A stretch of DNA of 64,000 nt, from the NCBI RefSeq assembly GCF_003182275.1, contig NZ_QGTR01000002.1, forward strand, positions 786,237 to 850,236, in the 5' to 3' direction. This stretch comes from Hoeflea marina (GTDB lineage Bacteria; Pseudomonadota; Alphaproteobacteria; Rhizobiales; Rhizobiaceae). How positions within the stretch are numbered: the first letter of the stretch is position 1; each line of letters opens with the position of its first letter. The notes beneath the pieces are model-generated. The model had not been told where the DNA came from. It searched no databases and worked only from the letters and a program-made list of their open reading frames with translations. The translations under genes and the position numbers were made by a program. Of this stretch, positions 1 through 64,000 are shown piece after piece.

Positions 1-1
1 G

Positions 2-592
2 ATCGTCACCTTCCTCGCCCTCGGCACGACCCCGCCGGTTCTGCCGATGGCCCGCACCACGCCCTATATCAGCCTGCTGCTCGACCAGTGGATCAAGTAT
101 TCGGTGACCGCCGATGCCGACTTCGATTCGCTGTCGCTCGATCCGGAAAGCCCCGGCGCCTGGGCGATGCGGATCAGCGAACTGAGCACCCTCCTCGACA
201 CGGCAGTCGATCTCGACCGCTTCGCCGCCAACGGCGGCAAGCTCCTGCTCGCCCACGGCCTGTCGGACGTGCTCGTCAGCACAAGGGCCACGCAGCAATA
301 TTATCTCAGGCTGCAGAGCCGCATGATGCCGGAGACCGTCGACGACTTCGCCCGATACTACGAGGTGCCTGGCTATGGCCACGCGGTCAGTTCCGACTTC
401 AACGCCGCATGGGATTCGCTGACGGCGCTGGAGAAATGGGTCGAGGAGAAGGAGGCCCCCGAAGATCAGGTGGTCACCGACACCGTCGGTGTGCCCGGCC
501 GCACGCGGCCGCTGTGCGACTATCCCGGTTGGCCGCGCTATGCGGGGACCGGCGACGTCGATGACGCAGCATCCTTCGAATGCGTCAACTGA
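2..592 (+). CDS. Tannase/feruloyl esterase family protein, C-terminal part (gene starts before the window)
   Basis: The frame is open to the left edge, so this is the last ~196 residues of a longer protein; the first ATG inside (47) is not the true start. The family (alpha/beta hydrolases cleaving galloyl or feruloyl esters, usually exported) is recognised from the C-terminal block: GGKLLLAHGLSDVLVS carries the catalytic Asp, PGYGHAVSS the catalytic His, followed by the conserved DSLTALEKWVE and GRTRPLCDYPGWPRY stretches and the family's cysteine-containing end. The catalytic Ser lies outside the window. Stop TGA is at 590-592. The substrate cannot be told from this fragment; another ester hydrolase of the same family is possible. 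Confidence 0.85.
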   Translation: MVTFLALGTTPPVLPMARTTPYISLLLDQWIKYSVTADADFDSLSLDPESPGAWAMRISELSTLLDTAVDLDRFAANGGKLLLAHGLSDVLVSTRATQQYYLRLQSRMMPETVDDFARYYEVPGYGHAVSSDFNAAWDSLTALEKWVEEKEAPEDQVVTDTVGVPGRTRPLCDYPGWPRYAGTGDVDDAASFECVN

Positions 593-834
593 CAGGCGGG
601 TCGGTGGCTTCCTTCCGGTCGACGGCGACCTGATCGCCGTCGCCCCTCCGGGGCCTGGGCCGGCGCCGTTGCGGACTATTTCCGGCGCAGCATGGCTTTC
701 TGCATCGGAAGCGGGCGCATTGCCCGCGAATGCGGCGGCCATTGCCCGCAAATTGGGCTAGCTATGCGTTTTTGGAATAGCTGCACTGCAACATGAACTC
801 TGTTCCAATTTCGCAGATGCAGTATGTTGTCCTT

Positions 835-992
835 ATCGAAGTGATGCACCTCCTCCCGCAAAGCTTCGATGATCAGACGGCCTTATCCTCCTCCCGAGGT
901 TGTCTGTAGGAATGGCGGCACTCCTCCTCCCAGCCGCTGTTCGGTTCTTCCGGAAAAAGCCTGCCGCACCTCCTCCCGCGGCGGGCTTTTTC
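835..992 (+). ncRNA. Putative sRNA: four tandem hairpins with loop-exposed anti-Shine-Dalgarno motif CCTCCTCCC
   Basis: Four copies of CCTCCTCCC start at 849, 887, 923 and 969, and each sits in the loop of a stem. Stem 1 pairs 835-841 with 864-870, plus an inner TGC/GCA pair. Stem 2 pairs 875-883 with 897-905, with two G-U pairs. Stem 3 pairs 914-919 with 933-938. Stem 4 pairs 956-967 with 978-989 and runs into a T-rich tail, so it doubles as the intrinsic terminator. Loop-exposed CCUCCUCCC is the signature of alphaproteobacterial anti-SD sRNAs (cuckoo RNAs in rhizobia, CcsR in Rhodobacter). Only the last hairpin has a T tract, so I infer one ~160-nt transcript rather than four. The 5' end and strand are inferred from the terminator; no promoter is clear. 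Confidence 0.8.
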
Positions 993-1541
993 TTTGGAAC
1001 CGGGAGCGGGGCCATCAGGCCGGCCGCGGCGCCGCTCCGTCGCATCGCCCCTCCATCCCGCGCGATGTCTTCCTCCCCGCCACAGCAGCAATGCATGCCC
1101 AAACCGCGCAGCGTCTCGGGATCACGGATGCATGCTGGAAAGAAGAAAGCCCGGTGGGTGGATCTGATTTCACGCACCGTGCCGCAAGGCGCCGCGGCAC
1201 GGCCTCCAGACCCGTTTGGCCGTTCCTCGACCTTCCCCGCTGTGATCGGTGGTCGGGCGGCATGCCGAACTGTGGTGATTGCGTGTCCGGCAATCCCCAG
1301 ATCGGACGAGTTGATCCTGGCGTTCATTGCGGGGATTAGGAGCATCGGTGAAATCCCGCCGTCTGCCTTGCGAAGACAAGAGCAGACGTCCCAGACGGAT
1401 CGGAATGCAACGGTATGTGGTTTGGACGAGAAGCGCGTCACCATCCTGGCTTGACCAGAACATGGCTTGCACCGGCCGTGGTTGTAGCGGCCATCAGCAC
1501 TGCGATGTCCGAATGCTGACGACCGGCACGAGGAGCCCGAT
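993..1541. other. Intergenic stretch without a recognisable gene
   Basis: About 550 bases between the sRNA terminator and the pyruvyl-transferase gene. Open frames on both strands here give arginine- and proline-rich translations without any family motif, so I treat them as chance frames. The preceding spacer 593-834, after the tannase stop, also holds nothing I can name apart from whatever promotes the sRNA. Confidence 0.5.
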
Positions 1542-2630
1542 GTGACGCTCAGGGCTGTCTTTCTCAATGACACCTCCGGCAATCACCATTTTGGATGCGC
1601 GCGGGTGATGCGCACCATCGAGGCAGCCCTCCAGGCGCGCGGGATCGAGGTGACGGCAAAGAGCCTGGTGCGCCAGGACTGGGAGCGTGACACAGCCTTT
1701 CTCAGGGCACTGGGTGCTGCCGACATCATCGTCATCAACGGGGAGGGCACCCTCCACCACGGATCACGCCATGCCGAGAAACTGCTCCGGGTCGTCCGTC
1801 ATCCGAACCGGAAAAGCATACCGGTCGTCGTCCTGAATGCGCTTTTCCAGGACAACCCGCCGGAGTGGGATCATCTTCTCGCCGGGATGTCGCTGATTTC
1901 GGTGCGCGACTCCAGGAGCTTCGCGGAGCTGAAAGGCCGCTATCCCGGTGAGCTTCACCAGACGCTGGATTTCTCCCTTTACGAACCTTTCGTGGCCGGC
2001 AGCAGTGTGGAGCGGACATCACTGATTGTCGGAGACTCGGTTTTCACGGATGTCACCGAGGAACTGGCGACGCTGTCCGACAAGTCGGCCGCGGACATAT
2101 TTCTGCCAATTGTCAGGACCATCAAGAGTTCCAGGCCGCAGCTGTCCCCCGCCAGGCGAAGGATCAGGGAGGCAGTCATCTTCATGCACCGGATTGTGTT
2201 CGGGTTGCGCCACCCGAAGGCCCGGTTTTGTCAAGATGAGTTCGACTATTTGACTGAGCTTTCGAAAGGAGAGCTCCATGTCACCGGCCGCTTTCATTCG
2301 GTCTGTTTCTCCTTGCTGACCTTGACGCCGTTTCTGGCCCTGAGTTCGAATTCCTGGAAGGTCGAGGCCCTGATCGAGGATCTTGGATTGTCGTCCGACC
2401 GCCTGATGGCGCTGAAGGATATCCGCCAGGCGATCGATGGCTCGGGCATGCATGGGTTTTCCGATGCGGAGCTGCTGGCAATCGAGAATGGCCTTGAAGG
2501 GAACAGAAGAGCGATCAGTCGCGTTTTTGATCGCGTCGCGGAACTCGCGGCCGGAGATGAAGCCCGGAAGATTTCATCATTGGACAGTCAATCGGGCCGA
2601 ATGGCCGCCCGGAAACTGGCGCCGTCCTGA
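1542..2630 (+). CDS. Polysaccharide pyruvyl transferase family protein
   Basis: 362 residues. The family transfers pyruvate from phosphoenolpyruvate to a sugar of a surface polysaccharide, or acts as a related glycan enzyme. Visible family blocks are the N-terminal DTSGNHHFGCARVM (nucleotide-fold start, residues 10-23), INGEGTLHH (65-73), SVRDSRSFAEL, and the C-terminal GRFHSVCFSLL followed by SSNSWKVEALIEDLGL, typical of the WcaK/CsaB-like fold. No membrane segment or signal is seen, which fits a cytoplasmic enzyme. It opens a run of glycan genes on the same strand; the GT25 gene begins 28 bases after its stop. Acceptor sugar unknown. Confidence 0.75.
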   Translation: MTLRAVFLNDTSGNHHFGCARVMRTIEAALQARGIEVTAKSLVRQDWERDTAFLRALGAADIIVINGEGTLHHGSRHAEKLLRVVRHPNRKSIPVVVLNALFQDNPPEWDHLLAGMSLISVRDSRSFAELKGRYPGELHQTLDFSLYEPFVAGSSVERTSLIVGDSVFTDVTEELATLSDKSAADIFLPIVRTIKSSRPQLSPARRRIREAVIFMHRIVFGLRHPKARFCQDEFDYLTELSKGELHVTGRFHSVCFSLLTLTPFLALSSNSWKVEALIEDLGLSSDRLMALKDIRQAIDGSGMHGFSDAELLAIENGLEGNRRAISRVFDRVAELAAGDEARKISSLDSQSGRMAARKLAPS

Positions 2631-2658
2631 TTTTTCAAAGCATCAGAAGGCATATCGC

Positions 2659-3384
2659 ATGGATTTCTACATCATTCATCTAGAGCGGGCGCGGCAGCGC
2701 CGAGCCAATGTCGACAGGCTCGCGAGGACCCTGCCAGGCCGGGTGAAGGTGATTGAAGCCGTCGATGCCTCGCAACTGACCGACGACGAGGCCGGAAGGC
2801 ATCACTGCAACGCCCGTCATCTGCCCCGCTACCCTTTCCGCATGCGACGCACGGAGGTTGCCTGTTTCCTCAGCCACAGGCTCGCGTGGAGCCAAATAGC
2901 CCGGGCGGACGGTTCCTTTGCCATGGTGCTTGAGGACGACTGCGCGATTGATCCGGCGGTGTTCGAGCGGGCCCTCGCTCTGGCCACATCGGTTGCCTCG
3001 GAAGACGACTTCATCCGCTTTCCAACCTCCCTGCGCGAAACACCGCTCCATGTCCTCAAACGCGACGGGGAGTTCTCGGTGTTCCAGCCCAGGCATTGCG
3101 GTCTGGGAATGCGGGCCCAGCTTGTCGGCAGATCCGCGGCGCGGCTGCTGCTGGATGCAACGGAAACCTTCGATCGTCCCGTCGACACCACGCTTCAGAT
3201 GACCTGGGCCTGCTTGCGCGGGATCTCCACGGCCTGGCCATCGGGTGTCAGCGATATTTCGAACGAGCTGGGCGGCTCGACGATCGGCTTCGACAAGACG
3301 CTGGCGGAGCAGGTCCATCATGAACTGGCCCGTCCACCCTACAGGCTCGCGATCAATCTGCTTGGCAGCTGGCACGCCCGATGA
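2659..3384 (+). CDS. Glycosyltransferase family 25 (LPS/LOS biosynthesis type)
   Basis: 241 residues. The start at 2659 is chosen because it has an AGAAGG ribosome site 8 bases upstream and begins MDFYIIHLERARQRR, the classic GT25 N-terminus (short strand, then a basic region). ACFLSHRLAW (68-77) and AMVLEDDCAIDP (88-99) are the GT25 core motifs; the LEDD acidic cluster is expected to bind the metal-nucleotide sugar. GT25 enzymes usually add galactose or a related sugar to lipooligosaccharide or capsule on the cytoplasmic side of the membrane. The stop overlaps the next gene's start (ATGA at 3381-3384), so the two are probably translationally coupled. Confidence 0.8.
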   Translation: MDFYIIHLERARQRRANVDRLARTLPGRVKVIEAVDASQLTDDEAGRHHCNARHLPRYPFRMRRTEVACFLSHRLAWSQIARADGSFAMVLEDDCAIDPAVFERALALATSVASEDDFIRFPTSLRETPLHVLKRDGEFSVFQPRHCGLGMRAQLVGRSAARLLLDATETFDRPVDTTLQMTWACLRGISTAWPSGVSDISNELGGSTIGFDKTLAEQVHHELARPPYRLAINLLGSWHAR

Positions 3385-3995
3385 AGACGGTGGCGATCGT
3401 CGGCAACGGGCCTTTGGAGGAGGCCGACAAGCGCTTTGTCGGCGCGGCGGACATCGTGACCCGCTTCAACCTGGTGCCCCGGGAGCATCTCGCCCTGTCG
3501 GACCGGACCGACGAGCATTTCCTGTCGTGCTCATCCAAGCAGGTGGGCGACTATCTGGCAGCGGGCAGCTACGAATCCGATCCCTGCTTCCGCAACGCCG
3601 GGCGGATCGTCCTGCCCTACCATCCCGGCATCATCGCTGCCTGCATGCCGCAGCCTTCGTGGCTTTCCCGCCTCAAGGGCCGGCGCGCCGACTGGACATC
3701 CGTCTGCGAGCGCGCCGCCGCCCGTTTCGGCAAGCAACTGGTCATTCTCACTGAGGAGGACTATCGGTCTGCATGCCGGGCCCTCGGCATCGGCGGCGAG
3801 GGCCGCGATTTCTACCCGAGCAGCGGCTATCTTGCAGTCATGCGGGCGCTGAAGATCTATCAGCCGTCGATGCACCGGATTCACCTGTTGGGTTTCGGCT
3901 TCCAGGGATGGAAGCGGCACCCCTGGCCGGCGGAGGAGGCAGCCATTCGCGCCCTGCATGCGCAGGACAGGCTGTCGCTGCATGCCGTTGCCTGA
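3381..3995 (+). CDS. Glycosyltransferase family 29 (sialyltransferase-like) protein
   Basis: 204 residues, overlapping the GT25 gene by 4 bases. Motifs resemble GT29: VAIVGNGP (4-11), DIVTRFN (24-30, the L-sialylmotif region), PSSGYLAVMRAL around 145-156 (S-motif-like) and a final GFGFQGWKRHPWPAEE with His and Glu in the spacing of the VS motif. GT29 was defined on eukaryotic sialyltransferases; bacterial members exist but mostly lack a known donor. No CMP-sialic acid synthesis genes are present in the window, so a donor other than sialic acid is possible. No membrane anchor is seen. Probably acts with the GT25 enzyme on the same glycan. Confidence 0.7.
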   Translation: MKTVAIVGNGPLEEADKRFVGAADIVTRFNLVPREHLALSDRTDEHFLSCSSKQVGDYLAAGSYESDPCFRNAGRIVLPYHPGIIAACMPQPSWLSRLKGRRADWTSVCERAAARFGKQLVILTEEDYRSACRALGIGGEGRDFYPSSGYLAVMRALKIYQPSMHRIHLLGFGFQGWKRHPWPAEEAAIRALHAQDRLSLHAVA

Positions 3996-4229
3996 GATAC
4001 AGCCATAGGGCGACCGATCGCAGCGGTCCGGGCCGCGAGGTGCAGAGACAGGCTCGGACAAGCTCGGCGACTCATGCTCACACTCGGAATGATGGTCGGG
4101 CATCGGTGATTCTCCGGCCTGCAGGGGTTCTTGCTCCTGATTGCGCAATTCGTCAGACGAGTGACCGTGCGTGCCTCATACCGAGATTTCTTGCCGGCGC
4201 ACCGCTCGGCCTTCGTCACAGGCTGCCCC

Positions 4230-5909
4230 ATGACCAGACTGCTCTTCGTCATTCCGCCCTATTTCAATGCCGCCGATTACATCGACAAGGTTCGCAATGC
4301 GGTGCTGCCCGCCTTCACCATTCCCTATGGCATCCTGTCGATGGAGACCTATCTCAAGGCCAATTGCGAGACCGCGGTGGAGATGCGGCTGGTCGATCTC
4401 AACGTGACGCTGAAGGCACTGGTCGAGGAGGGGCGAGCCGAGCACCACGAGGCGATCTTTGCCGCCGAACTCGCTTCCATCCTCGAAGATTTCAAGCCGG
4501 ATATCGTCGGCGTTTCTGCCTTGTTCAATTCCTCCTTCCGCTACATCCAGTCGCTGGTCGCCACCGTGAAGGCGCATGACGACTCGATCCTGACCATTGC
4601 CGGCGGTGGTCTGCCGTCCGCCGCCCACGCGATGATGCTGGAGCGCTGCCCCGGTCTTGACGCCATCTGCAAGGGGGAGGGTGAGCGACCGCTGCAGGTC
4701 CTGCTCGATGCCGAGGATCGCGACCTCGTGCTTGCCGACCACAAGTCCTGGGTGACGCGCGAGGGCGTGGCGCGCGGCAAGGTGCCCGCGCATGATTTCA
4801 TCGACAATCTGGACGACATCCCGCAGCTCAATTACGGGATCGTCGATCTCAGTCACTACAACAACCGCTCCATCGACAAGCGCTACGCCACCGAGCCGCG
4901 CCGCGAGATGGCCATCCACACCTCGCGCGGCTGTCCGTTCCTCTGCGTCTTCTGCTCCAACCCGTCGCTGCACGGCCGCACCGTGCGCTTCATGTCGATC
5001 GACCGCGTGGTCGAGGACGTGCGCCGCATGCGCGATGAGTTCGGCATGACGGTGCTGATGGTCGAGGACGATCATTTCTTCCAGGACAAGGAACGTGCCA
5101 AGCGGCTGCTGGCCGCCCTTGCCGATCTCGGCGTGCGGCTCGAATTCCCCAACGGAGTCGCCGTCTACGCCATCGATGAGGAAGTGGCCGAGCTGTTTGC
5201 GAAGGCCGGTGTGTCGGCCGTGGCGCTGGCGGTGGAATCGGGCTCCGACCATGTGCTCAACAATATCATCAAGAAGCCCTTGAAGAAGAAGCTGATCAAG
5301 CCGGCGGTCGAGGCGCTGCGCAAGTTCGGCGTCCGCAGCCATGTCTTCATCGTCGCGGGCCTTCCCGGCGAGGAGGACGAGCATCGCCAGGAAACGCTGG
5401 AGATGCTGCTCGACAACGGCTTCGACTGGACCCATGTCTATCTGGCGATTCCCATCTATGGCAGTCGCCTCTACGACATCTGCGTCGAGAACGGCTATCT
5501 CGAATCGGCCGACAACGACGATTTCGTCGCCACCAAGACGGTGTTGAAGATTCCTGGCCAGGACCCGAAGAAGCTCGAGGCCTATGCCTATGAGACCCAG
5601 TTGCGCGTCAATTTCATCGAGAACTACAACATGCGCACCGGCCGCTACGACGTGGCCATCCCCTACATGAAGAATGTCTGCGACAAGTATCCCGACCATG
5701 CGCTCGGACATTACTATCTTGCCCGCTGCTACGCCGCCAGCGGCGAGCAGGAACTCGCGGTCTCCCATGCGGCCACGGCGCTGGAAATCTTCGAGCGCGA
5801 CCCATGGTGGCGGGAACTCGCCGGCCGTCACGGGGTGGATTATGCCGACTGCCTGCCGTTGGCTGGCGGAATGCCCGCATCCCCGCTCGCTCTCGCGGTC
5901 GGCGCCTGA
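4230..5909 (+). CDS. B12-binding-domain radical SAM protein with C-terminal tetratricopeptide-like region
   Basis: 559 residues. The start at 4230 is used because MTRLLFVIPPYF is the usual beginning of the cobalamin-binding Rossmann domain (1-170, with AGGGLP at 124-129 and CKGEGERPLQ at 147-156). The radical-SAM core follows with TSRGCPFLCVFC, the CxxxCxxC cluster at Cys235/239/242, and MVEDDHFF downstream. Residues ~490-540 look like one or two TPR repeats (HALGHYYLARCYAASGEQELA). The class performs methylations or C-C rearrangements on glycans, lipids or cofactors. A 234-base gap separates it from the GT29 gene. No subfamily can be assigned; a modification of the glycan made by its neighbours is an inference from position only. 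Confidence 0.75.
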   Translation: MTRLLFVIPPYFNAADYIDKVRNAVLPAFTIPYGILSMETYLKANCETAVEMRLVDLNVTLKALVEEGRAEHHEAIFAAELASILEDFKPDIVGVSALFNSSFRYIQSLVATVKAHDDSILTIAGGGLPSAAHAMMLERCPGLDAICKGEGERPLQVLLDAEDRDLVLADHKSWVTREGVARGKVPAHDFIDNLDDIPQLNYGIVDLSHYNNRSIDKRYATEPRREMAIHTSRGCPFLCVFCSNPSLHGRTVRFMSIDRVVEDVRRMRDEFGMTVLMVEDDHFFQDKERAKRLLAALADLGVRLEFPNGVAVYAIDEEVAELFAKAGVSAVALAVESGSDHVLNNIIKKPLKKKLIKPAVEALRKFGVRSHVFIVAGLPGEEDEHRQETLEMLLDNGFDWTHVYLAIPIYGSRLYDICVENGYLESADNDDFVATKTVLKIPGQDPKKLEAYAYETQLRVNFIENYNMRTGRYDVAIPYMKNVCDKYPDHALGHYYLARCYAASGEQELAVSHAATALEIFERDPWWRELAGRHGVDYADCLPLAGGMPASPLALAVGA

Positions 5910-6048
5910 GGCACGTCGTCGACGACGGATCCCGACGGCGAACTCTGCCGGCGTTTTCGACGCGGGACAGCGGAAGCTCATATTGTGGACGCTCGGGGAT
6001 AGGGCGATTGCCTGCTTGCAGTGCACGCATGTCGTGCTACCGCAGGTC

Positions 6049-6987
6049 ATGCGTATTCTCATCGTCAATGAACGAATGTCGAAGCGGACAGGCACGGAGA
6101 TCGCCACCCGCGATCTCGCGCAGGGACTGAGCCATCGCAGGCACGAGGTCGTCGTTCTGGCCGAGGAGACAGGGCCCTTGGCAGAAGAGGTGCGGGCCGC
6201 CGGCGTCCCGGTCACCGACACCATTGCCGGCATCGGGATGTTTCCCGATGTGATTCACTTCAACGATCTCGGTATGGCGGTCGAGGTGTCGTCCGCGTTT
6301 CCCGCGGCCGCAGCCTGTCTGCAGTGGCACCGGACGGTACCGGCAACATTCTCCATCGCCGGCACCAACATCAGCGTGCTCTGCGGTGTTTCCCCGCGCA
6401 TCAACGAGAAGATGGCCTGGTTCGGGGGTGTCGACACCGATGGCCTGCTCAACAACACCGTGGACCTGACCGGCTTTCGCGCCCGCGCCACGCCGCTTCC
6501 GCCGGTGCCGGGCAGATGGCTTCTCGTTGGCCAGCAGAAGCGTGGATACGGGTTGATGCTGAAATTGAAGTGGCTGGCGATGAGGCATGGCGCAACGCTG
6601 GATCTGGTGGGGCCGCGCTTTTTCCGCCGCGTCTCCAATCTGCCCGAGCACACCCGCAGTTACGATCTGGTCTTTGCATCCGGGCGCTGCGCCCTCGAGG
6701 CTGCCTGTTCGGGCGCAGGCGTGATCGTCACCGACTATCATGGAGTGGCCGACTTCCTGGGTTCAGGCAGGGTGAAGCGCTACTATCAGGGGAATTTTTC
6801 CTATCGGCTGTTCGGCTCGCCGGTGACTGCGAGATCCCTCGCAGCGGCGATCGCCGAGTATGATCCGGAACAGGCCGCGCTTGCGTCGGCCTGGCTACGC
6901 ACCCATGCCGATCTTGAGGTCGGGCTCGACAGGACGCTCGCCCTCTACAGGCTGGCCATCGCCAGGCGCGCGGGCCGGTTGGCCTGA
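6049..6987 (+). CDS. Glycosyltransferase, GT4-like
   Basis: 312 residues from ATG 6049. The N-terminus MRILIVNERMS followed by KRTGTEIATRDLAQGLSHRR and HEVVVLAE is typical of GT-B family 4 enzymes (nucleotide-sugar dependent, cytoplasmic). The C-terminal donor half carries FASGRCALEAACSGAGVIV and TDYHGVADFL, comparable to the ExxxxxE-type donor motif. The middle is short and the protein is some 60 residues below the usual GT4 length, so a divergent or minimal enzyme is likely. It closes the glycan cluster and converges on a minus-strand gene across a strong stem-loop. Confidence 0.65.
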   Translation: MRILIVNERMSKRTGTEIATRDLAQGLSHRRHEVVVLAEETGPLAEEVRAAGVPVTDTIAGIGMFPDVIHFNDLGMAVEVSSAFPAAAACLQWHRTVPATFSIAGTNISVLCGVSPRINEKMAWFGGVDTDGLLNNTVDLTGFRARATPLPPVPGRWLLVGQQKRGYGLMLKLKWLAMRHGATLDLVGPRFFRRVSNLPEHTRSYDLVFASGRCALEAACSGAGVIVTDYHGVADFLGSGRVKRYYQGNFSYRLFGSPVTARSLAAAIAEYDPEQAALASAWLRTHADLEVGLDRTLALYRLAIARRAGRLA

Positions 6988-7035
6988 AGTCCGCGTGCGG
7001 GTGCCCGGAGAAACCCTTCCGGCCTTGAGCAGGCT

Positions 7036-7064
7036 CCGGCCGGTGGCGCGATGCCGCCGGCCGG
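7036..7064. terminator. GC-rich stem-loop between convergent genes
   Basis: Arms 7036-7047 and 7053-7064 pair over 12 positions (one G-U) with a 5-base loop. It sits between the ends of the GT4-like gene (plus) and the small DUF2188-like gene (minus), so it may end transcription from both sides. It lacks a T tract, which weakens the intrinsic-terminator call. Confidence 0.4.
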
Positions 7065-7081
7065 GCGCTCACGTCGCCGGT

Positions 7082-7333
7082 CTATTTGCTCCGGTCCGGG
7101 CCACCGGTGTGGCCGCTGCGGGTGGCGGAGACCGGATCGCTGGCGGGGAAGCTGTCTTCCAGCCCTTCCTCAAGCTCGTCGTCGGCCTCCTGGTCGAAGG
7201 ATTTCGACGGCTGGTCGCCCTTTGCGGCTTCGATGGCGAGTTCGCGGGTGGCGTAGACCGGCGAATGGCGGCCGTCGACCACGTAGGCCCAGCCGCCGTC
7301 CTTCTGTTCCAGTGTGTACTCTTCGCTTTTCAT
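7082..7333 (-). CDS. Small DUF2188-like protein, predicted general-stress protein
   Basis: 83 residues. The N-terminal half (EYTLEQKDGGWAYVVDG, then ATRELAIEAAKG) resembles DUF2188, a small beta-alpha fold found in short stress-associated proteins. The tail LEEGLEDSFPASDPVS is a recurrent C-terminal motif of small alphaproteobacterial proteins. An AGGAG ribosome site lies 6 bases before the ATG. An exact EcfG-type promoter (7382 to 7358, minus strand) would give a leader of about 18 bases, so expression under the general stress response is likely. Function is unknown; it is soluble with no signal peptide. Confidence 0.75.
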   Translation of the reverse strand: MKSEEYTLEQKDGGWAYVVDGRHSPVYATRELAIEAAKGDQPSKSFDQEADDELEEGLEDSFPASDPVSATRSGHTGGPDRSK

Positions 7334-7357
7334 GTCGAACTCCTTTTCCTGCTTCCC

Positions 7358-7382
7358 AACGCCGCCGGTCGTTCATCGTTCC
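7358..7382 (-). promoter_or_regulatory. EcfG-type (general stress sigma factor) promoter
   Basis: On the minus strand GGAAC (7382-7378), a 16-base spacer and CGTT (7361-7358) match the alphaproteobacterial EcfG/RpoE2 consensus exactly. The start codon of the DUF2188-like gene is 25 bases further on. Confidence 0.75.
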
Positions 7383-7461
7383 CTGCAGGGCGCGATCGCG
7401 ATGCTGGTGTTCTCGGCCATTGGCGTGGCTTCCTAACGCGCTTCGAAGCTCTCAGCCGGAC

Positions 7462-8742
7462 TCAGGGCACGAAGCGTCGATCGACCGAGTCCGGTCGGCC
7501 GGGCAGGTCAAGCCGCATCGGCGACTTCTCCCGCCGGGCGACGATCCTGCCGCCGGCCACCACCAGAAGCCGCGTGGCGCGCAGCCGCAGCGCCTCCACC
7601 GGGCTGCCCGCATCGAGCACCACAAGGCTCGCTTTCTTGCCGGCCTCCAGCCCGTAATCGGCAAGGCCCATGATTGCGGCACTCTCGGTGGTCACCATGT
7701 CGAAGCAGCGCCGCATTTCGGCAGGGCTGGTCATCTGCGCCACATGCAGGCCCATGAAGGCGACATCGAGCATGTCGGCGGTGCCGAGCGGATACCAGGG
7801 GTCGAGCACGCAATCTTGGCCGAAGCCGACGCGGATTCCGTGCGAGAGCATCTCCGGCACCCGGGTCATGCCGCGGCGCTTCGGATAGGTGTCGTGCCGG
7901 CCCTGGATGGTGATGTTGATCAGCGGATTGGGAATGGCCGAAACCCCCGCCTCGGCGATCAGCGGCAGCAGCTTGGAGACATAGTAATTGTCCATCGAAT
8001 GCATCGAGGTCAGGTGCGAGCCCGCGACCCGGCCCTGCAGGCCGAGCCGCTGCGTCTCGTAGGCCAGCTGCTCGATGTGCCGCGACATCGGGTCGTCGGT
8101 CTCGTCGCAATGCATGTCCACCATCAGCCCGCGGTCCGCGGCGATCTCGCAGAGCTCGGTCACCGAGGCGCGGCCGTCTGCCATGGTGCGCTCGAAATGC
8201 GGAATGCCGCCGACCACGTCGACGCCCATGTCGAGCGCCCGCAGCGTGCAGTCGCGCGCCTGGGGCGACCGGTAGAGCCCGTCCTGAGGAAACGCCACCA
8301 GCTGCAGGTCGATATGGGGCGCCACCAGCCTGCGCACTTCCAGCAGCCCGCGCACGCCGATCATCGCCTTCTCGTCCGACGTGTCGACATGGCTGCGGAT
8401 GGCCAGCAAGCCCATCGACACCGCCCAGTCGCAGTAGGAAAGCGCCCGCTCGATCACCGCCTCCTCGGTGATGATCTGCTTGAGCTCGCCCCACAGGCCG
8501 ATGCCCTCGAGCAGCGTGCCCGACGCATTGATCCGCGGCTGGCCGTAGCTCAGCGTCGCATCCATGTGGAAATGCGGATCGACGAAGGGCGGCGAGACGA
8601 GCTGCCCGGAAATGTCGATCGTCTCGCCGGCTTCGCCATCGATGTGCGGGGCAATCGCGGCAATGCGGCCGCCGGAGATCGCGATGTCGGCGGTGCGGCC
8701 ATCGGGCAGCACACCGCCCTTGAGAAGGATGTCGAAGCTCAT
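7462..8742 (-). CDS. Cytosine-deaminase-like amidohydrolase (nucleobase deaminase)
   Basis: 426 residues, CodA-like across its whole length. Metal and catalytic residues of E. coli CodA can be placed: HxH at 57/59 (DPHFHMD), His211 and Glu214 (HCDE), His243 (GSHLTSMHS), Gln153 (AFPQDG), Asp310 and Trp316 (GQDCVLDPWYPLG). The exception is Cys311 at the position of CodA Asp314, which contacts the substrate base, so the base accepted may not be cytosine. Gene order supports nucleobase salvage: its ATG overlaps (ATGA, 8739-8742) the stop of a BMP-type nucleoside importer permease. Cytoplasmic; catalyses hydrolytic removal of ammonia from a pyrimidine or purine-like ring. Oxidised or other purines are alternatives. 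Confidence 0.8.
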   Translation of the reverse strand: MSFDILLKGGVLPDGRTADIAISGGRIAAIAPHIDGEAGETIDISGQLVSPPFVDPHFHMDATLSYGQPRINASGTLLEGIGLWGELKQIITEEAVIERALSYCDWAVSMGLLAIRSHVDTSDEKAMIGVRGLLEVRRLVAPHIDLQLVAFPQDGLYRSPQARDCTLRALDMGVDVVGGIPHFERTMADGRASVTELCEIAADRGLMVDMHCDETDDPMSRHIEQLAYETQRLGLQGRVAGSHLTSMHSMDNYYVSKLLPLIAEAGVSAIPNPLINITIQGRHDTYPKRRGMTRVPEMLSHGIRVGFGQDCVLDPWYPLGTADMLDVAFMGLHVAQMTSPAEMRRCFDMVTTESAAIMGLADYGLEAGKKASLVVLDAGSPVEALRLRATRLLVVAGGRIVARREKSPMRLDLPGRPDSVDRRFVP

Positions 8743-9680
8743 CGCTCGCCTTTCTGGTAGGGGATCATCAGCGCCTTCGGATAGGTCGCGCGCCGGGCGA
8801 CGATGACCAGCGCCGCGATCGACAGCACATAGGGCATCATCAGGAAAACCTGGTAGGGAATGGCGCCGCCGGTCAGTTGCTGCAGCCGCACCTGATAGGC
8901 GTCGAAGGCGGCGAACAGGATGGCGCCGAGCACCGCCTTGCCCGGCCGCCAGGAGCCGAACACCACGAGTGCTATGGCGATCCAGCCGCGTCCGTTGATC
9001 ATCTCGAAGAAGAACGAGTTGAACGCCGACATGGTCAAGAACGCACCGCCGATCGCCATCAGCGCCGAGCCCGCCATCACCGCGCCGACGCGGATGGCGG
9101 ACACCGAGATCCCCTGCGCCTCGACGGCGGACGGGTTTTCGCCCACCGCCCGCACCGCGATGCCCACCGGCGTGCGGTAGAGCACCCAGGCCACCAGCGC
9201 GACGGTGACATAGGCGAGATAGGTGAGCGGCGTCTGGTTGAACAGCGCCGGGCCGAGGATCGGGATCTCCGACAGGCCGGGCACCGCAAACGGCTGGAAC
9301 GGCTCGATCTTCGGCGGCGAGGTGACTTCCGGCAGCAGAATCCGGTAGGTGAAATAGGTGAGGCTCGAGGCGAGCAGCGTGATGCCGATGCCGGTCACAT
9401 GCTGAGACAGGCCGAGCGGCACGGTGAGAAAGCCGTGCAGCAGCCCCAGCATGGCCCCGACGAGGGCCGCCACCATGACTCCCGTCCACAGGTCGCCGCC
9501 GGAATAGACCGTGAACCAGCCGGCGAACGCGCCCGCCGTCATGATGCCCTCGATGCCGAGATTGAGCACGCCGGCGCGCTCGCAGATGAGCTCGCCCATG
9601 GTGGCGAAAATGAGCGGCGAGGCGATCCGGATCGCGGCGACCCAGAAGCTGGCGGTCAGCAGGATGTCGAAGGCCTCCAT
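8739..9680 (-). CDS. Nucleoside-type ABC transporter permease (NupQ/YufQ-like)
   Basis: 313 residues with about eight membrane segments. ICERAGVLNLGIEGIM (residues ~31-46) is the signature of the BMP-associated permease family, and VRAVGENPSAVEAQGI is the cytoplasmic coupling loop to the ATPase. The start at 9680 is picked because it begins MEAFDILL directly at the first hydrophobic region; longer starts run into repeat DNA. It forms the importer with the permease at 10195-11247, the ATPase at 11237-12787 and the binding protein at 12787-13815. A ~510-base repeat-filled gap separates it from the other permease gene although both belong to one complex. Confidence 0.85.
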   Translation of the reverse strand: MEAFDILLTASFWVAAIRIASPLIFATMGELICERAGVLNLGIEGIMTAGAFAGWFTVYSGGDLWTGVMVAALVGAMLGLLHGFLTVPLGLSQHVTGIGITLLASSLTYFTYRILLPEVTSPPKIEPFQPFAVPGLSEIPILGPALFNQTPLTYLAYVTVALVAWVLYRTPVGIAVRAVGENPSAVEAQGISVSAIRVGAVMAGSALMAIGGAFLTMSAFNSFFFEMINGRGWIAIALVVFGSWRPGKAVLGAILFAAFDAYQVRLQQLTGGAIPYQVFLMMPYVLSIAALVIVARRATYPKALMIPYQKGER

Positions 9681-9720
9681 CAGCGGATGCCTCCGGTGTC
9701 GGCGACAGGCATTTCCGCCA

Positions 9721-9780
9721 TTGACCGCTGTGGTGCCGGCGGCATTACCCCCCTCTGTCGGCTTCGCCGACATCTCCCCC
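9721..9780. repeat. 60-bp intergenic direct repeat, copy 1
   Basis: This segment recurs at 10066-10125 with one mismatch in 60 (G/A at the seventh base). It starts TTGACCGCTG and ends in the palindromic TGTCGGCTTCGCCGACA followed by a C run. It starts 40 bases before the permease start codon, inside the operon. It looks like one of the mosaic palindromic intergenic elements of Rhizobiales. Confidence 0.8.
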
Positions 9781-10065
9781 ACAGGGGGGGAGAGTGGGTG
9801 CCCGCATTGGCTGCGCAACGCAGAGCAACCCCACCCCCGGCTGCGCCGGACCCTCCCCTGGCAGGGGAGGGAAAACCATCGTGCCAGCGGCGACCTTCTC
9901 GGCCACCACTCCGGGAGATGGCAGCAGCATGGATCGAGCTGACAGGAACACGGTGCCCAAGGCGGGTTTTCCTCCCCCTTCGAGGGGGAGGTGGCTCGGC
10001 TCGTCCGGGCCGGAGGGGGTGTGCTTCAGGAGGGGAGGGGATTTCTGCGCCGGGAATTTTCAAAA
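9781..10065. repeat. Cluster of short palindromic intergenic elements
   Basis: Between the two 60-bp copies lie two further perfect palindromes, CCCTCCCCTGG/CAGGGGAGGG near 9852-9871 and CCTCCCCCTTCGAGGGGGAGG near 9971-9991, linked by GC-rich sequence without a coding frame. The same style of CCCCCT/AGGGGG palindrome is seen again at 21660-21840. I see no transposase or terminal inverted repeats. Confidence 0.6.
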
Positions 10066-10164
10066 TTGACCACTGTGGTGCCGGCGGCATTACCCCCCTC
10101 TGTCGGCTTCGCCGACATCTCCCCCCTTGCGGGGGAGATGTCACCGCAGGTGACAGAGGGGGGT
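10066..10164. repeat. 60-bp intergenic repeat copy 2 with a branched palindrome
   Basis: Bases 10066-10125 are copy 2 of the 60-bp repeat. From 10092 the element is complete: a perfect 13-bp outer stem (10092-10104 with 10152-10164) encloses three further hairpins (GGC/GCC around 10105-10113, 10116-10125 with 10131-10140, and 10141-10145 with 10149-10153). A transcript would fold into a cloverleaf-like multi-branch structure. Copy 1 lacks the closing arm. Confidence 0.75.
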
Positions 10165-10194
10165 GAGTTCCCGAAAGTCCATGCTTCCCGATCA

Positions 10195-11247
10195 TCATCG
10201 CCTCCACCTGATCCGGTAGCGCATCAGCATCATCGCGGTGACCATGGTCAGAAGCGCGGTGGCGACCATCACCTGGGCGATGTAGCTCGGCACATTGGCG
10301 CTGCGGCTCATGGCGTCGGCGCCGACGAAGATGCCGGCGACGAAGATCGCCGCGACCACGACGCCGAGCGGGTTGAGCATGGCGAGCATCGCCACGACGA
10401 TGCCGGTGTAGCCATAGCCCGGAGACAGATCGAGCGTCAGGTTGCCCTTCAGCCCCGCTACCTCGGAGAAGCCGGCGAGCGCCGCCAGCCCGCCCGAGAT
10501 CAGCGCGGTCTTGACGAGCACCATGTTGACCGGGATGCCGGCGAAGCGCGCGGCTTCCGCATTGTGGCCGACGGCGCGCATCTCGTAGCCGAGCACGGTC
10601 TTCTTGATGATCACCCAGACGATCCCGGCCGAGACCAGAGCCAGCACGAAGCCGTAGTGCAGCCGTTTTCCCTTGATCAGCCGCGGCAGCTGCGCCTCGG
10701 CGATGACCCGCTTCGACTGCGGCCAGCCCATGCCGGTGGGGTCCTTCAGCGGGCCTTCGAGCAGCATCGAGACGAACAGGATGATGATGAAGTTGAGGAG
10801 GAGCGTGGTGACCACCTCGTCGACGCCTAAGCGGGTCTTGAGCACGGCAGGGCCGAGGAGCAGCAGCGCGCCCGCAAGCATCGCCGCCATCATGATCAGC
10901 GGGATCAGCCCCGCCGACGGCATCTGGATGGCCCCGGTGCCAAGCACCACCGTCATCACCGCGCCGATATAAAGCTGCGCCTCGGCACCGATGTTCCACA
11001 GCCGCGCCCGGAAGGCCACGGCAACCGCAAGGCCGGTGAAGATCAGCGGCGTCGCCCGCGTCAGCGTTTCGAGCAGCGCGAACTGGCTCCCCGCCGCTCC
11101 CCTGGCCACCAGATAGAACACGGTGAAGGGCGAGGCGCCGGCGATGAGCACCAGGAGCGAGGTGAAGACCAGCGTGGCGGCGATGGCTGCCGCACCCCAG
11201 GCCAGATTGACGCCGAGCGACGTGGCGGCTCTCGGTTCAAGCCGCAT
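10195..11247 (-). CDS. Nucleoside-type ABC transporter permease (NupP/YufP-like)
   Basis: 350 residues with about nine membrane segments. FTGLAVAVAFRARLWNIGAEAQ is family signature sequence, and YEMRAVGHNAEAARFAG is the coupling loop. I choose the ATG at 11247 (MRLEPRAATS) because GGGAG lies upstream at a suitable distance and it overlaps the ATPase gene by 11 bases; an in-frame ATG at 11265 is the alternative. It pairs with the permease at 8739-9680 to form the membrane channel of a nucleoside or nucleobase importer. The 30 bases after its stop lead into the repeat cluster. Confidence 0.85.
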   Translation of the reverse strand: MRLEPRAATSLGVNLAWGAAAIAATLVFTSLLVLIAGASPFTVFYLVARGAAGSQFALLETLTRATPLIFTGLAVAVAFRARLWNIGAEAQLYIGAVMTVVLGTGAIQMPSAGLIPLIMMAAMLAGALLLLGPAVLKTRLGVDEVVTTLLLNFIIILFVSMLLEGPLKDPTGMGWPQSKRVIAEAQLPRLIKGKRLHYGFVLALVSAGIVWVIIKKTVLGYEMRAVGHNAEAARFAGIPVNMVLVKTALISGGLAALAGFSEVAGLKGNLTLDLSPGYGYTGIVVAMLAMLNPLGVVVAAIFVAGIFVGADAMSRSANVPSYIAQVMVATALLTMVTAMMLMRYRIRWRR

Positions 11248-12787
11248 CTGCGTCTCCCGCGGCAAGCCCGTGGCCCGCCATCAGCTGGCCGAGCTGCATG
11301 ACGCTGCGCTCGCCTCGCGCCGACGCCGTCGACAGCCGTCCGCGCGACATCACAACGACGCGGTCGGACAGCACCTGGATCTCGTCAAGGTCCTCGGAGA
11401 TGAGCAGGATCGCAGCCCCCCGGTCGCGGGCCTCGACGAGCCGCGCATGCACATAGGCCACCGCGCCGACATCGAGCCCGCGCGTCGGCTGGCTGGCGAG
11501 AATGACGTCCGGGTCACCGTCGAGCGCCCGGCCGAGAATGAGCTTCTGCATGTTGCCGCCCGACAAGAGCCGCACGCGGGCGGCGGGCGAGGGGCATTTG
11601 ACGTCGTAGGCCTTGATGATGGAGGCGGCAAAGCGCGTCGCCGCCGCCCAGTCGAGCAGGCCGAAGCGGGAGAAGCGCCGGCTGCGATAGGCCTCTGAAA
11701 TCACGTTTTCGGCGACACTCATGTCGCCGATCATGCCGGTTGCATGCCGGTCTTCGGGAATGCGGCCGATGCGGTTTTCGAGCGCCGTGCGCGGCGACCA
11801 GCCCGAGACCCGCCGGCCGCCCACCTGTATGCCGCCGCCGGTCATCTGCAGGGTGCCCGCGATCAGCGCGGCAAGCGCCGCCTGTCCGTTGCCGGAGATG
11901 CCCGCCAGCCCGGTGATCTCGCCGCCGCGAAGCTGCAGCGAGACGCCGTCGAGGCCCTGTCCGCCCATGGCCGGTGTGGACACGGAGCTGAGTTCGAACA
12001 GCACCGCGCCGGGCCGGCTGGGCGCGACGCCCAGCGTCGGCAGTTCGCCGCCGACCATCAGTTCCGCCAGCTCATGCGCGCTGGTCTCCCCGATCGGCCG
12101 CTCGCCGGCGACGCGGCCGCCGCGCAGCACGACCACCCGGTCGCTCACCGCCATCACCTCGTTGAGCTTGTGGGAGATGAAGATCACGGAGAGTCCGGCG
12201 CCGACCAGCTTCTTGAGCGTGGCAAACAGCGCTGCGGTCTCCATCGGGGTCAGCACGGCGGTGGGTTCGTCGAGGATCAGGATCCGGGCGTCGCGATAGA
12301 GCGCCTTGAGGATTTCCACCCGTTGCCGTTCGCCCACCGAGAGGTCCGAGACCAGTCGGTCGGGATCGACCGTGAGGCCGTAGTCGGCGGCAAGTGCGGT
12401 GATGCGGGCGCGCGCCGCGTTCCGGTCGTAGCCGGGCCGCCACAGCGGCACGGTGCCGAGCACGATGTTCTCGACCACGCTCATCTGGTCGGCGAGCGTG
12501 AAATGCTGGTGCACCATGCCGATGCCGGCGGTGAGCGCGGCATGCGGATCGCCCGCGGCAAGCGGCTTTCCGAAGACCTCGATCGTGCCCTCGTCGGCGG
12601 TGTAGTGGCCGAACAGGATGTTCATCAGCGTGGTCTTGCCGGCGCCGTTCTCGCCCAGCAGCGCCACGACTTCGCTCTTCGCCAGCGACAGCGAGATCGC
12701 GTCGTTGGCGGTCAGCGTCCCGAAGCGCTTGGTGATGCCGGCGAGGCGGAGAACGGTCCCCGCCTGCCGGTGGCTGCCTGCGTCCAT
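11237..12787 (-). CDS. ABC transporter ATPase with two nucleotide-binding domains (nucleoside importer)
   Basis: 516 residues, the doubled ATPase typical of BMP/ribose-type importers. Domain 1 has Walker A GENGAGKTT (~48-56), the signature SVGERQRVEI and Walker B ILILDEPTAVLTP. Domain 2 has a degenerate Walker A (GISGNGQAAL), the signature LSGGNMQKLILGRAL and ASQPTRGLDVGA. That asymmetry is normal for the family. The ATG (12787-12785) shares one base with the stop of the binding-protein gene (TGATG), so translation is coupled. It energises uptake through the two permeases downstream. Cytoplasmic, membrane-associated. Confidence 0.9.
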   Translation of the reverse strand: MDAGSHRQAGTVLRLAGITKRFGTLTANDAISLSLAKSEVVALLGENGAGKTTLMNILFGHYTADEGTIEVFGKPLAAGDPHAALTAGIGMVHQHFTLADQMSVVENIVLGTVPLWRPGYDRNAARARITALAADYGLTVDPDRLVSDLSVGERQRVEILKALYRDARILILDEPTAVLTPMETAALFATLKKLVGAGLSVIFISHKLNEVMAVSDRVVVLRGGRVAGERPIGETSAHELAELMVGGELPTLGVAPSRPGAVLFELSSVSTPAMGGQGLDGVSLQLRGGEITGLAGISGNGQAALAALIAGTLQMTGGGIQVGGRRVSGWSPRTALENRIGRIPEDRHATGMIGDMSVAENVISEAYRSRRFSRFGLLDWAAATRFAASIIKAYDVKCPSPAARVRLLSGGNMQKLILGRALDGDPDVILASQPTRGLDVGAVAYVHARLVEARDRGAAILLISEDLDEIQVLSDRVVVMSRGRLSTASARGERSVMQLGQLMAGHGLAAGDADAA

Positions 12788-13815
12788 CAGCTGGACTTGG
12801 GCTCTTCGTCGTTGATCTCGACCTCGAAGCTGCCGTCCTTGATCGCGGCTTCCTTCTCGGCGACCAGCTTCATGGCCTCCTCGGGGACCTTGCCCTCGAA
12901 CGTGCCCAAAGGCGCCAGCGACGCGCCGCCCTCCTTCATGAAGGAGAACTTGCCGTAGTCGGCCGCCTTGAAGGTCTTGGCCTTGACCATTTCGATGGCG
13001 TGTTCGAGCGTCGGCTCGAAATGCCACAGCGCCGAGGCCACGACGGTGTCCGGATAGTCGGCCTGGGTGTCGATGACGTTGCCGATGGCGAGGATACCCT
13101 TTTCCTTGGCCGCATCCGAGACGCCGAAGCGTTCGGCATAGAGCACGTCGGCGCCGGCATCGATCTGGGCGAAGGCGGTTTCCTTGGCCTTGGGCGGGTC
13201 GAACCAGGAGCCGATGAAGGCGACCTGGAACTTGATCTCGGGATTGCTCTCCCTGGCGCCGGCCATGAAGGCATGCATCAGCCGGTTGACCTCCGGGATC
13301 GGGAAGCCGCCGACCATGCCGATATTGTTGCTCTTGGTCATGGCGCCGGCGATGATGCCCGACAGATAGGACGCGTCCTGGATGTAATTGTCGAAGACGG
13401 CGAAGTTCGGCAGCTCGTCCTTGGGCGCAAAGCTCGAGCCCATCAGATAGGCGGTTTCGGGATAGTCGGCCGCCACCTGTCGCGCGGCGTCCTCGACACC
13501 GAAGACCTCGCCGATGATGAGGTCGTGGCCGGCCTCGGAATATTCCCGCATCACCCGCTCATAGTCGGTGTTGGAGGTGTTTTCCGAATAGACGTATTCG
13601 ATGTCGCCGCGTTCGACGGCGGCGTTTGCGGCCTTGTGGATGCGACTGACCCACTGCTGCTCCACCGGCACGGTGTAGATGGCGGCAACCTTCAGCTTTG
13701 CGCCCTGGGCGCGCACGGAGGTGAGAAAGCCGGGAAGCGCGAGCAGCGCCGCGCCGGCCGCCGCGCCCTTGAGGATCTGGCGGCGCTGGAAAAGGGTAGT
13801 GATGAAATCTGACAT
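12787..13815 (-). CDS. BMP-family ABC transporter substrate-binding protein
   Basis: 342 residues, first gene of the importer/deaminase operon. The N-terminus FQRRQILKGAAAGAALLALP has a twin-arginine pattern, so Tat export is likely, with cleavage near VRAQG. The mature part matches the BMP/Med family (purine nucleoside and nucleobase receptors): AAIYTVPVEQQWVSRIHKA, then NTDYERVMREY, GSSFAPKDELPNFAVFDNY and GMVGGFPIPEVNRLM. The start at 13815 has AGGGA upstream. Together with the two permeases, the ATPase and the deaminase it suggests import of a nucleobase or nucleoside followed by deamination. The exact ligand is not visible. Confidence 0.87.
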   Translation of the reverse strand: MSDFITTLFQRRQILKGAAAGAALLALPGFLTSVRAQGAKLKVAAIYTVPVEQQWVSRIHKAANAAVERGDIEYVYSENTSNTDYERVMREYSEAGHDLIIGEVFGVEDAARQVAADYPETAYLMGSSFAPKDELPNFAVFDNYIQDASYLSGIIAGAMTKSNNIGMVGGFPIPEVNRLMHAFMAGARESNPEIKFQVAFIGSWFDPPKAKETAFAQIDAGADVLYAERFGVSDAAKEKGILAIGNVIDTQADYPDTVVASALWHFEPTLEHAIEMVKAKTFKAADYGKFSFMKEGGASLAPLGTFEGKVPEEAMKLVAEKEAAIKDGSFEVEINDEEPKSS

Positions 13816-14095
13816 GGCTGATCGTCCCTGTTGCGGAGAGAGTGTGGCTGTACCCGGCTTGTTTTTTGACCAAAAGATAAAACGCAAGATCGCCCTTGGC
13901 AACAGCGCTCCTCGATGTTCTGCACAATGTTGAGGCGAATTCGCATCTTGCCTCTCGGCTGGGCGGCCCCGGCCCGCGCCATGGTGAGCGGCCGGGCTCC
14001 GGGGCGCCGGTTGCTTGACGCTGCGTCGGCGGTTTTCCCGTCTTTCGCGCCAGCGGAGACTTGCCAGGAGAATGGCTTTGCGCCAGTGTCGCCCC

Positions 14096-14234
14096 GTTCT
14101 CAGGGCGGGGTGCAACTCCCCACCGGCGGTATGCTGCGCAAGCGGCGAGCCCGCGAGCGCCCTTCCTTCGGGCAGGGGTCAGCAGACCAGGTGCGATGCC
14201 TGGGCCGACGGTCACAGTCCGGATGAGAGAGAAC
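14096..14234 (+). promoter_or_regulatory. FMN riboswitch (RFN element)
   Basis: The conserved RFN blocks are all present in order: closing stem GTTCTC (14096-14101) with GAGAAC (14229-14234), CAGGGCGGGGTGCAA, CCCCACCGGCGGTA, GCCCGCGAGCG, GGTCAGCAGACC, GGTGCGATGCC and GCCGACGGTCACAGTCCGGATG. It lies 84 bases before ribH2. No T-tract terminator follows; a short stem (CGCC/GGCG near 14250-14265) lies between the aptamer and the AAAGGAG ribosome site, so control of translation is more likely than attenuation. Confidence 0.96.
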
Positions 14235-14318
14235 GCGCCGAAACGGACGCCAGCGATGGCGGACGCGCCGGCTCGTGATCGCCTTGGGTGACGTGTCTGT
14301 TGCTGAAAGGAGATCCAA

Positions 14319-14753
14319 ATGACACACACCCGCTATGCATTCATCAAGGCCAACTGGCACGCCGAGATCGTCGATCAGGCGCTCGCCGGCTTTTGCGAAC
14401 TCATTCCCGCCTCCCAGGTCGATGTCTTCGACGTGCCGGGCGCCTTCGAGATGCCGCTGCTTGCCCGTGACCTCGCGCAATCGGGCCGTTATGGCGCTGT
14501 TGCCGCGGCAGCTTTCGTCGTTGATGGTGGAATTTACCGCCACGATTTCGTGGCCCAGGCGGTGGTCGACGGGCTGATGCGCGCCGGCATGGATTCGGGC
14601 ATTCCGGTGCTCTCGGTGTCGCTGACCCCGCACCATTACCAGGAGACAGATCACCACAGGGCGATCTACAAGGCGCATTTCGTCGAGAAGGGCCGCGAGG
14701 CCGCCCGTGCGGCCCTCATGATCGGCAGGACCCGCGCCGCACTCGCCGCCTGA
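14319..14753 (+). CDS. ribH2: 6,7-dimethyl-8-ribityllumazine synthase, type II (RibH2)
   Basis: 144 residues. It condenses 5-amino-6-ribitylamino-uracil with 3,4-dihydroxy-2-butanone phosphate, the penultimate riboflavin step. The sequence follows Brucella/Mesorhizobium RibH2 rather than RibH1: FIKANWHAEIVDQAL (9-23), VFDVPGAFEMPL (44-55), AFVVDGGIYRHDFVA and SVSLTPHHYQE with the catalytic His pair. RibH2-type enzymes form decamers and in this order are commonly the FMN-riboswitch-controlled isozyme. The ribosome site AAAGGAG is 6 bases before the ATG. It stands alone, not in a rib operon, consistent with a flavin-repressed accessory copy. Confidence 0.95.
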   Translation: MTHTRYAFIKANWHAEIVDQALAGFCELIPASQVDVFDVPGAFEMPLLARDLAQSGRYGAVAAAAFVVDGGIYRHDFVAQAVVDGLMRAGMDSGIPVLSVSLTPHHYQETDHHRAIYKAHFVEKGREAARAALMIGRTRAALAA

Positions 14754-14772
14754 CGCCACCCCCCCGATCAAT

Positions 14773-14799
14773 CCGGACGGCGTCCGCAGCGCCGTCCGG
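14773..14799 (+). terminator. Stem-loop after ribH2
   Basis: A perfect 10-bp stem (14773-14782 with 14790-14799) with a 7-base loop lies 20 bases after the ribH2 stop. It is not followed by a T tract, so termination may be inefficient or Rho-assisted. Confidence 0.5.
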
Positions 14800-14877
14800 G
14801 CCCGCTCCGCAATTCCTGCGCGATGGCACCTGGCCTTGCAATCGCATTTGGCTTTTTTATTCCATGCAACTTCGCAC

Positions 14878-14906
14878 ATGACATTTTTATGACGGATTTG
14901 TGACAG
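14878..14906 (-). promoter_or_regulatory. Candidate Pho box (three 7-mers spaced by 4 bases)
   Basis: Read on the minus strand: CTGTCAC-AAAT-CCGTCAT, then AAAA-ATGTCAT (14906 down to 14878). The first two half-sites match the PhoB consensus CTGTCAT-N4-CTGTCAC closely, and a third 7-mer continues the 11-bp period. It lies 80 bases upstream of the AfuA-type gene. The orientation is opposite to that gene, which is unusual for a Pho box, so the call is tentative. Confidence 0.5.
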
Positions 14907-14985
14907 TCGCGATTGCATTCCTTTCAAAAACGCAGCAGTCTTGCGAATGCCTGGGAGATCAGGACTGTTTTTGGGAGGAAACATC

Positions 14986-16011
14986 ATGAAAAGAACACTT
15001 TACGCCTCTGCGGCGATGGCGGCCCTGTTGCTTGCCGGTTCGGGTGCCGCCCGCGCCGAGAGCGTGACGCTCTATTGCAGCGCCGACGAGGCCTGGTGCC
15101 AGCTGATGGCGCGCGGCTTCGAGGAGGAAACCGGCATCACCGTCGACATGACCCGCAAGAGCTCCGGCGAGACCTTCGCCCAGGTCAAGGCCGAGAGCGC
15201 CAATCCGAAGGGCGATATCTGGTGGGGCGGCACCGGCGACCCGCACCTGCAGGCGGCCGAGGAAGGCCTGACCGAGGCCTATGTCTCGCCCATGCGCAGC
15301 GAGCTCAATGACTGGGCGGTTCGCCAGGCGGAATCGGCGGGCGACCGCACCATCGGCATCTATTCCGGCGCGCTCGGCTTCGGCTACAACAAGAACCTGC
15401 TGGAAAAGAACAACCTCCCGGTGCCGGCCTGCTGGAAGGACCTGACCAAGCCCGAATACAAGGGCCACATCCAGATCGCCAACCCGAACTCCTCGGGCAC
15501 GGCCTACACCACGCTCGCCACCATGGTGCAGCTTTTCGGCGAGGAGGGCGGCTTCGACTACATGAAGGCGCTGCACAAGAACATCAATCAGTACACCAAG
15601 TCCGGCTCGGCGCCGATCAAGGCGGCTGGGCTGGGCGAGAACACCATCGGCATCGTCTTCATGCATGACGCCGTCGCCCAGACGGCCAGCGGCTTCCCGA
15701 TCGTTACCGTCGCCCCCTGCGAGGGCACGGGCTACGAAATCGGCTCGATGTCGCTGATCTCGGGCGCCCGCCATATGGACGCGGCCAAGAAGTTCTATGA
15801 CTGGGCGCTGACGGCAGAGGTGCAGTCGCGCGCCAAGGATGTGAAGTCCTTCCAGGTCCCGTCCAACAAGAACGCCACCCAGTCGGAAATGGCGCCGGAT
15901 CTCTCGTCGATCAAGCTGATCGATTACGATTTCAAGAAATACGGCTCCTCCGACGAGCGCAAGCGGCTGTTGCAAAAGTGGGATGAAGACGTCTCCACGC
16001 TGCCGCAATAG
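14986..16011 (+). CDS. AfuA/FbpA-type ABC transporter substrate-binding protein
   Basis: 341 residues. The start at 14986 has GGGAGGA upstream and a clean Sec signal peptide with cleavage after ARA (about residue 24). The mature part belongs to the COG1840 group of binding proteins (ferric iron, hexose phosphates, 2-aminoethylphosphonate, spermidine-like): SVTLYCSADEAWCQLMARGF, then GDIWWGGTGDPHLQAAEEGL and GALGFGYNKNLL. The tyrosine pair of classical ferric FbpA is not evident. With the Pho-box-like site upstream, an organophosphate ligand is at least as plausible as iron. It is the first gene of a three-gene operon with a fused permease and an ATPase. Confidence 0.8.
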   Translation: MKRTLYASAAMAALLLAGSGAARAESVTLYCSADEAWCQLMARGFEEETGITVDMTRKSSGETFAQVKAESANPKGDIWWGGTGDPHLQAAEEGLTEAYVSPMRSELNDWAVRQAESAGDRTIGIYSGALGFGYNKNLLEKNNLPVPACWKDLTKPEYKGHIQIANPNSSGTAYTTLATMVQLFGEEGGFDYMKALHKNINQYTKSGSAPIKAAGLGENTIGIVFMHDAVAQTASGFPIVTVAPCEGTGYEIGSMSLISGARHMDAAKKFYDWALTAEVQSRAKDVKSFQVPSNKNATQSEMAPDLSSIKLIDYDFKKYGSSDERKRLLQKWDEDVSTLPQ

Positions 16012-16014
16012 ACT

Positions 16015-18300
16015 GTGAAGCGACACCGCAAGGACCACCTCCTGCATCCGACCGTCGTCCTGTGGATGGCGGTCGGGTGGCTCGGCTTCGCCGTGCTGCC
16101 CTGGTACGGGCTGGAGAGCAATTTCTTCGCCTTCGGCTGGCTGTCCCGCGGCTATCCCATGGAGCCCGAGCTGGCGCCGGCGCTGTTTCTTGTCGGCCAG
16201 GGCAAGACGCCCTGGCTGGCGCCCATGGCCTTGCTGCTGGCGCTGCCGCTCCTGGCCTGGCGGCGGCAGAAGAGCGACCCGTTCTTCGCCACACTCCTGA
16301 TCACCGTCGGCGCGCTGGGCCTCGTCTGGTTCTTCCTGCAGGGCTACGGCATCGGCCTGCGCGGCTGGCGCTTCGAGTGGATGACCGCGCTGTTCGGCGA
16401 GCTCGGCGACCGTCAGTTCGGCATGGGCTACGGCGCCTTGCTGGTGGGCGGCTCCTTCCTTTTCCTCATGTCGCTCGGCATCGCCGCCCGCGGCGCGGTC
16501 GGCGGCGATGTCTTCGTCGTCAGCTCCATCGTCTTCGTCGTCGCCATGGTCACGCTGTTCATCTTCGTGCCGATCCTGCAGATGCTGGCCAACGCCATGC
16601 TCACCGACAAGGGCGGCTATTCGCTGGGCTCCTTCGGCGGAAAGCTGTTTGCCGCCAGGCTCTGGGGCCTCGACTGCCTGTCGGGATCGGGACGCTGCGG
16701 GGTGGCATGGAATTCGCTGTTCCTCGCGATCGTCGTCGGCATCGTCACCACACTGCTGGGACTGGTCTTCGCGCTCGTCGCCACGCGGACGAGCATGGGC
16801 TTCCGCAACGCCCTTCGCGCGCTCACCGTGCTGCCGATCATCACTCCGCCCTTCGTGATCGGCCTTGCCATCATCCTGCTCTTCGGACTTTCCGGGGCCG
16901 TCAACCAGGGCCTTGCGGAGGTCTTCGGCTATCAGCCGACCCGCTGGGTCTATGGCCTTCCCGGCCTGCTGATCGCCCAGGTGCTGGCGTTCACGCCGAT
17001 CGCCTTTCTGGTTCTCATCGGCGTCGTCGAGGGAGTCAGCCCGTCGATGGAGGAGGCGGCGCAGACTCTGCGCGCCAACCGCTGGCAGACCTTCGTCCAT
17101 GTCACCCTGCCGCTGATACGGCCCGGCCTTGCCAACGCCTTCCTGCTCGGCTTCATCGAGAGCATGGCCGATTTCGGCAACCCGCTGGTGCTGGGCGGCA
17201 ATTTCGACGTGCTGTCGACGGAGATCTTCTTCGCCATCGTCGGCGCGCAGTACGACCAGGCCCAGGCAGCGGTGCTGGCGCTGGTGCTGCTCGCCTTCAC
17301 GCTGACGGCGTTCTATGCGCAGCGCTTCTGGCTCGGCAAGAAGTCCTACACCACCGTGTCCGGCAAGGGTGACGCCGGCGTGCATCCGCCGCTGCCGCGG
17401 CCGGTGGCGCTCGCCATCTTCACCATCGCCGGCCTCTGGATCGTCTTCACGGTCATTGTCTACGCCACCATCTTCTACGCCAGCTTCGTCAGGCTCTGGG
17501 GCATCGACAATTCGCTGACGCTCGCCCACTACATCCAGGCCTTCTCCGTAGGCTGGAACGAATTCGGCATCCACTGGTCGGGTTCGGCCTGGAGTTCCTT
17601 CTTCACCACGATCATGATTTCGCTGATCTCGGCGCCGCTGACCGCCGTCATCGGGCTGATAACCGCCTATCTGCTGGTCCGGCAGAATTTCCGCGGCAAG
17701 CAGGGTTTCGAGTTCGGCACCATGCTCTCCTTCGCCATTCCCGGCACGGTGATCGGCGTCTCCTATGTCATCGCCTTCAACGTGCCGCCGATCGAGCTCA
17801 CCGGCACCGGCATCATCCTGGTGCTGTCCTTCATCTTCCGCAACATGCCGGTGGGTGTGAGGGCAGGGGTGGCCTCGATGTCGCAGCTGGACAAGAGCCT
17901 CGACGAGGCGGCGCTGACGCTGGGCGCCAACTCGTTCCAGACCTTCCGCAAGGTTATTTTGCCGCTCTTGCGGCCGGCGATTCTCGCGGCGCTGGTCTAT
18001 TCCTTCGTCCGCGCCATGACGGCGATCAGCGCCGTGATCTTCCTCGTCTCGGCGCGCTACGACATGGCCACCAGCTACATCGTCGGCCGCGTCGAGAACA
18101 ATGAGTACGGCATCGCCATCGCCTATGCGACCATGATGATCTTCGTCATGCTCGTCGTCATCGGGCTGATGCAGCTCGCCGTCGGTCGCCGCGACATCGG
18201 CCGGCGCGACATCGGCGGCGATCCGCAGAAGGCGGGCTGGCGCTCCAATGTCAGCCTGCCCGCGGGCGGCGCCAATCAAGCCATCGCAGGAGGCGGTTGA
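16015..18300 (+). CDS. ABC transporter permease with two fused transmembrane domains (AfuB/FbpB type)
   Basis: 761 residues. It starts at a GTG 3 bases after the upstream stop with no clear ribosome site, so it probably depends on coupling. Two binding-protein-dependent permease domains are visible, each with an EAA loop: EEAAQTLRANRWQTFVHVTL in the first half and DEAALTLGANSFQTFRKVIL in the second. An extra ~190-residue N-terminal region with several membrane segments precedes them, making it longer than the usual ~550-residue FbpB. The C-terminus has a small repeat (GRRDIGRRDIGGD). One polypeptide supplies both halves of the channel for the AfuA/AfuC proteins. Confidence 0.85.
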   Translation: MKRHRKDHLLHPTVVLWMAVGWLGFAVLPWYGLESNFFAFGWLSRGYPMEPELAPALFLVGQGKTPWLAPMALLLALPLLAWRRQKSDPFFATLLITVGALGLVWFFLQGYGIGLRGWRFEWMTALFGELGDRQFGMGYGALLVGGSFLFLMSLGIAARGAVGGDVFVVSSIVFVVAMVTLFIFVPILQMLANAMLTDKGGYSLGSFGGKLFAARLWGLDCLSGSGRCGVAWNSLFLAIVVGIVTTLLGLVFALVATRTSMGFRNALRALTVLPIITPPFVIGLAIILLFGLSGAVNQGLAEVFGYQPTRWVYGLPGLLIAQVLAFTPIAFLVLIGVVEGVSPSMEEAAQTLRANRWQTFVHVTLPLIRPGLANAFLLGFIESMADFGNPLVLGGNFDVLSTEIFFAIVGAQYDQAQAAVLALVLLAFTLTAFYAQRFWLGKKSYTTVSGKGDAGVHPPLPRPVALAIFTIAGLWIVFTVIVYATIFYASFVRLWGIDNSLTLAHYIQAFSVGWNEFGIHWSGSAWSSFFTTIMISLISAPLTAVIGLITAYLLVRQNFRGKQGFEFGTMLSFAIPGTVIGVSYVIAFNVPPIELTGTGIILVLSFIFRNMPVGVRAGVASMSQLDKSLDEAALTLGANSFQTFRKVILPLLRPAILAALVYSFVRAMTAISAVIFLVSARYDMATSYIVGRVENNEYGIAIAYATMMIFVMLVVIGLMQLAVGRRDIGRRDIGGDPQKAGWRSNVSLPAGGANQAIAGGG

Positions 18301-19377
18301 ATGACTGACATCAAGGGCAAGGCTGCCTCTGTCGAGTTCCGGAACGTCACCAAGGTCTATCCCAATGCCAGGGTGGCGGCGGTGGACCAGGTCTCGCTGT
18401 TCGTCGAGCCGGGCAGGCTGGTGACGCTGCTCGGTCCCTCGGGCTGCGGCAAGACCACCACTTTGCGGATGATCGCCGGGCTGGAGATGGTGACCAGCGG
18501 CCAGATCCTGATCGGCGGCGAGGACGTGTCCGCGCTGCCCGCCACCGATCGCGACGTCTCCATGGTGTTCCAGTCCTATGCGCTGTTTCCGCATATGAGC
18601 GTGCGCGAGAATGTCGAGTTCGGGCTGAAATTCTCGGGTTTCGCCAAACAGGAGATCGGCGATCGCGCCATCGCCGGGCTGAAGCTTGTCGGCCTCGACG
18701 GTTTTGGCGAGCGGTTGCCGAGCCAGCTCTCGGGCGGCCAGCAACAGCGCGTCGCCGTTGCCCGCGCCCTGGTGCTCGAGCCGCAGGTGCTGCTCTTCGA
18801 CGAGCCGCTCTCCAATCTCGACGCCAAGCTCCGGCGCCATGTGCGCGAGGAGATCCGCGAGATCCAGCAGACGCTGGGGCTGACCGTGGTCTATGTCACC
18901 CATGACCAGGAGGAGGCGCTGGCGGTCTCCGACCGCATCATCGTCATGAACAACGCCGTCATCGCCCAGGAGGGCACGCCGCGCGATCTCTACGATGCGC
19001 CGGCGAGCGCCTTCGTCGCCGACTTCATCGGCGAGGCCAATCTGCTCGACTGCGAGATCCGCAGGGTGGACGGCGAGACCGCCACCGTCGCGCTCGGACC
19101 GGTGACGCTGTCGCTGGCTGCGCGCGGCCTGCCCGTCGGTCCCGGGCGGCTTGCCATCCGCCCCGACCGCATCGAGATCGCGCCGGCGGGCACCCCCAAC
19201 AGCCTGCCCGCCACGCTGAAGAAGGTTACCTATGCCGGCAGCCATCTCGAATGCGTCGTCCAGAGCGGGGCCGGCGAGATCTTCGCCATCTGCGGCGATG
19301 TCGACGCCCCGATCAAGGCCGGCGACGCGGTCGGGCTGAGCTTCCCCGCGCGCGGGCCGGTGCTGATCGTGCCGTGA
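18301..19377 (+). CDS. ABC transporter ATP-binding protein (AfuC/PotA/FbpC type)
   Basis: 358 residues. ATP-binding core: Walker A LGPSGCGKTTTLRM (~42-55), Q-loop FQSYALFPHMSV, signature LSGGQQQRVAVARAL, Walker B LLFDEPLSNLDAKL and switch VYVTHDQEEAL. The last ~110 residues form a TOBE/MOP-like regulatory domain (RLAIRPDRIEIAPAG). The ATG follows the permease stop without a gap and has GGAGG upstream. It powers the importer encoded by the two preceding genes. The sequence alone does not separate iron, polyamine and phosphate-ester transporters. Confidence 0.88.
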   Translation: MTDIKGKAASVEFRNVTKVYPNARVAAVDQVSLFVEPGRLVTLLGPSGCGKTTTLRMIAGLEMVTSGQILIGGEDVSALPATDRDVSMVFQSYALFPHMSVRENVEFGLKFSGFAKQEIGDRAIAGLKLVGLDGFGERLPSQLSGGQQQRVAVARALVLEPQVLLFDEPLSNLDAKLRRHVREEIREIQQTLGLTVVYVTHDQEEALAVSDRIIVMNNAVIAQEGTPRDLYDAPASAFVADFIGEANLLDCEIRRVDGETATVALGPVTLSLAARGLPVGPGRLAIRPDRIEIAPAGTPNSLPATLKKVTYAGSHLECVVQSGAGEIFAICGDVDAPIKAGDAVGLSFPARGPVLIVP

Positions 19378-19435
19378 GGGCACTTCCATAGACAGAGAGA
19401 TATCAGGCGCAGAGACTGAGCCTTTGCAGCAAGGC

Positions 19436-20539
19436 CTATCCGCCGCTGTCGGTCAGCCCACCCAGCCAATAGCGCGCATGACGACGCTCTCCGGTCCGCG
19501 TCAAGGCCCCTTTCAGGACCAGGTCGGCAAGATCGCGGGTTGCCGTGGGGCGCGATGTTCCCGTGATGGCGATATATTTCTCGGCGCTCAGGCCGCCCTT
19601 GAAGCCGTCCGGTCCTTCACGGAACATCCGCGCAATCGCCTTTTCCTGCCGCTCGTTCAATTGCCCGCGCAAGCGGACATAGAGTTTCGTCTTGGCGATC
19701 AGGTGCTCGATCAGGCTGAGGGAATAGTCTTGCGCCTTCAGGATTGTCTTCGCGAAATACACGAGCCAGACGGTGATCTCCGGGGCCTTGGTGTATTGTT
19801 GCAAATTGAGATAGTAGGCCTTTCTGTCGGCCTGGATCGTATGCGACAGCGCCAGTAGGGTTGGATGTCCCAGGCTTTGCGAGAGCGCCTTTTCCGCGAT
19901 GGCCCGACCGATACGCCCGTTCCCGTCTAAGAACGGATGGATGGATTCGAAATAGAGATGCGCGATTCCTGCCCGGGTGACCGGCGGCAGCGCCCCACTG
20001 CCATTGAACCAGTCAAGAAACCGGGCCATCTCGGCCTTCACCTGTCTGGAGGGTGGCGCTTCGAAGTGAATTCTGGCGTCGTAGTCGGCTCCCGACACGA
20101 TCTGCATTGGCTCGTCATGGGTCCGGTAGCGCCCGATATCGCCAAGATCCGTCCGCCCGCTTGTGACCATTTCGTGCCATTGGAACAACGCCAGATCACT
20201 CAGCGGATCGTCGAAGGTTTTGTACAGCGAAGTCATCATTTCGGCGATGCCCTGTTCGGCGGGCGTCGCCTTGCGGAAGGGGGCTCCCAGTCCGAAATTC
20301 CGTTTAATGGATGCCTGCACGGATTGACGATTGAGGATTTCGCCCTCGATCTCCGACGTCTTGACGGCCTCGGTGCTGATAAGCTCGACGATCAGATCAT
20401 CTTTCTGGCTGTCACTGACATGTTTCAGCGCGCCCACGACAATGCCTGACTGGCGCTGAAACTGCGCCTCCAATGGGGCGAGCGCCGCGCTGTCATGGGT
20501 AAATTGCGGCCAATCCGGATGCTGCCAGTTCCAGGGCAT
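19436..20539 (-). CDS. Fic family AMPylase with N-terminal inhibitory helix and C-terminal winged-helix region
   Basis: 367 residues. The N-terminus (WNWQHPDWPQFTHDSAAL) is the DUF4172 domain found on one Fic group. The inhibitory motif (S/T)xxxE(G/N) is present as TSEIEG (61-66), making this a class II, self-inhibited Fic. The full catalytic motif HPFLDGNGRIGR (201-212) predicts AMP transfer onto a target hydroxyl. The C-terminal ~60 residues (GLSAEKYIAITGTSRPTATR) look like a winged helix, possibly DNA-binding. Directly upstream are two copies of an operator-like palindrome, suggesting autoregulation. The gene is less GC-rich than its neighbours and may be acquired. Target protein unknown. 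Confidence 0.88.
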   Translation of the reverse strand: MPWNWQHPDWPQFTHDSAALAPLEAQFQRQSGIVVGALKHVSDSQKDDLIVELISTEAVKTSEIEGEILNRQSVQASIKRNFGLGAPFRKATPAEQGIAEMMTSLYKTFDDPLSDLALFQWHEMVTSGRTDLGDIGRYRTHDEPMQIVSGADYDARIHFEAPPSRQVKAEMARFLDWFNGSGALPPVTRAGIAHLYFESIHPFLDGNGRIGRAIAEKALSQSLGHPTLLALSHTIQADRKAYYLNLQQYTKAPEITVWLVYFAKTILKAQDYSLSLIEHLIAKTKLYVRLRGQLNERQEKAIARMFREGPDGFKGGLSAEKYIAITGTSRPTATRDLADLVLKGALTRTGERRHARYWLGGLTDSGG

Positions 20540-20543
20540 GAGC

Positions 20544-20607
20544 TATAGAAGTCCTTTCTATAACTCATCATACCGCATTTTCATGATCGATAGAACCGGT
20601 TTCTATA
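20544..20607 (-). promoter_or_regulatory. Fic promoter region with two operator-like palindromes
   Basis: Two palindromes of the form (T/G)ATAGAA-N5-TTCTATA lie at 20544-20562 and 20589-20607, 45 bp apart, and both continue into the identical ACTCAT. The first ends 5 bases from the Fic start codon. TATGAT on the minus strand (20572-20567) between them is a candidate -10, so one palindrome would cover the transcription start and the other the -35 region. This is the layout of a repressed, autoregulated promoter. Confidence 0.6.
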
Positions 20608-20702
20608 ACTCATGCTGCGATGTCGATTTGCCCAAAAACCCTGTGGGACCAGCCGCATGCCGGTCATTTGTGAATCAGTCCGGCAAGGAGTTCAAGCAGC
20701 TT

Positions 20703-21494
20703 CTACTTGACGAAATGCCGGTGGGCGATCTCGGCGATTGCGTCGTAGACGCCGGGTGCTCCCGCCAGCACCATCGTGCCCGACATCAGCACTGTCTCCG
20801 GATCCGGCTCGACGATTCTGCCGCCGGCTTCCTCGATCATCAGCAATCCAGCCAAACAATCCCAGGAGTTCATGTGCTCCTCGATATAGCCGATCAATCG
20901 GCCTGCGGCGACATAGGACAGCATCAGCCCACCCGAAGCATTGCGGAAGAAGATGCCGCCGGCATCCATGAGGTCGGCGATTATCGGTACGATGCCGCGC
21001 GGATTCTTGCGGCCGGAGAAGCCGGTGCCGACCGAGCCGTCCGACAGGCTCACCGACTTCGACACCGCCATTCGCTTGCCGTTGACGAAGGCGCCGTGGC
21101 CGCGCATCGCCGAGAATGTCTCGCCCGAGCAGGGTTCGTTGATGGCGCCGATTTCGGTGCGGCCCTTGTAGGTGACCGCGATGATGACGCACCATTGCGG
21201 GATGCCGCGGACGAAGTTGGCCGTCCCGTCGATCGGGTCGATAACCCAGTCCCAGCCGGTCGTCCCGCGCTTTGGTGCATCTTCCTCGCCGACGATGCCG
21301 TCGTCGGGATAGGCCTTGGCGATCTCGGCGCGGACGAAGGCCTCGGTCTCCTTGTCGGCGTTCGACACCAGGTCCTGATGCCCCTTGCTCTCGATCGTCA
21401 GGCTGTCGATGGAGCCGAAGGCCTCGAGCGCACGGGCGCCGGCGGCTTTGGAAAGGGCGATGGCGAAATCGAGACGGGACGTGTCGAGAGTCAC
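20703..21494 (-). CDS. Inositol monophosphatase family protein (SuhB-like)
   Basis: 263 residues. Lithium-sensitive phosphatase motifs are complete: GEEDA (about 69-73, metal-binding Glu), WVIDPIDGTANFVRG (motif A, Asp residues) and SWDCLAGLLMIEEAGG (motif B). Substrate may be inositol-1-phosphate, histidinol phosphate, or a nucleotide bisphosphate; the family cannot be split by eye. It is distinct from the CysQ-type relative at 50965. Cytoplasmic. It stands alone, downstream of the Fic promoter region on the same strand. Confidence 0.85.
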   Translation of the reverse strand: MTLDTSRLDFAIALSKAAGARALEAFGSIDSLTIESKGHQDLVSNADKETEAFVRAEIAKAYPDDGIVGEEDAPKRGTTGWDWVIDPIDGTANFVRGIPQWCVIIAVTYKGRTEIGAINEPCSGETFSAMRGHGAFVNGKRMAVSKSVSLSDGSVGTGFSGRKNPRGIVPIIADLMDAGGIFFRNASGGLMLSYVAAGRLIGYIEEHMNSWDCLAGLLMIEEAGGRIVEPDPETVLMSGTMVLAGAPGVYDAIAEIAHRHFVK

Positions 21495-22234
21495 GGAAAG
21501 GTCCTTTGGGGCGGGATTCGGCTACGCGGAAAGCAGTGCCGACAATAGCCATGGCTTGTGTCATGTCCAGCATTGGGCAGGCGATTTCGGCGTGGAAAGA
21601 CGATGCGAGAGAGTCGAATGGCAGGCTGTAAATCAGCTATCCGGTCTGGACAGGATTTCTACCTCCCCCTTGAGGGCAGGTCGGAGAAGCGAGCGTAAGC
21701 GAAGCTGATCCGGGTGGGGGTCGCGAACCATCAGCGAGAGCCGAATCTGCGTTGGATCCCGGCACCCCCACCGGCTCTGTCCCGGCTCCGCCGGTCCAAT
21801 CGCCGTCCTGCGGACCCCCTCAAGGGGGAGGCAGGGTGCCGCGCTCTCCGCATTTCCACCTTTCCCCTTGTGGGAGAGGAAGCAATTTCAGCGTCTTGAC
21901 GCCTTCACCCCGGCCCGCGAGCCGGGGGACTCCTGGAGTGTCACCTCGAAAAGGAGTCTCTCAACGCGCTGACGCGCGGTGGCTGGGCCCCCGGCTCGGC
22001 GGCCGGGGCGACGGGTGAGGGTGCGGCGCGACGCGCTGGCTCGGAGTGTGTGGAGAAGCCCGCAGTGGTGCCTGACGTTCCTGCGGCCTCTCTCTTCGCC
22101 CTCATGCCGCCGGCGCCAAAGGGCGGCACGCTCTCTCTTCCGTCCCGGTCCGGCCACCTCCGAAATGTGTGAATCGCGTGGAGTTGGAGCCGCGGCGAAA
22201 CTCGGATAAGAAGCGCCGAACCACGGAGACCGAC
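21495..22234. repeat. 740-base spacer with degenerate palindromic intergenic repeats
   Basis: No gene is recognisable. From 21660 to about 21870 the spacer holds repeat-like blocks: CCTCCCCCTTGAGGG near 21662, CACCCCCACCGGCTCTGTCC near 21762 and CCCCCTCAAGGGGGAGG near 21816-21832, in the same style as the elements at 9781-10164. From 21900 to 22160 it is very GC-rich with pairs such as CCCCGGC/GCCGGGG. Presumably the molybdopterin gene's promoter is near its right end, but I cannot point to it. Confidence 0.5.
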
Positions 22235-22759
22235 ATGAAGATCGTTGCCCTGACCATTTCCGACCGCGCCAGCCGCGGCGAATACGAGGATCTGAGCGGT
22301 CCGGCCATGGAAGCCTGGCTGCGCAAAGTGATCGCCTCGGAGTGCGAGATCGTCCGCAAGATCATTCCCGACGGCATGCAGAGCGTGCGCGACGCGCTGA
22401 TCGCGCTCTGCGACGAGGACGGCGCCGATCTGGTGCTGACCACGGGCGGCACCGGACCGTCACCGCGCGATCTCACGCCCGAGGCTATGCGTGAGGTGAT
22501 CACCATGGAGCTTCCGGGCTTCGGTGAACTGATGCGGCGCGTGAGCTTCGAGGAAGTGCCGACCGCGATCCTGTCGCGGCAGACGGCCGGCGTGCGCGGC
22601 CGGACGCTGATCATCAACGTTCCCGGCAAGCCGGCGGCGATCGACACCTGCCTGACCGCCGTCTTCCCGGCCGTGCCCTATTGCCTGGATCTCATCGGCG
22701 CCGGCCGCATCGAGACGCGCGACGACGTGCTCAAGGCGTTCCGGCCGAAGGGGGCGTGA
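22235..22759 (+). CDS. mog: Molybdopterin adenylyltransferase (Mog/MoaB family)
   Basis: 174 residues. Motifs: LTISDRASRGEYEDLSGPA (7-25), the MPT-binding LTTGGTGPSPRDLTPEA (~69-85, with GGTG and Asp), and NVPGKPAAIDTCL near the C-terminus. This is the Mog pattern (adenylylation of molybdopterin before molybdate insertion) rather than the inactive MoaB pattern, judged mainly from PSPRDLTPEA. The ATG at 22235 has GGAG 8 bases upstream. Cytoplasmic. No other molybdenum cofactor genes are nearby. Confidence 0.88.
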   Translation: MKIVALTISDRASRGEYEDLSGPAMEAWLRKVIASECEIVRKIIPDGMQSVRDALIALCDEDGADLVLTTGGTGPSPRDLTPEAMREVITMELPGFGELMRRVSFEEVPTAILSRQTAGVRGRTLIINVPGKPAAIDTCLTAVFPAVPYCLDLIGAGRIETRDDVLKAFRPKGA

Positions 22760-22837
22760 GCCGCGCCCGGCGGCTGTGAGCGCAGCCTCCGGATCCCGCG
22801 GCAAATCCTTACTTCCGGCGTTGCCGACGGCGGCGGC

Positions 22838-23332
22838 TCAATTGCGGCGGAACGAGAAGCGCGACGTGTTGCGGGTCTGGCCGTCGACCTTGTCGATCAC
22901 GGTCAGCTCAAAACTGTTCTCGCCCGAGCGGGTCAACACCATCTGCGCGGCGCGGTCGCCGTTGACAGGTCCATTCCAGGCCACGGCCAGGTTGAGCCGC
23001 TGGCCCTTCACCGCGCCGCTGAGCCGCGCCGGACCGGTCTTCGATCCCGTGTAGGTACCGGTGACGCGGTTGCCATCGGTGGATTTGAGCTTCAGCCCGA
23101 GCGCCTGGCGGAACACCAGCAGGCCGCAGTTGCCGCTCATGGCCACGGTGCGCGAGGCGCCGTCGACCGACAGCTTGCAGGTCGCCGAGACATCTCCCAT
23201 CTTGGCGAGATAGGCCTTGCCCGACCCGGACCACTGGCCGGACAGGTCGGAGAAGAAGTCGCGGGTGGCAGCCTGGGCGGGCAGGGCCAGGGCGGCAAGC
23301 GACAGGGCGGCGGCGATCAGGGGGATTTTCAT
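22838..23332 (-). CDS. Exported protein of unknown function, EcfG-controlled
   Basis: 164 residues beginning MKIPLIAAALSLAALALP and ending the signal at AQAA, so it is exported to the periplasm or outer membrane. The mature protein (SDLSGQWSGSGKAYLAK, then CKLSVDGASRTVAMSGNC with two Cys) is rich in beta-strand patterns and may be a small lipocalin-like barrel; I do not recognise a named family. The exact EcfG promoter at 23383-23359 (minus) gives a leader of about 20 bases. It is divergent from the YqaE/DUF4112 unit, which has its own EcfG promoter, so the pair is probably a stress-induced envelope locus. Confidence 0.75.
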   Translation of the reverse strand: MKIPLIAAALSLAALALPAQAATRDFFSDLSGQWSGSGKAYLAKMGDVSATCKLSVDGASRTVAMSGNCGLLVFRQALGLKLKSTDGNRVTGTYTGSKTGPARLSGAVKGQRLNLAVAWNGPVNGDRAAQMVLTRSGENSFELTVIDKVDGQTRNTSRFSFRRN

Positions 23333-23358
23333 ATGTGGGAACCTCATGTTGCGCAGAC

Positions 23359-23383
23359 AACGCCAGGGCCGGCAAGATGTTCC
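23359..23383 (-). promoter_or_regulatory. EcfG-type promoter for the exported protein gene
   Basis: Minus strand GGAAC (23383-23379), 16-base spacer, CGTT (23362-23359): an exact match to the general-stress consensus, 27 bases before the start codon. Confidence 0.75.
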
Positions 23384-23521
23384 GTCCGTCGAGGCGCACG
23401 GACGGCACCTCGCACAAGGACCAGCAGATCCTTGGGACAGGCCTGAGTATGACGGGTCCGACGGTTCCCGGACTTGACTAGGACTGGATGCCAATAGGCA
23501 GTGTCTGCGATTGGCTGCCGC

Positions 23522-23546
23522 GGAACCCTTTGCGGCTCGACACGTT
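23522..23546 (+). promoter_or_regulatory. EcfG-type promoter for the YqaE/DUF4112 genes
   Basis: Plus strand GGAAC (23522-23526), 16-base spacer, CGTT (23543-23546): an exact consensus match, 44 bases before the YqaE start codon. It is divergent from the promoter at 23359-23383. Confidence 0.75.
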
Positions 23547-23589
23547 CAGCCTGCGAGCCCCGAATTTTTGCAAGACAGGCAACCCACCC

Positions 23590-23748
23590 ATGGATCTCGT
23601 TCGCATTCTCATCGCCATCCTGCTGCCGCCGCTCGGCGTGTTCCTTCAGGAGGGCCTCGGCAAGCATTTCTGGATCAATCTGCTGCTGACGCTGCTCGGC
23701 TACATTCCGGGCATCGTCCACGCCGTCTGGATCATCGCACGCCGATGA
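23590..23748 (+). CDS. YqaE/Pmp3 family small membrane protein
   Basis: 52 residues, almost entirely two membrane helices. VRILIAILLPPLGVFLQEG and WINLLLTLLGYIPGIVHAVW are the family signature (PPLGVFL, then GYIPGIVHA). Pmp3-like proteolipids are associated with membrane potential and salt or cold stress in many organisms. The ATG at 23590 is chosen because the protein then has the usual family length; the longer frame upstream contains the promoter. Its stop overlaps the DUF4112 start (ATGA at 23745-23748). EcfG control fits a stress role. Confidence 0.9.
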   Translation: MDLVRILIAILLPPLGVFLQEGLGKHFWINLLLTLLGYIPGIVHAVWIIARR

Positions 23749-24104
23749 GCGCGGAACTGCGCCGCGAGCTCTCCAGGCTCGACACCCTTGCCAATGCGCT
23801 GGACTCGCAGTTCCGCATCCCGGGCATCGGCATGCGCATCGGCTGGGACGGGATTCTCGGCCTGGTGCCGGGCGTCGGCGATGCAGTCACGCTGCTGCCG
23901 GCGGCCTACCTGCTCTACAAGGGTCACAGGCTCGGGGCCCGCCGGATGACGCTGATGCAGATGGCGCTCAATTCCGGCATCGATCTCGCCATCGGCGCGG
24001 TGCCTCTGCTGGGCGATCTCTTCGACATCGGCTTCAAGGCCAACAAGCGCAATGTGGCGCTGTTGCGCCGCGACATCGAGGCTCGCATCGAAGAGGTGGC
24101 GTGA
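23745..24104 (+). CDS. DUF4112 domain-containing membrane protein
   Basis: 119 residues. RIPGIGMRIGWDGILGLVPGVGD (~24-46) and AVPLLGDLFDIGFKANKRN (~86-104) are the two halves of DUF4112, with a hydrophobic hairpin between them (AAYLLYKGH, LIMQMALN-like). Function is unknown; members are small inner-membrane proteins often near stress genes. It overlaps the YqaE gene by 4 bases, so both are one transcription unit behind the EcfG promoter. Confidence 0.85.
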   Translation: MSAELRRELSRLDTLANALDSQFRIPGIGMRIGWDGILGLVPGVGDAVTLLPAAYLLYKGHRLGARRMTLMQMALNSGIDLAIGAVPLLGDLFDIGFKANKRNVALLRRDIEARIEEVA

Positions 24105-24224
24105 CGCTTTGCGGCGGACCGGGAGTGTTGCCGGGATGGCGGCTCGGGATCTGCCAGACCGGTGTTTGTGGTTTGGCCGATGCGCGCTAGAATGAGGCGG
24201 GTCATTGTCCCGCGGTTAGAGATC

Positions 24225-24437
24225 ATGCCGACCGATGCTGTCAGCCTGGATTTCCTGGCAAAGCAGGCCAAGCTGAACCTGGACGAGCTGCGGGTTGTCC
24301 GGAAGGAGATTGCGGAGATGATGCGCCTCATCTCCGCCAACTATGAGCTGACCAGGCGCGTCGCGCGGCGGCAGGGCGAACTCCGCGCTCCGATTGCGGG
24401 AAACGGAAATAGCACCAGGCCGGAACTCAGTCCCTGA
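24225..24437 (+). CDS. Small predicted helical protein, unknown
   Basis: 70 residues if it starts at 24225 (MPTDAVSLDFLAKQAK). The sequence is amphipathic with heptad-like spacing (LAKQAKLNLDELRVVRKEIAEMMRLI), so a short coiled coil is likely. There is no signal or membrane segment and no family I recognise. An upstream in-frame ATG at 24162 is possible. Its stop overlaps the end of the dipeptidase gene on the other strand by 11 bases. The call rests on coding-like composition only. Confidence 0.45.
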   Translation: MPTDAVSLDFLAKQAKLNLDELRVVRKEIAEMMRLISANYELTRRVARRQGELRAPIAGNGNSTRPELSP

Positions 24438-25491
24438 ACGTCCGGTCCAGCAGTCCCAGCCAGTTGTCGAGGCAGAGCTTCCTGACGAGCTCCTCGGAAT
24501 AGCCGTGGACGCGCATTGCCTCGGTGAGCGCCGGCAGGCCGCTGACATCGGTGATCGGGTCGGGAATGGCTGCGCCATCGAAGTCGGACCCCATGCCGAC
24601 ATGATCCTCGCCGAGGATCCCGATCAGGTGGTCGAGATGCCGCAGCATCGGCTCGAGCGTCATGTCGCTGGAACGGCGCCCGTCGGGACGCAGGAACACG
24701 GTGGCGAAGTTGAGCCCGACCATGCCGCCGGATTCGGCGATCATCGACAGCTGCCGGTCAGTGAGATTGCGTGTCGACGGCGTCACCGCATGAGCGTTGG
24801 AATGGGTGGCGACCAGCGGTGCGTCGGAGAGTTTGGCGACATCGTCAAACCCCTTCTCGTTGAGATGCGACAGGTCGATCATGACCCTGAGTTCATTGCA
24901 GGTCTTGACGAGTCGCTTGCCGGCGTCGGTCAGGCCCGGCCCGGTGTCGGGCGTGCCCGGAAAGACGAAGGGCACGCCGTGGCCGAAGGCGGTCGGCCGG
25001 CTCCACACCGGGCCGATCGAGCGCAGGCCCATGGCGTGGAAGCTGTAGAGTGAATCAAGATCGGGATCGATAGCCTCGGCGCCCTCCATGTGCATGATGG
25101 CGGCAATCGCGCCGCGCGTGATCGTCTCCCGCACTTCGGAGGCCGTGCGACAGATCCTGAACCGGCCCTCGCTCGACCGCTCCATCCACAGGAGATGACC
25201 CGCCATCGCCAGCGCCACCGTCTGGGAATAGCCGAGATCGAGCTCCCGCGGCAGGTCGAGCGCGTAGGGCGGGTTGTCCATCAGGTCGTCGCGGTCGTCG
25301 GGCCGATCCTCCGGCGGCGAGGGGATGTAGATGGCGAAGAAGCCGCCGGCAAAGCCGCCCTTCCGCATTCGCGGCAGGTCGAGATGGCCGCTGCCGTCGC
25401 CCTCGAGCCATGTCGCGCCGCGCTTTTCCGGCGCGCGCAACAGGCGCAGCAGAAAGTCATTGTGTCCGTCGAAAACCGGAATCATCGTCAT
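24427..25491 (-). CDS. Membrane dipeptidase (renal dipeptidase family, M19)
   Basis: 354 residues. Zinc-ligand and family motifs: PVFDGHNDFLLRL (HxD near residues 9-11), AAIMHMEGAEAID (Glu ligand), MIDLSHLNEKG (His), PLVATHSNAHAV (His) and MGSDFDGA (Asp). The enzyme hydrolyses dipeptides, often with D-residues. It follows the dipeptide importer ATPase by 14 bases on the same strand, so imported dipeptides are probably cleaved here in the cytoplasm; no signal peptide is seen. Start at 25491 has AGGA upstream; a second ATG two codons later is equally possible. Confidence 0.9.
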   Translation of the reverse strand: MTMIPVFDGHNDFLLRLLRAPEKRGATWLEGDGSGHLDLPRMRKGGFAGGFFAIYIPSPPEDRPDDRDDLMDNPPYALDLPRELDLGYSQTVALAMAGHLLWMERSSEGRFRICRTASEVRETITRGAIAAIMHMEGAEAIDPDLDSLYSFHAMGLRSIGPVWSRPTAFGHGVPFVFPGTPDTGPGLTDAGKRLVKTCNELRVMIDLSHLNEKGFDDVAKLSDAPLVATHSNAHAVTPSTRNLTDRQLSMIAESGGMVGLNFATVFLRPDGRRSSDMTLEPMLRHLDHLIGILGEDHVGMGSDFDGAAIPDPITDVSGLPALTEAMRVHGYSEELVRKLCLDNWLGLLDRTFRD

Positions 25492-25505
25492 TGTGCGGTC
25501 CTGTG

Positions 25506-26273
25506 TCAGGCTGGAATGGCGGCTCGGGTGAAGCCAAGGCTCGCGGCCATCAGATTTCGTGTGTAGTCCTGGGTGGCCCGGCTGGCTTGCAGGGCTTCCC
25601 GAGTCAGCGCCTCCACGGCGAGGCCGTGCTGCATGACCAGCAGGCGTTCGCACATATGGGCGACCACGGCAAGGTCGTGGCTGACCAGCACATAGGTGAG
25701 CCCGCGCTCGGCGCGGAGCCGGTCGAGCAGGTTGAGCACCTCGGCCTGGATCGAGGCGTCAAGCGCCGACGTGGGCTCGTCGAGCAGCAGCACCTTCGGC
25801 TCCAGGATCAGCGCCCGGGCGATCGCCACGCGCTGGCGCTGGCCGCCGGACAATTGATGCGGGTAGCGGAACCGGAAGCCCTTGCCGAGGCCGACCTCGT
25901 CGAGCGCCTGCTCGATGCGGTTCTCGCGCCGGTCGAAGCCATGGATGGCCAGCGGTTCGGACAGCACCCTGTCGATGGTGTGGCGGGGATGCAGCGAGGC
26001 GTAGGGATCCTGGAACACCATCTGCACCCGGCGGTAGAAGGCCGGGTCGCGCGGAGTGGCAAGCGCCTTGCCGTCAAGCGTCACCGTGCCGCCGCTCATA
26101 GGCGTCAGCCCGCAGATGGCGCGCAGCACCGTCGACTTGCCCGAGCCGCTCTCGCCGACGATGCCGTAGCTCTCGCCTTCGTTCACGCTGAACGAGACCC
26201 CGCGCAACGCGTGCACGGCGCGGGCGCCGTGGCCGAAGGTGACCGCCAGGTCGTGGATATCGAGCATCGCCAT
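25506..26273 (-). CDS. dppF: Peptide ABC transporter ATPase (DppF/OppF type)
   Basis: 255 residues. Walker A GESGSGKSTVLRA (~39-51), Q-loop FQDPYASLHPRHT, signature LSGGQRQRVAIARAL, Walker B VLLLDEPTSALDAS and switch VSHDLAV. The EGESYGIVGESG lead-in and the short C-terminus fit the OppF-type partner; it lacks the longer oligopeptide C-terminal tail. The gene lies 2 bases after the other ATPase gene in the importer operon and is followed by the dipeptidase. It forms a heterodimer with the product of 26276-27112 under the two permeases. Confidence 0.88.
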   Translation of the reverse strand: MAMLDIHDLAVTFGHGARAVHALRGVSFSVNEGESYGIVGESGSGKSTVLRAICGLTPMSGGTVTLDGKALATPRDPAFYRRVQMVFQDPYASLHPRHTIDRVLSEPLAIHGFDRRENRIEQALDEVGLGKGFRFRYPHQLSGGQRQRVAIARALILEPKVLLLDEPTSALDASIQAEVLNLLDRLRAERGLTYVLVSHDLAVVAHMCERLLVMQHGLAVEALTREALQASRATQDYTRNLMAASLGFTRAAIPA

Positions 26274-26275
26274 GG

Positions 26276-27112
26276 TCAGCCCCCCGCTTTCAGCCAGGCG
26301 GCGTCGCGTGTGAGCACCGGCAGCGGCCGCACGCCGCCTTCGATCTTCGGCAGGCAGTTGAGCAGGCCGCGGGTGTAGGGATGCCTGGCGTTCTGCAGGT
26401 CGGCCGCATCGATTTCCTCGACCACCTGACCCGCATACATCACCAGCACCCGGTCGCAGAAGGTGGAGACCAGATGCAGGTCATGGCTGATGAAGATCAG
26501 TCCCATTCCGCGCTGCGTGACCAGATTGTCGAGAATGCGCAGCACCTCGATCTGGACGGTGACGTCGAGTGCCGAAGTCGGCTCGTCGGCGATCAGCAGG
26601 TCCGGTTCGGTGACCAGCATCATGGCGATCATCGCGCGCTGGCCCATGCCGCCGGAGAGCTCGTGCGGATAGGCGGCCATCACCCGTTCCGGGTCGCGGA
26701 TCTGCACGGCTTCCAGCATCGCCAGCGACTTGTCGCGGGCCTCCGCCTTGCCGCCATGCAGTTTCACCGCCTCGATGAGCTGCTTGCCGATGGTCATCAC
26801 CGGGTTGAGCGAGAATTTCGGGTCCTGCATCACCATCGACATGCGCGCGCCGCGCAACGAGCGCCAGGTCTTCGGCGTGGCGTGCCGGAGGTCGACGCCG
26901 TCGAATTCCAGCCTGTCGGCGGTGGCGCGCCCCGAGGGCGGCGTCAGCCCCAGCAGCGCCCGGCCGGTCTGCGACTTTCCGGAGCCGCTTTCGCCGACGA
27001 TGCCGAGCCGCTCGCGCCCGAGCGTGAACGAGACGCCGCGCACCACTTCCACCGGGCCCTGCCGGGAGGGGAAGGAGATGCGCAGGTTTCTGACGTCGAG
27101 AAGCGGGCTCAT
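26276..27112 (-). CDS. dppD: Peptide ABC transporter ATPase (DppD/OppD type)
   Basis: 278 residues. Walker A GESGSGKSQTGRALLG (~39-54; Ser-Gln in place of Ser-Thr after Lys, which is usual for OppD/DppD), Q-loop MQDPKFSLNPVMTIG, signature LSGGMGQRAMIAMML and Walker B LLIADEPTSALDVT. The C-terminal NARHPYTRGLLNCLPKIEGG is the oligopeptide-family tail. The start overlaps the stop of the permease gene (ATGA, 27109-27112). Confidence 0.9.
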   Translation of the reverse strand: MSPLLDVRNLRISFPSRQGPVEVVRGVSFTLGRERLGIVGESGSGKSQTGRALLGLTPPSGRATADRLEFDGVDLRHATPKTWRSLRGARMSMVMQDPKFSLNPVMTIGKQLIEAVKLHGGKAEARDKSLAMLEAVQIRDPERVMAAYPHELSGGMGQRAMIAMMLVTEPDLLIADEPTSALDVTVQIEVLRILDNLVTQRGMGLIFISHDLHLVSTFCDRVLVMYAGQVVEEIDAADLQNARHPYTRGLLNCLPKIEGGVRPLPVLTRDAAWLKAGG

Positions 27113-28041
27113 TTCTGCGCCTTCGGATCAAGCACGTCGCGCAGCCCGTCGCCGAGGAAATTGAACCCGAGCGATACGATGAAGATGGCAATGCCGGGCA
27201 TGGTCGCGACCCACCAGAAGTCGATGAGGAATCGGCGGCCGGCGGCGATCATCGCGCCCCATTCCGGCTGCGGCGGCTGCGCACCGAGGCCGAGGAAGCC
27301 CAGCCCCGCGGCGGTGAGGATGATGCCGGCCATGTCGAGCGTTACCCGGATGATGACCGAGGGCAGGCACAGCGGCACCACATGGCCCCAGATGATCCTG
27401 AGCGAGGAAGCGCCCTGCAGCCGGATTGCGTCGATGTGCTCGGCGTTGCGGATGGTCAGCGTCTCGGCGCGCGCCAGTCGCGCATAGGGCGGCCAGGAGG
27501 TGATCGCGATGGCGATGATGGCGTTCTCGATGCCGGGCCCGAGGGCCGCCACGAAGGCCAGCGCAAGGATCAGCCGCGGAAAGGCAAGGAAGATGTCGGT
27601 GACGCGCATGAGCACGGTGTCCACCCAGCCGCCGAAATAGCCCGCCGACGTGCCGACCAGCAAGCCGACCGGCGTGGCGATGGCTGCGACCAGCGCCACG
27701 ACCACCAGCGTGACCCGCGAACCGTAGACGATGCGCGAGAAGATGTCGCGGGCGAGGTCGTCGGTGCCCATCAGGTGATCCCAGGAGGGCGGCAGCAGCC
27801 GGGCGGTGCGCAGGTCGCCGCCGGTCAGCGGATCGTAGGGTGCGATGAAGCCGGCGAAGATTGCCACCAGCACCAGCACCACGACGATGCCGAGTCCGAT
27901 CATGCCGAGCCGGTTGGAGCGGAAGGCGAGCCAGGCGCGGTAGGACTGGCCGAAGCGGGCCTGCCGTCGCGAACTCGGCTGCTCGGAGAGCAGCCATTGG
28001 CGAAGGCCGGGCTTTGCCGGAAGGGTGTCGAGCGATGTCAA
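27109..28041 (-). CDS. dppC: Peptide ABC transporter permease (DppC type), TTG start
   Basis: 310 residues if read from the TTG at 28041, which overlaps the upstream stop (TTGA). No in-frame ATG exists before the first membrane segment, so a TTG start is the best choice. The protein has the OppC N-terminal domain (RAWLAFRSNRLGMIGLG), HLMGTDDLARDIFSRI with the family's GTD motif, and the coupling loop HIDAIRLQGASSLRIIWGHV. About six membrane helices. It forms the channel with the DppB-type protein. The unusual start may lower its translation. Confidence 0.85.
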   Translation of the reverse strand: MTSLDTLPAKPGLRQWLLSEQPSSRRQARFGQSYRAWLAFRSNRLGMIGLGIVVVLVLVAIFAGFIAPYDPLTGGDLRTARLLPPSWDHLMGTDDLARDIFSRIVYGSRVTLVVVALVAAIATPVGLLVGTSAGYFGGWVDTVLMRVTDIFLAFPRLILALAFVAALGPGIENAIIAIAITSWPPYARLARAETLTIRNAEHIDAIRLQGASSLRIIWGHVVPLCLPSVIIRVTLDMAGIILTAAGLGFLGLGAQPPQPEWGAMIAAGRRFLIDFWWVATMPGIAIFIVSLGFNFLGDGLRDVLDPKAQK

Positions 28042-29102
28042 AGCCGTGTCCTCACGCGAGGATCGAGCAGCGTGTAGAGCAGATCCGAGAAGATGTTGAG
28101 ACCGACAAAGACGATGCCGATGAGCAGCGTACCGCCGAGAACGGCGTTCATGTCGGCATTCTGCAGCGAATTGGTCAGGTATTGTCCGAGGCCGGGCCAG
28201 GCGAACACGGTTTCGGTCAGCACCGAGCCCTCGAGCAGATTGGCGTAGGACAGCGCGATCACGGTCACCAGCGGCACTGCGGCGTTCCTGAGCGCGTGCA
28301 CCCAGATGATGCGCCATTCGGCCACGCCCTTGACCCGGGCGGTGACCACATATTCCTGCGCCAGTTCATTGAGCATGAAGCTTCGCGTCATCCGTGCGAT
28401 ATAGGCCATTGACAGATAGCCGAGCAGGCAGGCGGGCAGCGCGATGTGCGAGACCACGTTGCGGAAGGCCGCCCACTGGCCCTGCATGGCGGTGTCGAGC
28501 AGCATCAGCCCTGTGGTCGATGTGAAGGAGTACTCATAGGAAATGTCGATCCGCCCGGGACCGGCGACCAGTTCCCATTTGGCGTAGAACAGCAGGAGAC
28601 CCATGAGGCCGAGCCAGAAGATCGGCGCCGAATAGCCCACGAGCCCGAAGATCCGCACCAGCTGGTCGATGAGCCGACCCTGGCGCACGGCCGCCCAGAC
28701 GCCGGCCGGGATGCCGAGCAGCGTGCCGATGATGATGCCGACGGTGGCAAGCTCCAGCGTGGCCGGGAAGGCGCGGGCCAGGTCCGAGATGATCGGCTTC
28801 TTGGTGAGCAGGCTTTCGCCGAAGTCGCCGGTCACGGCCTTCTTGGCGTAGAGATAGAATTGTTCGTACAGCGGCCTGTCGAGCCCGAGCTCCAGATAGA
28901 CCTTCTCGTAGGTCGATGGCGAGGCGCGGTCACCGACCACGGACAGGACCGGATCCACGGGGACCACGCGGCCGATCAGGAAGGTGACCAGCAGCAGGCC
29001 GAAAAGGGTGAACGCCACGGTAGCCGTCAGCTTGCCGAGCTTGAAAAGCCAGCCTGGAAGGGCGCTTGCGCGCCCTTCCGATTGAATGGTCATGTCCGTC
29101 AC
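28038..29102 (-). CDS. dppB: Peptide ABC transporter permease (DppB type)
   Basis: 354 residues. An N-terminal helix after ~25 residues, then GLDRPLYEQFYLYAKKAVTG and DFGESLLTKKPI (OppB/DppB periplasmic block), the coupling loop EYVVTARVKGVAEWRIIWVH and VFAWPGLGQYLTNSLQNAD near the C-terminus. Six membrane segments expected. The gene begins right after the binding-protein stop and ends overlapping the DppC start. Confidence 0.88.
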   Translation of the reverse strand: MTDMTIQSEGRASALPGWLFKLGKLTATVAFTLFGLLLVTFLIGRVVPVDPVLSVVGDRASPSTYEKVYLELGLDRPLYEQFYLYAKKAVTGDFGESLLTKKPIISDLARAFPATLELATVGIIIGTLLGIPAGVWAAVRQGRLIDQLVRIFGLVGYSAPIFWLGLMGLLLFYAKWELVAGPGRIDISYEYSFTSTTGLMLLDTAMQGQWAAFRNVVSHIALPACLLGYLSMAYIARMTRSFMLNELAQEYVVTARVKGVAEWRIIWVHALRNAAVPLVTVIALSYANLLEGSVLTETVFAWPGLGQYLTNSLQNADMNAVLGGTLLIGIVFVGLNIFSDLLYTLLDPRVRTRL

Positions 29103-30698
29103 TTACTTGGTCACAGCCTTGAACGAGTTGTCGTTGAACGACGGTCCGACAATAAAGCCCTCGACGTTCTTGCGCCGTGCGATGACTTCGATTTCCTGGA
29201 ACATGATGACGAAGGGCGAGGTTTCCTGAGATTCCTTCTGCAGTTCGACATACATCGCCGCCCGCTTGTCCGCATCGGGTTCCAGCACCGCCGCATCGGC
29301 CTTCTTGGTCATTTCCGGAATGTCCCACGCATTGCGCCAGGCCAGCGGCTTGGACTTTGCGTCGTCGGAATTGTCCGGATTGCGCGCGAAGGTGTCCGCA
29401 TTGGTGTGCGGATCCTGGTAGTCCGGACCCCAGCGGCCGATATAGATGTCATGGGTGCGGGCGCGGTACTTGGTGAGCGTCTGGCCGCCGTCGCCGGGGA
29501 TGATTTCCAGCTTGATGCCGGCCTCGGCGAAGGTCTGCTGCATCGCCTGCGCCATCGCGGTGATGTCGGGCGTGTTGCGGGTGTCCATGGTCACCGAGAA
29601 GCCGTCGGGCAGACCGGCTTCGGCCAGCAGTTCCTTGGCTTTCTCCACGTTGAGCGAGAACGGATTGTCTTCGAGCGCGCCCAGGAAGCCGAGCGGCAGG
29701 AAGGCCTGGTGCTTGATGACCATGCCCTTCATGATCGTGTCGGCGATGGTGTCGTAGTCGACGAGATACTTGAGCGCCTGGCGCACTTGCGGCTTGGCGA
29801 GATACTCGTTCTTCTGGTTCAGGCCGAGATAGTAGATCGAGCCCTTGACGCCCTTGTCGATGGCGATGTCGGGATTGCTCGAGAGCGCCTGGATTTCGTC
29901 CGGGCCGAGCTTGCGGGCGATGTCGATGTCGCCCTTCTCGAGCAGCAGCCGTTCGGTGGAGGCTTCCGGGATATGGCGGTAGATGGCGTGCGCCATCGGC
30001 GCGGCGTCGCCAGAATAATTGTCGTTGCGGTCGAGTGCCACGACTTCGTTGGCACGCCATTCGCGAATCGAGAATGCGCCCGAACCGGCATAGTTGGTCT
30101 TGAGCCAGTTGTAGCCGAAGTCGCCGTCGACCTCATGGCTCTTGACCAGCTCGCTGTCGACGATGAAGCCGACGGTCGCCGTCAGGCAGTAGAGCACCAG
30201 CGTCGGCGCGTAGTTCTTGTCCATCTCGAATTCGAACGTCATGTCGCCCGTCTTGCGGATCTTGGCGTCGACATTGTCGGCCGAGAAGCCGAACTGGGTC
30301 AGGATGAAGGCCGGCGATTTGTCGAGCTTGACCGCACGCTGCAGCGTGTAGACGGCGTCCTCGGCGGTGATCGGGTTGCCGGAGGCGAATTTCATGCCCG
30401 GACGGATGGTGAAGGTGAAGGTCTTGCCGTCTTCGGAGACTTCCCATTTCTCCGCCACGACGCCGAAGATCTTGGAGACGTCCTTGACGTCATAGCCGAT
30501 CAGGCCCTGATAGGCGTTGCCCAGCAGTTCCGAGGCGGTGAATTCGAACACTTCCGCCGGATCCAGCGAAATGATGTCATCGATGGCCCAGGCCTGGATC
30601 AGCGTATCGGCGGGTGTTTCCGCCTGCGCGCCCTGCGGCAGAAAGGCCAGCATGGTCGACACTGTGGCCGCTGCCAACAGTTTGGATAGATGTTTCAT
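29103..30698 (-). CDS. dppA: Peptide ABC transporter substrate-binding protein (DppA/OppA type)
   Basis: 531 residues, first gene of the importer operon. Sec signal peptide (MKHLSKLLAAATVSTMLAFL, cleavage near AQAE). The mature part has family-5 solute-binding features: SLDPAEVFEFTASELLGNAYQGL, then AEKWEVSEDGKTFTFTIRPG and SGNPITAEDAVYTLQRAV. It delivers peptides to the DppBCDF complex. The association with a membrane dipeptidase favours dipeptides over long peptides. The 240 bases upstream (30699-30939) presumably hold its promoter; I see no clear regulator site there. Confidence 0.87.
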   Translation of the reverse strand: MKHLSKLLAAATVSTMLAFLPQGAQAETPADTLIQAWAIDDIISLDPAEVFEFTASELLGNAYQGLIGYDVKDVSKIFGVVAEKWEVSEDGKTFTFTIRPGMKFASGNPITAEDAVYTLQRAVKLDKSPAFILTQFGFSADNVDAKIRKTGDMTFEFEMDKNYAPTLVLYCLTATVGFIVDSELVKSHEVDGDFGYNWLKTNYAGSGAFSIREWRANEVVALDRNDNYSGDAAPMAHAIYRHIPEASTERLLLEKGDIDIARKLGPDEIQALSSNPDIAIDKGVKGSIYYLGLNQKNEYLAKPQVRQALKYLVDYDTIADTIMKGMVIKHQAFLPLGFLGALEDNPFSLNVEKAKELLAEAGLPDGFSVTMDTRNTPDITAMAQAMQQTFAEAGIKLEIIPGDGGQTLTKYRARTHDIYIGRWGPDYQDPHTNADTFARNPDNSDDAKSKPLAWRNAWDIPEMTKKADAAVLEPDADKRAAMYVELQKESQETSPFVIMFQEIEVIARRKNVEGFIVGPSFNDNSFKAVTK

Positions 30699-30939
30699 TC
30701 AAGACACTCCCGGATCATTTATTGTAGCGTTTTCAAACACCTCTGGTCATGAGCAGGCCTCAGCCCGCCAGCCGGATGGAACGAAATAGAGTGCACGCGG
30801 CCCTGGCGCTGTCAAGCAATCGCGGAGCCAATTCGCCCCTGGCTGTGCACAGGCTTGTATCTGCATAAACTTTTGGCTGTCTGGTGGGCGATCTGCCCTC
30901 AAACGGGCCGCCGCCGATCCGATGTGCGCCCCTGCGCCG

Positions 30940-31698
30940 TCAGGCGGGAAGCATCAGTCGACCGCCGGCGGTTTCCAGGGCCGTGGCTATCTCGGCGTCC
31001 GGCGCCGCATCGGTGACCAGGTGGTCGATGCCCGAAAAGCCGCAGACCGACACCAGCCCGCGGCGTCCGAACTTGCTCCTGTCGGTCACCACATGCGTCC
31101 GCTCGCCGCGCGACAGAACCATGCGGGCGAATTCCGCCTCCTCGAGATCGTAATCCATCACGCCGGCCTCGGCATGCACCGCGCCGGCGGAGATGATGGC
31201 GTGCGCCACGGAGAACTTGGCGATGAACTCGATGGCGGAGACGCCGAAGGCGGCGCCGGAATCGCTGCGCAGCTCGCCGCCGGCCATGTAGACACGGTTG
31301 CCGTTGACGGTGGCCAGCGTCCTGGCAATGTCTGAGGAATTGGTCACCACGGTCAGCCTCCGGTGACCGAGCAGCTCGCGGGCGACAAAACTGGTGGTGG
31401 TGCCGGTGTCCAGCATGATCGAATCGCCGTCGCGGATCATGCCGGCCATGGTCCGGGCGATGGCGCGCTTGGCGTCGGCGTGCTCGCGCATGCGGCGCTG
31501 GAAGGGTGCTTCGCCCAGCTGGCCGGCAAGGCCGACCGCGCCGTGCATCTTCTGCACAGCGCCCGACTGGGTGAGCGGCCTGACATCGCGGCGCACCGTC
31601 TCCAGCGAGACACTCAGCCGTGCGGCGAGGTCGGCGATGGTGATCGTTCCTTCCTCCGACAGCAGCCGCAGGATTTCCGTGTGGCGCTTGGACAGCAT
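30940..31698 (-). CDS. DeoR family transcriptional regulator
   Basis: 252 residues. The N-terminal DeoR helix-turn-helix (RHTEILRLLSEEGTITIADLAARLSVSLETVRRDV, read in parts at 5-40) includes the SLETVRRDV recognition helix. The C-terminal effector domain carries IMLDTGTTTSFVARELL (sugar-phosphate-binding-like DTGTTT) and AIISAGAVHAEAGVMDYDLEEAEF. DeoR proteins usually respond to phosphorylated ligands. It is divergent from the betaine-type importer operon, which includes a small-molecule kinase, so it is the probable repressor of that operon, perhaps sensing the kinase product. That link is inference. Confidence 0.85.
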   Translation of the reverse strand: MLSKRHTEILRLLSEEGTITIADLAARLSVSLETVRRDVRPLTQSGAVQKMHGAVGLAGQLGEAPFQRRMREHADAKRAIARTMAGMIRDGDSIMLDTGTTTSFVARELLGHRRLTVVTNSSDIARTLATVNGNRVYMAGGELRSDSGAAFGVSAIEFIAKFSVAHAIISAGAVHAEAGVMDYDLEEAEFARMVLSRGERTHVVTDRSKFGRRGLVSVCGFSGIDHLVTDAAPDAEIATALETAGGRLMLPA

Positions 31699-31825
31699 CT
31701 CTTGTTCACTCCGGGTGCGGCGGGCTTCATCGGTTCTTCGCCCGTTTTCTATGCAGAAACCCGGATATTGGCAACCACATCGGCATCAAACGGGCACAAA
31801 AGGCAGAAATAACCACAAAACTTGA

Positions 31826-31854
31826 TTGACAAGATCCTGAAGCTGGTGTGGGAT
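31826..31854 (+). promoter_or_regulatory. Candidate promoter of the betaine-type importer operon
   Basis: TTGACA at 31826-31831, a 17-base spacer, and TGGGAT at 31849-31854 upstream of the binding-protein gene. The -35 is perfect but the -10 is weak, which suits a regulated promoter. The 31699-31964 spacer is shared with the divergent DeoR gene. Confidence 0.4.
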
Positions 31855-31964
31855 CCACCCCTTGAGAACGAGAGTGCGCACCAGCAGGCCTCCCCGTTTG
31901 AGTGGCAGGCCCGGGACAAGCGTCGCCGGCACAAACCATTCATCGGGCGAACAGGAGGCACAGC

Positions 31965-32948
31965 ATGCAGTCATCCACGAATACGGTCCGGAGATCGCTT
32001 AGATGCGGCGCGGCGGCGCTGGCCATGGCGGCGGCCTCCTGCGTGGCGCTCTCGGCTGTGTCCGCCCAGGAATCCACCGACACCATCACGCTCACCCTGC
32101 ATGACTGGACGGGCCAGCTCATCACCACCAATATCATGGGCGAGGTGCTCAAGCAGGCGGGCTATTCGATCGAATACGTGCAGGCTGATTATCTCGCCCA
32201 GTTCGCCGGCCTCGAGACCGGCGATCTCGATATCGCCATGGAGATGTGGGAGACCACCGGCCGTGAGGCGATGGACGCGGCGACCGCCACCGGCAAGGTG
32301 GAGAATTTCGGTCCGACCGGCATGAAGGCCAAGGAAGAGTGGTGGTATCCCGAATACATGAAGGCCAAATGCCCGGGCCTGCCCGATTGGACTGCCTTGA
32401 AGGAGCCGGCCTGCGCCGAGGCCTTCTCGATTCCGGAGACCGCGCCCAAGGGCCGCTATCTCGGCGGTCCGGTCACCTGGGGCGGTTTTGACGATGAACG
32501 CGTCGAGGCGCTGGACCTGCCCTTCGAGGTCATTCACGCGGGTACCGATGCGGCCCTGTTCGCCGAACTCGAGAGCGCCTACCAGCGCGAAGCGCCGATC
32601 ATGCTGTGGATCTATGCGCCACACTGGGCCCCGGCGAAGTACAAGGGCGAATGGGTCGAGTTCCCGGAATACACCGCCGAGTGTTATTCCGACCCGGCGT
32701 GGGGCTCCAACCCGGACATGGCCTATGACTGCGGCAAGCCGTTCGGCGAGATCTGGAAAGTCGGCTGGTCCGGCGTCAAGGACAAGTGGCCCGGCGCCTA
32801 TCAGGCGGTCAAGGCGTTCACGCTCGACAATGACGAGATGGGGTCGATGATCACCGAGGTCGATCTCAACGGCAAGTCGGTCGATGCCGTGGTCGCCGAC
32901 TGGATGGCGGCCAACAAGGATCGATGGTCGGGTTGGATCAAGAAATAA
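31965..32948 (+). CDS. Glycine betaine/choline-type ABC transporter substrate-binding protein
   Basis: 327 residues from the ATG at 31965 (AGGAGG 8 bases upstream). Signal peptide of about 35 residues ending SAVSAQE. The mature protein is OpuAC/ProX-like: TLTLHDWTGQLITTNIMGEV, YVQADYLAQFAGLETGDLDIA, MEMWETTGRE, and several conserved Trp residues that form the quaternary-amine box (WWYPEY, MLWIYAPHWAPAKYKGEW). The ligand is probably betaine-like. It opens an operon with an ATPase, a double permease, a kinase and an FAD/GcvT dehydrogenase, so the ligand is likely catabolised by demethylation. Confidence 0.82.
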   Translation: MQSSTNTVRRSLRCGAAALAMAAASCVALSAVSAQESTDTITLTLHDWTGQLITTNIMGEVLKQAGYSIEYVQADYLAQFAGLETGDLDIAMEMWETTGREAMDAATATGKVENFGPTGMKAKEEWWYPEYMKAKCPGLPDWTALKEPACAEAFSIPETAPKGRYLGGPVTWGGFDDERVEALDLPFEVIHAGTDAALFAELESAYQREAPIMLWIYAPHWAPAKYKGEWVEFPEYTAECYSDPAWGSNPDMAYDCGKPFGEIWKVGWSGVKDKWPGAYQAVKAFTLDNDEMGSMITEVDLNGKSVDAVVADWMAANKDRWSGWIKK

Positions 32949-32984
32949 GCCCTGAATTCCTGATTCAACCGAAGGACTGGTGGA

Positions 32985-33025
32985 CCGCGCGGCGGCAGGC
33001 GTAACGAGTATTTGCCGCCGCGCGG
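32985..33025 (+). promoter_or_regulatory. Strong stem-loop between the binding-protein and ATPase genes
   Basis: A perfect 13-bp stem (32985-32997 with 33013-33025) with a 15-base loop, 36 bases after the binding-protein stop. No T tract follows. Such hairpins often stabilise the upstream mRNA or partly end transcription, giving more binding protein than ATPase and permease. Confidence 0.6.
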
Positions 33026-33125
33026 GATCTTGCCACAGTTCGACCCGTGATGCCGAACCGGGCGCAGGTCCGGGCGGTCGAGGCCAGCCAGGCGCTTGCC
33101 CGCCCGCGATGCCGATGGATCCGAC

Positions 33126-34145
33126 ATGAGCTTCCCCGACCCCAAACTAGTCTGCCGCAATGTGTGGAAGCTGTTCGGCGCCGATGCACGGTCCTGGCTC
33201 GAGGCGGGCGGCACCGCCGCCGATGGCGAAGGCATGGCCGCAGCTGGCCTGGTGGGCGCCGTCCGCGATGTCAATCTCGAGGTGCGCGAGGGCGAGATCT
33301 TCGTCATCATGGGCCTGTCGGGCTCCGGCAAATCGACGCTGGTGCGCTGCCTGTCGCGGCTGATCGAGCCCACGAGCGGCGAGATCCTGTTCAAGGGCGA
33401 GAACCTGCTTGCCGCCTCCAGCCAGCGCATGATCGAGATCCGCCGTCATCTCATGGGCATGGTGTTTCAGCATTTCGCGCTGCTGCCGCATCTGAGCGTC
33501 CTCGACAATGTCGCCTTTCCGCTCGACATCCAGGGCATGGGCCGGGCAGGGCGCGAGGCCCGCGCCCGCGAGGTCATCGATCTGGTCGGGCTTGCGGGCA
33601 GGGAGGACGCCTTTCCGCGCCAGCTCTCCGGCGGCCAGCAGCAGCGCGTCGGCATCGCCCGCTCGCTTGCCGTCGAGCCGGAGATCTGGTTCCTCGACGA
33701 GCCGTTCTCGGCGCTCGATCCGCTGATCCGCCGCGAGATGCAGGACGAGTTCATGCGCTTGCAGTCGGTGCTGAGGAAGACCATCGTCTTCATCACCCAT
33801 GATTTCGACGAGGCGATCAGGCTTGCCGACCGCATCGCCATCATGAAGGACGGGGTGATCGTCCAGGCCGGCACGCCCGAGGAGATCGTGCTCAAGCCGG
33901 CGACGGACTATGTGTCCGAATTCACCCGCAACGTCACCCGCGCCAAGGTGGTGCGTGCCGAAAGCCTGATGACGGCCGGCGGCTCCGAAGACGCCGGTCC
34001 GAAGGTCGACGCCCGCGCCACCATCGCCGAGGCGGCGCCCCTGTTTCTCGACGGCGCTTCGCAATTGGGCGTCACCGGTGCCGACGGCGCCGTCATCGGC
34101 ACGCTTCACCGCGACGCCGTCGTCTCCCTGATGCTGAAGGGCTGA
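33126..34145 (+). CDS. Betaine-type ABC transporter ATPase (ProV/OpuAA type)
   Basis: 339 residues. N-terminal CRNVWKLFG is the ProV-type opening, followed by an insertion of about 15 residues, then Walker A GLSGSGKSTLVRCL (~65-78), Q-loop FQHFALLPHLSV, signature LSGGQQQRVGIARSL, Walker B IWFLDEPFSALDPL and switch ITHDFDEAI. The last ~80 residues resemble a single CBS-like regulatory unit (ATIAEAAPLFLDG, then GVTGADGAVIGTL), where osmosensing ProV/OpuA ATPases carry CBS repeats. It follows the hairpin at 32985-33025 and precedes the double permease by 2 bases. Confidence 0.85.
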   Translation: MSFPDPKLVCRNVWKLFGADARSWLEAGGTAADGEGMAAAGLVGAVRDVNLEVREGEIFVIMGLSGSGKSTLVRCLSRLIEPTSGEILFKGENLLAASSQRMIEIRRHLMGMVFQHFALLPHLSVLDNVAFPLDIQGMGRAGREARAREVIDLVGLAGREDAFPRQLSGGQQQRVGIARSLAVEPEIWFLDEPFSALDPLIRREMQDEFMRLQSVLRKTIVFITHDFDEAIRLADRIAIMKDGVIVQAGTPEEIVLKPATDYVSEFTRNVTRAKVVRAESLMTAGGSEDAGPKVDARATIAEAAPLFLDGASQLGVTGADGAVIGTLHRDAVVSLMLKG

Positions 34146-34147
34146 GC

Positions 34148-36175
34148 ATGGCGAGCCCGGACGCACACCTCTCCTCCCCAGCGGCCGGCCCGTGGTCCGC
34201 AAGTCACGCGTCGCGCGTGCCGGTCGTCTGGGGAGTGGTGCTCATCGCCTTCGTCGGCTTCTGGCTCTATGGCCGGTCGCTCGCCGGCTGGGCCTTCGAT
34301 TATCCGCGCGGCTGGACCGTGCCGGCGGCGCGCTGGATCTCGGCGGCGATGAAATGGCTGATCAACGACGCCACCTTCGGCCTGTTCAGCTTCACCGACA
34401 TGACCCGCTTCATCTCCGCCATCGTCGAACTGCCCTACCGGCTGGCGCAGAGCCTGCTGTCGACCGGCTTCCTGGAGGGCAGCGGCTCGTCTGCCGTACA
34501 GATCCTGCCGCCGCTGCCCTGGCTGGCGGTGGTCGGGGCCGTGGCCCTGATGGGCCATGCGCTGGGCGGCCGGCGGCTGGCGGCTCTGGTGTCGGCCTGT
34601 TTCCTGTTCATAGCCGTCTTCGGCCAGTGGTCGAGCGCCATGACCACGCTGGCCTCGATCCTGGTGGCCGCCCCGCTTGGCGTCATTCTGGGCCTGCTCT
34701 GCGGCGTCGCCGCCGTCCGCTGGCGCGGCTTCGAGCGGGCGCTGTCGCCGCTGCTCGACCTGATGCAGACGATCCCGGTCTTCGCCTATCTGGTGCCGGT
34801 GCTCTTCCTCTTCGGCTTCGGCCCGACGGCGGCGGTGATCGCAACGCTCATCTATGCGACGCCGCCGATGACCCGCATCACCATCCTGTCGCTGCGCGCC
34901 GTGCCCTCCGAGGTCATCGACCTGGGCAATATGGTCGGCTGCACCCGGCGGCAGATGACCTGGCGCATCCTGGTGCCGACGGCGCGCGAAAGCCTGATGG
35001 TCGGCATGAACCAGGTGATCATGCTGTCGCTCAACATGGTCATCATCGCCTCGATGATCGGCGCCGGCGGTCTCGGCTTCGACGTTCTGGCGGCGCTGCG
35101 GCGCCTCGATTTCGGAGCCGGGCTTGAGGCTGGCCTGGCGATCGTCGCGCTCGCCATCGCGCTCGACCGGTTGAGCCAGGCCGCCGCCCACCGGCTGGCG
35201 ACGCCGCTCAAGTCCGATGCGCGGAAGGGTTTCGCCGCCCGCCATCCCTATCTGCTGGCGGCGCTTGCCACCATCGGCATCGCCAGCCTGCTGGCGCTGG
35301 TGCTGCCCTGGGTGCACACCTATCCGCAGTCCATGCAGCTCTCCACCGGCGCCTTCTGGTCCGACGTGGTGGCCTGGATCAATGTCAACTACTTCGACAC
35401 GCTCGAAGCGGCCAAGAACGCGGTGCTGCTCAACATCCTCATTCCCTTCAAGCGGCTCCTGGCGACGCTGCCCTGGCTCGGCGTGGTCGGCCTGCTCGGC
35501 TTTGCCGGCTTCAGGCTGGGCGGGCTGCGGCTGGCGCTGCTGACGGCGGGGCTGTCGTTTCTCATCGCCGCCACCGGGCAATGGGAGAAGGCGATGATCA
35601 CCGTCTATCTCTGCGGCATCTCCGTCATCATCGCCTCGCTGATCGGCATCCCGATCGGCATCGTCACCGCCTCGCGCGACCGGCTCTGGTCGGTGGTCCA
35701 GGTGATCATCGACACGCTGCAGACGCTGCCGAGCTTCGTCTACCTGATGCCGGCGGTGATGCTGTTCCGCGTCGGCGATTTCACCGCCATGATCGCCATC
35801 GTTGCCTTCGCCGTGGCGCCGGCCATCCGCTACACCGTGCTCGGCATCCGCAAGGTCGACCCAAGGCTGATTGAGGCCGGCCGCGCCATGGGCTGCACCG
35901 AGTGGCAGCTGCTCACCCGCATCAAGCTCAAGCTCGCCTTTCCGGAAATCATGCTCGGTCTCAACCAGACCATCATGTTCGCGCTCTCCATGCTGGTCAT
36001 CACCGCGCTGGTGGGCACCCGCGATCTCGGCCAGGAAGTCTACATCGCACTCACCAAGGCCGACACGGGCAGGGGGCTGGTGGCGGGCCTCGCAGTGGCC
36101 TTCATCGCCATCATCGCCGACCGGCTGATCTCGGCCGGCGCCGGCCGGGTGCGGGCCCGGCTGGGGCTGGAGTGA
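34148..36175 (+). CDS. Betaine-type ABC permease with two fused ProW-like domains
   Basis: 675 residues, about twice the usual ProW/OpuAB length. Each half carries its own binding-protein-dependent permease domain with coupling loop: GNMVGCTRRQMTWRILVPTA in the first and GRAMGCTEWQLLTRIKLKLA in the second. Both halves share LLDLMQTIPVFAYL / IIDTLQTLPSFVYL and MNQVIMLSLNMVI / LNQTIMFALSMLV, so the protein arose by fusion or internal duplication of a ProW gene. One chain can therefore supply the whole channel. It is part of the operon from 31965 to 39539. Confidence 0.85.
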   Translation: MASPDAHLSSPAAGPWSASHASRVPVVWGVVLIAFVGFWLYGRSLAGWAFDYPRGWTVPAARWISAAMKWLINDATFGLFSFTDMTRFISAIVELPYRLAQSLLSTGFLEGSGSSAVQILPPLPWLAVVGAVALMGHALGGRRLAALVSACFLFIAVFGQWSSAMTTLASILVAAPLGVILGLLCGVAAVRWRGFERALSPLLDLMQTIPVFAYLVPVLFLFGFGPTAAVIATLIYATPPMTRITILSLRAVPSEVIDLGNMVGCTRRQMTWRILVPTARESLMVGMNQVIMLSLNMVIIASMIGAGGLGFDVLAALRRLDFGAGLEAGLAIVALAIALDRLSQAAAHRLATPLKSDARKGFAARHPYLLAALATIGIASLLALVLPWVHTYPQSMQLSTGAFWSDVVAWINVNYFDTLEAAKNAVLLNILIPFKRLLATLPWLGVVGLLGFAGFRLGGLRLALLTAGLSFLIAATGQWEKAMITVYLCGISVIIASLIGIPIGIVTASRDRLWSVVQVIIDTLQTLPSFVYLMPAVMLFRVGDFTAMIAIVAFAVAPAIRYTVLGIRKVDPRLIEAGRAMGCTEWQLLTRIKLKLAFPEIMLGLNQTIMFALSMLVITALVGTRDLGQEVYIALTKADTGRGLVAGLAVAFIAIIADRLISAGAGRVRARLGLE

Positions 36176-36180
36176 GCGTC

Positions 36181-37101
36181 ATGGCGGACATCATTCGACC
36201 CGCAACCGAAAACCGCATCCGGGCGCTGCCGTGCTTTTCCGGCGCCATCGCCATCGAGCCGCTCAAGGGCGGGCTGTCGAATGAAAGCTGGCTGGTATCC
36301 GACCGTGCCGGCCGCCATGTGGTGCGCTTCGGCAGTGATTATCCCTTCCACCATGTCATCCGCGAACGCGAGATCATGACCGCGCGCGCCGCGCATGAGG
36401 CGGGTTTCGCCCCCAGGGTGGAACATGCCGAACCCGGCATCATGGTCTCGGAGTTCATCGACGCGCGCACCTTGGACGCCGCCGATGTGTGCGCCAATGC
36501 CGGTCGCATCGGCCGTTTCATCGGCGATTTTCACCGCACCATGCCGCGCCATGTCCGCGGTCCCGGCTTCATGTTCTGGGTCTTCCACGTCATCCGCGAT
36601 TATGCCCGTACGCTGGAGCAGGGCGGCTCGCGCATGGCCGAACGCCTCGGCTTCTGGCTGGCGATGGCCGAGGAATTCGAGGCGGCGCAGGTGCCGCTGC
36701 CCGTCGTCTTCGGCCACAATGACCTGCTCCCGGCCAACTTCATGGATGACGGCTCCCGGCTCTGGCTGATCGATTTCGAATATTCCGGCTTCAACACCGC
36801 CCTGTTCGACATCGCCGGCGCCGCCTCCAATGCCGGCATGGCCGCGGAGCAATCCGCCGAACTCATTCAGTCCTGCATCGGTCATGCGCCCGACGCGGCC
36901 TTCCTGCGCGCCTTCGAAGCCATGCAGTGTGCCTCGCTGCTGCGCGAAACGCTGTGGAGCCTCGTCTCCGAACTGCATCTCGATGCCCCCGGCGTCGACT
37001 ATCAGGCCTATACGGCGGAGAACCTAGCCCGCTTTCAATCCGCCCTCGACAATTGGCGAACCACCCACGGCATCAAGACCAACGGAAAGATCCATCCATG
37101 A
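36181..37101 (+). CDS. APH/choline-kinase-fold phosphotransferase
   Basis: 306 residues. KGGLSNESWLV (~31-41) is the nucleotide loop, VFGHNDLLPANFMDD the catalytic loop (Asp base, Asn metal ligand), and WLIDFEYSGFN the DFG-like metal site; this combination is closest to choline/ethanolamine or LicA-like kinases. It begins 5 bases after the permease gene and ends overlapping the dehydrogenase gene (ATGA at 37098-37101). Position suggests it phosphorylates the imported compound or an intermediate. Its product could also be the DeoR effector. Substrate not determined; a second paralog sits at 41301-42212. Confidence 0.75.
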   Translation: MADIIRPATENRIRALPCFSGAIAIEPLKGGLSNESWLVSDRAGRHVVRFGSDYPFHHVIREREIMTARAAHEAGFAPRVEHAEPGIMVSEFIDARTLDAADVCANAGRIGRFIGDFHRTMPRHVRGPGFMFWVFHVIRDYARTLEQGGSRMAERLGFWLAMAEEFEAAQVPLPVVFGHNDLLPANFMDDGSRLWLIDFEYSGFNTALFDIAGAASNAGMAAEQSAELIQSCIGHAPDAAFLRAFEAMQCASLLRETLWSLVSELHLDAPGVDYQAYTAENLARFQSALDNWRTTHGIKTNGKIHP

Positions 37102-39539
37102 CCCTCCCGGACAGAGCCCAGATCGTCGTCATCGGCGGCGGCATCATCGGCTGCTCCACCGCCTACCATCTGGCCCGCGATCACAAGGCCGATGTCGTGC
37201 TCATCGAACAGGGCAAGCTCACTTCCGGCTCGACCTGGCATGCGGCAGGCCTGGTCGGCCAGTTGCGCTCCTCGGCCTCGATCACCAAGGTGCTCAAATA
37301 TTCGGTCGATCTCTACAAGCGGCTCGACGCCGAGACCGGGCTCGAAACCGGCTGGAAGATGACCGGCTGCCTCAGGCTTGCCACCAATGAGGACCGGTGG
37401 ACCGAATTCAAGCGGCTCGCCACCACTGCCGGCTCCTTCGGCATGGACATGCACCTGCTTTCGCCCGCCGAGGTGAAAGCCATGTGGCCGCTGATGAATG
37501 TCGATGATCTGGTCGGCGCCAGCTGGCTGCCGACCGACGGGCAGGCGAGCCCGTCGGACATCACCCAGTCGCTGGCCAAGGGCGCGCGCATGCACGGCGC
37601 CAGAATCCACGAAAATGTTCGTGTCACCGGCTTTGACATGCATGAGGGCCACATCGTCGCGGTGAAGACCGACCGGGGCGACATTGCCTGCGACAAGGTG
37701 GTCAACTGCGGCGGCCAGTGGGCCCGGCAGCTGGGCGCGATGGCCGGCATCAACGTGCCGCTGCAGCCGGTCAAGCACCAGTACATCATCACCGATCGCA
37801 TCGAGGGGCTCGCGTCCGACGCGCCCACCATTCGCGATCCCGACCGGCGCACCTATTTCAAGGAGGAGGTCGGAGGCCTGGTGATGGGCGGCTACGAACC
37901 CAACCCGCAGGCCTGGACGACGGGCGACGTGCCCAGCGACTGGGAGTTCCGGCTCTTCGACGACGACTTCGACCATTTCGAGCAGCACATGACTCAGGCC
38001 ATGGAGCGGATTCCGGCGCTCGGCCAGGTCGGCGTCAAGCAGATGATCAACGGCCCGGAGAGCTTCACGCCGGACGGCAATTTTATCCTCGGTGCAGCAC
38101 CCGAATGTGACAACATGTATGTCGGCGCCGGCTTCAACGCCTTCGGCATCGCCTCGGGCGGCGGCGCCGGCTGGGTGCTGGCCGAATGGGTGATGGCGGG
38201 CGAAGCGCCGCTCGATCTCTGGGTGGTCGACATCCGCCGCTTCGCCGGGATGCACAGCGACCGGCAATGGGTCTGCGACCGCACGCTCGAGGCCTACGGC
38301 AAGCACTACACGATCGGCTTCCCGCACGAGGAGTACACTTCGGGGCGGCCCCGCATCGTCTCGCCGCTTTACGAACGGCTGAAATCGCACCGCGCCGTCT
38401 TCGGCTCCAAGCTCGGCTGGGAACGGCCGAACTGGTTCGCGCCCGAGGGCGTCGAGCCGCGCGACATCCCCGCGATGGGCCGGCAGAACTGGTTTGATGC
38501 GGTGGGCCTCGAGCATCGCCATGTGCGAGAGCATGTCGGCATTTTCGACCAGTCCTCCTTCGCCAAGTACGAAATGACCGGCGCGGACGCGCTGGCTGCA
38601 CTCAACCGGATCTGCGCCAACAGGATCGACAGGCCGGTGGGCCGGCTCACCTACACGCAGCTCCTCAACTCAAGGGGCGGTATCGAGGCGGACCTGACCG
38701 TGGCGCGGCTCGGCGAGGAGCGCTTCTACATCGTCACCGGCACCGGCTTCCGCACCCATGATCTGGCCTGGATCCGCGAGCACCTGCCGGAGGGGGGCGA
38801 TGTCACGCTCACCGACATCACCGAGACCTTCGGTACCTTGTCGCTGATGGGGCCGGACGCCCGCCATGTGCTGGAGAAGGTCACCGACGCGGGTGTCGGG
38901 AACGTGGCGTTCCCCTTCGGCCATGCCCGCGAGATCGCCATCGCCGGCCACACGGTCCGGGCGCTGCGCGTCACCTATGTAGGCGAACTCGGCTGGGAAC
39001 TGCATGTGCCGATTGCGGCCACCGGCGAGGTCTTCGACGCGTTGATGGCGGCCGGTGCGCCGTTCGACATCCGCCCGGTGGGCTACCGGGCGCTGGAATC
39101 ATTGAGACTCGAAAAGGGTTACCGCGCCTGGGGCTCCGACATCACCCCCAACGACACCCCCTTCGAGGCGGGACTCGGCTGGGCGGTGAAGCTGAAGTCC
39201 AACATCGACTTCATCGGCGCCAGGGCCTTGCGGGCGATTGCCGGCAAGCCCTTGACCAAACGGCTGGCCGCTTTCGTCATCGACGATCCGGATGCGGTGC
39301 TGGTCGGGCGCGAGACCATCCTGCGCAACGGCCAGCCGGTGGGCTATCTCACCTCGGGCGGATACGGCTACACGGTCGGAAAATCCATCGGCTACGGCTA
39401 CGTCCGCGACGAGGACGGCGTGTCCGATGACTTCCTTGCTAGGGGCGATTACGAACTGGTCATCGCGCTCGCGAAATTCCCGGCGCGCATCCATCTCGCA
39501 CCGCCGGTCGATCCGGACAACGCGAGGGTGAAGGCCTGA
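37098..39539 (+). CDS. FAD-dependent dimethylglycine/sarcosine-dehydrogenase-type enzyme with GcvT domain
   Basis: 813 residues. The N-terminal FAD domain starts IVVIGGGIIGCSTAYHLA (~8-25), and SGSTWHAAGLVGQLRSS contains the Trp-His where FAD is covalently attached in dimethylglycine dehydrogenase. From ~residue 430 the protein is a GcvT/aminomethyltransferase domain (GRLTYTQLLNSRGGIEADLT, GYRALESLRLEKGYRAWGSD), which binds tetrahydrofolate and captures the released methyl as methylene-THF. The expected reaction is oxidative N-demethylation of a methylated glycine or similar amine. Its operon partners are a betaine-type importer and a kinase. Confidence 0.85.
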   Translation: MTLPDRAQIVVIGGGIIGCSTAYHLARDHKADVVLIEQGKLTSGSTWHAAGLVGQLRSSASITKVLKYSVDLYKRLDAETGLETGWKMTGCLRLATNEDRWTEFKRLATTAGSFGMDMHLLSPAEVKAMWPLMNVDDLVGASWLPTDGQASPSDITQSLAKGARMHGARIHENVRVTGFDMHEGHIVAVKTDRGDIACDKVVNCGGQWARQLGAMAGINVPLQPVKHQYIITDRIEGLASDAPTIRDPDRRTYFKEEVGGLVMGGYEPNPQAWTTGDVPSDWEFRLFDDDFDHFEQHMTQAMERIPALGQVGVKQMINGPESFTPDGNFILGAAPECDNMYVGAGFNAFGIASGGGAGWVLAEWVMAGEAPLDLWVVDIRRFAGMHSDRQWVCDRTLEAYGKHYTIGFPHEEYTSGRPRIVSPLYERLKSHRAVFGSKLGWERPNWFAPEGVEPRDIPAMGRQNWFDAVGLEHRHVREHVGIFDQSSFAKYEMTGADALAALNRICANRIDRPVGRLTYTQLLNSRGGIEADLTVARLGEERFYIVTGTGFRTHDLAWIREHLPEGGDVTLTDITETFGTLSLMGPDARHVLEKVTDAGVGNVAFPFGHAREIAIAGHTVRALRVTYVGELGWELHVPIAATGEVFDALMAAGAPFDIRPVGYRALESLRLEKGYRAWGSDITPNDTPFEAGLGWAVKLKSNIDFIGARALRAIAGKPLTKRLAAFVIDDPDAVLVGRETILRNGQPVGYLTSGGYGYTVGKSIGYGYVRDEDGVSDDFLARGDYELVIALAKFPARIHLAPPVDPDNARVKA

Positions 39540-39596
39540 TCTCCGGAAGCGGGCAGCGCAATGCCATGTTTTCGGCGCAGCCGGATCACAGGCAAA

Positions 39597-39630
39597 CCAA
39601 AGGGCGCGAAATCTCTCTCGCGCCCTTTGG
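39597..39630. terminator. Bidirectional terminator-like stem-loop
   Basis: A perfect 13-bp stem (39597-39609 with 39618-39630) with an 8-base loop lies between the convergent dehydrogenase (plus) and MipA-type (minus) genes. On the minus strand the stem is followed by TTTG. Confidence 0.75.
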
Positions 39631-39653
39631 CAAATCAGGAGGGGCGGCCAGGA

Positions 39654-40454
39654 TCAGAACCCGATCTGGAACTTGCGGATCAGGCCGATGCGGGCGGTGT
39701 ACTGGTCCTTCGAGCCGGCGGCGATCAGCGGCGAATCGGCCGCGTCGCCCACCAGTCGGTTCCAGCTGGCGCCGGCTTCGCCCGCCCAATGGTCGTTGAA
39801 ATCATAGCGCGCATTGACCGCCACGCCGACCGACTTGAGCCCGCCGCCGGCGCTGTAGGCCGAGTAGCCCGACGTGATCGATTCCGCGGGGGTCACGCCG
39901 AAATAGGCATTCATGTAGTCGGCCGAGGCGAAGGAAAGGCGCGGTCCGGCCGACAGCGTCAGCCGCGACACCGGCTCGATCAGATAGTCCGCGCCGATTT
40001 CCGCCACGATGCCGTGGTGGCCCGACACGCCGTAGCGGACGTCGCCGAAGACGCTGACCGGGCCGGCGGTGTATTTGAGGCCGGCGCCGAGCTCGATCGC
40101 GGCATCGACCGGCTCCATGCCGGTGAGAGCCGGCTCGTCGCCGGCGTCACGCTCGCCGATGTAGCGGAAGGACGGTCGGAAGTTGAGGCCCTCGTTGTCG
40201 CCGCCGCCGAGCGAAAAGCCGTTGGAGAGCCTGAGATAGTTGAAGCTGATGATCGGATAGGGGCTGAGCAGATAGCGGTTCGAGCCCTCGTAGCTGGGTG
40301 CCACCATGCCGCCAAGGCCGACTTCGAAGCCGATGCCCGGCGCCGATGCGTCCTGGGCCGAGGCCGAAAGCGGCAGCACAAGCATCGCCGCTCCGCAGCC
40401 AAGCATCAGGGTCGTGGTGCGCAATCTCTGCATGGTCATGAACGTCGCTTTCAT
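39654..40454 (-). CDS. MipA/OmpV family outer-membrane protein
   Basis: 266 residues. Signal peptide with cleavage near ASAQD (about residue 34 from the ATG at 40454; an ATG six codons later is an alternative start). The mature part has the family pattern: GFEVGLGGMVAPSYEGSNRYLLSPYPIIS at the N-terminus, alternating beta-strands and a C-terminal RIGLIRKFQIGF ending in Phe, expected for an outer-membrane barrel. The family is linked to murein-hydrolase scaffolding or to undefined channel roles. A minus-strand promoter candidate is at 40535-40507. Confidence 0.85.
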   Translation of the reverse strand: MKATFMTMQRLRTTTLMLGCGAAMLVLPLSASAQDASAPGIGFEVGLGGMVAPSYEGSNRYLLSPYPIISFNYLRLSNGFSLGGGDNEGLNFRPSFRYIGERDAGDEPALTGMEPVDAAIELGAGLKYTAGPVSVFGDVRYGVSGHHGIVAEIGADYLIEPVSRLTLSAGPRLSFASADYMNAYFGVTPAESITSGYSAYSAGGGLKSVGVAVNARYDFNDHWAGEAGASWNRLVGDAADSPLIAAGSKDQYTARIGLIRKFQIGF

Positions 40455-40506
40455 TGGATCTCGGCCGGCCGGGCAGGGCGGTGGTAGCACCCATTAAGCG
40501 GCGCGA

Positions 40507-40535
40507 TCCCTAAATATTGTCTTTCATTTTTGCAA
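40507..40535 (-). promoter_or_regulatory. Candidate promoter for the MipA-type gene
   Basis: Minus strand TTGCAA (40535-40530), 17-base spacer, TAGGGA (40512-40507), about 50 bases upstream of the start codon in an AT-richer patch. Confidence 0.4.
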
Positions 40536-40552
40536 ATCGGCCGCTTTCCCCC

Positions 40553-41185
40553 TCACCGTACCTTCATTGCCACACAGCGGCTCGGTTCGGTGCCGGCTTC
40601 GCCGGGCATCGAGATGTAGGGGCCGGTGTCGTCGATCAGCTTGAGCATTCCCTTTTCCTCGAAGGAGGCCACATGGGCGCCGAAGCTGCTCGCCCACATG
40701 AGATCCTTGATGGTCAGCACGATCACGCCCCCGGGCCGGCAGATGCGGACGAGGTCATCGAGCCCTTCCGATCCGACATGGCCGGCAGTGAACACGCCGG
40801 TCGAGATAATGGCGGCGAAACGGTCGCTCGGAAACGGCAGCTCGCCGCCGAGCGGTGCCCGGTGCAGCGCGGTATAGATGCGCTTGCGTTCGGCCACCTT
40901 GAGCATGCCCTCGGAGATGTCGAGCGCCTCGGCTTCGGGATAGCCGAGGATCGCCAGCCACTCGCCGATCAGGCCGGTGCCGGCGCCGGCGTCGAGCAGC
41001 GGCGCCGCGCCTTTTTCGACATGGCGCGCGAGCATGGCGAGAGCGATCGCCGGGTGGCGGTAGCCGACCTTGGACATGTCGGCGTCGTAGTTCTCCGCCC
41101 AGTCGTTGTAGAGACTGGCGAGTTCCTCGGGCTTTTGCGCCGAATAGACCCCGCTGAGCCGCGCCGTCTTGTCCTGGTCGTTCAT
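40553..41185 (-). CDS. Class I SAM-dependent methyltransferase
   Basis: 210 residues. PLLDAGAGTGLIGEWLAILG (~63-82) is motif I for SAM binding, ALDISEGMLKVAERK motif II, and LVRICRPGGVIVLTIKD the post-motif strand. The N-terminal ELASLYNDWAENYDADM is typical of small-molecule methyltransferases of the Methyltransf_11/UbiE-like group. GGAG lies before the ATG at 41185. It is divergent from the kinase gene at 41301. Substrate unknown; cytoplasmic. Confidence 0.8.
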   Translation of the reverse strand: MNDQDKTARLSGVYSAQKPEELASLYNDWAENYDADMSKVGYRHPAIALAMLARHVEKGAAPLLDAGAGTGLIGEWLAILGYPEAEALDISEGMLKVAERKRIYTALHRAPLGGELPFPSDRFAAIISTGVFTAGHVGSEGLDDLVRICRPGGVIVLTIKDLMWASSFGAHVASFEEKGMLKLIDDTGPYISMPGEAGTEPSRCVAMKVR

Positions 41186-41300
41186 TGCGTTCTCCGATCG
41201 CGATTGCATCTTTGCCTGCCAAACCATAACCTTGGCCCGGACTTTGTGAAACTGTGCCGGACAAGATATTGCGGCGGGCCGGGCCGGCGGAGGCGAGAGC

Positions 41301-42212
41301 ATGGACACGGAATCCGAACACCGGCTTCAGCATGCGCTGGCGACCATCGCCGCGCTGGACGGTCACATTGGTCCGGTCGAACGGCTCGGCGGCCTGACCA
41401 ATCTTGTCTTCCGCGTCGGCGACTACTGCCTCAGGCTGCCGGGCAAGGGCACGGAGGAGTACATCAACCGCGCCCATGAGGCGGTCGCGGCGCGCGAGGC
41501 GGCCGGCGCCGGCGTCAGCCCAGAGGTGGTCCATGTCGATGCCGCCACCGGCATCATGGTCACCTGTTTCATCGAGGGGGCGAGGACGATGTCGCCGAGG
41601 GCCTTCCGCGACGACCCCGGCTCGGTGCGCCGCGCCGGGGAGGCGTTCAGGCAGTTGCACGGCTCGGGCGCGCAATTCCCCTCCACCTTCGACCTCTTCG
41701 CCATGATCGACGACTATCTGTCGATCCTGTCGAAAAAGGACGTGGCGCTGCCTCATGGCTATCATGATGCCGTAGCCCTGGCGGAGAATGTCCGTGCCGC
41801 GCTCGCCGCCCGTTCACTGCCGTCCGTCACCTGCCATTGCGACCCGCTGTGCGAGAACTTCCTCGACACGGGCGAACGCATCTGGATCGTCGACTGGGAA
41901 TATTCCGGCATGAACGATCCGATGTGGGATCTCGGCGACCTGTCGGTGGAGGGCGAATTCGACGCCGACCAGGACGAGGCGTTGCTCGATGCCTATTTCG
42001 GCGGCGTGCCTGCTCCCGCCGATCGCGGTCGCATGGTCATCTACAAGGCGATGTGCGATCTTCTGTGGACCCTGTGGGGACTGATCCAGCTCGCCAACGG
42101 CAATCCCGCGGATGATTTCCGCGCCTATGCAGAGCGCCGATTTGCCCGCTGCCGCAAGCTGATGGCATCGGTGGAATTCGCCACCAGTCTCGAAGCGGTG
42201 CGCCGCGGCTGA
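41301..42212 (+). CDS. Choline-kinase/LicA-like phosphotransferase
   Basis: 303 residues. ERLGGLTNLVFRV (~27-39) is the nucleotide loop, VTCHCDPLCENFLD the catalytic loop (His-x-Asp, Asn), and IWIVDWEYSGMNDPMWDLGDLS the metal site, a strong match to the choline/ethanolamine kinase block. Compared with the paralog at 36181 it is closer to true choline kinases (WEYSGMNDPMWDLG). Likely reaction: ATP-dependent phosphorylation of choline, ethanolamine or a thiamine-like alcohol. It is followed after 31 bases by the CYTH-CHAD gene on the same strand. Confidence 0.8.
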   Translation: MDTESEHRLQHALATIAALDGHIGPVERLGGLTNLVFRVGDYCLRLPGKGTEEYINRAHEAVAAREAAGAGVSPEVVHVDAATGIMVTCFIEGARTMSPRAFRDDPGSVRRAGEAFRQLHGSGAQFPSTFDLFAMIDDYLSILSKKDVALPHGYHDAVALAENVRAALAARSLPSVTCHCDPLCENFLDTGERIWIVDWEYSGMNDPMWDLGDLSVEGEFDADQDEALLDAYFGGVPAPADRGRMVIYKAMCDLLWTLWGLIQLANGNPADDFRAYAERRFARCRKLMASVEFATSLEAVRRG

Positions 42213-42243
42213 TGGTTCGTGTGTCCGTGTCTGGAGCAGAGCA

Positions 42244-43794
42244 ATGAACGAGGTCGAGCTCAAGCTGATCGTCGACGAGGCCCGGAGCGCGCAGATCTGG
42301 CCGCGCGCGGTGGAGCTCGGCCTCTGTCCGGAGCTGCCGGCGCCGCGCGAGCTCGATTCCACCTATTTCGACACGCCCGGCCACGATCTCAAACGCGCGG
42401 GGATCGCGCTCCGGCTCCGGCATGACGGTCCCGACTGGGTCCAGACGGTCAAATGCGGGCGGCAGTTGCATGGCGGGCTTTCGCGGGCGACCGAACTTGA
42501 ATGTCTTGTGCCCGAAGACCGGATCGACATCGAGGTCATTGCCGACAGGCGGCTGCGCAAGCGCATTCGTCGCCTGGTCGGTGAAGCCGCGCTGGAGCCC
42601 GTCTGCCGGACGCGCATGCAGCGCATGTCGGGTCATCTGTCGCTCGCCGACGGGTCCCGGGTCGAGCTTGCCGTCGACATCGGCCGAATTTCGGCGGGCG
42701 ACAGGTCCGCGGACTTTCGTGAAATGGAGATCGAACTCATCGAGGGCGAAGCGGCATCGCTGTTCCGGCTGGCGGGCGAGTTGCTGCCCGCTGGCGGCCT
42801 GCGGTTTTCACGCCACTCCAAGTCGGAGCGCGGTTACATGCTGGCCGAGCAGGGCCATATCGAGCCGCCGCTTTCGCCGCGCAAGGCCGCGTCCGTGCCG
42901 CTCTCGCCCCACTGGCCGCTCGATCGCGCGGTGCTGGAAACGCTGCGCGAATGCATGGAGCAGATCTCGGTCAACACGGTGGTGACCTGTCGGATCGAAG
43001 ACCCGGAAGGACCCCATCAGCTGCGCATCGGGCTTCGCCGGCTGCGAAGCCTGTTCTCTGTCTTCGCTCCGGTCATGACCGGGCCGGACATTCGCGCCCT
43101 GCGCAACGAGGCCCGCTGGCTCGGCCGTGAGGTTGGTCGCCTTCGCGACAGCGATGCCGTCGCCCGCGACGTCGTCGCGCCGCTGGCGGGTCGAAACCGC
43201 GAGGATCCGGGATTTGCCGCGCTGCTCGTGGCCATGGACGTGGAAACAGCCGAGCGCCGCAATGCCCTGCGCACCGTGCTCGCGGGTCCGCGCACCCAGG
43301 CCCTGCTGCTGGATCTCGCCCGGGTGATCGAGACATGGGGCGAGCGGGCACCGGCCGACGCCGAACGGGCCGAACTGCTTGCCCGGCCGGTGGGCGGCTT
43401 TGCCGCCAAGGCGCTTGACCGGCGCTGGCGCAAGGTGCGCGCGAAGTCCGGCGGGCTCGACGACCCGGCAGTCGAGGCGCGCCATGAACTGCGCAAGGAA
43501 TTGAAGAAGCTGCGCTACACGACGGAATTCCTCGCGCCGGTCTACCGCGCCCGGCGGGTCCGACCGTTTCTCCGGCACCTCAAGCGGCTGCAAGCCATTT
43601 TCGGAGGATTCATGGATGCGGAAACCACGCAGTCGCTGCTCACGGGATACGAGCTCGCCGGAAACCCGGATCTGGCCCTCCAGCGCGCCATAGGCTGGAC
43701 CATCGGCGCCAGCCAGACGCGCGCCGAGCTGAACTGGACCGATGCCAGGAAGCGATGGGCGGATCTCGAAAAGGTGAAGCCGTTCTGGAAGTAG
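42244..43794 (+). CDS. CYTH and CHAD domain-containing protein
   Basis: 516 residues. The N-terminal CYTH domain opens with NEVELKLIVDEA (the ExExK motif at 2-8) and continues with LDSTYFDTPGHDL and IALRLRHDGPDWVQTVK, the tunnel fold that binds triphosphates. The C-terminal ~300 residues form a CHAD domain (PHQLRIGLRRLRSLF, VEARHELRKELKKLRYTTEF), rich in conserved His and basic residues that bind polyphosphate. Such fusions are associated with inorganic polyphosphate granules or triphosphatase activity. No signal; cytoplasmic. Confidence 0.9.
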   Translation: MNEVELKLIVDEARSAQIWPRAVELGLCPELPAPRELDSTYFDTPGHDLKRAGIALRLRHDGPDWVQTVKCGRQLHGGLSRATELECLVPEDRIDIEVIADRRLRKRIRRLVGEAALEPVCRTRMQRMSGHLSLADGSRVELAVDIGRISAGDRSADFREMEIELIEGEAASLFRLAGELLPAGGLRFSRHSKSERGYMLAEQGHIEPPLSPRKAASVPLSPHWPLDRAVLETLRECMEQISVNTVVTCRIEDPEGPHQLRIGLRRLRSLFSVFAPVMTGPDIRALRNEARWLGREVGRLRDSDAVARDVVAPLAGRNREDPGFAALLVAMDVETAERRNALRTVLAGPRTQALLLDLARVIETWGERAPADAERAELLARPVGGFAAKALDRRWRKVRAKSGGLDDPAVEARHELRKELKKLRYTTEFLAPVYRARRVRPFLRHLKRLQAIFGGFMDAETTQSLLTGYELAGNPDLALQRAIGWTIGASQTRAELNWTDARKRWADLEKVKPFWK

Positions 43795-43819
43795 CCGCGC
43801 TCACCGCCCGGCGCCATCG

Positions 43820-45142
43820 TCACGCGACCTGGCGGGGCTTTTCGGCTCTTGAGCTTTTCACCGAGTAGGCCTGGACGGCCGAACCCGCGCCAGGGGGCGC
43901 CACCTCAATGCGGTTCTTGCCATTGCGCTTGGCTTCATAGAGCGCATCGTCGGCCCGTCGCATCAGCGCTTCCGCTGTTGCGTCCCCCTGCCGGATCGCC
44001 AGGCCGATGCTGACGGTGACCTTCGTCGCCGTGGCGCTGCCGGGCTCGGCCAGCCGCAGGGATTCGATCGCCGAACGGATCCGCTCGGCCACGCCGGCAG
44101 CATGAGTGGGGGAGGTGTCGGTGAGCACGATGAGAAATTCCTCCCCGCCATATCGCGAGACAATGTCGCTGTCGCGCAGCACCTCGCGGATTTCGACCGC
44201 GACCGCCTTGATGCAGGTGTCACCGGCGGTGTGGCCGTAGGTGTCGTTGAGGCGCTTGAAGTCGTCGATATCGATCATCAGGAAGGCGATTTCCGACTGG
44301 GAATTGTCTCCCTCATTCCAGATCGTGTCGATATGGACTTGCGTGGAGCGGCGGTTCTGGATCCCGGTCAGCGGATCGAGATTGGCCACCAGCTGCAGTT
44401 CGTCATAGAGCCGGGCGAGTTCCGCCTGGTCGCGCAGCTCGCGGATGCGGGATTTGAATCCGTTCCACTGGCTGCGCAGCGCCGCCCTGCGGGTGGTGGC
44501 GAATGTCAGCATGGCCGAGCTGTAGAAGACGCCGACCATTAATGCATGCGCGGGTTCGGTCGTCGGGCCGAGCACAAGCAGTGCGACATGCAGCGTCACG
44601 GCGGTCAGCACGCCGGCTATGGTCCAGCGGAATTCGATCGGGAAGAACAGGATCGCGGTGGCGACGGTGAACAGTCCGCCGGTGAGGTAGCGCTCATAGA
44701 GGGGGAAGCCCCCCAGGGCGCCGATCGCGCCGGCTTCCAGCATGACGGTGATCGCGACGGCCGTCAGCGTCGCCCCCTGGACCCAACGCGGCCGCTGTTG
44801 GCCCCAGACCATGTAGATCGCAAACAGAATCGAGGATCCGAAGATCCCGCGGATGACCAGACTCGGCACCAGTACGGCGGGATCGAGAACCGTGTCGAAG
44901 AGGATCAGCAGCAGGTTGAAGAAGAAGGTCCATTTGAGCCAGGACCGCGGCTTCAGAGAGTGAGCCGCCCAGTAATAGCGGTCGTAGATCTCGATGAGCT
45001 CCGGCGAGCTGGCACCAAAACTGCTGGCGGCGGCAAGCTCGCTGTCGGGCAAAATGTCGCTGTTGGCGGTCGCCGCGCTCAAGGCGTCATGATAGACGCG
45101 CCGGCTGTCGTTCCGGTGCTTTTCGGCGGTGTGTTTCAACAT
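43820..45142 (-). CDS. Membrane-bound diguanylate cyclase (GGDEF)
   Basis: 440 residues. Residues ~75-215 hold about six membrane helices; a short helical linker follows. The GGDEF domain starts NLDPLTGIQNRRSTQVHID, has the active site RYGGEEFLIVL and, five residues before it, RDSD, which fits the RxxD inhibitory I-site. It is therefore predicted to make cyclic di-GMP from GTP and to be product-inhibited. The N-terminal ~70 residues are soluble. In this window the PilZ-like proteins at 58809 and 59454 are the only candidate c-di-GMP receptors. Confidence 0.9.
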   Translation of the reverse strand: MLKHTAEKHRNDSRRVYHDALSAATANSDILPDSELAAASSFGASSPELIEIYDRYYWAAHSLKPRSWLKWTFFFNLLLILFDTVLDPAVLVPSLVIRGIFGSSILFAIYMVWGQQRPRWVQGATLTAVAITVMLEAGAIGALGGFPLYERYLTGGLFTVATAILFFPIEFRWTIAGVLTAVTLHVALLVLGPTTEPAHALMVGVFYSSAMLTFATTRRAALRSQWNGFKSRIRELRDQAELARLYDELQLVANLDPLTGIQNRRSTQVHIDTIWNEGDNSQSEIAFLMIDIDDFKRLNDTYGHTAGDTCIKAVAVEIREVLRDSDIVSRYGGEEFLIVLTDTSPTHAAGVAERIRSAIESLRLAEPGSATATKVTVSIGLAIRQGDATAEALMRRADDALYEAKRNGKNRIEVAPPGAGSAVQAYSVKSSRAEKPRQVA

Positions 45143-45248
45143 CGAGACAAGGTGGCCTCAATTCATGAACAAAGCCTGCGCCGGTTGATGAAACTTTTCA
45201 TCAGCTGAAAATAGCAGTTGGCCGACGGACGACGCCCGTCCGCATCCG

Positions 45249-45346
45249 CTATTCGGTGTTCTCGATCCGGCTCTCGGAGCGATGCGTGGCCGCGAAGTCG
45301 CTTTCACGGAAACGTCCATGAGATGTGTGCGCAGGGTGATGGTCAA
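45249..45346 (-). pseudogene. Decayed remnant of a cysN 3' end
   Basis: Read on the minus strand, this piece encodes TITLRTHLMD, then after a frame change FRESDFAATHRSESRIENTE and a stop (45251-45249). The end of the intact cysN (47540-49006) reads TITLPAHLAEAFRESDFARA with a few further residues. The DNA is clearly alignable over ~55 bases on the same strand; relative to cysN two bases are missing between the two blocks. Only the last ~33 codons are recognisable. It lies on the far side of the DUF1330/hydratase/TetR block from cysN. Confidence 0.7.
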
Positions 45347-45398
45347 AGTTGAGGTACATTTGCCGCTGGCTGGGGTAAGGATGATTTTCCGAATTCGC

Positions 45399-45827
45399 TT
45401 AGCCAGCAAAGCTGTTGCCGGGGGCATTCGCGCAAAATCGCAGCAATCGGCTATCGAGGACGCCGGCCTGGCGATGGACCATCGCCTCGCGATAGATCGG
45501 GTCTTTCATCATGTCCACAAAAGCCCCGACGCTTGGATATTCTGCAACAAACGCAATGTGCCAGACCTCGCTTTGCGGTCCGACCATTGTCAATTCGTGT
45601 CCACCGCGCCAAACGATCTTGCCGCCTAATAGCTCAAATACGGGCGCGCTGATGTCACTGTAGCGAGTGTAAGCCTCTGCCCCCGTGGAAGCGCGGCCAT
45701 CGGCGTAGTCCGCGTGGTCGCGCAGTCGGATGAGGTTCAGCATCTGGAGTGGACCCGGTCGCTGAGCGGTCTTGAATGCCTCCCATGTCTGTTTGGAGAA
45801 GCTTGTGTGAAAATCGTGATCTGACAT
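45399..45827 (-). CDS. DUF1330-like protein
   Basis: 142 residues. PGPLQMLNLIRLRDHADYAD, then GAEAYTRYSDISAPVFELLGGKIVWRGGHE and WHIAFVAEYPSVGAFVDMMKDPIYREAMVHRQAG resemble the dimeric ferredoxin-like DUF1330/NIPSNAP fold. No catalytic function is assigned to the family. AAAGGA precedes the ATG, and the gene follows the enoyl-CoA hydratase stop by one base, so the two form an operon. Codon use is visibly less GC-rich than in the flanking cysN or diguanylate cyclase genes. Confidence 0.75.
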   Translation of the reverse strand: MSDHDFHTSFSKQTWEAFKTAQRPGPLQMLNLIRLRDHADYADGRASTGAEAYTRYSDISAPVFELLGGKIVWRGGHELTMVGPQSEVWHIAFVAEYPSVGAFVDMMKDPIYREAMVHRQAGVLDSRLLRFCANAPGNSFAG

Positions 45828-45828
45828 T

Positions 45829-46617
45829 TCAATTTCCTTTGTAGTGTGGCGTCCGTCGGGCGATCCAGGCGTTCAGGCCTTCATGAACATCGTTGGTTGC
45901 GGCCATGCGGGCGAATTGTTCGCGTTCAATCAGCAGGCCTTGCTCAATGGTGGTGTTAAGGCCCCTGGTAACAGCCGTGATGATCCGCGCGGCGGCGAGA
46001 GACGAATGCCGGATGATGCGTTCCGCCAGATCAAAGGCTGCGGGCAGCAGGTGCTCATGCGGCACGACTGAGTTCACCAGCCCCAACTCGAAGGCTCGCC
46101 CGGGAGAGAAAGTTTCGCCCGTCAAAAGCAGTTCCAGCGCCCGCTTGCGCCCCGCCAGCCGGGGCAATCGCTGGGTTCCGCCAAATGTGGGCGGAATCCC
46201 TATGTTGATTTCCGGTTTGGCAAAGATTGCCTTCTCACTGGCCACGGCGAGATGCACGGCTTCGGTGATTTCACATCCGCCACCGAAGGCAATTCCATTG
46301 ACAGCCGCGATGATCGGTTTCGGAAAAGACTCCAGCCGGGCCGTCATCGTCTGGCCACGCTTGCAAAAATCTCTGACGGCAATGTCCACGCCTGCTTTGA
46401 CGCTTTGCGCGAACTCATGGATGTCGCCGCCGGCCGAAAATGCCCGGTCACCCGCGCCGGTCAGAACAATGGCCCTGACCGATGGATCGCACTCGATCTC
46501 ATCCAGCAAGGTCAGCAGTCGCTCATTTGTGGCATAGTTGAGCGCGTTGAGTTTTTCGGGCCGGTTCAGTGTCAGAAGGGCGATTGCCCCTTTGGTCTCA
46601 TAGGTGATCATGTCCAT
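45829..46617 (-). CDS. Enoyl-CoA hydratase/isomerase (crotonase family)
   Basis: 262 residues. Crotonase motifs: LNRPEKLNALNYATNERLL, SAGGDIHEFAQ (oxyanion-hole strand), NGIAFGGGCEITEAVHLAVA with the first catalytic Glu, and AKPEINIGIPPTFGGTQRL with the second. Both Glu residues are present, so hydratase activity is plausible. It is divergent from a TetR gene with a palindromic operator between them. The CoA substrate is not known; degradation of a branched or aromatic acid is one possibility. Probably part of an acquired block. Confidence 0.85.
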   Translation of the reverse strand: MDMITYETKGAIALLTLNRPEKLNALNYATNERLLTLLDEIECDPSVRAIVLTGAGDRAFSAGGDIHEFAQSVKAGVDIAVRDFCKRGQTMTARLESFPKPIIAAVNGIAFGGGCEITEAVHLAVASEKAIFAKPEINIGIPPTFGGTQRLPRLAGRKRALELLLTGETFSPGRAFELGLVNSVVPHEHLLPAAFDLAERIIRHSSLAAARIITAVTRGLNTTIEQGLLIEREQFARMAATNDVHEGLNAWIARRTPHYKGN

Positions 46618-46669
46618 TATCAATGGTCTCCGCTTGTTTCCGAAAACCATACCGGCGCTCCGGATTGAC

Positions 46670-46691
46670 GTATACTCACTGAGTAGTATAC
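46670..46691. promoter_or_regulatory. TetR operator palindrome between the divergent TetR and hydratase genes
   Basis: Perfect 7-bp arms GTATACT (46670-46676) and AGTATAC (46685-46691) with an 8-base spacer. A TTGACG at 46665-46670, 17 bases before ATACAT (46688-46693), would place a plus-strand promoter right over it. The palindrome touches the first ATG of the TetR gene, which favours the second ATG (46698) as the real start. Confidence 0.65.
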
Positions 46692-47282
46692 ATGGCCATG
46701 ACCACAGAGAACCGCTCCGCGAAAGACCGTATTCTGGATGCCGCTAACCAGCTGTTTTATGGGGAAGGAATTCGCGCCGTAAGCGTCGATGCGATCGCCG
46801 CCAGGGCCGGGGTAACGAAAAAGACGCTCTACTATCATTTCAAAAGCAAGGACGATTTGATCGAGGCCTATCTGGCGTCGCGCGATCAGCCCAACCTTGC
46901 TCTGTTCAAGAAGTGGTTTGATGAGGCCGAAGGCCTGCTCGCCGGCAAGGTTGAGGCAATTTTCTCCAATCTCTCAACTTCGGCACGTCATCCTAGATGG
47001 AAGGGATGCGGCTTTCTTCGTACAGCTGCAGAGCTGGCGAACATGCCGGGGCATCCGGCCATGAAGGTTGGAGCCGGGCACAAGAAGAAATTCGAGGCTT
47101 GGCTTTGTGAGGAATTCCGGGCCCGGGGAGCAGAAGGTCCGGAAGAACTGGCCCGTCACATCGTCTTGCTGATGGATGGCGCATTCTCGACCGTGCTGGT
47201 GCATCGCGATCCGGACTACATTCTGTCCGCCGGACGTGCCGCCAGCCAGATGGTGGCGCGCGCCACGCAGTCAACTGGCTGA
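46692..47282 (+). CDS. TetR family transcriptional regulator
   Basis: 196 residues (194 if the ATG at 46698 is used). The N-terminal helix-turn-helix is standard: AKDRILDAANQLFYGEGIRA, then VSVDAIAARAGVTKKTLYYHFKSKDDLI in two parts. The C-terminal ligand domain (GCGFLRTAAELANMPGHPAM) resembles a subgroup often next to oxidoreductases or lipid genes. It probably represses the divergent hydratase/DUF1330 operon through the palindrome at 46670-46691. Ligand unknown, possibly an acyl-CoA. Confidence 0.85.
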   Translation: MAMTTENRSAKDRILDAANQLFYGEGIRAVSVDAIAARAGVTKKTLYYHFKSKDDLIEAYLASRDQPNLALFKKWFDEAEGLLAGKVEAIFSNLSTSARHPRWKGCGFLRTAAELANMPGHPAMKVGAGHKKKFEAWLCEEFRARGAEGPEELARHIVLLMDGAFSTVLVHRDPDYILSAGRAASQMVARATQSTG

Positions 47283-47491
47283 TCCGGACTGCACCGGCTT
47301 GGGACCAAGCAAGGGAGCCAACGAAGCCTTCTCGGCCAGAGAGATCCGGCCGCCGCCTTGGCAAAGTCGGCTACGCCCCAACAACTCAATCATGTTCTGA
47401 TTGAAAACAGCCAAGTCGATTGGTCGTTCAATGAAGCGCGATCAGTCAAGGCCGTTCTCAGGCTCCGATCAGTAGCGACTTTGGTGAGATG

Positions 47492-47527
47492 ATGTGGGGT
47501 TCGTCGCCAAACAGAGAAACCCCACAT
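47492..47527. repeat. Inverted repeat downstream of cysN
   Basis: 10-bp arms (47492-47501 with 47518-47527) and a 16-base loop, 12 bases after the cysN stop on the minus strand. It could act as a cysN terminator, though no T tract follows, or mark the junction of the acquired block. Confidence 0.45.
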
Positions 47528-47539
47528 GAGATACGTCTT

Positions 47540-49006
47540 CTACTCCCCCTCAACCTCCTCCGGCCCGGACACCTTGATCTCCGCCCTGTGTGCCCGGGCG
47601 AAATCGCTCTCGCGGAAGGCTTCGGCAAGATGGGCGGGCAGGGTGATGGTCACCCGGTCCTGGTCGCCGTCATGGCCGAGGCTGCCCGGCCGGCCGCGCT
47701 TGCCCTCGATCATGCCGCCGGCCACCGTGTTGTTGGTCTCGGGATCGATGAGGATGAAGGCGCCGGTCTGCCGGTTGGTGTCGTAGGCGTCGAAGATCGC
47801 GGTTTCCTCGAAGTCGAGATGCACCGTGCCGATGGTGTTGAGCGGCAGCCGGGTGGCCGGCGACCAGGCGCCGGAGGCGAGGTCGAGGGCCGTCACCGGG
47901 CTCACCTGCACCCGCTGGCGCCGCGAACCGGCTTTCAGCCAGTAGCGCTTGCCGGCCTCGATGCCGTCGGGCGACAGCGCCACCAGCCGCGCCGAGAACG
48001 CCGTACCGGTGAGCGGCCGCTGGTCGATGGCGGCAATCATATCGCCACGGGCGATGTCGACCGGGCGGTCGAGCACCAGCGTGATGGCGTCGCCGGCGAC
48101 GGCGGCGTTGCGGATGAGGTCGAAGGTGACGATCTGCCTGACATTGGCCTCGACGCCGGAGGGAAGCACCACGACGCTGTCGCCGGGCTTGATCGAGCCG
48201 CCGGTGACCGTGCCCTGATAGCCGCGGAAGCCTTCGCCGGGCCGCGAGACACGCTGCACGCCCATGCGGAAACCGGTCGACTGGCCGGCGCGCTGGGTGG
48301 CCTTCTCCAGCGCGTCGACCAGCGTCTGGCCTTCATACCAGGGCATCGAGCCGGTCGCCGGATAGACGATGTTCTCGCCCCTCAGCGCCGAGACCGGAAT
48401 GGCGACGACATTGCGCACGCCGAGCGTCAGCGCCAGCTCGCGGAACTGCCGCGCGATGGCGTGAAAGCCGGCCTCGTCATAGTCGGTCAGGTCGATCTTG
48501 TTGACCGCCAGCACGAACTGGCGGATGCCCATCAGGGCCGCGATGGTGGCGTGGCGGCGGGTCTGTTCGAGCAGGCCGGTGCGGGCGTCGACCAGCAGCA
48601 CGGCGAGGTCGGCGGTCGAGGCGCCGGTGGCCATGTTGCGGGTGTACTGCACGTGGCCGGGCGTGTCGGCGACGATGAAGGAGCGGCGGTCGGTGGCGAA
48701 ATAGCGATAGGCGACATCGATGGTGATGCCCTGTTCGCGTTCGGCCTGCAGACCGTCGAGCAGCAGCGCGAAATCCGGCAGGCCGAGATCGTTCTGCTTG
48801 CCGGAATCGCGGTTGAGCGCCGCGGCCTGGTCCTCCTTGACCGCCTTGGTGTCCCACAGCAGCCGGCCGATCAGCGTCGACTTGCCGTCGTCCACCGAGC
48901 CGCAGGTGATGAAGCGCAGCGGCCGCGAGTCGCGCGTCACCGTGGAGGCTTCGGCCACGGGGACGATCGTCTGCTGCTCAATGGCGGGGGAAAGCTGGGC
49001 GGCCAT
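47540..49006 (-). CDS. cysN: Sulfate adenylyltransferase subunit 1 (GTPase)
   Basis: 488 residues from the ATG at 49006, which shares a base with the cysD stop (TGATG). GTPase motifs: GSVDDGKSTLIGRLLWD (G1), DTPGHVQYTRNM (G3) and AVNKIDLTDYDE (G4). With CysD it makes adenosine 5'-phosphosulfate; GTP hydrolysis drives the reaction. There is no C-terminal APS kinase (CysC) domain, unlike the CysNC/NodQ fusions of many rhizobia, and none is needed because CysH here looks like an APS reductase. A decayed copy of its 3' end is at 45249-45346. Confidence 0.93.
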   Translation of the reverse strand: MAAQLSPAIEQQTIVPVAEASTVTRDSRPLRFITCGSVDDGKSTLIGRLLWDTKAVKEDQAAALNRDSGKQNDLGLPDFALLLDGLQAEREQGITIDVAYRYFATDRRSFIVADTPGHVQYTRNMATGASTADLAVLLVDARTGLLEQTRRHATIAALMGIRQFVLAVNKIDLTDYDEAGFHAIARQFRELALTLGVRNVVAIPVSALRGENIVYPATGSMPWYEGQTLVDALEKATQRAGQSTGFRMGVQRVSRPGEGFRGYQGTVTGGSIKPGDSVVVLPSGVEANVRQIVTFDLIRNAAVAGDAITLVLDRPVDIARGDMIAAIDQRPLTGTAFSARLVALSPDGIEAGKRYWLKAGSRRQRVQVSPVTALDLASGAWSPATRLPLNTIGTVHLDFEETAIFDAYDTNRQTGAFILIDPETNNTVAGGMIEGKRGRPGSLGHDGDQDRVTITLPAHLAEAFRESDFARAHRAEIKVSGPEEVEGE

Positions 49007-49977
49007 CAGAAATATCCTTCGCGTTTCTTCTTTTCCATCGATCCGGCCTGGTCGCGGTCGATGGCGCGGCCCTGGCGTTCGGAGACGGTGGCAATTTCGA
49101 GCTCGTCGATGACTTCGGAAAGGGTCGTGGCCTGCGAGCGGATGGCGCCGGTCAGCGGAAAGCAACCCAGCGTCCGGAACCGGACCATCTCGGTTGTGAT
49201 TTCCTCGCCCGGCAGCAGCTCGAGCCGTTCGTCCTCGGCGAGGATCAGCATGCCGTCGCGGTCGACCACCTTGCGCGGAGCGGCGTAATAGAGCGGCACC
49301 AGGTCGATTTCCTCGGCCTCGATGTAGCGCCAGATGTCGACTTCGGTCCAGTTGGACAGCGGAAAGGCGCGCACGCTCTCGCCCGGCCGGATCATGCCGT
49401 TGTAGATCGACCAGAGTTCCGGGCGCTGGTTGCGCGGGTCCCAGCTGTGCTCGGGCGTGCGGAACGAGTAGATCCGCTCCTTGGCGCGCGAGGCCTCCTC
49501 GTCGCGCCGCGCGCCGCCGAAGGCCGCGTCGAACTTGCCGGCGTCGAGCGCCTGCTTGAGCGCCTCGGTCTTCATGATGTCGGTGTAGCGCGAGGAGCCG
49601 TGGCTGAACGGGGTCACGCCCTCCGCCTTGCCGCGCGGATTGCTGTGCACGATCAGGTCGAGGCCGAGGCGGTCGGCGACCGAATCGCGGAAGGCGATCA
49701 TCTCGCGGAACTTCCAGCCGGTGTCGACATGCAGCAGCGGGAAGGGGATCTTGCCGGGGTGGAACGCCTTGCGCGCCAGGTGCAGCAGCACCGAGGAATC
49801 CTTGCCGATCGAATAGAGCATCACTGGCCGCTCGAATTCGGCCGCCACCTCGCGGAAGATGTGGATGGCCTCGTTCTCCAGCGCCTTCAGGTGCGGATCG
49901 AGCGGCGGCCGGCCCCGGCCGTGCTCGACGAGCTTCAGGTGCCCGGCGGGCGCCGGATGGGTGGTGGTCATGGTCAT
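49006..49977 (-). CDS. cysD: Sulfate adenylyltransferase subunit 2
   Basis: 323 residues. Signature [21 protein letters not shown] (PP-loop SxGKDSS), [33 protein letters not shown] and the C-terminal EKKKREGYF. It carries the catalytic ATP-sulfurylase site and pairs with CysN. The start at 49977 (MTMTTTHP) lies 4 bases after the cysH stop; an ATG two codons on is also possible. Part of the cysHDN operon for assimilatory sulfate reduction. Confidence 0.93.
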
Positions 49978-49981
49978 GGGG

Positions 49982-50761
49982 TCAACCTTGAATCTGGGCG
50001 GTGGCGGGCACGACATGCAGGCCGCATTCGCGCTTGGCGTCGGCCTCCCACCACCAGCGGCCGGCGCGCTCGTTCTCGCCGGGCTTGATGGCGCGGGTGC
50101 AGGGCTCGCAGCCGATGGAGGGATAGCCGCGTGCATGCAGCGGATTGACCGGTATGTCGTCGGCCCGGACGCGCGCTTCCAGCGCATCGAGGGCGAAATC
50201 GGCCAGCGGATTGATCTTGATGACGCCGTGGGTGGCATCCCAGCTGGCGAACGGCGCGTCGGCGCGGTTCCGCGACTGGCCGCGGCGGATGCCGGTGATC
50301 CAGACGTCGGCGCCGGCGAGCGCGCGCGCCAGCGGCATCACTTTGCGCGCGTCGCAGCAGGCGTGGCGGGCCTCGACGCTGTCGTAGAAACCGTTGAGTC
50401 CGTACTGGGCGACGAAGCCGTCGACATCCTCGCGCCAGGGCTTGAGCGCCTCGATGGCAATGCCGTAGCGGCCGCGCGTGGCTTCGAGCAGCTCCAGCGT
50501 CTCGGCGAACAGCCGCCCGGTTTCGAGTGTGACGACGCTGATATCCGCGCCGGTGTCGGCTATGACGGCGGTCAGCACCTGGTCCTCGAGACCCAGACTG
50601 GTGGTGAACACGGCCCGGCCGAGGCTGGCCGCCTTGAGCAGGCGGCCAGGCAGCGGCAGTCGCGCCAGCTCCGCGTTCAGTGCGGCAATCTCGTCCTGCA
50701 CCGCCGAAGGCCGGGGAGCATAGTCGATGGGCTGTCTGTTGGCTGCGTGCAGAGGGGCCAT
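49982..50761 (-). CDS. cysH: Adenylyl-sulfate (APS) reductase, CysH family
   Basis: 259 residues. PP-loop remnant [25 protein letters not shown], and the two cysteine pairs HACCDARK and [13 protein letters not shown] that bind a [4Fe-4S] cluster; these mark an APS reductase rather than a PAPS reductase, in which the pairs are missing. The C-terminal KRECGLHV carries the catalytic Cys. It reduces APS to sulfite. First gene of the operon with cysD and cysN; cysQ is divergent. The 200-base spacer to cysQ probably holds both promoters. Confidence 0.92.
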
Positions 50762-50964
50762 GGGCGTCTTCCTTTTGTGGCCCGCATGATCCCCCGGAGG
50801 GTCGCGTCAAACAAGGAACCACAACCCTATTGCGCCGCGGCAAGCGGTCTCAATTTCTAGCATTCCCGTCACGGGCGGAAAAAACGCGCGGCCCGCCGCC
50901 GCCGCCTCGCATGCCGGCATTGACCGGGACGTGCGGCGGTGGCACTGCAGGGTTGGCGACCAAC

Positions 50965-51789
50965 ATGCTGGACGGGACCATGATCGACTCCGCCTTTCTG
51001 GATTTTCTCGAACGCACCGCGATTGCCGCCGGTGCGGAGATCCTGCTGGTTCGCCAGTCAGGGGCGGTGGTCAGCTACAAGTCCGACGCCACCCCGGTCA
51101 CCGGCGCCGACGAGCGCGCCGAGGCGCTGATCCTGGCGGCGCTGGCCGAACGCTACCCCGACATTCCGGTGGTGGCCGAGGAGCAGACGAGCGCCGGCCA
51201 TTGCCCCGATTGCGGCGCAGGACGCTTCTTTCTCGTGGATGCGCTGGATGGCACCAAGGATTTCATCCAGGGCCGCGACGAATTCACGGTCAACATCGCG
51301 CTCATTGATGGCGAGGTCCCGGTCGCCGGCGTGGTTCACGCTCCGGCGATGCGCCGGACCTGGCGCGGCGGGCCGGATGGCGCCGATACGGCAGAGATCG
51401 GGCCCGACGGCTCCATCATCGGCCGCGTGCGCATTCGCACCCGGCCGATGCCGGCGCGGCCGACGGCGGTCAAGAGCTTCAGCCACAGTGAAACCGACAC
51501 CGAGACCTTTCTGGCAGGCATTCCGGAGCACGACACCGCCGTCATCGGCTCGTCGCTGAAGTTCTGCATTGTCGCCGAGGGCAAGGCCGACATCTATCCG
51601 CGCCTTGTCAACCTGATGCAGTGGGACACGGCGGCCGGCGACGCGGTGCTGCGGGCGGCCGGTGGCGTCACGCTCACACCCGAAGGCGGGCCCGTCCTCT
51701 ACGGTCAGCGCGACGGCAGCTACGCCAATTCCCGCTTCGTCAGCCTCGGATGCTCCGAAGTGCCCGACTGGATGCCCTCTGGCCGCTGA
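50965..51789 (+). CDS. cysQ: 3'(2'),5'-bisphosphate nucleotidase (CysQ)
   Basis: 274 residues from the ATG at 50965; the ATG at 50980 (MIDSAFLDFLE) is an equally good start. Inositol-phosphatase-fold motifs: VVAEEQTSAGH (metal Glu), FFLVDALDGTKDFIQGRDEF (motif A) and LMQWDTAAGDAVLRAAGG (motif B). The position beside cysHDN supports the CysQ role, recycling 3'-phosphoadenosine phosphates or tuning PAPS. TKDFIQGRDEFTVNIAL is characteristic of CysQ rather than of SuhB. Cytoplasmic, peripheral. Confidence 0.85.
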   Translation: MLDGTMIDSAFLDFLERTAIAAGAEILLVRQSGAVVSYKSDATPVTGADERAEALILAALAERYPDIPVVAEEQTSAGHCPDCGAGRFFLVDALDGTKDFIQGRDEFTVNIALIDGEVPVAGVVHAPAMRRTWRGGPDGADTAEIGPDGSIIGRVRIRTRPMPARPTAVKSFSHSETDTETFLAGIPEHDTAVIGSSLKFCIVAEGKADIYPRLVNLMQWDTAAGDAVLRAAGGVTLTPEGGPVLYGQRDGSYANSRFVSLGCSEVPDWMPSGR

Positions 51790-51828
51790 CCCGTCGCGCC
51801 TGCGAAGTCCGTCGCGACTGTAGCCCGA

Positions 51829-53505
51829 TCAGGCCAGCCGGTCGGTGGTGGCCCAGGCCGGGTTCATCCACGGCTCCAGATTGGACGGCGCCAGCGGCGT
51901 CCTGCCGAGGATGTGGTCGGCAGCCTTCTCGCCGGTCATGATCGACGGGCCGTTGAGATTGCCGTTGGTCACGCGCGGGAAGATCGAGGAATCGGCCACC
52001 CGCAGGCCATCGACACCGATGACGCGGGTTTCCGGATCAACGACGGCGCTCAGATCATCGGCGCGGCCCATGCGGCATGTGCCGCAGGGATGGTAGGCGC
52101 TCTCGGCATGATCGCGGATGAAGGCGTCCATCTCGGCGTCCGACTGCACCTGCGCGCCCGGTGAGATTTCCGCACCGCGATAGGGATCGAAGGCCGCCTG
52201 CCCGAAGATCTCGCGCGTCAGCCTCACGGCATGGCGGAAGTCGCGCCAGTCCTCCTCGTGGCTCATATAGTTGAAGCGGATCTCGGGTGCCGCCTTGGCA
52301 TCCGCCGAGCGCAGCTTGACGGTGCCGCGCGAGGGCGAGCGCATCGGCCCGACATGGGCCTGGAAGCCATGGCCCTTGGCCGCCGCCTTGCCGTCGTAGC
52401 GGATGGCGCCGGGCAGGAAATGGAACTGGATGTCCGGGTAGGGCACGCCCGCCGCCGAGCGCACGAAGGCGGCGGCCTCGAACTGGTTCGAGGTGCCGAG
52501 CCCCTTGCGCAGGAAAAGCCACTGCGCCCCGATCCAGGCCTTCCAGAACAGGTTGAGCTTGGAGTTGAGCGTGATCGGCTGGGTGCTCGCCTGCTGCACA
52601 TAGACCTCGAGATGGTCCTGCAGGTTGGCGCCGACGCCCGGCCGGTCCGCAACCACGTCGATGCCGTGGGCTGCCAGATCGGCGCCAGGGCCGATGCCCG
52701 AGAGCAGCAGCAGCTTGGGGGAGTTGAAGGCCGAGGCGGCAATGACGACTTCACGCCGTGCTTGAACCACCTGAATCGATCCGTTGGCTTCGATCTCGAC
52801 GCCGGTGGCGCGATGATTCTCGATGACAATCCTTCTCGCCAGGCCCTTGACCAGACTGAGATTCGGTCGCTTCAGCGCCGGCTTGAGATAGGCCTCGGCG
52901 GTCGACCAGCGCTGGCCGTTGTGGATGGTCTGCTCCATCAGGCCGAAGCCCTCCTGGCGCGAACCGTTGTAGTCGGGCGTCACCCCGAATCCGGCCTGCC
53001 GGCCCGCCTCGATGAAGGCGGAGAACAGCGGATTGGCGGCCTTTCCTCGCTGGACGTGCAGCGGCCCGTCGGTGCCGCGCCAGCCCGGCTCGCCGCCGAT
53101 GTGGCCGTTCTGGTGCGAGGTTTCCATGCGCTTGAAATAGGGCAGCACGTCGGCGAACGACCAGCCCTGCGCGCCCTGTTCGGCCCAATGATTATAGTCC
53201 TCGGCATGGCCGCGGACATAGACCATGCCGTTGATCGACGACGAGCCGCCGATGACCTTGCCGCGGGGTGCCGCCAGCCGCCGGTTGCCGAGATGCGGCT
53301 CCGGTTCGCTGGTGTAGCCCCAGTCGTAGATGCCCATGTTCATCGGATAGGACAACGCCGCCGGCATCTTGATGAAGGGGCCGAAATCGCTGCCGCCATA
53401 TTCGATGACGATCACCGAATGCCTGCCGTCCTCGCTCAGCCGCGAAGCGAGCGCCGAGCCGGCCGAACCGGATCCGATGATGACGAAGTCTGCTTGCATG
53501 GTCAT
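51829..53505 (-). CDS. betA: Choline dehydrogenase (GMC oxidoreductase)
   Basis: 558 residues. FAD motif [20 protein letters not shown] (7-26), GMC signature [20 protein letters not shown] (~82-101), second signature [13 protein letters not shown], and the active-site [10 protein letters not shown] with [17 protein letters not shown] at the C-terminus. It oxidises choline to betaine aldehyde. The ATG at 53505 is weakly supported; the next (53499) is possible. In many rhizobia betA directly follows betB; here a toxin-antitoxin pair on the other strand separates them, so betA probably needs its own promoter. Confidence 0.9.
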
Positions 53506-53551
53506 GCTCTGATGCTCGTGCTGATGGGGATAGCGCTGTGAATGAAGTCAA

Positions 53552-53584
53552 TTGACCAAAATATCGCTCAGGGCTATATTTTGG
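53552..53584 (+). promoter_or_regulatory. Toxin-antitoxin promoter with embedded operator palindrome
   Basis: TTGACC (53552-53557), 17-base spacer, TATATT (53575-53580) is a near-consensus housekeeping promoter. A perfect palindrome CCAAAATAT (53556-53564) / ATATTTTGG (53576-53584) overlaps both boxes, as expected for an autoregulated TA promoter. The predicted transcription start is at about 53587, on the toxin ATG, so the toxin mRNA may be leaderless. Confidence 0.75.
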
Positions 53585-53586
53585 CT

Positions 53587-53832
53587 ATGAGACCGGTCGT
53601 CTATTCGAAGGCCGCCGCCAAGGCTCTCGCGCGGATGCAGCCGAAGCGGCGGGATGCGATTATCGCCAGTGTGGATGCCTTCGCGCGGGGCGAACGGGTC
53701 GATATCCGAAAATTGACCGGGGCTCGTTATTACCGCATCCGGGTCGGCCAGGACCGCGTCATCATCGACGACGACGGTGTGGTCCTTCTGGTTCTGGACG
53801 CCGGGCCGCGCGGCGGCATCTACAAGGAGTAG
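53587..53832 (+). CDS. RelE/HigB-like toxin
   Basis: 81 residues from the ATG at 53587 (MRPVVYSKAAAKAL). RelE-superfamily pattern: N-terminal strand, basic helix (AKALARMQPKRRDAIIASV), then KLTGARYYRIRVGQDRVIIDDD and a final strand VVLLVLDAGPRGGIY. Expected to be an mRNA interferase or gyrase-type toxin. A longer frame from 53542 would run through the operator, so it is not used. The toxin gene comes first, as in higBA, and the antitoxin follows after 6 bases. Confidence 0.85.
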   Translation: MRPVVYSKAAAKALARMQPKRRDAIIASVDAFARGERVDIRKLTGARYYRIRVGQDRVIIDDDGVVLLVLDAGPRGGIYKE

Positions 53833-53838
53833 GTCACG

Positions 53839-54189
53839 ATGAGCGACATTCAGAGACTGACGATCGACGGCAAGGGTTACGTTCTCCTGAGAGAGGAGGA
53901 CTACGAGGACCTGATCGATGGCCGCGAGGCCGATGCGGTCATGGCCCGCATCAGGGCAGGGGAGGAAACCTGGCCCGCCGAGCTCGTCCGTGACCTCATG
54001 CAAACGGACAGCCGTATCCGCACCTTCCGCAAGTATCGGGGTCTTGCGATGACCGAACTTGCCCGAGACGCAGGTATTTCCCAGCCTTACCTGTCCGATA
54101 TCGAAAACGGAAAGAAGACCGGCTCGGTCGATGTGCTCAAGCGCATCGCCGTTTCCCTTGCTGTCGATCTCGACGATCTCGTGGTTTGA
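53839..54189 (+). CDS. XRE-family antitoxin (HigA-like)
   Basis: 116 residues. The N-terminal ~50 residues (GKGYVLLREEDYEDLIDGREAD) form a linker/toxin-binding part. The helix-turn-helix follows at ~62-100: RTFRKYRGLAMTELARDAGI then SQPYLSDIENGKKTG. It is predicted to neutralise the toxin and to bind the palindrome at 53556-53584. Its stop lies 20 bases from the end of betB, which is on the other strand. Confidence 0.87.
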   Translation: MSDIQRLTIDGKGYVLLREEDYEDLIDGREADAVMARIRAGEETWPAELVRDLMQTDSRIRTFRKYRGLAMTELARDAGISQPYLSDIENGKKTGSVDVLKRIAVSLAVDLDDLVV

Positions 54190-54208
54190 CTGCGCCATCA
54201 CCTGAGAC

Positions 54209-55672
54209 TCAATAGGGGCTGTCGACGGGGCCGGTGGCGACGTAGACGCTCTTGAGCCTGGTGTAGTGCTCGATGGCGGCGCGCGAGTTCTCGCGGCCGA
54301 TGCCGGAGCGCTTGACGCCGCCGAAGGGCGCCTCCACCGGGGTCAGATTGTAGGTGTTGATCCAGGTCGTGCCGGCCTCGAGCCTCGCCACCACGCGGTG
54401 GCCGCGGGTGAGATCGGCTGTGAAGACGCCCGCCGCCAGCCCGAATTCGGTCGAATTGGCCCGCTCGATGGCTTCGGACTCGTCGTCGAATTTCAGCACC
54501 GACATCACCGGGCCAAAAATCTCCTCGCGGGCGATGGTCATGTCGTCGGTGACGCCGGAAAACACGGTCGGCTGGATGAAGTTGCCGCCCTCGAAGCCTT
54601 GCAGCTGCACCGCGTCGCCGCCGGTGACAAGTGTCGCGCCTTCGTTCTTGCCGGTCTCGACATAGCCCATGACCTTGTCGCGCTGGGCGCGGCTGACCAT
54701 CGGTCCCATCTGGGTCTCGGGGTCGAGCGGGTCGCCGATGCGGATGGTCTCGGTGCGGGCCTTGAGCCGCTCGAGGAAGCGGTCGTGCAGGCCGCTCTGC
54801 ACGAAGACGCGGGTGCCGTTCGAGCAGATCTGGCCGGTCGAGTAGAAATTGCCGAGCATGGCGCCGCCAATGGCGCTTTCGAGGTCGGCGTCGTCGAACA
54901 CCAGGATCGGCGACTTGCCGCCGAGTTCCATGGTCACCGGGCGGATCAGCGGGGCGGCCGCGGCCATCACCCTTGCGCCGGTCGGCACCGAGCCGGTCAG
55001 CGACACCTTGGCGATGCCGGGATGGCCGGCGAGCTGGCCGCCCACATCGCCGAAGCCCTGCACCACATTGTAGACGCCGTCGGGCAGGCCGGCCTCGGTC
55101 AGGATCTCGGCGAGCAGCAGCGCGGTCAGCGGCGTCATTTCCGACGGCTTGAAGACGAAGGCGTTGCCGCAGGCGAGCGCCGGGGCGGCCTTCCATGCGG
55201 CGATCTGCATCGGATAGTTCCAGGCGCCGATGCCGGCGCAGACGCCCAGCGCCTCGCGCCGCGTGTAGACGAAGTCGGAGCCCAGATCGATGTGCTCGCC
55301 GGTGATGGCGCCGGCGATGCCGCCGAAATATTCGAGCGCGTCGGCGGCCGACGAGGCGTCGGCAACCAGCGTTTCCTGGATTGCCTTGCCGGTGTCGAGC
55401 GTCTCGATGCGCGAGAGTTCGGCATTGCGGGCGCGGATGATGTCGGCCGCGCGGCGCAGCACGCGACCGCGTTCGACGCCCTTGAGCGCCGCCCAGGCCG
55501 GCTGCGCGGCCCGGGCTGCCGCGACCGCCTTGTCGACCAGCGCAGGGGTGGCCGCATGCAGCCGGGCGATCACCTCGCCGGTCGCCGGATAGTGGCTTTC
55601 GAAGGCCCTTCCATCGGTGTCCTCGGCGTAGCTGCCGCCGATATAGTGCGATCCGCGTGGCTGGGCTTTCAT
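54209..55672 (-). CDS. betB: Betaine aldehyde dehydrogenase
   Basis: 487 residues. ALDH motifs: [53 protein letters not shown] with the catalytic Glu, and [13 protein letters not shown] with the catalytic Cys. The [10 protein letters not shown] and CSNGTRVFV forms are typical of BetB. It oxidises betaine aldehyde to glycine betaine with NAD(P). The start overlaps the stop of the glutathione-transferase gene (ATGA, 55669-55672). It is the last gene of the betI-betC-GST-betB run before the toxin-antitoxin insertion. Confidence 0.93.
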
Positions 55673-56310
55673 GGCTGTGTCCTCAGGCTTTCATAGGAGA
55701 CCATCACGTGCTCGCGATAGCTGGGGCGCGCGCACAGGCGGGCGTAATAGGCGTCGAGCGCCGGGGTCCCGGCGCGGTCGAAATCCAATGTGTAGTAGCG
55801 GTAGAGCAGGGTGCCGATGACCATGTCGGCGAAGCTCAGGTGCTCGCCGCCAACATATGGTCCGGCGCCGATGCGCCTGTCGAGCATCGCTGCCAGCCGC
55901 TTGAGCGCCTCGAGGGAGGCGGAGAAGGCGGCCGCGTCTGTGTTGGCGGCCCTGCCCAGGAGCACCCAGAATACCTGCTTGCTGAACAGCGGCCCGAAGC
56001 TCGTCTTCATCCATTCGGCCCACATGTCGAGCTGCACCCGCACCACGGGGTCGCGCGGCCAGAAGCGGTCGTCGCCGTACCGGGCAGCCAGGTAGCGCAC
56101 GATCGCCGCGCTCTCCCACATCGGCGCGCCGTCGCCGTCGCGCACGGTGGGCACCAGCCCGTTCGGGTTCATGGCCAGATAGTCCGGCGTGTCGTTGCCG
56201 CCATGGGCGTGGCCGATGTCGTGGCGCTCGAAGGCGAGCCCCAGTTCGCCGATGGTCCACATCGCCGTCTGCACATTCGATGAGGTTGCCCGTCCCCAGA
56301 CCGTCAGCAT
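55669..56310 (-). CDS. Glutathione S-transferase family protein within the bet operon
   Basis: 213 residues. Thioredoxin-fold N-terminus ([20 protein letters not shown]), [15 protein letters not shown] (cis-Pro loop) and [17 protein letters not shown] (glutathione gamma-glutamyl site), then a helical C-terminal domain with [14 protein letters not shown]. It lies between betC and betB with a 1-base gap to betC and a 4-base overlap with betB, so it is transcribed with the choline genes. GST is not part of the core bet pathway; detoxifying an aldehyde or another intermediate is a guess. Confidence 0.85.
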
Positions 56311-56311
56311 G

Positions 56312-57847
56312 TCATTCTCCCCGCGGGTAGCGTTTGGATTCCTCAAGCACGTTGAGGTCCATGTGGTTGCGCATGTAGCGTTCGGACGCCTTCTGCAGCG
56401 GCTGGAAGTCCCAGGGGAAATAATTGCCGTTCCTCAGCGCCTCGTAGACCACCCAGCGCCGCGCCTGGCTCTCGCGGACCGAAGCGTCGAAACCGGCCAT
56501 GTCCCAGCGTTCGAGGCGCTTGACGGTGAAATCGGCGAGCACGGCGGCGTGCGCCGGGTCGCTGGCTAGATTGGCGAGTTCCAGCGGGTCGGCCTCGAGG
56601 TCGAAGAGTTGGTCCGGGTCCAGCTCGCAATGGACATATTTCCACTTGCCCTCGCGGATGCCGACCAGCGGCGCGTAGGAGCCTTCCGCCGCATATTCCA
56701 TGAGCACGGGTGCCGCACGCGGCTCGCCCTTCATCATGCCGGTGAGCGACATGCCGTCGGTCCAGGGCTCGATCTCCTCGATCGACACGCCGGCGAGATC
56801 GGCCAGCGTCGGGGTGACGTCGAGATTGGAGGTCGGCTGGGTCAAGAGGGCAGGGGCGATGCCGGGGCCGGCGATCATCAGCGGCACCCGCGACGAGCCC
56901 TCGAAGAAGCTCATCTTGAACCACAGGCCCCGCTCTCCCAGCATGTCGCCGTGGTCGGAGCAGAACAGGATATAGGTGTTGTCGAGCATGCGCGTGCGGG
57001 TGAGTGTATCGATGAGGTCGCCGACCTTCTCGTCGAGATAGGAGATATTGGCGAAATAGGCCTGGCGCGACCGCCGCACATCCTCCTCGGTGACATCGAA
57101 CTTGTCGTAGTCGCAGGAGAAGATCAGCCGCCGGGAATGCGGGTCCTGTTCGTCGAGCGGGATGTCGCCGATCTCCGGCGCCAGATGCTCGCAGTCGTTG
57201 TAGAGATCCCAGAACTTGCGCCGCGCCACGTAGGGATCGTGCGGATGGGTGAAGGAAACGGTCAGACACCAGGGGCGTTTGCCCTGGTCGTCGTTCTCGC
57301 GGGAGAGCTGGTAGAGCTTCTGGTTGGCGAGGAACGCCACCTCGTCGTCATACTCCATCTGGTTGGAAGTCTCGGCGACGCCGGCGCCGGTGACGGAGCC
57401 GAGATTGTGATACCACCAGTCGATGCGCTCGCCCGGTTTGCGGTAGTCCGGCGTCCAGCCGAAATCGGCAGGATAGATGTCGGTGGTCAGCCGCTCCTCG
57501 AAGCCGTGCAACTGGTCCGGGCCGACGAAATGCATCTTGCCCGACAGCGCCGTGTAGTAGCCGGCGCGGCGCAGATGGTGGGCGTAGGTCGGGATCGAGG
57601 AGACGTATTCGGCGGCATTGTCGTACACCCGGGTACGGCTCGGCAACTGACCCGCCATGAACGAGGCACGCGCCGGCGCGCACAGCGGCGAGGAGGTGTA
57701 GTTGTTGCGGAATTTCGCCGACCGGGCCGCCAGCGCCTTGAGATGCGGCGCATGCAGAAAATCCGCCGGGCCGTCCGGGAACAGCTTGCCGTTGAGCTGG
57801 TCGACCATGATGATGAGAATGTTGGGCTTGGCGGCGGGCGACGTCAT
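56312..57847 (-). CDS. betC: Choline-sulfatase
   Basis: 511 residues from the ATG at 57847. Sulfatase features: [19 protein letters not shown] (metal Asp), the modification site [19 protein letters not shown] where Cys becomes formylglycine (CxPxR), [17 protein letters not shown] and [18 protein letters not shown] (metal residues). The C-terminal [20 protein letters not shown] is BetC-specific. It releases choline from choline-O-sulfate in the cytoplasm, feeding betaine synthesis. It overlaps betI by 4 bases. Confidence 0.94.
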
Positions 57848-58437
57848 GGTCTCAGGCTCCTGACACTGGCAATCTGGGTCTCGATATGGTCCTCCACCAG
57901 CATCACGGGGTCGGCGAGCACGCCGCCGGTCCGGAGCGCCTTGCGGATGTAGAGTCCGTCGATCATGGCGGCGGCGCCCTCGGCGATGCGGGCGGCCTCG
58001 TAGCCCCCGACGAGCGGCGACAGGCCGCTGACGAGGTCCGAGTGCAGGCGGCGGCCGTAGATGGTCAAGAGCTTGCGGATCGGCGCCGAGTTGTGGGCAT
58101 CGACATAGAAGGCGAGCCAGGCCGCCACGGTATCCTCGGAGAACTGCTTGGGCGAGAAGTTGACGGCGATGATGGCTGAGACACGGCCCCGCGGCGTCCG
58201 CGCCTTCTTCAGGGCGGCCACGGTGTCGATGCGCAGTTCGGCGAGCAGGGCGCGCACCGAGGCGACGATCAGCTCCTGCTTGGAGCCGAAATAGTGGTGC
58301 GCCAGCGCCGGCGAGACCCCGGCGCGGGTGGCGATGTCCGACATGGTGACATCCATCGAGCCGCGCGCGCCGATGGCCTCGATGGCCGCATCGGTCAGCG
58401 CCTTGCGGCGGATTGGCTCCATTCCGATCTTGGGCAT
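57844..58437 (-). CDS. betI: Choline-responsive TetR-type repressor BetI
   Basis: 197 residues from the ATG at 58437. BetI features: [20 protein letters not shown], the helix-turn-helix [28 protein letters not shown] (in two parts), [27 protein letters not shown] (choline-binding region) and [15 protein letters not shown]. It represses the bet genes without choline. A TTGATTG/CAATCAA palindrome at 58467-58486 is its probable operator. First gene of the operon. Confidence 0.94.
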
Positions 58438-58466
58438 GGAAATTCTCCTTTGCCGGCACGTTAGTT

Positions 58467-58486
58467 TTGATTGACTGCCCAATCAA
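58467..58486 (-). promoter_or_regulatory. Probable BetI operator
   Basis: Perfect 7-bp arms TTGATTG (58467-58473) and CAATCAA (58480-58486) with a 6-base spacer, 30 bases before the betI start. TTGATTG-type half-sites resemble BetI sites known from enterobacteria. Confidence 0.75.
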
Positions 58487-58637
58487 GAAAAAACCGTGGC
58501 CCGGTCCTGCCATCAGCAAGGCAGGGACGCGGGGAGGAGTTGTGAGAAATGGAAACAATGGTGGTCTGCTGCGAGATATGATGCATGGAGAGCCATGTTT
58601 TTCGGACGTGAATATTATTCGTCTATCGTTGAAGTAT

Positions 58638-58662
58638 GGAACCATTAGTCTTTTCAATCGTT
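58638..58662 (+). promoter_or_regulatory. EcfG-type promoter before the first PilZ-like gene
   Basis: GGAAC (58638-58642), 16-base spacer, CGTT (58659-58662): exact general-stress consensus in an AT-rich spacer. The start codon is about 146 bases downstream, a long leader in which I see no other gene. Confidence 0.68.
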
Positions 58663-58808
58663 CAAATGTAACGAAAAAGCCAGAACGACTTGTAAGTCCT
58701 AAATCTGCTCTCAGTTCTTCTCCGATGCCTGTGCCGGAGAGCCGAAGAGAACTTTGATCATTTTGCGTTTTCATGGCCAGGGGCCTTGAAGGATCGGAAG
58801 ATCAGTCC

Positions 58809-59255
58809 ATGGATCATCAACCTGCGACCATCGCCGCAAGCACTTATGTGAGCAGGCTCGCCTTCGAGCAGCAAAGCCGTGCCTGGATCAGGCGCAGCTG
58901 CGACGTGCTCGTCAACGTCAATGTCGTCTCGCATGGCGCGGAGGCCCCGATCCGCAGCCGCTTGCATGTGCACATGATTTCCGAATCCGGCATGGTTGCG
59001 TCCGCCTGCCGCGACGACATTCCCGACTGTTTCTGCATCTCGATTGGCGCGGAGCAGTACCATATCGCCTGTGCGTCCGTGCACCGTCAGGATGGCCGGT
59101 TGCACATACGCTTCATCAAGCAGCAGCCGGAGGCATTCGTCATGACGGTTGCCTCTCTCACCGACCGCCATGCACTCCTCGAAGCGATCGATCCCGATGT
59201 CTATGGCCTTGCCGAGACCGTCGACCCGAGTGCCGGCAGGGCAGCGCGGGCATGA
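58809..59255 (+). CDS. PilZ-like domain protein, copy 1 (degenerate motif)
   Basis: 148 residues from the ATG at 58809 (GGAAG upstream); an ATG at 58773 lacks a ribosome site. It is a paralog of the gene at 59454: both start with an AxxxYxxKLAFEQ/RLAFEQ segment, share RxxxxR (RAWIRRSCDVL here) and end in VASLTDxxALLExI. PilZ c-di-GMP binding needs RxxxR and (D/N)xSxxG; here the second motif reads MISESG, with Met in place of Asp/Asn, so binding may be lost. Cytoplasmic, function unknown. EcfG promoter upstream. Confidence 0.7.
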   Translation: MDHQPATIAASTYVSRLAFEQQSRAWIRRSCDVLVNVNVVSHGAEAPIRSRLHVHMISESGMVASACRDDIPDCFCISIGAEQYHIACASVHRQDGRLHIRFIKQQPEAFVMTVASLTDRHALLEAIDPDVYGLAETVDPSAGRAARA

Positions 59256-59401
59256 CCGGGAGCGATGATCGCGGCAGCTCGGGCAGGGTCCATGCCGTTA
59301 CCGTTGCGCGCCGGCCTGTTGCCTTTCGGCACACCGGGGCACCGGACGGACTGCAGAATTAACGATCTGTTCATCTTGCCGGCAGGCTCGCCGCCCATCA
59401 G

Positions 59402-59426
59402 GGAACTTGTCTGCGCCTCACGCGTA
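59402..59426 (+). promoter_or_regulatory. EcfG-like promoter (one mismatch) before the second PilZ-like gene
   Basis: GGAAC (59402-59406), 16-base spacer, CGTA (59423-59426; consensus CGTT). It lies 27 bases before the TTG start of copy 2 and mirrors the promoter of copy 1. Confidence 0.55.
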
Positions 59427-59453
59427 TAGATTTGAGAAATAAGGATTTTCCCC

Positions 59454-59870
59454 TTGCCATCTTCAGCCACTATTGCAGCGCCCGGTAATTATCTGACCAA
59501 ACTGGCCTTCGAACAGGAGAGCCGCAAATGGCAGCGGCGCGAATGCGCGGTCTTGCTCAACATCGTGTTCCCGCGCAAGGGCCTGCGCAAGCTTGCGACA
59601 GGCCAACTGCGTGTTCTCAATATTTCCGAGGGCGGGTTGATGGCGACGTCGCGGCTCACCGAATTCCCGGACCATTTCTATGTCGTGATCGGCGAAGCCC
59701 AATATTACATAGGCTGCAGCCTGGTTCACCGCGAAAGCGACATCCTCCACATCCGCTTCATCGCCGAGCAGCCCACCGTCTTCATCAATGTCGTGGCCTC
59801 GCTTACCGATCCCTTTGCCCTCTTGGAAAAGATCCGACCGGCCTTGTATGGGCTCGAAGGTCTGGCCTGA
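59454..59870 (+). CDS. PilZ-like domain protein, copy 2, TTG start
   Basis: 138 residues. The start is a TTG at 59454 with AAGGA 8 bases upstream; no ATG fits. Both PilZ elements look intact: RKWQRRECAVLLN (RxxxR) and LNISEGGLMA (NxSxxG), so c-di-GMP binding is plausible. The C-terminal half (HFYVVIGEAQYYIGCSLVHR, then FINVVASLTDPFALLEKIRP) aligns with copy 1. The two genes are 198 bases apart on the same strand with separate promoters, pointing to a local duplication. Confidence 0.75.
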   Translation: MPSSATIAAPGNYLTKLAFEQESRKWQRRECAVLLNIVFPRKGLRKLATGQLRVLNISEGGLMATSRLTEFPDHFYVVIGEAQYYIGCSLVHRESDILHIRFIAEQPTVFINVVASLTDPFALLEKIRPALYGLEGLA

Positions 59871-60020
59871 GCTCAGGCGCTGTCCGGCAACGCCGCGACG
59901 AATGCATTCCGGCCGGATCCGCTGAACAGTCAGGCCTTGGTCATCAACCACCGGTGAAGATTACTGACAAAATCTGACAGGATCATCTGCCAGTGTGGGT
60001 CCACGCTCAAACCGATCCGG

Positions 60021-60638
60021 ATGCCTGCCATGCTCACCCTCTATCACTCCCCCTATTCCCGCTCCTCACGCATCGTCCGCCTGCTCGACGAACTCGGCAT
60101 TCTCGACCAGGTGGAGATCCGCATCGTCGGCATCTCCCGCATCGATGGCTCCGGAAGTGCCGATCCGGCCAATCCGCATCCCGAAGGCAAGGTGCCGCTT
60201 CTGGTCCATGACGGGGTGGAGATCTGGGAATCGAGCGCCATCATCTTGTATCTCACCGAGCTTTTTCCCGACGCCGGTCTCGGCCGGCCGATCGGGCATC
60301 GTGACCGCGGCGCTCTGCTGAGCTGGCTTGCCTGGTATGGTGACGTCATGGAGCCGGTCATGGTGGTCGAGCTTACCGGGCTTTCGCATCCGATCCTGAC
60401 CTCCACCTTTCGCGGCGTGAAGGAGATGACGGCGCGGCTTGCCAACCAGCTGCAAGAGACCCCCTACATTCTCGGCGACGCGTATTCCGCCGCCGACCTG
60501 CTCCTGAGCTCGACCTTCGTATGGATGCCGAAGGCCACGCCGGACGTGCCCGCCATCCGCGACTGGGTCGCCCGCTGCCAGGCCCGGCCATCGGCGGCGC
60601 GGCTGCTCGAATACGACAGAAAGCTGCTCGAGGCCTGA
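60021..60638 (+). CDS. Glutathione S-transferase family protein
   Basis: 205 residues (202 if the ATG at 60030 is used). LTLYHSPYSRSSRIVRLLDEL (thioredoxin-fold start with Ser at the catalytic position), NPHPEGKVPLLVHDGVEIWESSAIILYLTELF (glutathione-binding block, read in parts) and a helical C-terminus with LGDAYSAADLLLSS. Probably a beta-like bacterial GST using glutathione in detoxification or isomerisation. It stands alone; neighbours give no substrate. Distinct from the GST in the bet operon. Confidence 0.85.
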   Translation: MPAMLTLYHSPYSRSSRIVRLLDELGILDQVEIRIVGISRIDGSGSADPANPHPEGKVPLLVHDGVEIWESSAIILYLTELFPDAGLGRPIGHRDRGALLSWLAWYGDVMEPVMVVELTGLSHPILTSTFRGVKEMTARLANQLQETPYILGDAYSAADLLLSSTFVWMPKATPDVPAIRDWVARCQARPSAARLLEYDRKLLEA

Positions 60639-60719
60639 TGTTGCCGCAATTGCCGGCGCCGGCCAACGGCCCTTGCGGGCCATCGGTCGGCGTGCCGGTC
60701 CTATCGGGCTCTCGGGCCT

Positions 60720-61412
60720 CTAGCTCAACGCCGCCGGCATCCTGGATGGCCTGACGATCACCTTGCCGCCGCTGCGAGCCCGGTCGTGAAGGTCGATGAT
60801 GTCCTGGTTGAGCAGCCGGATGCAGCCCGACGACACCGCCTTGCCGATCGAGTTCGCCTCCGGATTGCCGTGCAGCCGGTAAAGCGTGTCCTCGCCGTTG
60901 TGGAAAAGATAGAGCGCCCGGGCGCCAAGCGGGTTCATCAGCCCCGGCTCCATGCCGCCATTGGCGACCGAATAGGGCTCGAGCTTCGGATTGCGCGCCA
61001 CCATGTCGTCGGGCGCCTTCCACGTCGGCCATTTGCGCTTGTACTGGATGACGGCGTCCCCCGACCAGGCGAAGCCCTGCTTGCCGACGCCCACGCCGTA
61101 GCGCATCGCCGTTCCGCCCTCCTCGACGAGATGCAGGTGGAACGCCGTCGGATCGACGATGATCGTGCCTGCCGCCTCCTGCGGGAAGGGGTTGGCAACG
61201 CGCCTGCGCCAGTAGCGCGGCGGGACCACGCCAGCCGGCACGGCGGGGATGAGAAAGCCGCCGTCCTCCACCGCGCCATAGAAGGCCGGCATGATGGAGG
61301 ATTGCGCTTCGACGGCGACATCGGTGCCGGCTTGTCGGCTGCTGCCCGTCGTCGTGCAGCCCGAGAGCGCGGCCATCGAGGCTGCGCCGAGAAAAAGGCG
61401 TCGGGTAATCAT
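60720..61412 (-). CDS. L,D-transpeptidase (YkuD/ErfK family)
   Basis: 230 residues from the ATG at 61412. The N-terminus MITRRLFLGAASMAALSGCTT combines an Arg-Arg pair with a lipobox-like LSGC, so it is either a Tat-exported lipoprotein or simply exported. The catalytic motif HGNPEANSIGKAVSSGCIR contains the His and the SxGCxR nucleophile Cys of YkuD enzymes. The expected role is 3-3 cross-linking of peptidoglycan or attachment of proteins to it, in the periplasm. Upstream on the same strand is a small exported protein. Confidence 0.88.
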   Translation of the reverse strand: MITRRLFLGAASMAALSGCTTTGSSRQAGTDVAVEAQSSIMPAFYGAVEDGGFLIPAVPAGVVPPRYWRRRVANPFPQEAAGTIIVDPTAFHLHLVEEGGTAMRYGVGVGKQGFAWSGDAVIQYKRKWPTWKAPDDMVARNPKLEPYSVANGGMEPGLMNPLGARALYLFHNGEDTLYRLHGNPEANSIGKAVSSGCIRLLNQDIIDLHDRARSGGKVIVRPSRMPAALS

Positions 61413-61471
61413 GGGTCGAATTCCTGTGCTGAATGAAACTGGGCGCGCCCGGGGCACGCCCGCCTGTCGTT

Positions 61472-61807
61472 TCAGCTCAGGCGCGGCGGCCGGAAGAAGC
61501 GGCCCTCGCGCAGGCCGCGGCCGATTTCGGAGAGCGAGCGATTGTGGGCGGCGAAAGAGGAGACCAGCGCCAGCTGCCTGGCATCGGTCGGATAGCCGAG
61601 GTCGATGGCGCAGCTCGTCCATGCCATGGCGCCGCGCTGGCAGTGCTTGGAAGCGGCCACGCCGCCCGCCTGGATGGCGGGCGACCCTGCAATCGCGATG
61701 ACGGCCGGCTGCGCCGCGTCGCGCGCGCTCAGTCCCCGCGCCAGCGGCCCGGTGAAGGCAAGCGCGGCGGCAATCAGACAGAGCAGAAGAAGGCGGTGGA
61801 TCGGCAT
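61472..61807 (-). CDS. Small exported protein of unknown function
   Basis: 111 residues. N-terminal signal MPIHRLLLLCLIAAALAFTG, then a short mature part with two Cys (SKHCQRGAMAWTSCAIDLGYP) that could form a disulfide. No family recognised. It is 59 bases upstream of the L,D-transpeptidase on the same strand, so they may share a transcript. The coding call rests on a plausible signal and composition. Confidence 0.6.
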   Translation of the reverse strand: MPIHRLLLLCLIAAALAFTGPLARGLSARDAAQPAVIAIAGSPAIQAGGVAASKHCQRGAMAWTSCAIDLGYPTDARQLALVSSFAAHNRSLSEIGRGLREGRFFRPPRLS

Positions 61808-62007
61808 GGGCCTCTTTTACCTCGCACCGGCTTCAATGCCAGCGCCGACTGTCCGTTCGCCAATCAACAATCGGTGAGCTGCCGGTAGGATGACCGGTCT
61901 CCGAAACAAGCCGCGCACCTAATCGTTTCAGTGCTGTGGCCGTGCGCCATGTCTCTTTACAAATGCGCGCGCACGGCCAAAATGGCGCCATCAATCGGGA
62001 GAATTTC

Positions 62008-63174
62008 ATGTCCGCATGCATTATCGGCTGGGCGCACACGGCGTTCGGCAAACTTGCCGACGAGACGGTCGAATCGCTCGTCACCCGCGTCGCCCGCGAG
62101 GCCATCGAACACGCCGGCCTCGAGGCCTCCGACATCGACGAGATCTATCTCGGCCATTTCAACGCCGGTTTCTCGGCCCAGGATTTCACTGCGAGCCTAG
62201 TGCTGCAGGCCGATGACGGCCTGCGCTTCAAGCCGACCACGCGGGTGGAAAACGCTTGCGCCACCGGTTCCGCCGCCGTCCACCAGGGCATCAAGGCGAT
62301 CCGCGCGGGCGCCGCAAAGCGGGTCCTTGTGGTCGGCGTCGAGCAGATGACGACGACGCCCGGGCCACAGATCGGCGCCAATCTTCTCAAGGCATCCTAT
62401 CTGCCGGAGGACGGCGACACACCCGCGGGCTTCGCCGGAGTCTTCGGCAATATCGCCGCCGCCTATTTCCAGCGCTACGGCGACCAGTCCGATGCCCTGG
62501 CGATGATTGCCGCCAAGAATCACAAGAACGGCGTCGACAATCCCTATGCCCAGATGCGCAAGGATTTTGGCTACGAGTTCTGCCGCACCGAGAGCGACAA
62601 GAACCCCTTCGTCGCCGGACCGCTCAAGCGCACCGACTGTTCGCTGGTCTCCGACGGCGCGGCGGCCATCGTGCTCGCCGATGTCGGCACCGCCATGCAG
62701 TCCAGGCGCGCCGTGCTGTTTCGCGCCGCCGAGCATGTGCAGGATTTCCTGCCGATGTCCAAGCGCGACATCCTCGCCTTCGAGGGCTGCGCGGTGGGCT
62801 GGAAGCAGGCCTTCGCCAGGTCCGGCACCTCGCTCGACGATCTGTCCTTCGTCGAGACCCATGACTGCTTCACCATTGCCGAATTGATCGAATACGAGGC
62901 CATGGGGCTCGCCAAGCCGGGGCAGGGGGCAGGCGTCGCCATGAGTGGCGAGACCGCGAAAGACGGCCGCCTGCCGGTCAATCCGTCGGGCGGGCTCAAG
63001 TCCAAGGGCCACCCGATCGGCGCCACCGGCGTTTCCATGCATGTGCTGTCCTCGATGCAGCTCACCGGCGAGGCCGGCGGCATCCAGGTGCCGGGCGCAA
63101 CGCTCGGCGGCATCTTCAACATGGGCGGCGCGGCGGTCGCCAATTACGTCTCCATCCTCGAGCGGATCCGGTGA
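62008..63174 (+). CDS. Thiolase family protein (acetyl-CoA acetyltransferase type)
   Basis: 388 residues from the ATG at 62008 (GGGAG upstream). Thiolase residues: ENACATGSAAVHQGI with the nucleophile Cys near residue 90, and GHPIGATGVSMHVL with the catalytic His; the final Cys of classical thiolases is replaced around NMGGAAVANY, as in SCP2-type thiolases. Such enzymes cleave or form 3-ketoacyl-CoA. The SDR gene overlaps its stop (GTGA), so the two are one operon, possibly a keto/hydroxyacyl-CoA step pair. Confidence 0.85.
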   Translation: MSACIIGWAHTAFGKLADETVESLVTRVAREAIEHAGLEASDIDEIYLGHFNAGFSAQDFTASLVLQADDGLRFKPTTRVENACATGSAAVHQGIKAIRAGAAKRVLVVGVEQMTTTPGPQIGANLLKASYLPEDGDTPAGFAGVFGNIAAAYFQRYGDQSDALAMIAAKNHKNGVDNPYAQMRKDFGYEFCRTESDKNPFVAGPLKRTDCSLVSDGAAAIVLADVGTAMQSRRAVLFRAAEHVQDFLPMSKRDILAFEGCAVGWKQAFARSGTSLDDLSFVETHDCFTIAELIEYEAMGLAKPGQGAGVAMSGETAKDGRLPVNPSGGLKSKGHPIGATGVSMHVLSSMQLTGEAGGIQVPGATLGGIFNMGGAAVANYVSILERIR

Positions 63175-63932
63175 GTGACACCGGCTTCGTCAGCGGCCAT
63201 GTGATCGTCACCGGCGGCGCATCGGGCATCGGCGAAGCCACGGTGCTGGCGCTCATCGATGACGGCGCCAGCGTCACCATACTCGACGTCGATGACGAGT
63301 CCGTCATTCGCGCCGAGGAGCGCCACCAGGGCGAGGATGTGCTGGTGCTTTCCTGCGACATCACCGACGAGGACGAGGTGACCGAGGCCATCGCCCGCGC
63401 CGTTGGCGTCTTCGGTCAGGTGACGGGGCTCGTCAATTGCGCCGGCATCGCCCGCGACATGCCCGCCGAAAAGACCTCGATCGAGGCGTTCCGCCAGATC
63501 ATCGACGTCAATCTTACCGGCACCTTCATTGTCTGCAAGGCCGCCCTCGACGAGATGGGGGACAGCCTCGCCATCGTCAATCTCGCCTCGGTCTCGGGGC
63601 TCAGGGCCAATTCCGGCCGTGCCGCCTACGGCGCGTCAAAGGCCGGGGTGGTGATGCTGAGCCAGGTGCTGGCCAATGAATGGGGCGCGTCCGGCGTTCG
63701 CGTCAATGTGGTGGCTCCAGGTCCGATCGACAGCCCGCTGATCCAGAAGCTGCATTCGCCGGACGACCGCAAGACCTGGACCAACCGCACGCCGCTCGGC
63801 CGCTACGGCCGCTCCACCGAAGTCGCCCGCGCCATCCGCTTCCTGCTGTCGGACGAAGCCAGCTACATCAACGGCCATGTGCTCACCGTCGACGGCGGCT
63901 TCACCTCATCCGGGATCATCGCCGGGCGGTGA
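63171..63932 (+). CDS. Short-chain dehydrogenase/reductase (SDR)
   Basis: 253 residues from a GTG overlapping the thiolase stop. Cofactor motif VTGGASGIGEATVLAL (TGxxxGxG, ~13-28), CDITDED (Asp after beta-3), NCAGIA (NAG motif), active-site Ser in NLASVSGL, YGASKAG (YxxxK) and APGPIDSPL. The Asp at the end of beta-2 (ILDVDD) favours NAD(H). Likely 3-hydroxyacyl or alcohol oxidation partner of the thiolase. Complete; the last 68 bases of the window hold no gene I can name. Confidence 0.88.
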   Translation: MSDTGFVSGHVIVTGGASGIGEATVLALIDDGASVTILDVDDESVIRAEERHQGEDVLVLSCDITDEDEVTEAIARAVGVFGQVTGLVNCAGIARDMPAEKTSIEAFRQIIDVNLTGTFIVCKAALDEMGDSLAIVNLASVSGLRANSGRAAYGASKAGVVMLSQVLANEWGASGVRVNVVAPGPIDSPLIQKLHSPDDRKTWTNRTPLGRYGRSTEVARAIRFLLSDEASYINGHVLTVDGGFTSSGIIAGR

Positions 63933-64000
63933 GGGGGACGCCGGGCACGGACATCCGCGCCTTCGGCCTCTGGCGAGCCCTCGCTATCGCGATCCCGGTG

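Follow-up and report, generated by a model that had tools for sequence, protein, structure and literature searches.

A SmelA099/SmrA6-like small RNA with four anti-Shine-Dalgarno hairpins in Hoeflea marina

The Cuckoo RNA family of Reinkensmeier and Giegerich (2015) is reportedly, to judge by its title and by the texts that cite it, a family of RNAs that display anti-Shine-Dalgarno motifs in hairpin loops. The ar14 family has NfeR1 of S. meliloti as its founding member, and its RNAs are described as having three hairpins, every one of which bears an ultraconserved CCUCCUCCC (PMC10746234). Two copies of the motif are reported in SmelC201, three in SmelA075 and four in SmelA099, and a 2011 publication grouped the relatives of SmelA099 into a family (RFMSmelA099) of four hairpins with CCUCCUCCC loops (PMC3927594). 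SmelA099 itself was reported from deep sequencing as a trans-encoded sRNA of 160 nt on the minus strand of pSymA (1328175-1328334; PMC2873474) and also appears in a table of PMC7143759. The CcsR1-4/RS0680a RNAs and the CIN1 locus of Rhodobacter carry anti-Shine-Dalgarno loop hairpins as well, in pairs, on RNAs that are processed out of a DUF1127 transcript (PMC3927594, PMC10253847).

The window analysed here is a 64-kb stretch of the Hoeflea marina genome, to which all coordinates refer unless a genome position is given. A motif scan located four exact copies of CCTCCTCCC (849-857, 887-895, 923-931 and 969-977), all on the plus strand, and the motif is absent from the rest of the window on either strand. 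Shuffled versions of the window held 0.91 copies on average, with four or more in 1 of 100 shuffles, and by a rough estimate that rate would yield approximately 1e-10 clusters of four within some 130 nt. The bounds of the RNA, 834-994, were set by alignment to the published S. meliloti SmelA099 interval and differ by no more than two nucleotides at either end from the 835-992 proposed in an earlier note on this DNA. The RNA and its parts are as follows.

834-994, plus strand: four-hairpin anti-Shine-Dalgarno sRNA, SmelA099/SmrA6 orthologue (SmelA099 alignment 133/163; covariance model R1, 169.8 bits; fold z -6.99)
834-871, plus strand: hairpin 1, loop CCTCCTCCC at 849-857, outside the Rfam ar14 model (fold; 10/10 modelled pairs changed on both sides in alignment A4)
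874-906, plus strand: hairpin 2, equivalent to ar14 hairpin 1, loop CCTCCTCCC at 887-895 (Rfam match, fold, covariation)
910-942, plus strand: hairpin 3, equivalent to ar14 hairpin 2, loop CCTCCTCCC at 923-931 (Rfam match, fold, covariation)
952-993, plus strand: hairpin 4 and terminator, loop CCTCCTCCC at 969-977, T run at 987-991; the most conserved stem (Rfam match, fold, covariation)
868-993, plus strand: match to Rfam RF02344 (ar14), 100.8 bits against a gathering score of 58.8

The minimum free energy and centroid folds of 834-994 agree on four separate hairpins in which every CCUCCUCCC is unpaired, with an extra 2-bp stem between hairpins 3 and 4. At -72.5 kcal/mol the fold is far more stable than the shuffle mean of -47.0 kcal/mol (z -6.99), and none of 200 shuffles was equally stable. 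The arrangement described in the earlier note, with one exact loop motif in each of four stems and a T tract behind the last stem only, is borne out by these folds and by the T run. That note also held that stems failing to covary among relatives would speak against an RNA, and they covary in both of the alignments used. Model R1 is a covariance model built from 21 four-hairpin homologues. Alignment A4 has 38 rows aligned to R1, comprising the window and 37 homologues, of which 36 are non-window places scoring at least 105 bits with R1 in the family genomes and one comes from a genus genome; its members were identified by R1 itself, L242 among them coincides with L011, one of the sequences behind R1, and the alignment leans towards the model. 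In A4, 34 of the 42 pairs show changes on both sides, including 10/10 modelled pairs of hairpin 1, and 97.3% of cells are paired, against 37.6-45.1% when the partners are slid. Alignment A5 is a MAFFT alignment unfitted to R1, with 56 rows (55 distinct) drawn from 37 genome homologues, 18 plasmid homologues and the window; here 35 of 50 pairs are changed on both sides and 86.4% of cells are paired, against 35.7-50.8% when slid. Hairpin 1 shows double changes in 9/13 pairs of A5, and its outer three pairs, as folded in the window, lack conservation, with 42-46 of 55 rows unpaired there. Locus L034 was left out of A5, and L045 out of both A1 and A5, its cut-out by exact loops having stopped after the third loop because the fourth is inexact. 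A third alignment (A3, 80 rows) was set aside for covariation because most of its rows had been chosen by the exact hairpin-1 pattern and are hence invariant there. G-U pairs are frequent in the plus-strand stems of A4, which makes the plus strand the better fit as RNA. The stretch 834-994 is a real, conserved and structured sRNA.

The match to Rfam ar14 covers the complete model (1-123) well above the gathering cut-off. The earlier assignment to anti-Shine-Dalgarno sRNAs of the cuckoo/CcsR/ar14 kind was right. The model comprises three hairpins and therefore leaves out hairpin 1 of the window RNA, whose hairpins 2-4 each present an unpaired CCUCCUCCC as ar14 members do, with the fourth hairpin added upstream. 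Four other four-hairpin loci were tested, among them the counterpart of SmelA099 on pSymA of another S. meliloti strain (L043), and all four match ar14 only from hairpin 2 on. The Rfam model thus cuts off hairpin 1 of four-hairpin members in the window and in 4/4 others, which shifts their annotated 5' ends downstream by about 34-38 nt. The features of RFMSmelA099 are present in full, with four CCUCCUCCC loops and similarity over the entire length, hairpin 1 included; 133 of 163 columns are identical between the SmelA099 interval and 834-994, and SmelA099 carries all four motifs. SmelA099/SmrA6 (SMa6570) of pSymA resembles the window RNA in its four CCUCCUCCC hairpins, its near-equal length and its upstream region, and differs in belonging to another genome and in the diverged stems of hairpins 2 and 3. 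The ar14 type member NfeR1/SmelC397 shares the loop motif and a similar promoter box, whereas the window RNA has one extra 5' hairpin. The CcsR and CIN1 RNAs share the anti-Shine-Dalgarno loops, but the window RNA has four hairpins rather than two, probably its own promoter, and no DUF1127 gene was found alongside it. By sequence comparison the window RNA is an orthologue of SmelA099/SmrA6 and a new member of the four-hairpin branch already published within a known family. The earlier note had expected about two hairpins per RNA; ar14 has three and RFMSmelA099 four, so that surprise at the number was unfounded, the four-hairpin form having already been described. An apparent oddity is thereby settled as a known RNA family, with covariation support added for the extra hairpin, and the coexistence of two-, three- and four-loop versions poses a small but testable question.

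Upstream, the neighbour is the end of a tannase/feruloyl esterase gene. Five ORFs of at least 25 aa overlap 593-835 and none has a Pfam match (four searched at E 0.1, one at E 0.001), in keeping with the earlier remark that no host gene was recognised. A DUF1127 gene beside the RNA, as in the CcsR/CIN1 arrangement, was not found among six ORFs upstream or overlapping. A 249-aa ORF on the minus strand runs across the locus (833-1582), lacks a Pfam match and was taken as non-coding. Downstream, at 1542-5909 on the plus strand, genes for a polysaccharide pyruvyl transferase, a family-25 glycosyltransferase, a Pfam-less ORF and a radical SAM/B12-binding protein stand in a row, which looks like a polysaccharide or glycan cluster. 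Three upstream elements were noted on the strand of the RNA.

765-778, plus strand: LsrB-like box TGCG-N6-GAAT (consensus TGCA-N6-GCAT), at -69 to -56 from the inferred start; 2/8 mismatches, weak by itself
780-789, plus strand: conserved promoter box GCTGCACTGC (GCTG[CG]N0-2TGC in 30/37 homologue upstreams and the window; consensus of 76 upstreams)
823-828, plus strand: probable -10 element TATGTT, placed by its position before the inferred start (GTAT..T conserved in 76 upstreams)

The consensus of 76 upstream regions consists of a GCAT-GCTGC-TGCA block and a GTAT element near -10. A simple scan of 1-3000 gave no consensus sigma-70 site, and no good -35 was seen upstream of the RNA. The sequence TGCA-N6-GCAT with at most two mismatches, starting at -76 to -64 of the model start, occurs in 34 of 37 homologues compared with approximately 6% of shuffled upstreams; 22 homologues have 0-1 mismatches, 12 have two and three have three. 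In NfeR1 the LsrB site is reported at -72 to -60 (PMC10746234). Regulation of the NfeR1 type further involves an NtrC site, TGC-N11-GCA, some 101-116 nt ahead of the start. By analogy, LsrB might control the window RNA too, which is only a guess because the window's own box has two of eight positions mismatched.

With a probability of roughly 85%, we read 834-994 as a stand-alone trans-acting sRNA of the ar14/cuckoo kind, in its four-hairpin form, that represses many mRNAs by pairing with their Shine-Dalgarno sites. For this we draw on the sequence, structure, covariation, orthology and conserved upstream region of the locus, and we infer expression, LsrB control and targets in Hoeflea marina. 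Transcription would start at a promoter of the RNA's own, immediately upstream, and end at hairpin 4. Each loop presents CCUCCUCCC, which copies the anti-Shine-Dalgarno sequence of the 16S rRNA. Such a copy is able to base-pair with mRNA Shine-Dalgarno sites in competition with the ribosome; the loops would engage the G-rich sites of many mRNAs and ribosome loading on these would be blocked, as reported for NfeR1. That relative is reported to repress ntrB and two ABC-transporter mRNAs by loop pairing, with redundancy among its three loops (PMC10746234). Most likely, by analogy, the window RNA acts in the same way, through pairing of loops with Shine-Dalgarno sequences and a block of translation.

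The earlier suggestion that the RNA could act on many mRNAs was right. Two other suggestions of the earlier note fit poorly. The loop reads in the sense of the 16S 3' end and so pairs with Shine-Dalgarno sites of mRNAs rather than with the ribosome's own anti-Shine-Dalgarno sequence, which speaks against titration of ribosomes. RsmA/CsrA binds GGA loops and CCUCCUCCC holds C and U only, which is a poor fit to an RsmA-like target. Both readings were rejected on these grounds. The stronger effect that the note proposed for four loops is conjectural; in NfeR1 the loops reportedly can stand in for one another (PMC10746234). Perfect complements of the 9-nt loop lie 3-11 nt before an ATG at nine places in the genome, against one for the pattern read backwards, and the 8-nt complement pattern gave 34 places against two. 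The candidate targets comprise exact 9-nt matches only. Three of the nine places open long ORFs with a Pfam family, predicted as an ABC solute-binding protein, a CBS-domain protein and a class-V aminotransferase, with the complement 4-6 nt before the ATG; five open ORFs of at most 73 aa and one opens an ORF of 418 aa with no Pfam match. The candidate ABC-type solute-binding protein belongs by sequence to the target class reported for NfeR1, which is no more than suggestive.

An alternative, which we consider unlikely, is that the four loops serve mainly as a sponge for a protein, such as a CcaF1-like DUF1127 RNA-binding protein, and not for pairing with mRNAs. CcaF1 is reported to be involved in CcsR maturation (PMC10253847), DUF1127 is annotated upstream in 8 of the 12 annotated loci among 20 plasmid loci fetched, and 30 of 72 testable RNAs (counting the window) have a DUF1127-like motif in the 700 nt ahead of them. 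Set against this, the window copy has no adjoining DUF1127 gene that could be found, and NfeR1 is reported to repress by base pairing through loops of this kind (PMC10746234), as the pairing reading would have it.

The distribution of the RNA bears on whether the window copy is functional. A search of 151 family genomes with R1 returned 37 places of at least 105 bits in 18 genomes, own genome included, the next score being 97.9; four-hairpin places were counted among the matches listed at or above 105 bits, below which diverged RNAs may be missed. Two of 18 genus genomes, one of them the window's own, have strong matches (169.8 and 144.4 bits, followed by 67.3), so the four-hairpin RNA comes and goes. 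Four exact loops are present in 29 of the 37 genome homologues and three in the other 8. A second set of 79 RNAs was made up of the window and 78 of the 80 listed named-genome loci obtained with the exact hairpin-1 pattern (at least 119 stretches); among 82 matches, L128, L115 and the second piece of L092 fall outside this count. Four loops are found in 65 of these RNAs, three in 13 and two in one, the first loop being fixed by the selection. In plasmid loci the 8-base core CCTCCTCC occupies all four loops in 13 of 20, and at least one loop is not intact in the other seven. These counts show that four loops are usual in this branch and not obligatory.

Such patchiness could also mean that the window copy is a silent or decaying duplicate, kept by chance or brought by a mobile element, and a second ar14 copy in the same genome points the same way, as does the report that only one of the six S. 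meliloti loci of NfeR1 type was reliably detected by Northern blot (PMC7143759). We regard this as quite improbable, given that all four loops and stems are intact in the window and that the upstream boxes, one of them weak, are present. The second ar14 copy (L002 1354-1494, 1501-1629; G000:C1:965916-966044) has three hairpin motifs and sits directly behind a DUF1127 gene (PF06568, 1.5e-14), as in CIN1/CcsR loci. A further pair of CCTCCTCCC motifs spans 57 nt end to end at G000:C2:337957-338013 (L174); it may represent a two-hairpin relative or a coincidence. In 16 of 17 other genus genomes, for example at G001:C1:1178441-1178585, ar14 gives a weak hit some 145 nt long (33.6-45.6 bits, under the cut-off) at a different place from the strong match. 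None is listed for the window's genome, and these hits may come from a diverged relative whose layout is longer.

A reading in which the window RNA runs on the opposite strand, with GGGAGGAGG loops that might bind an RsmA/CsrA-like protein, is scarcely credible. The reverse complement does fold (-62.5 kcal/mol) and a simple scan gave a weak minus-strand terminator site at 982-963, but that fold is only weakly better than shuffles (z -1.93; 8/200 equally stable), the G-U pairs would turn into A-C mismatches, and the Rfam match and T run lie on the plus strand, in the sense in which SmelA099 is reported (PMC2873474).

Plasmid records matching the query 740-1000 numbered 484, 76 of them with a single place spanning 80% or more of the query, and 270 of the 484 are typed as conjugative, a raw count that has no baseline and includes partial matches. 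The hairpin-1 pattern gave no match in viral contigs. Five plasmids from differently named organisms (L033, L034, L035, L038 and L051) share a run of 3'-5' exonuclease gene, DUF1127 gene and four-hairpin sRNA, in that order. From the conjugative records and this shared gene order, both circumstantial, one might speculate, with considerable doubt, that the four-hairpin form is a multivalent translation regulator spread by plasmids, by which conjugative replicons would adjust the translation of a new host, the extra loop allowing several mRNAs to be held at once. Elsewhere in the window, an FMN riboswitch at 14092-14238 on the plus strand (RF00050, 103.2 bits) has a lumazine synthase ORF behind it at 14319-14753 (PF00885, 2.8e-29), an ordinary arrangement.
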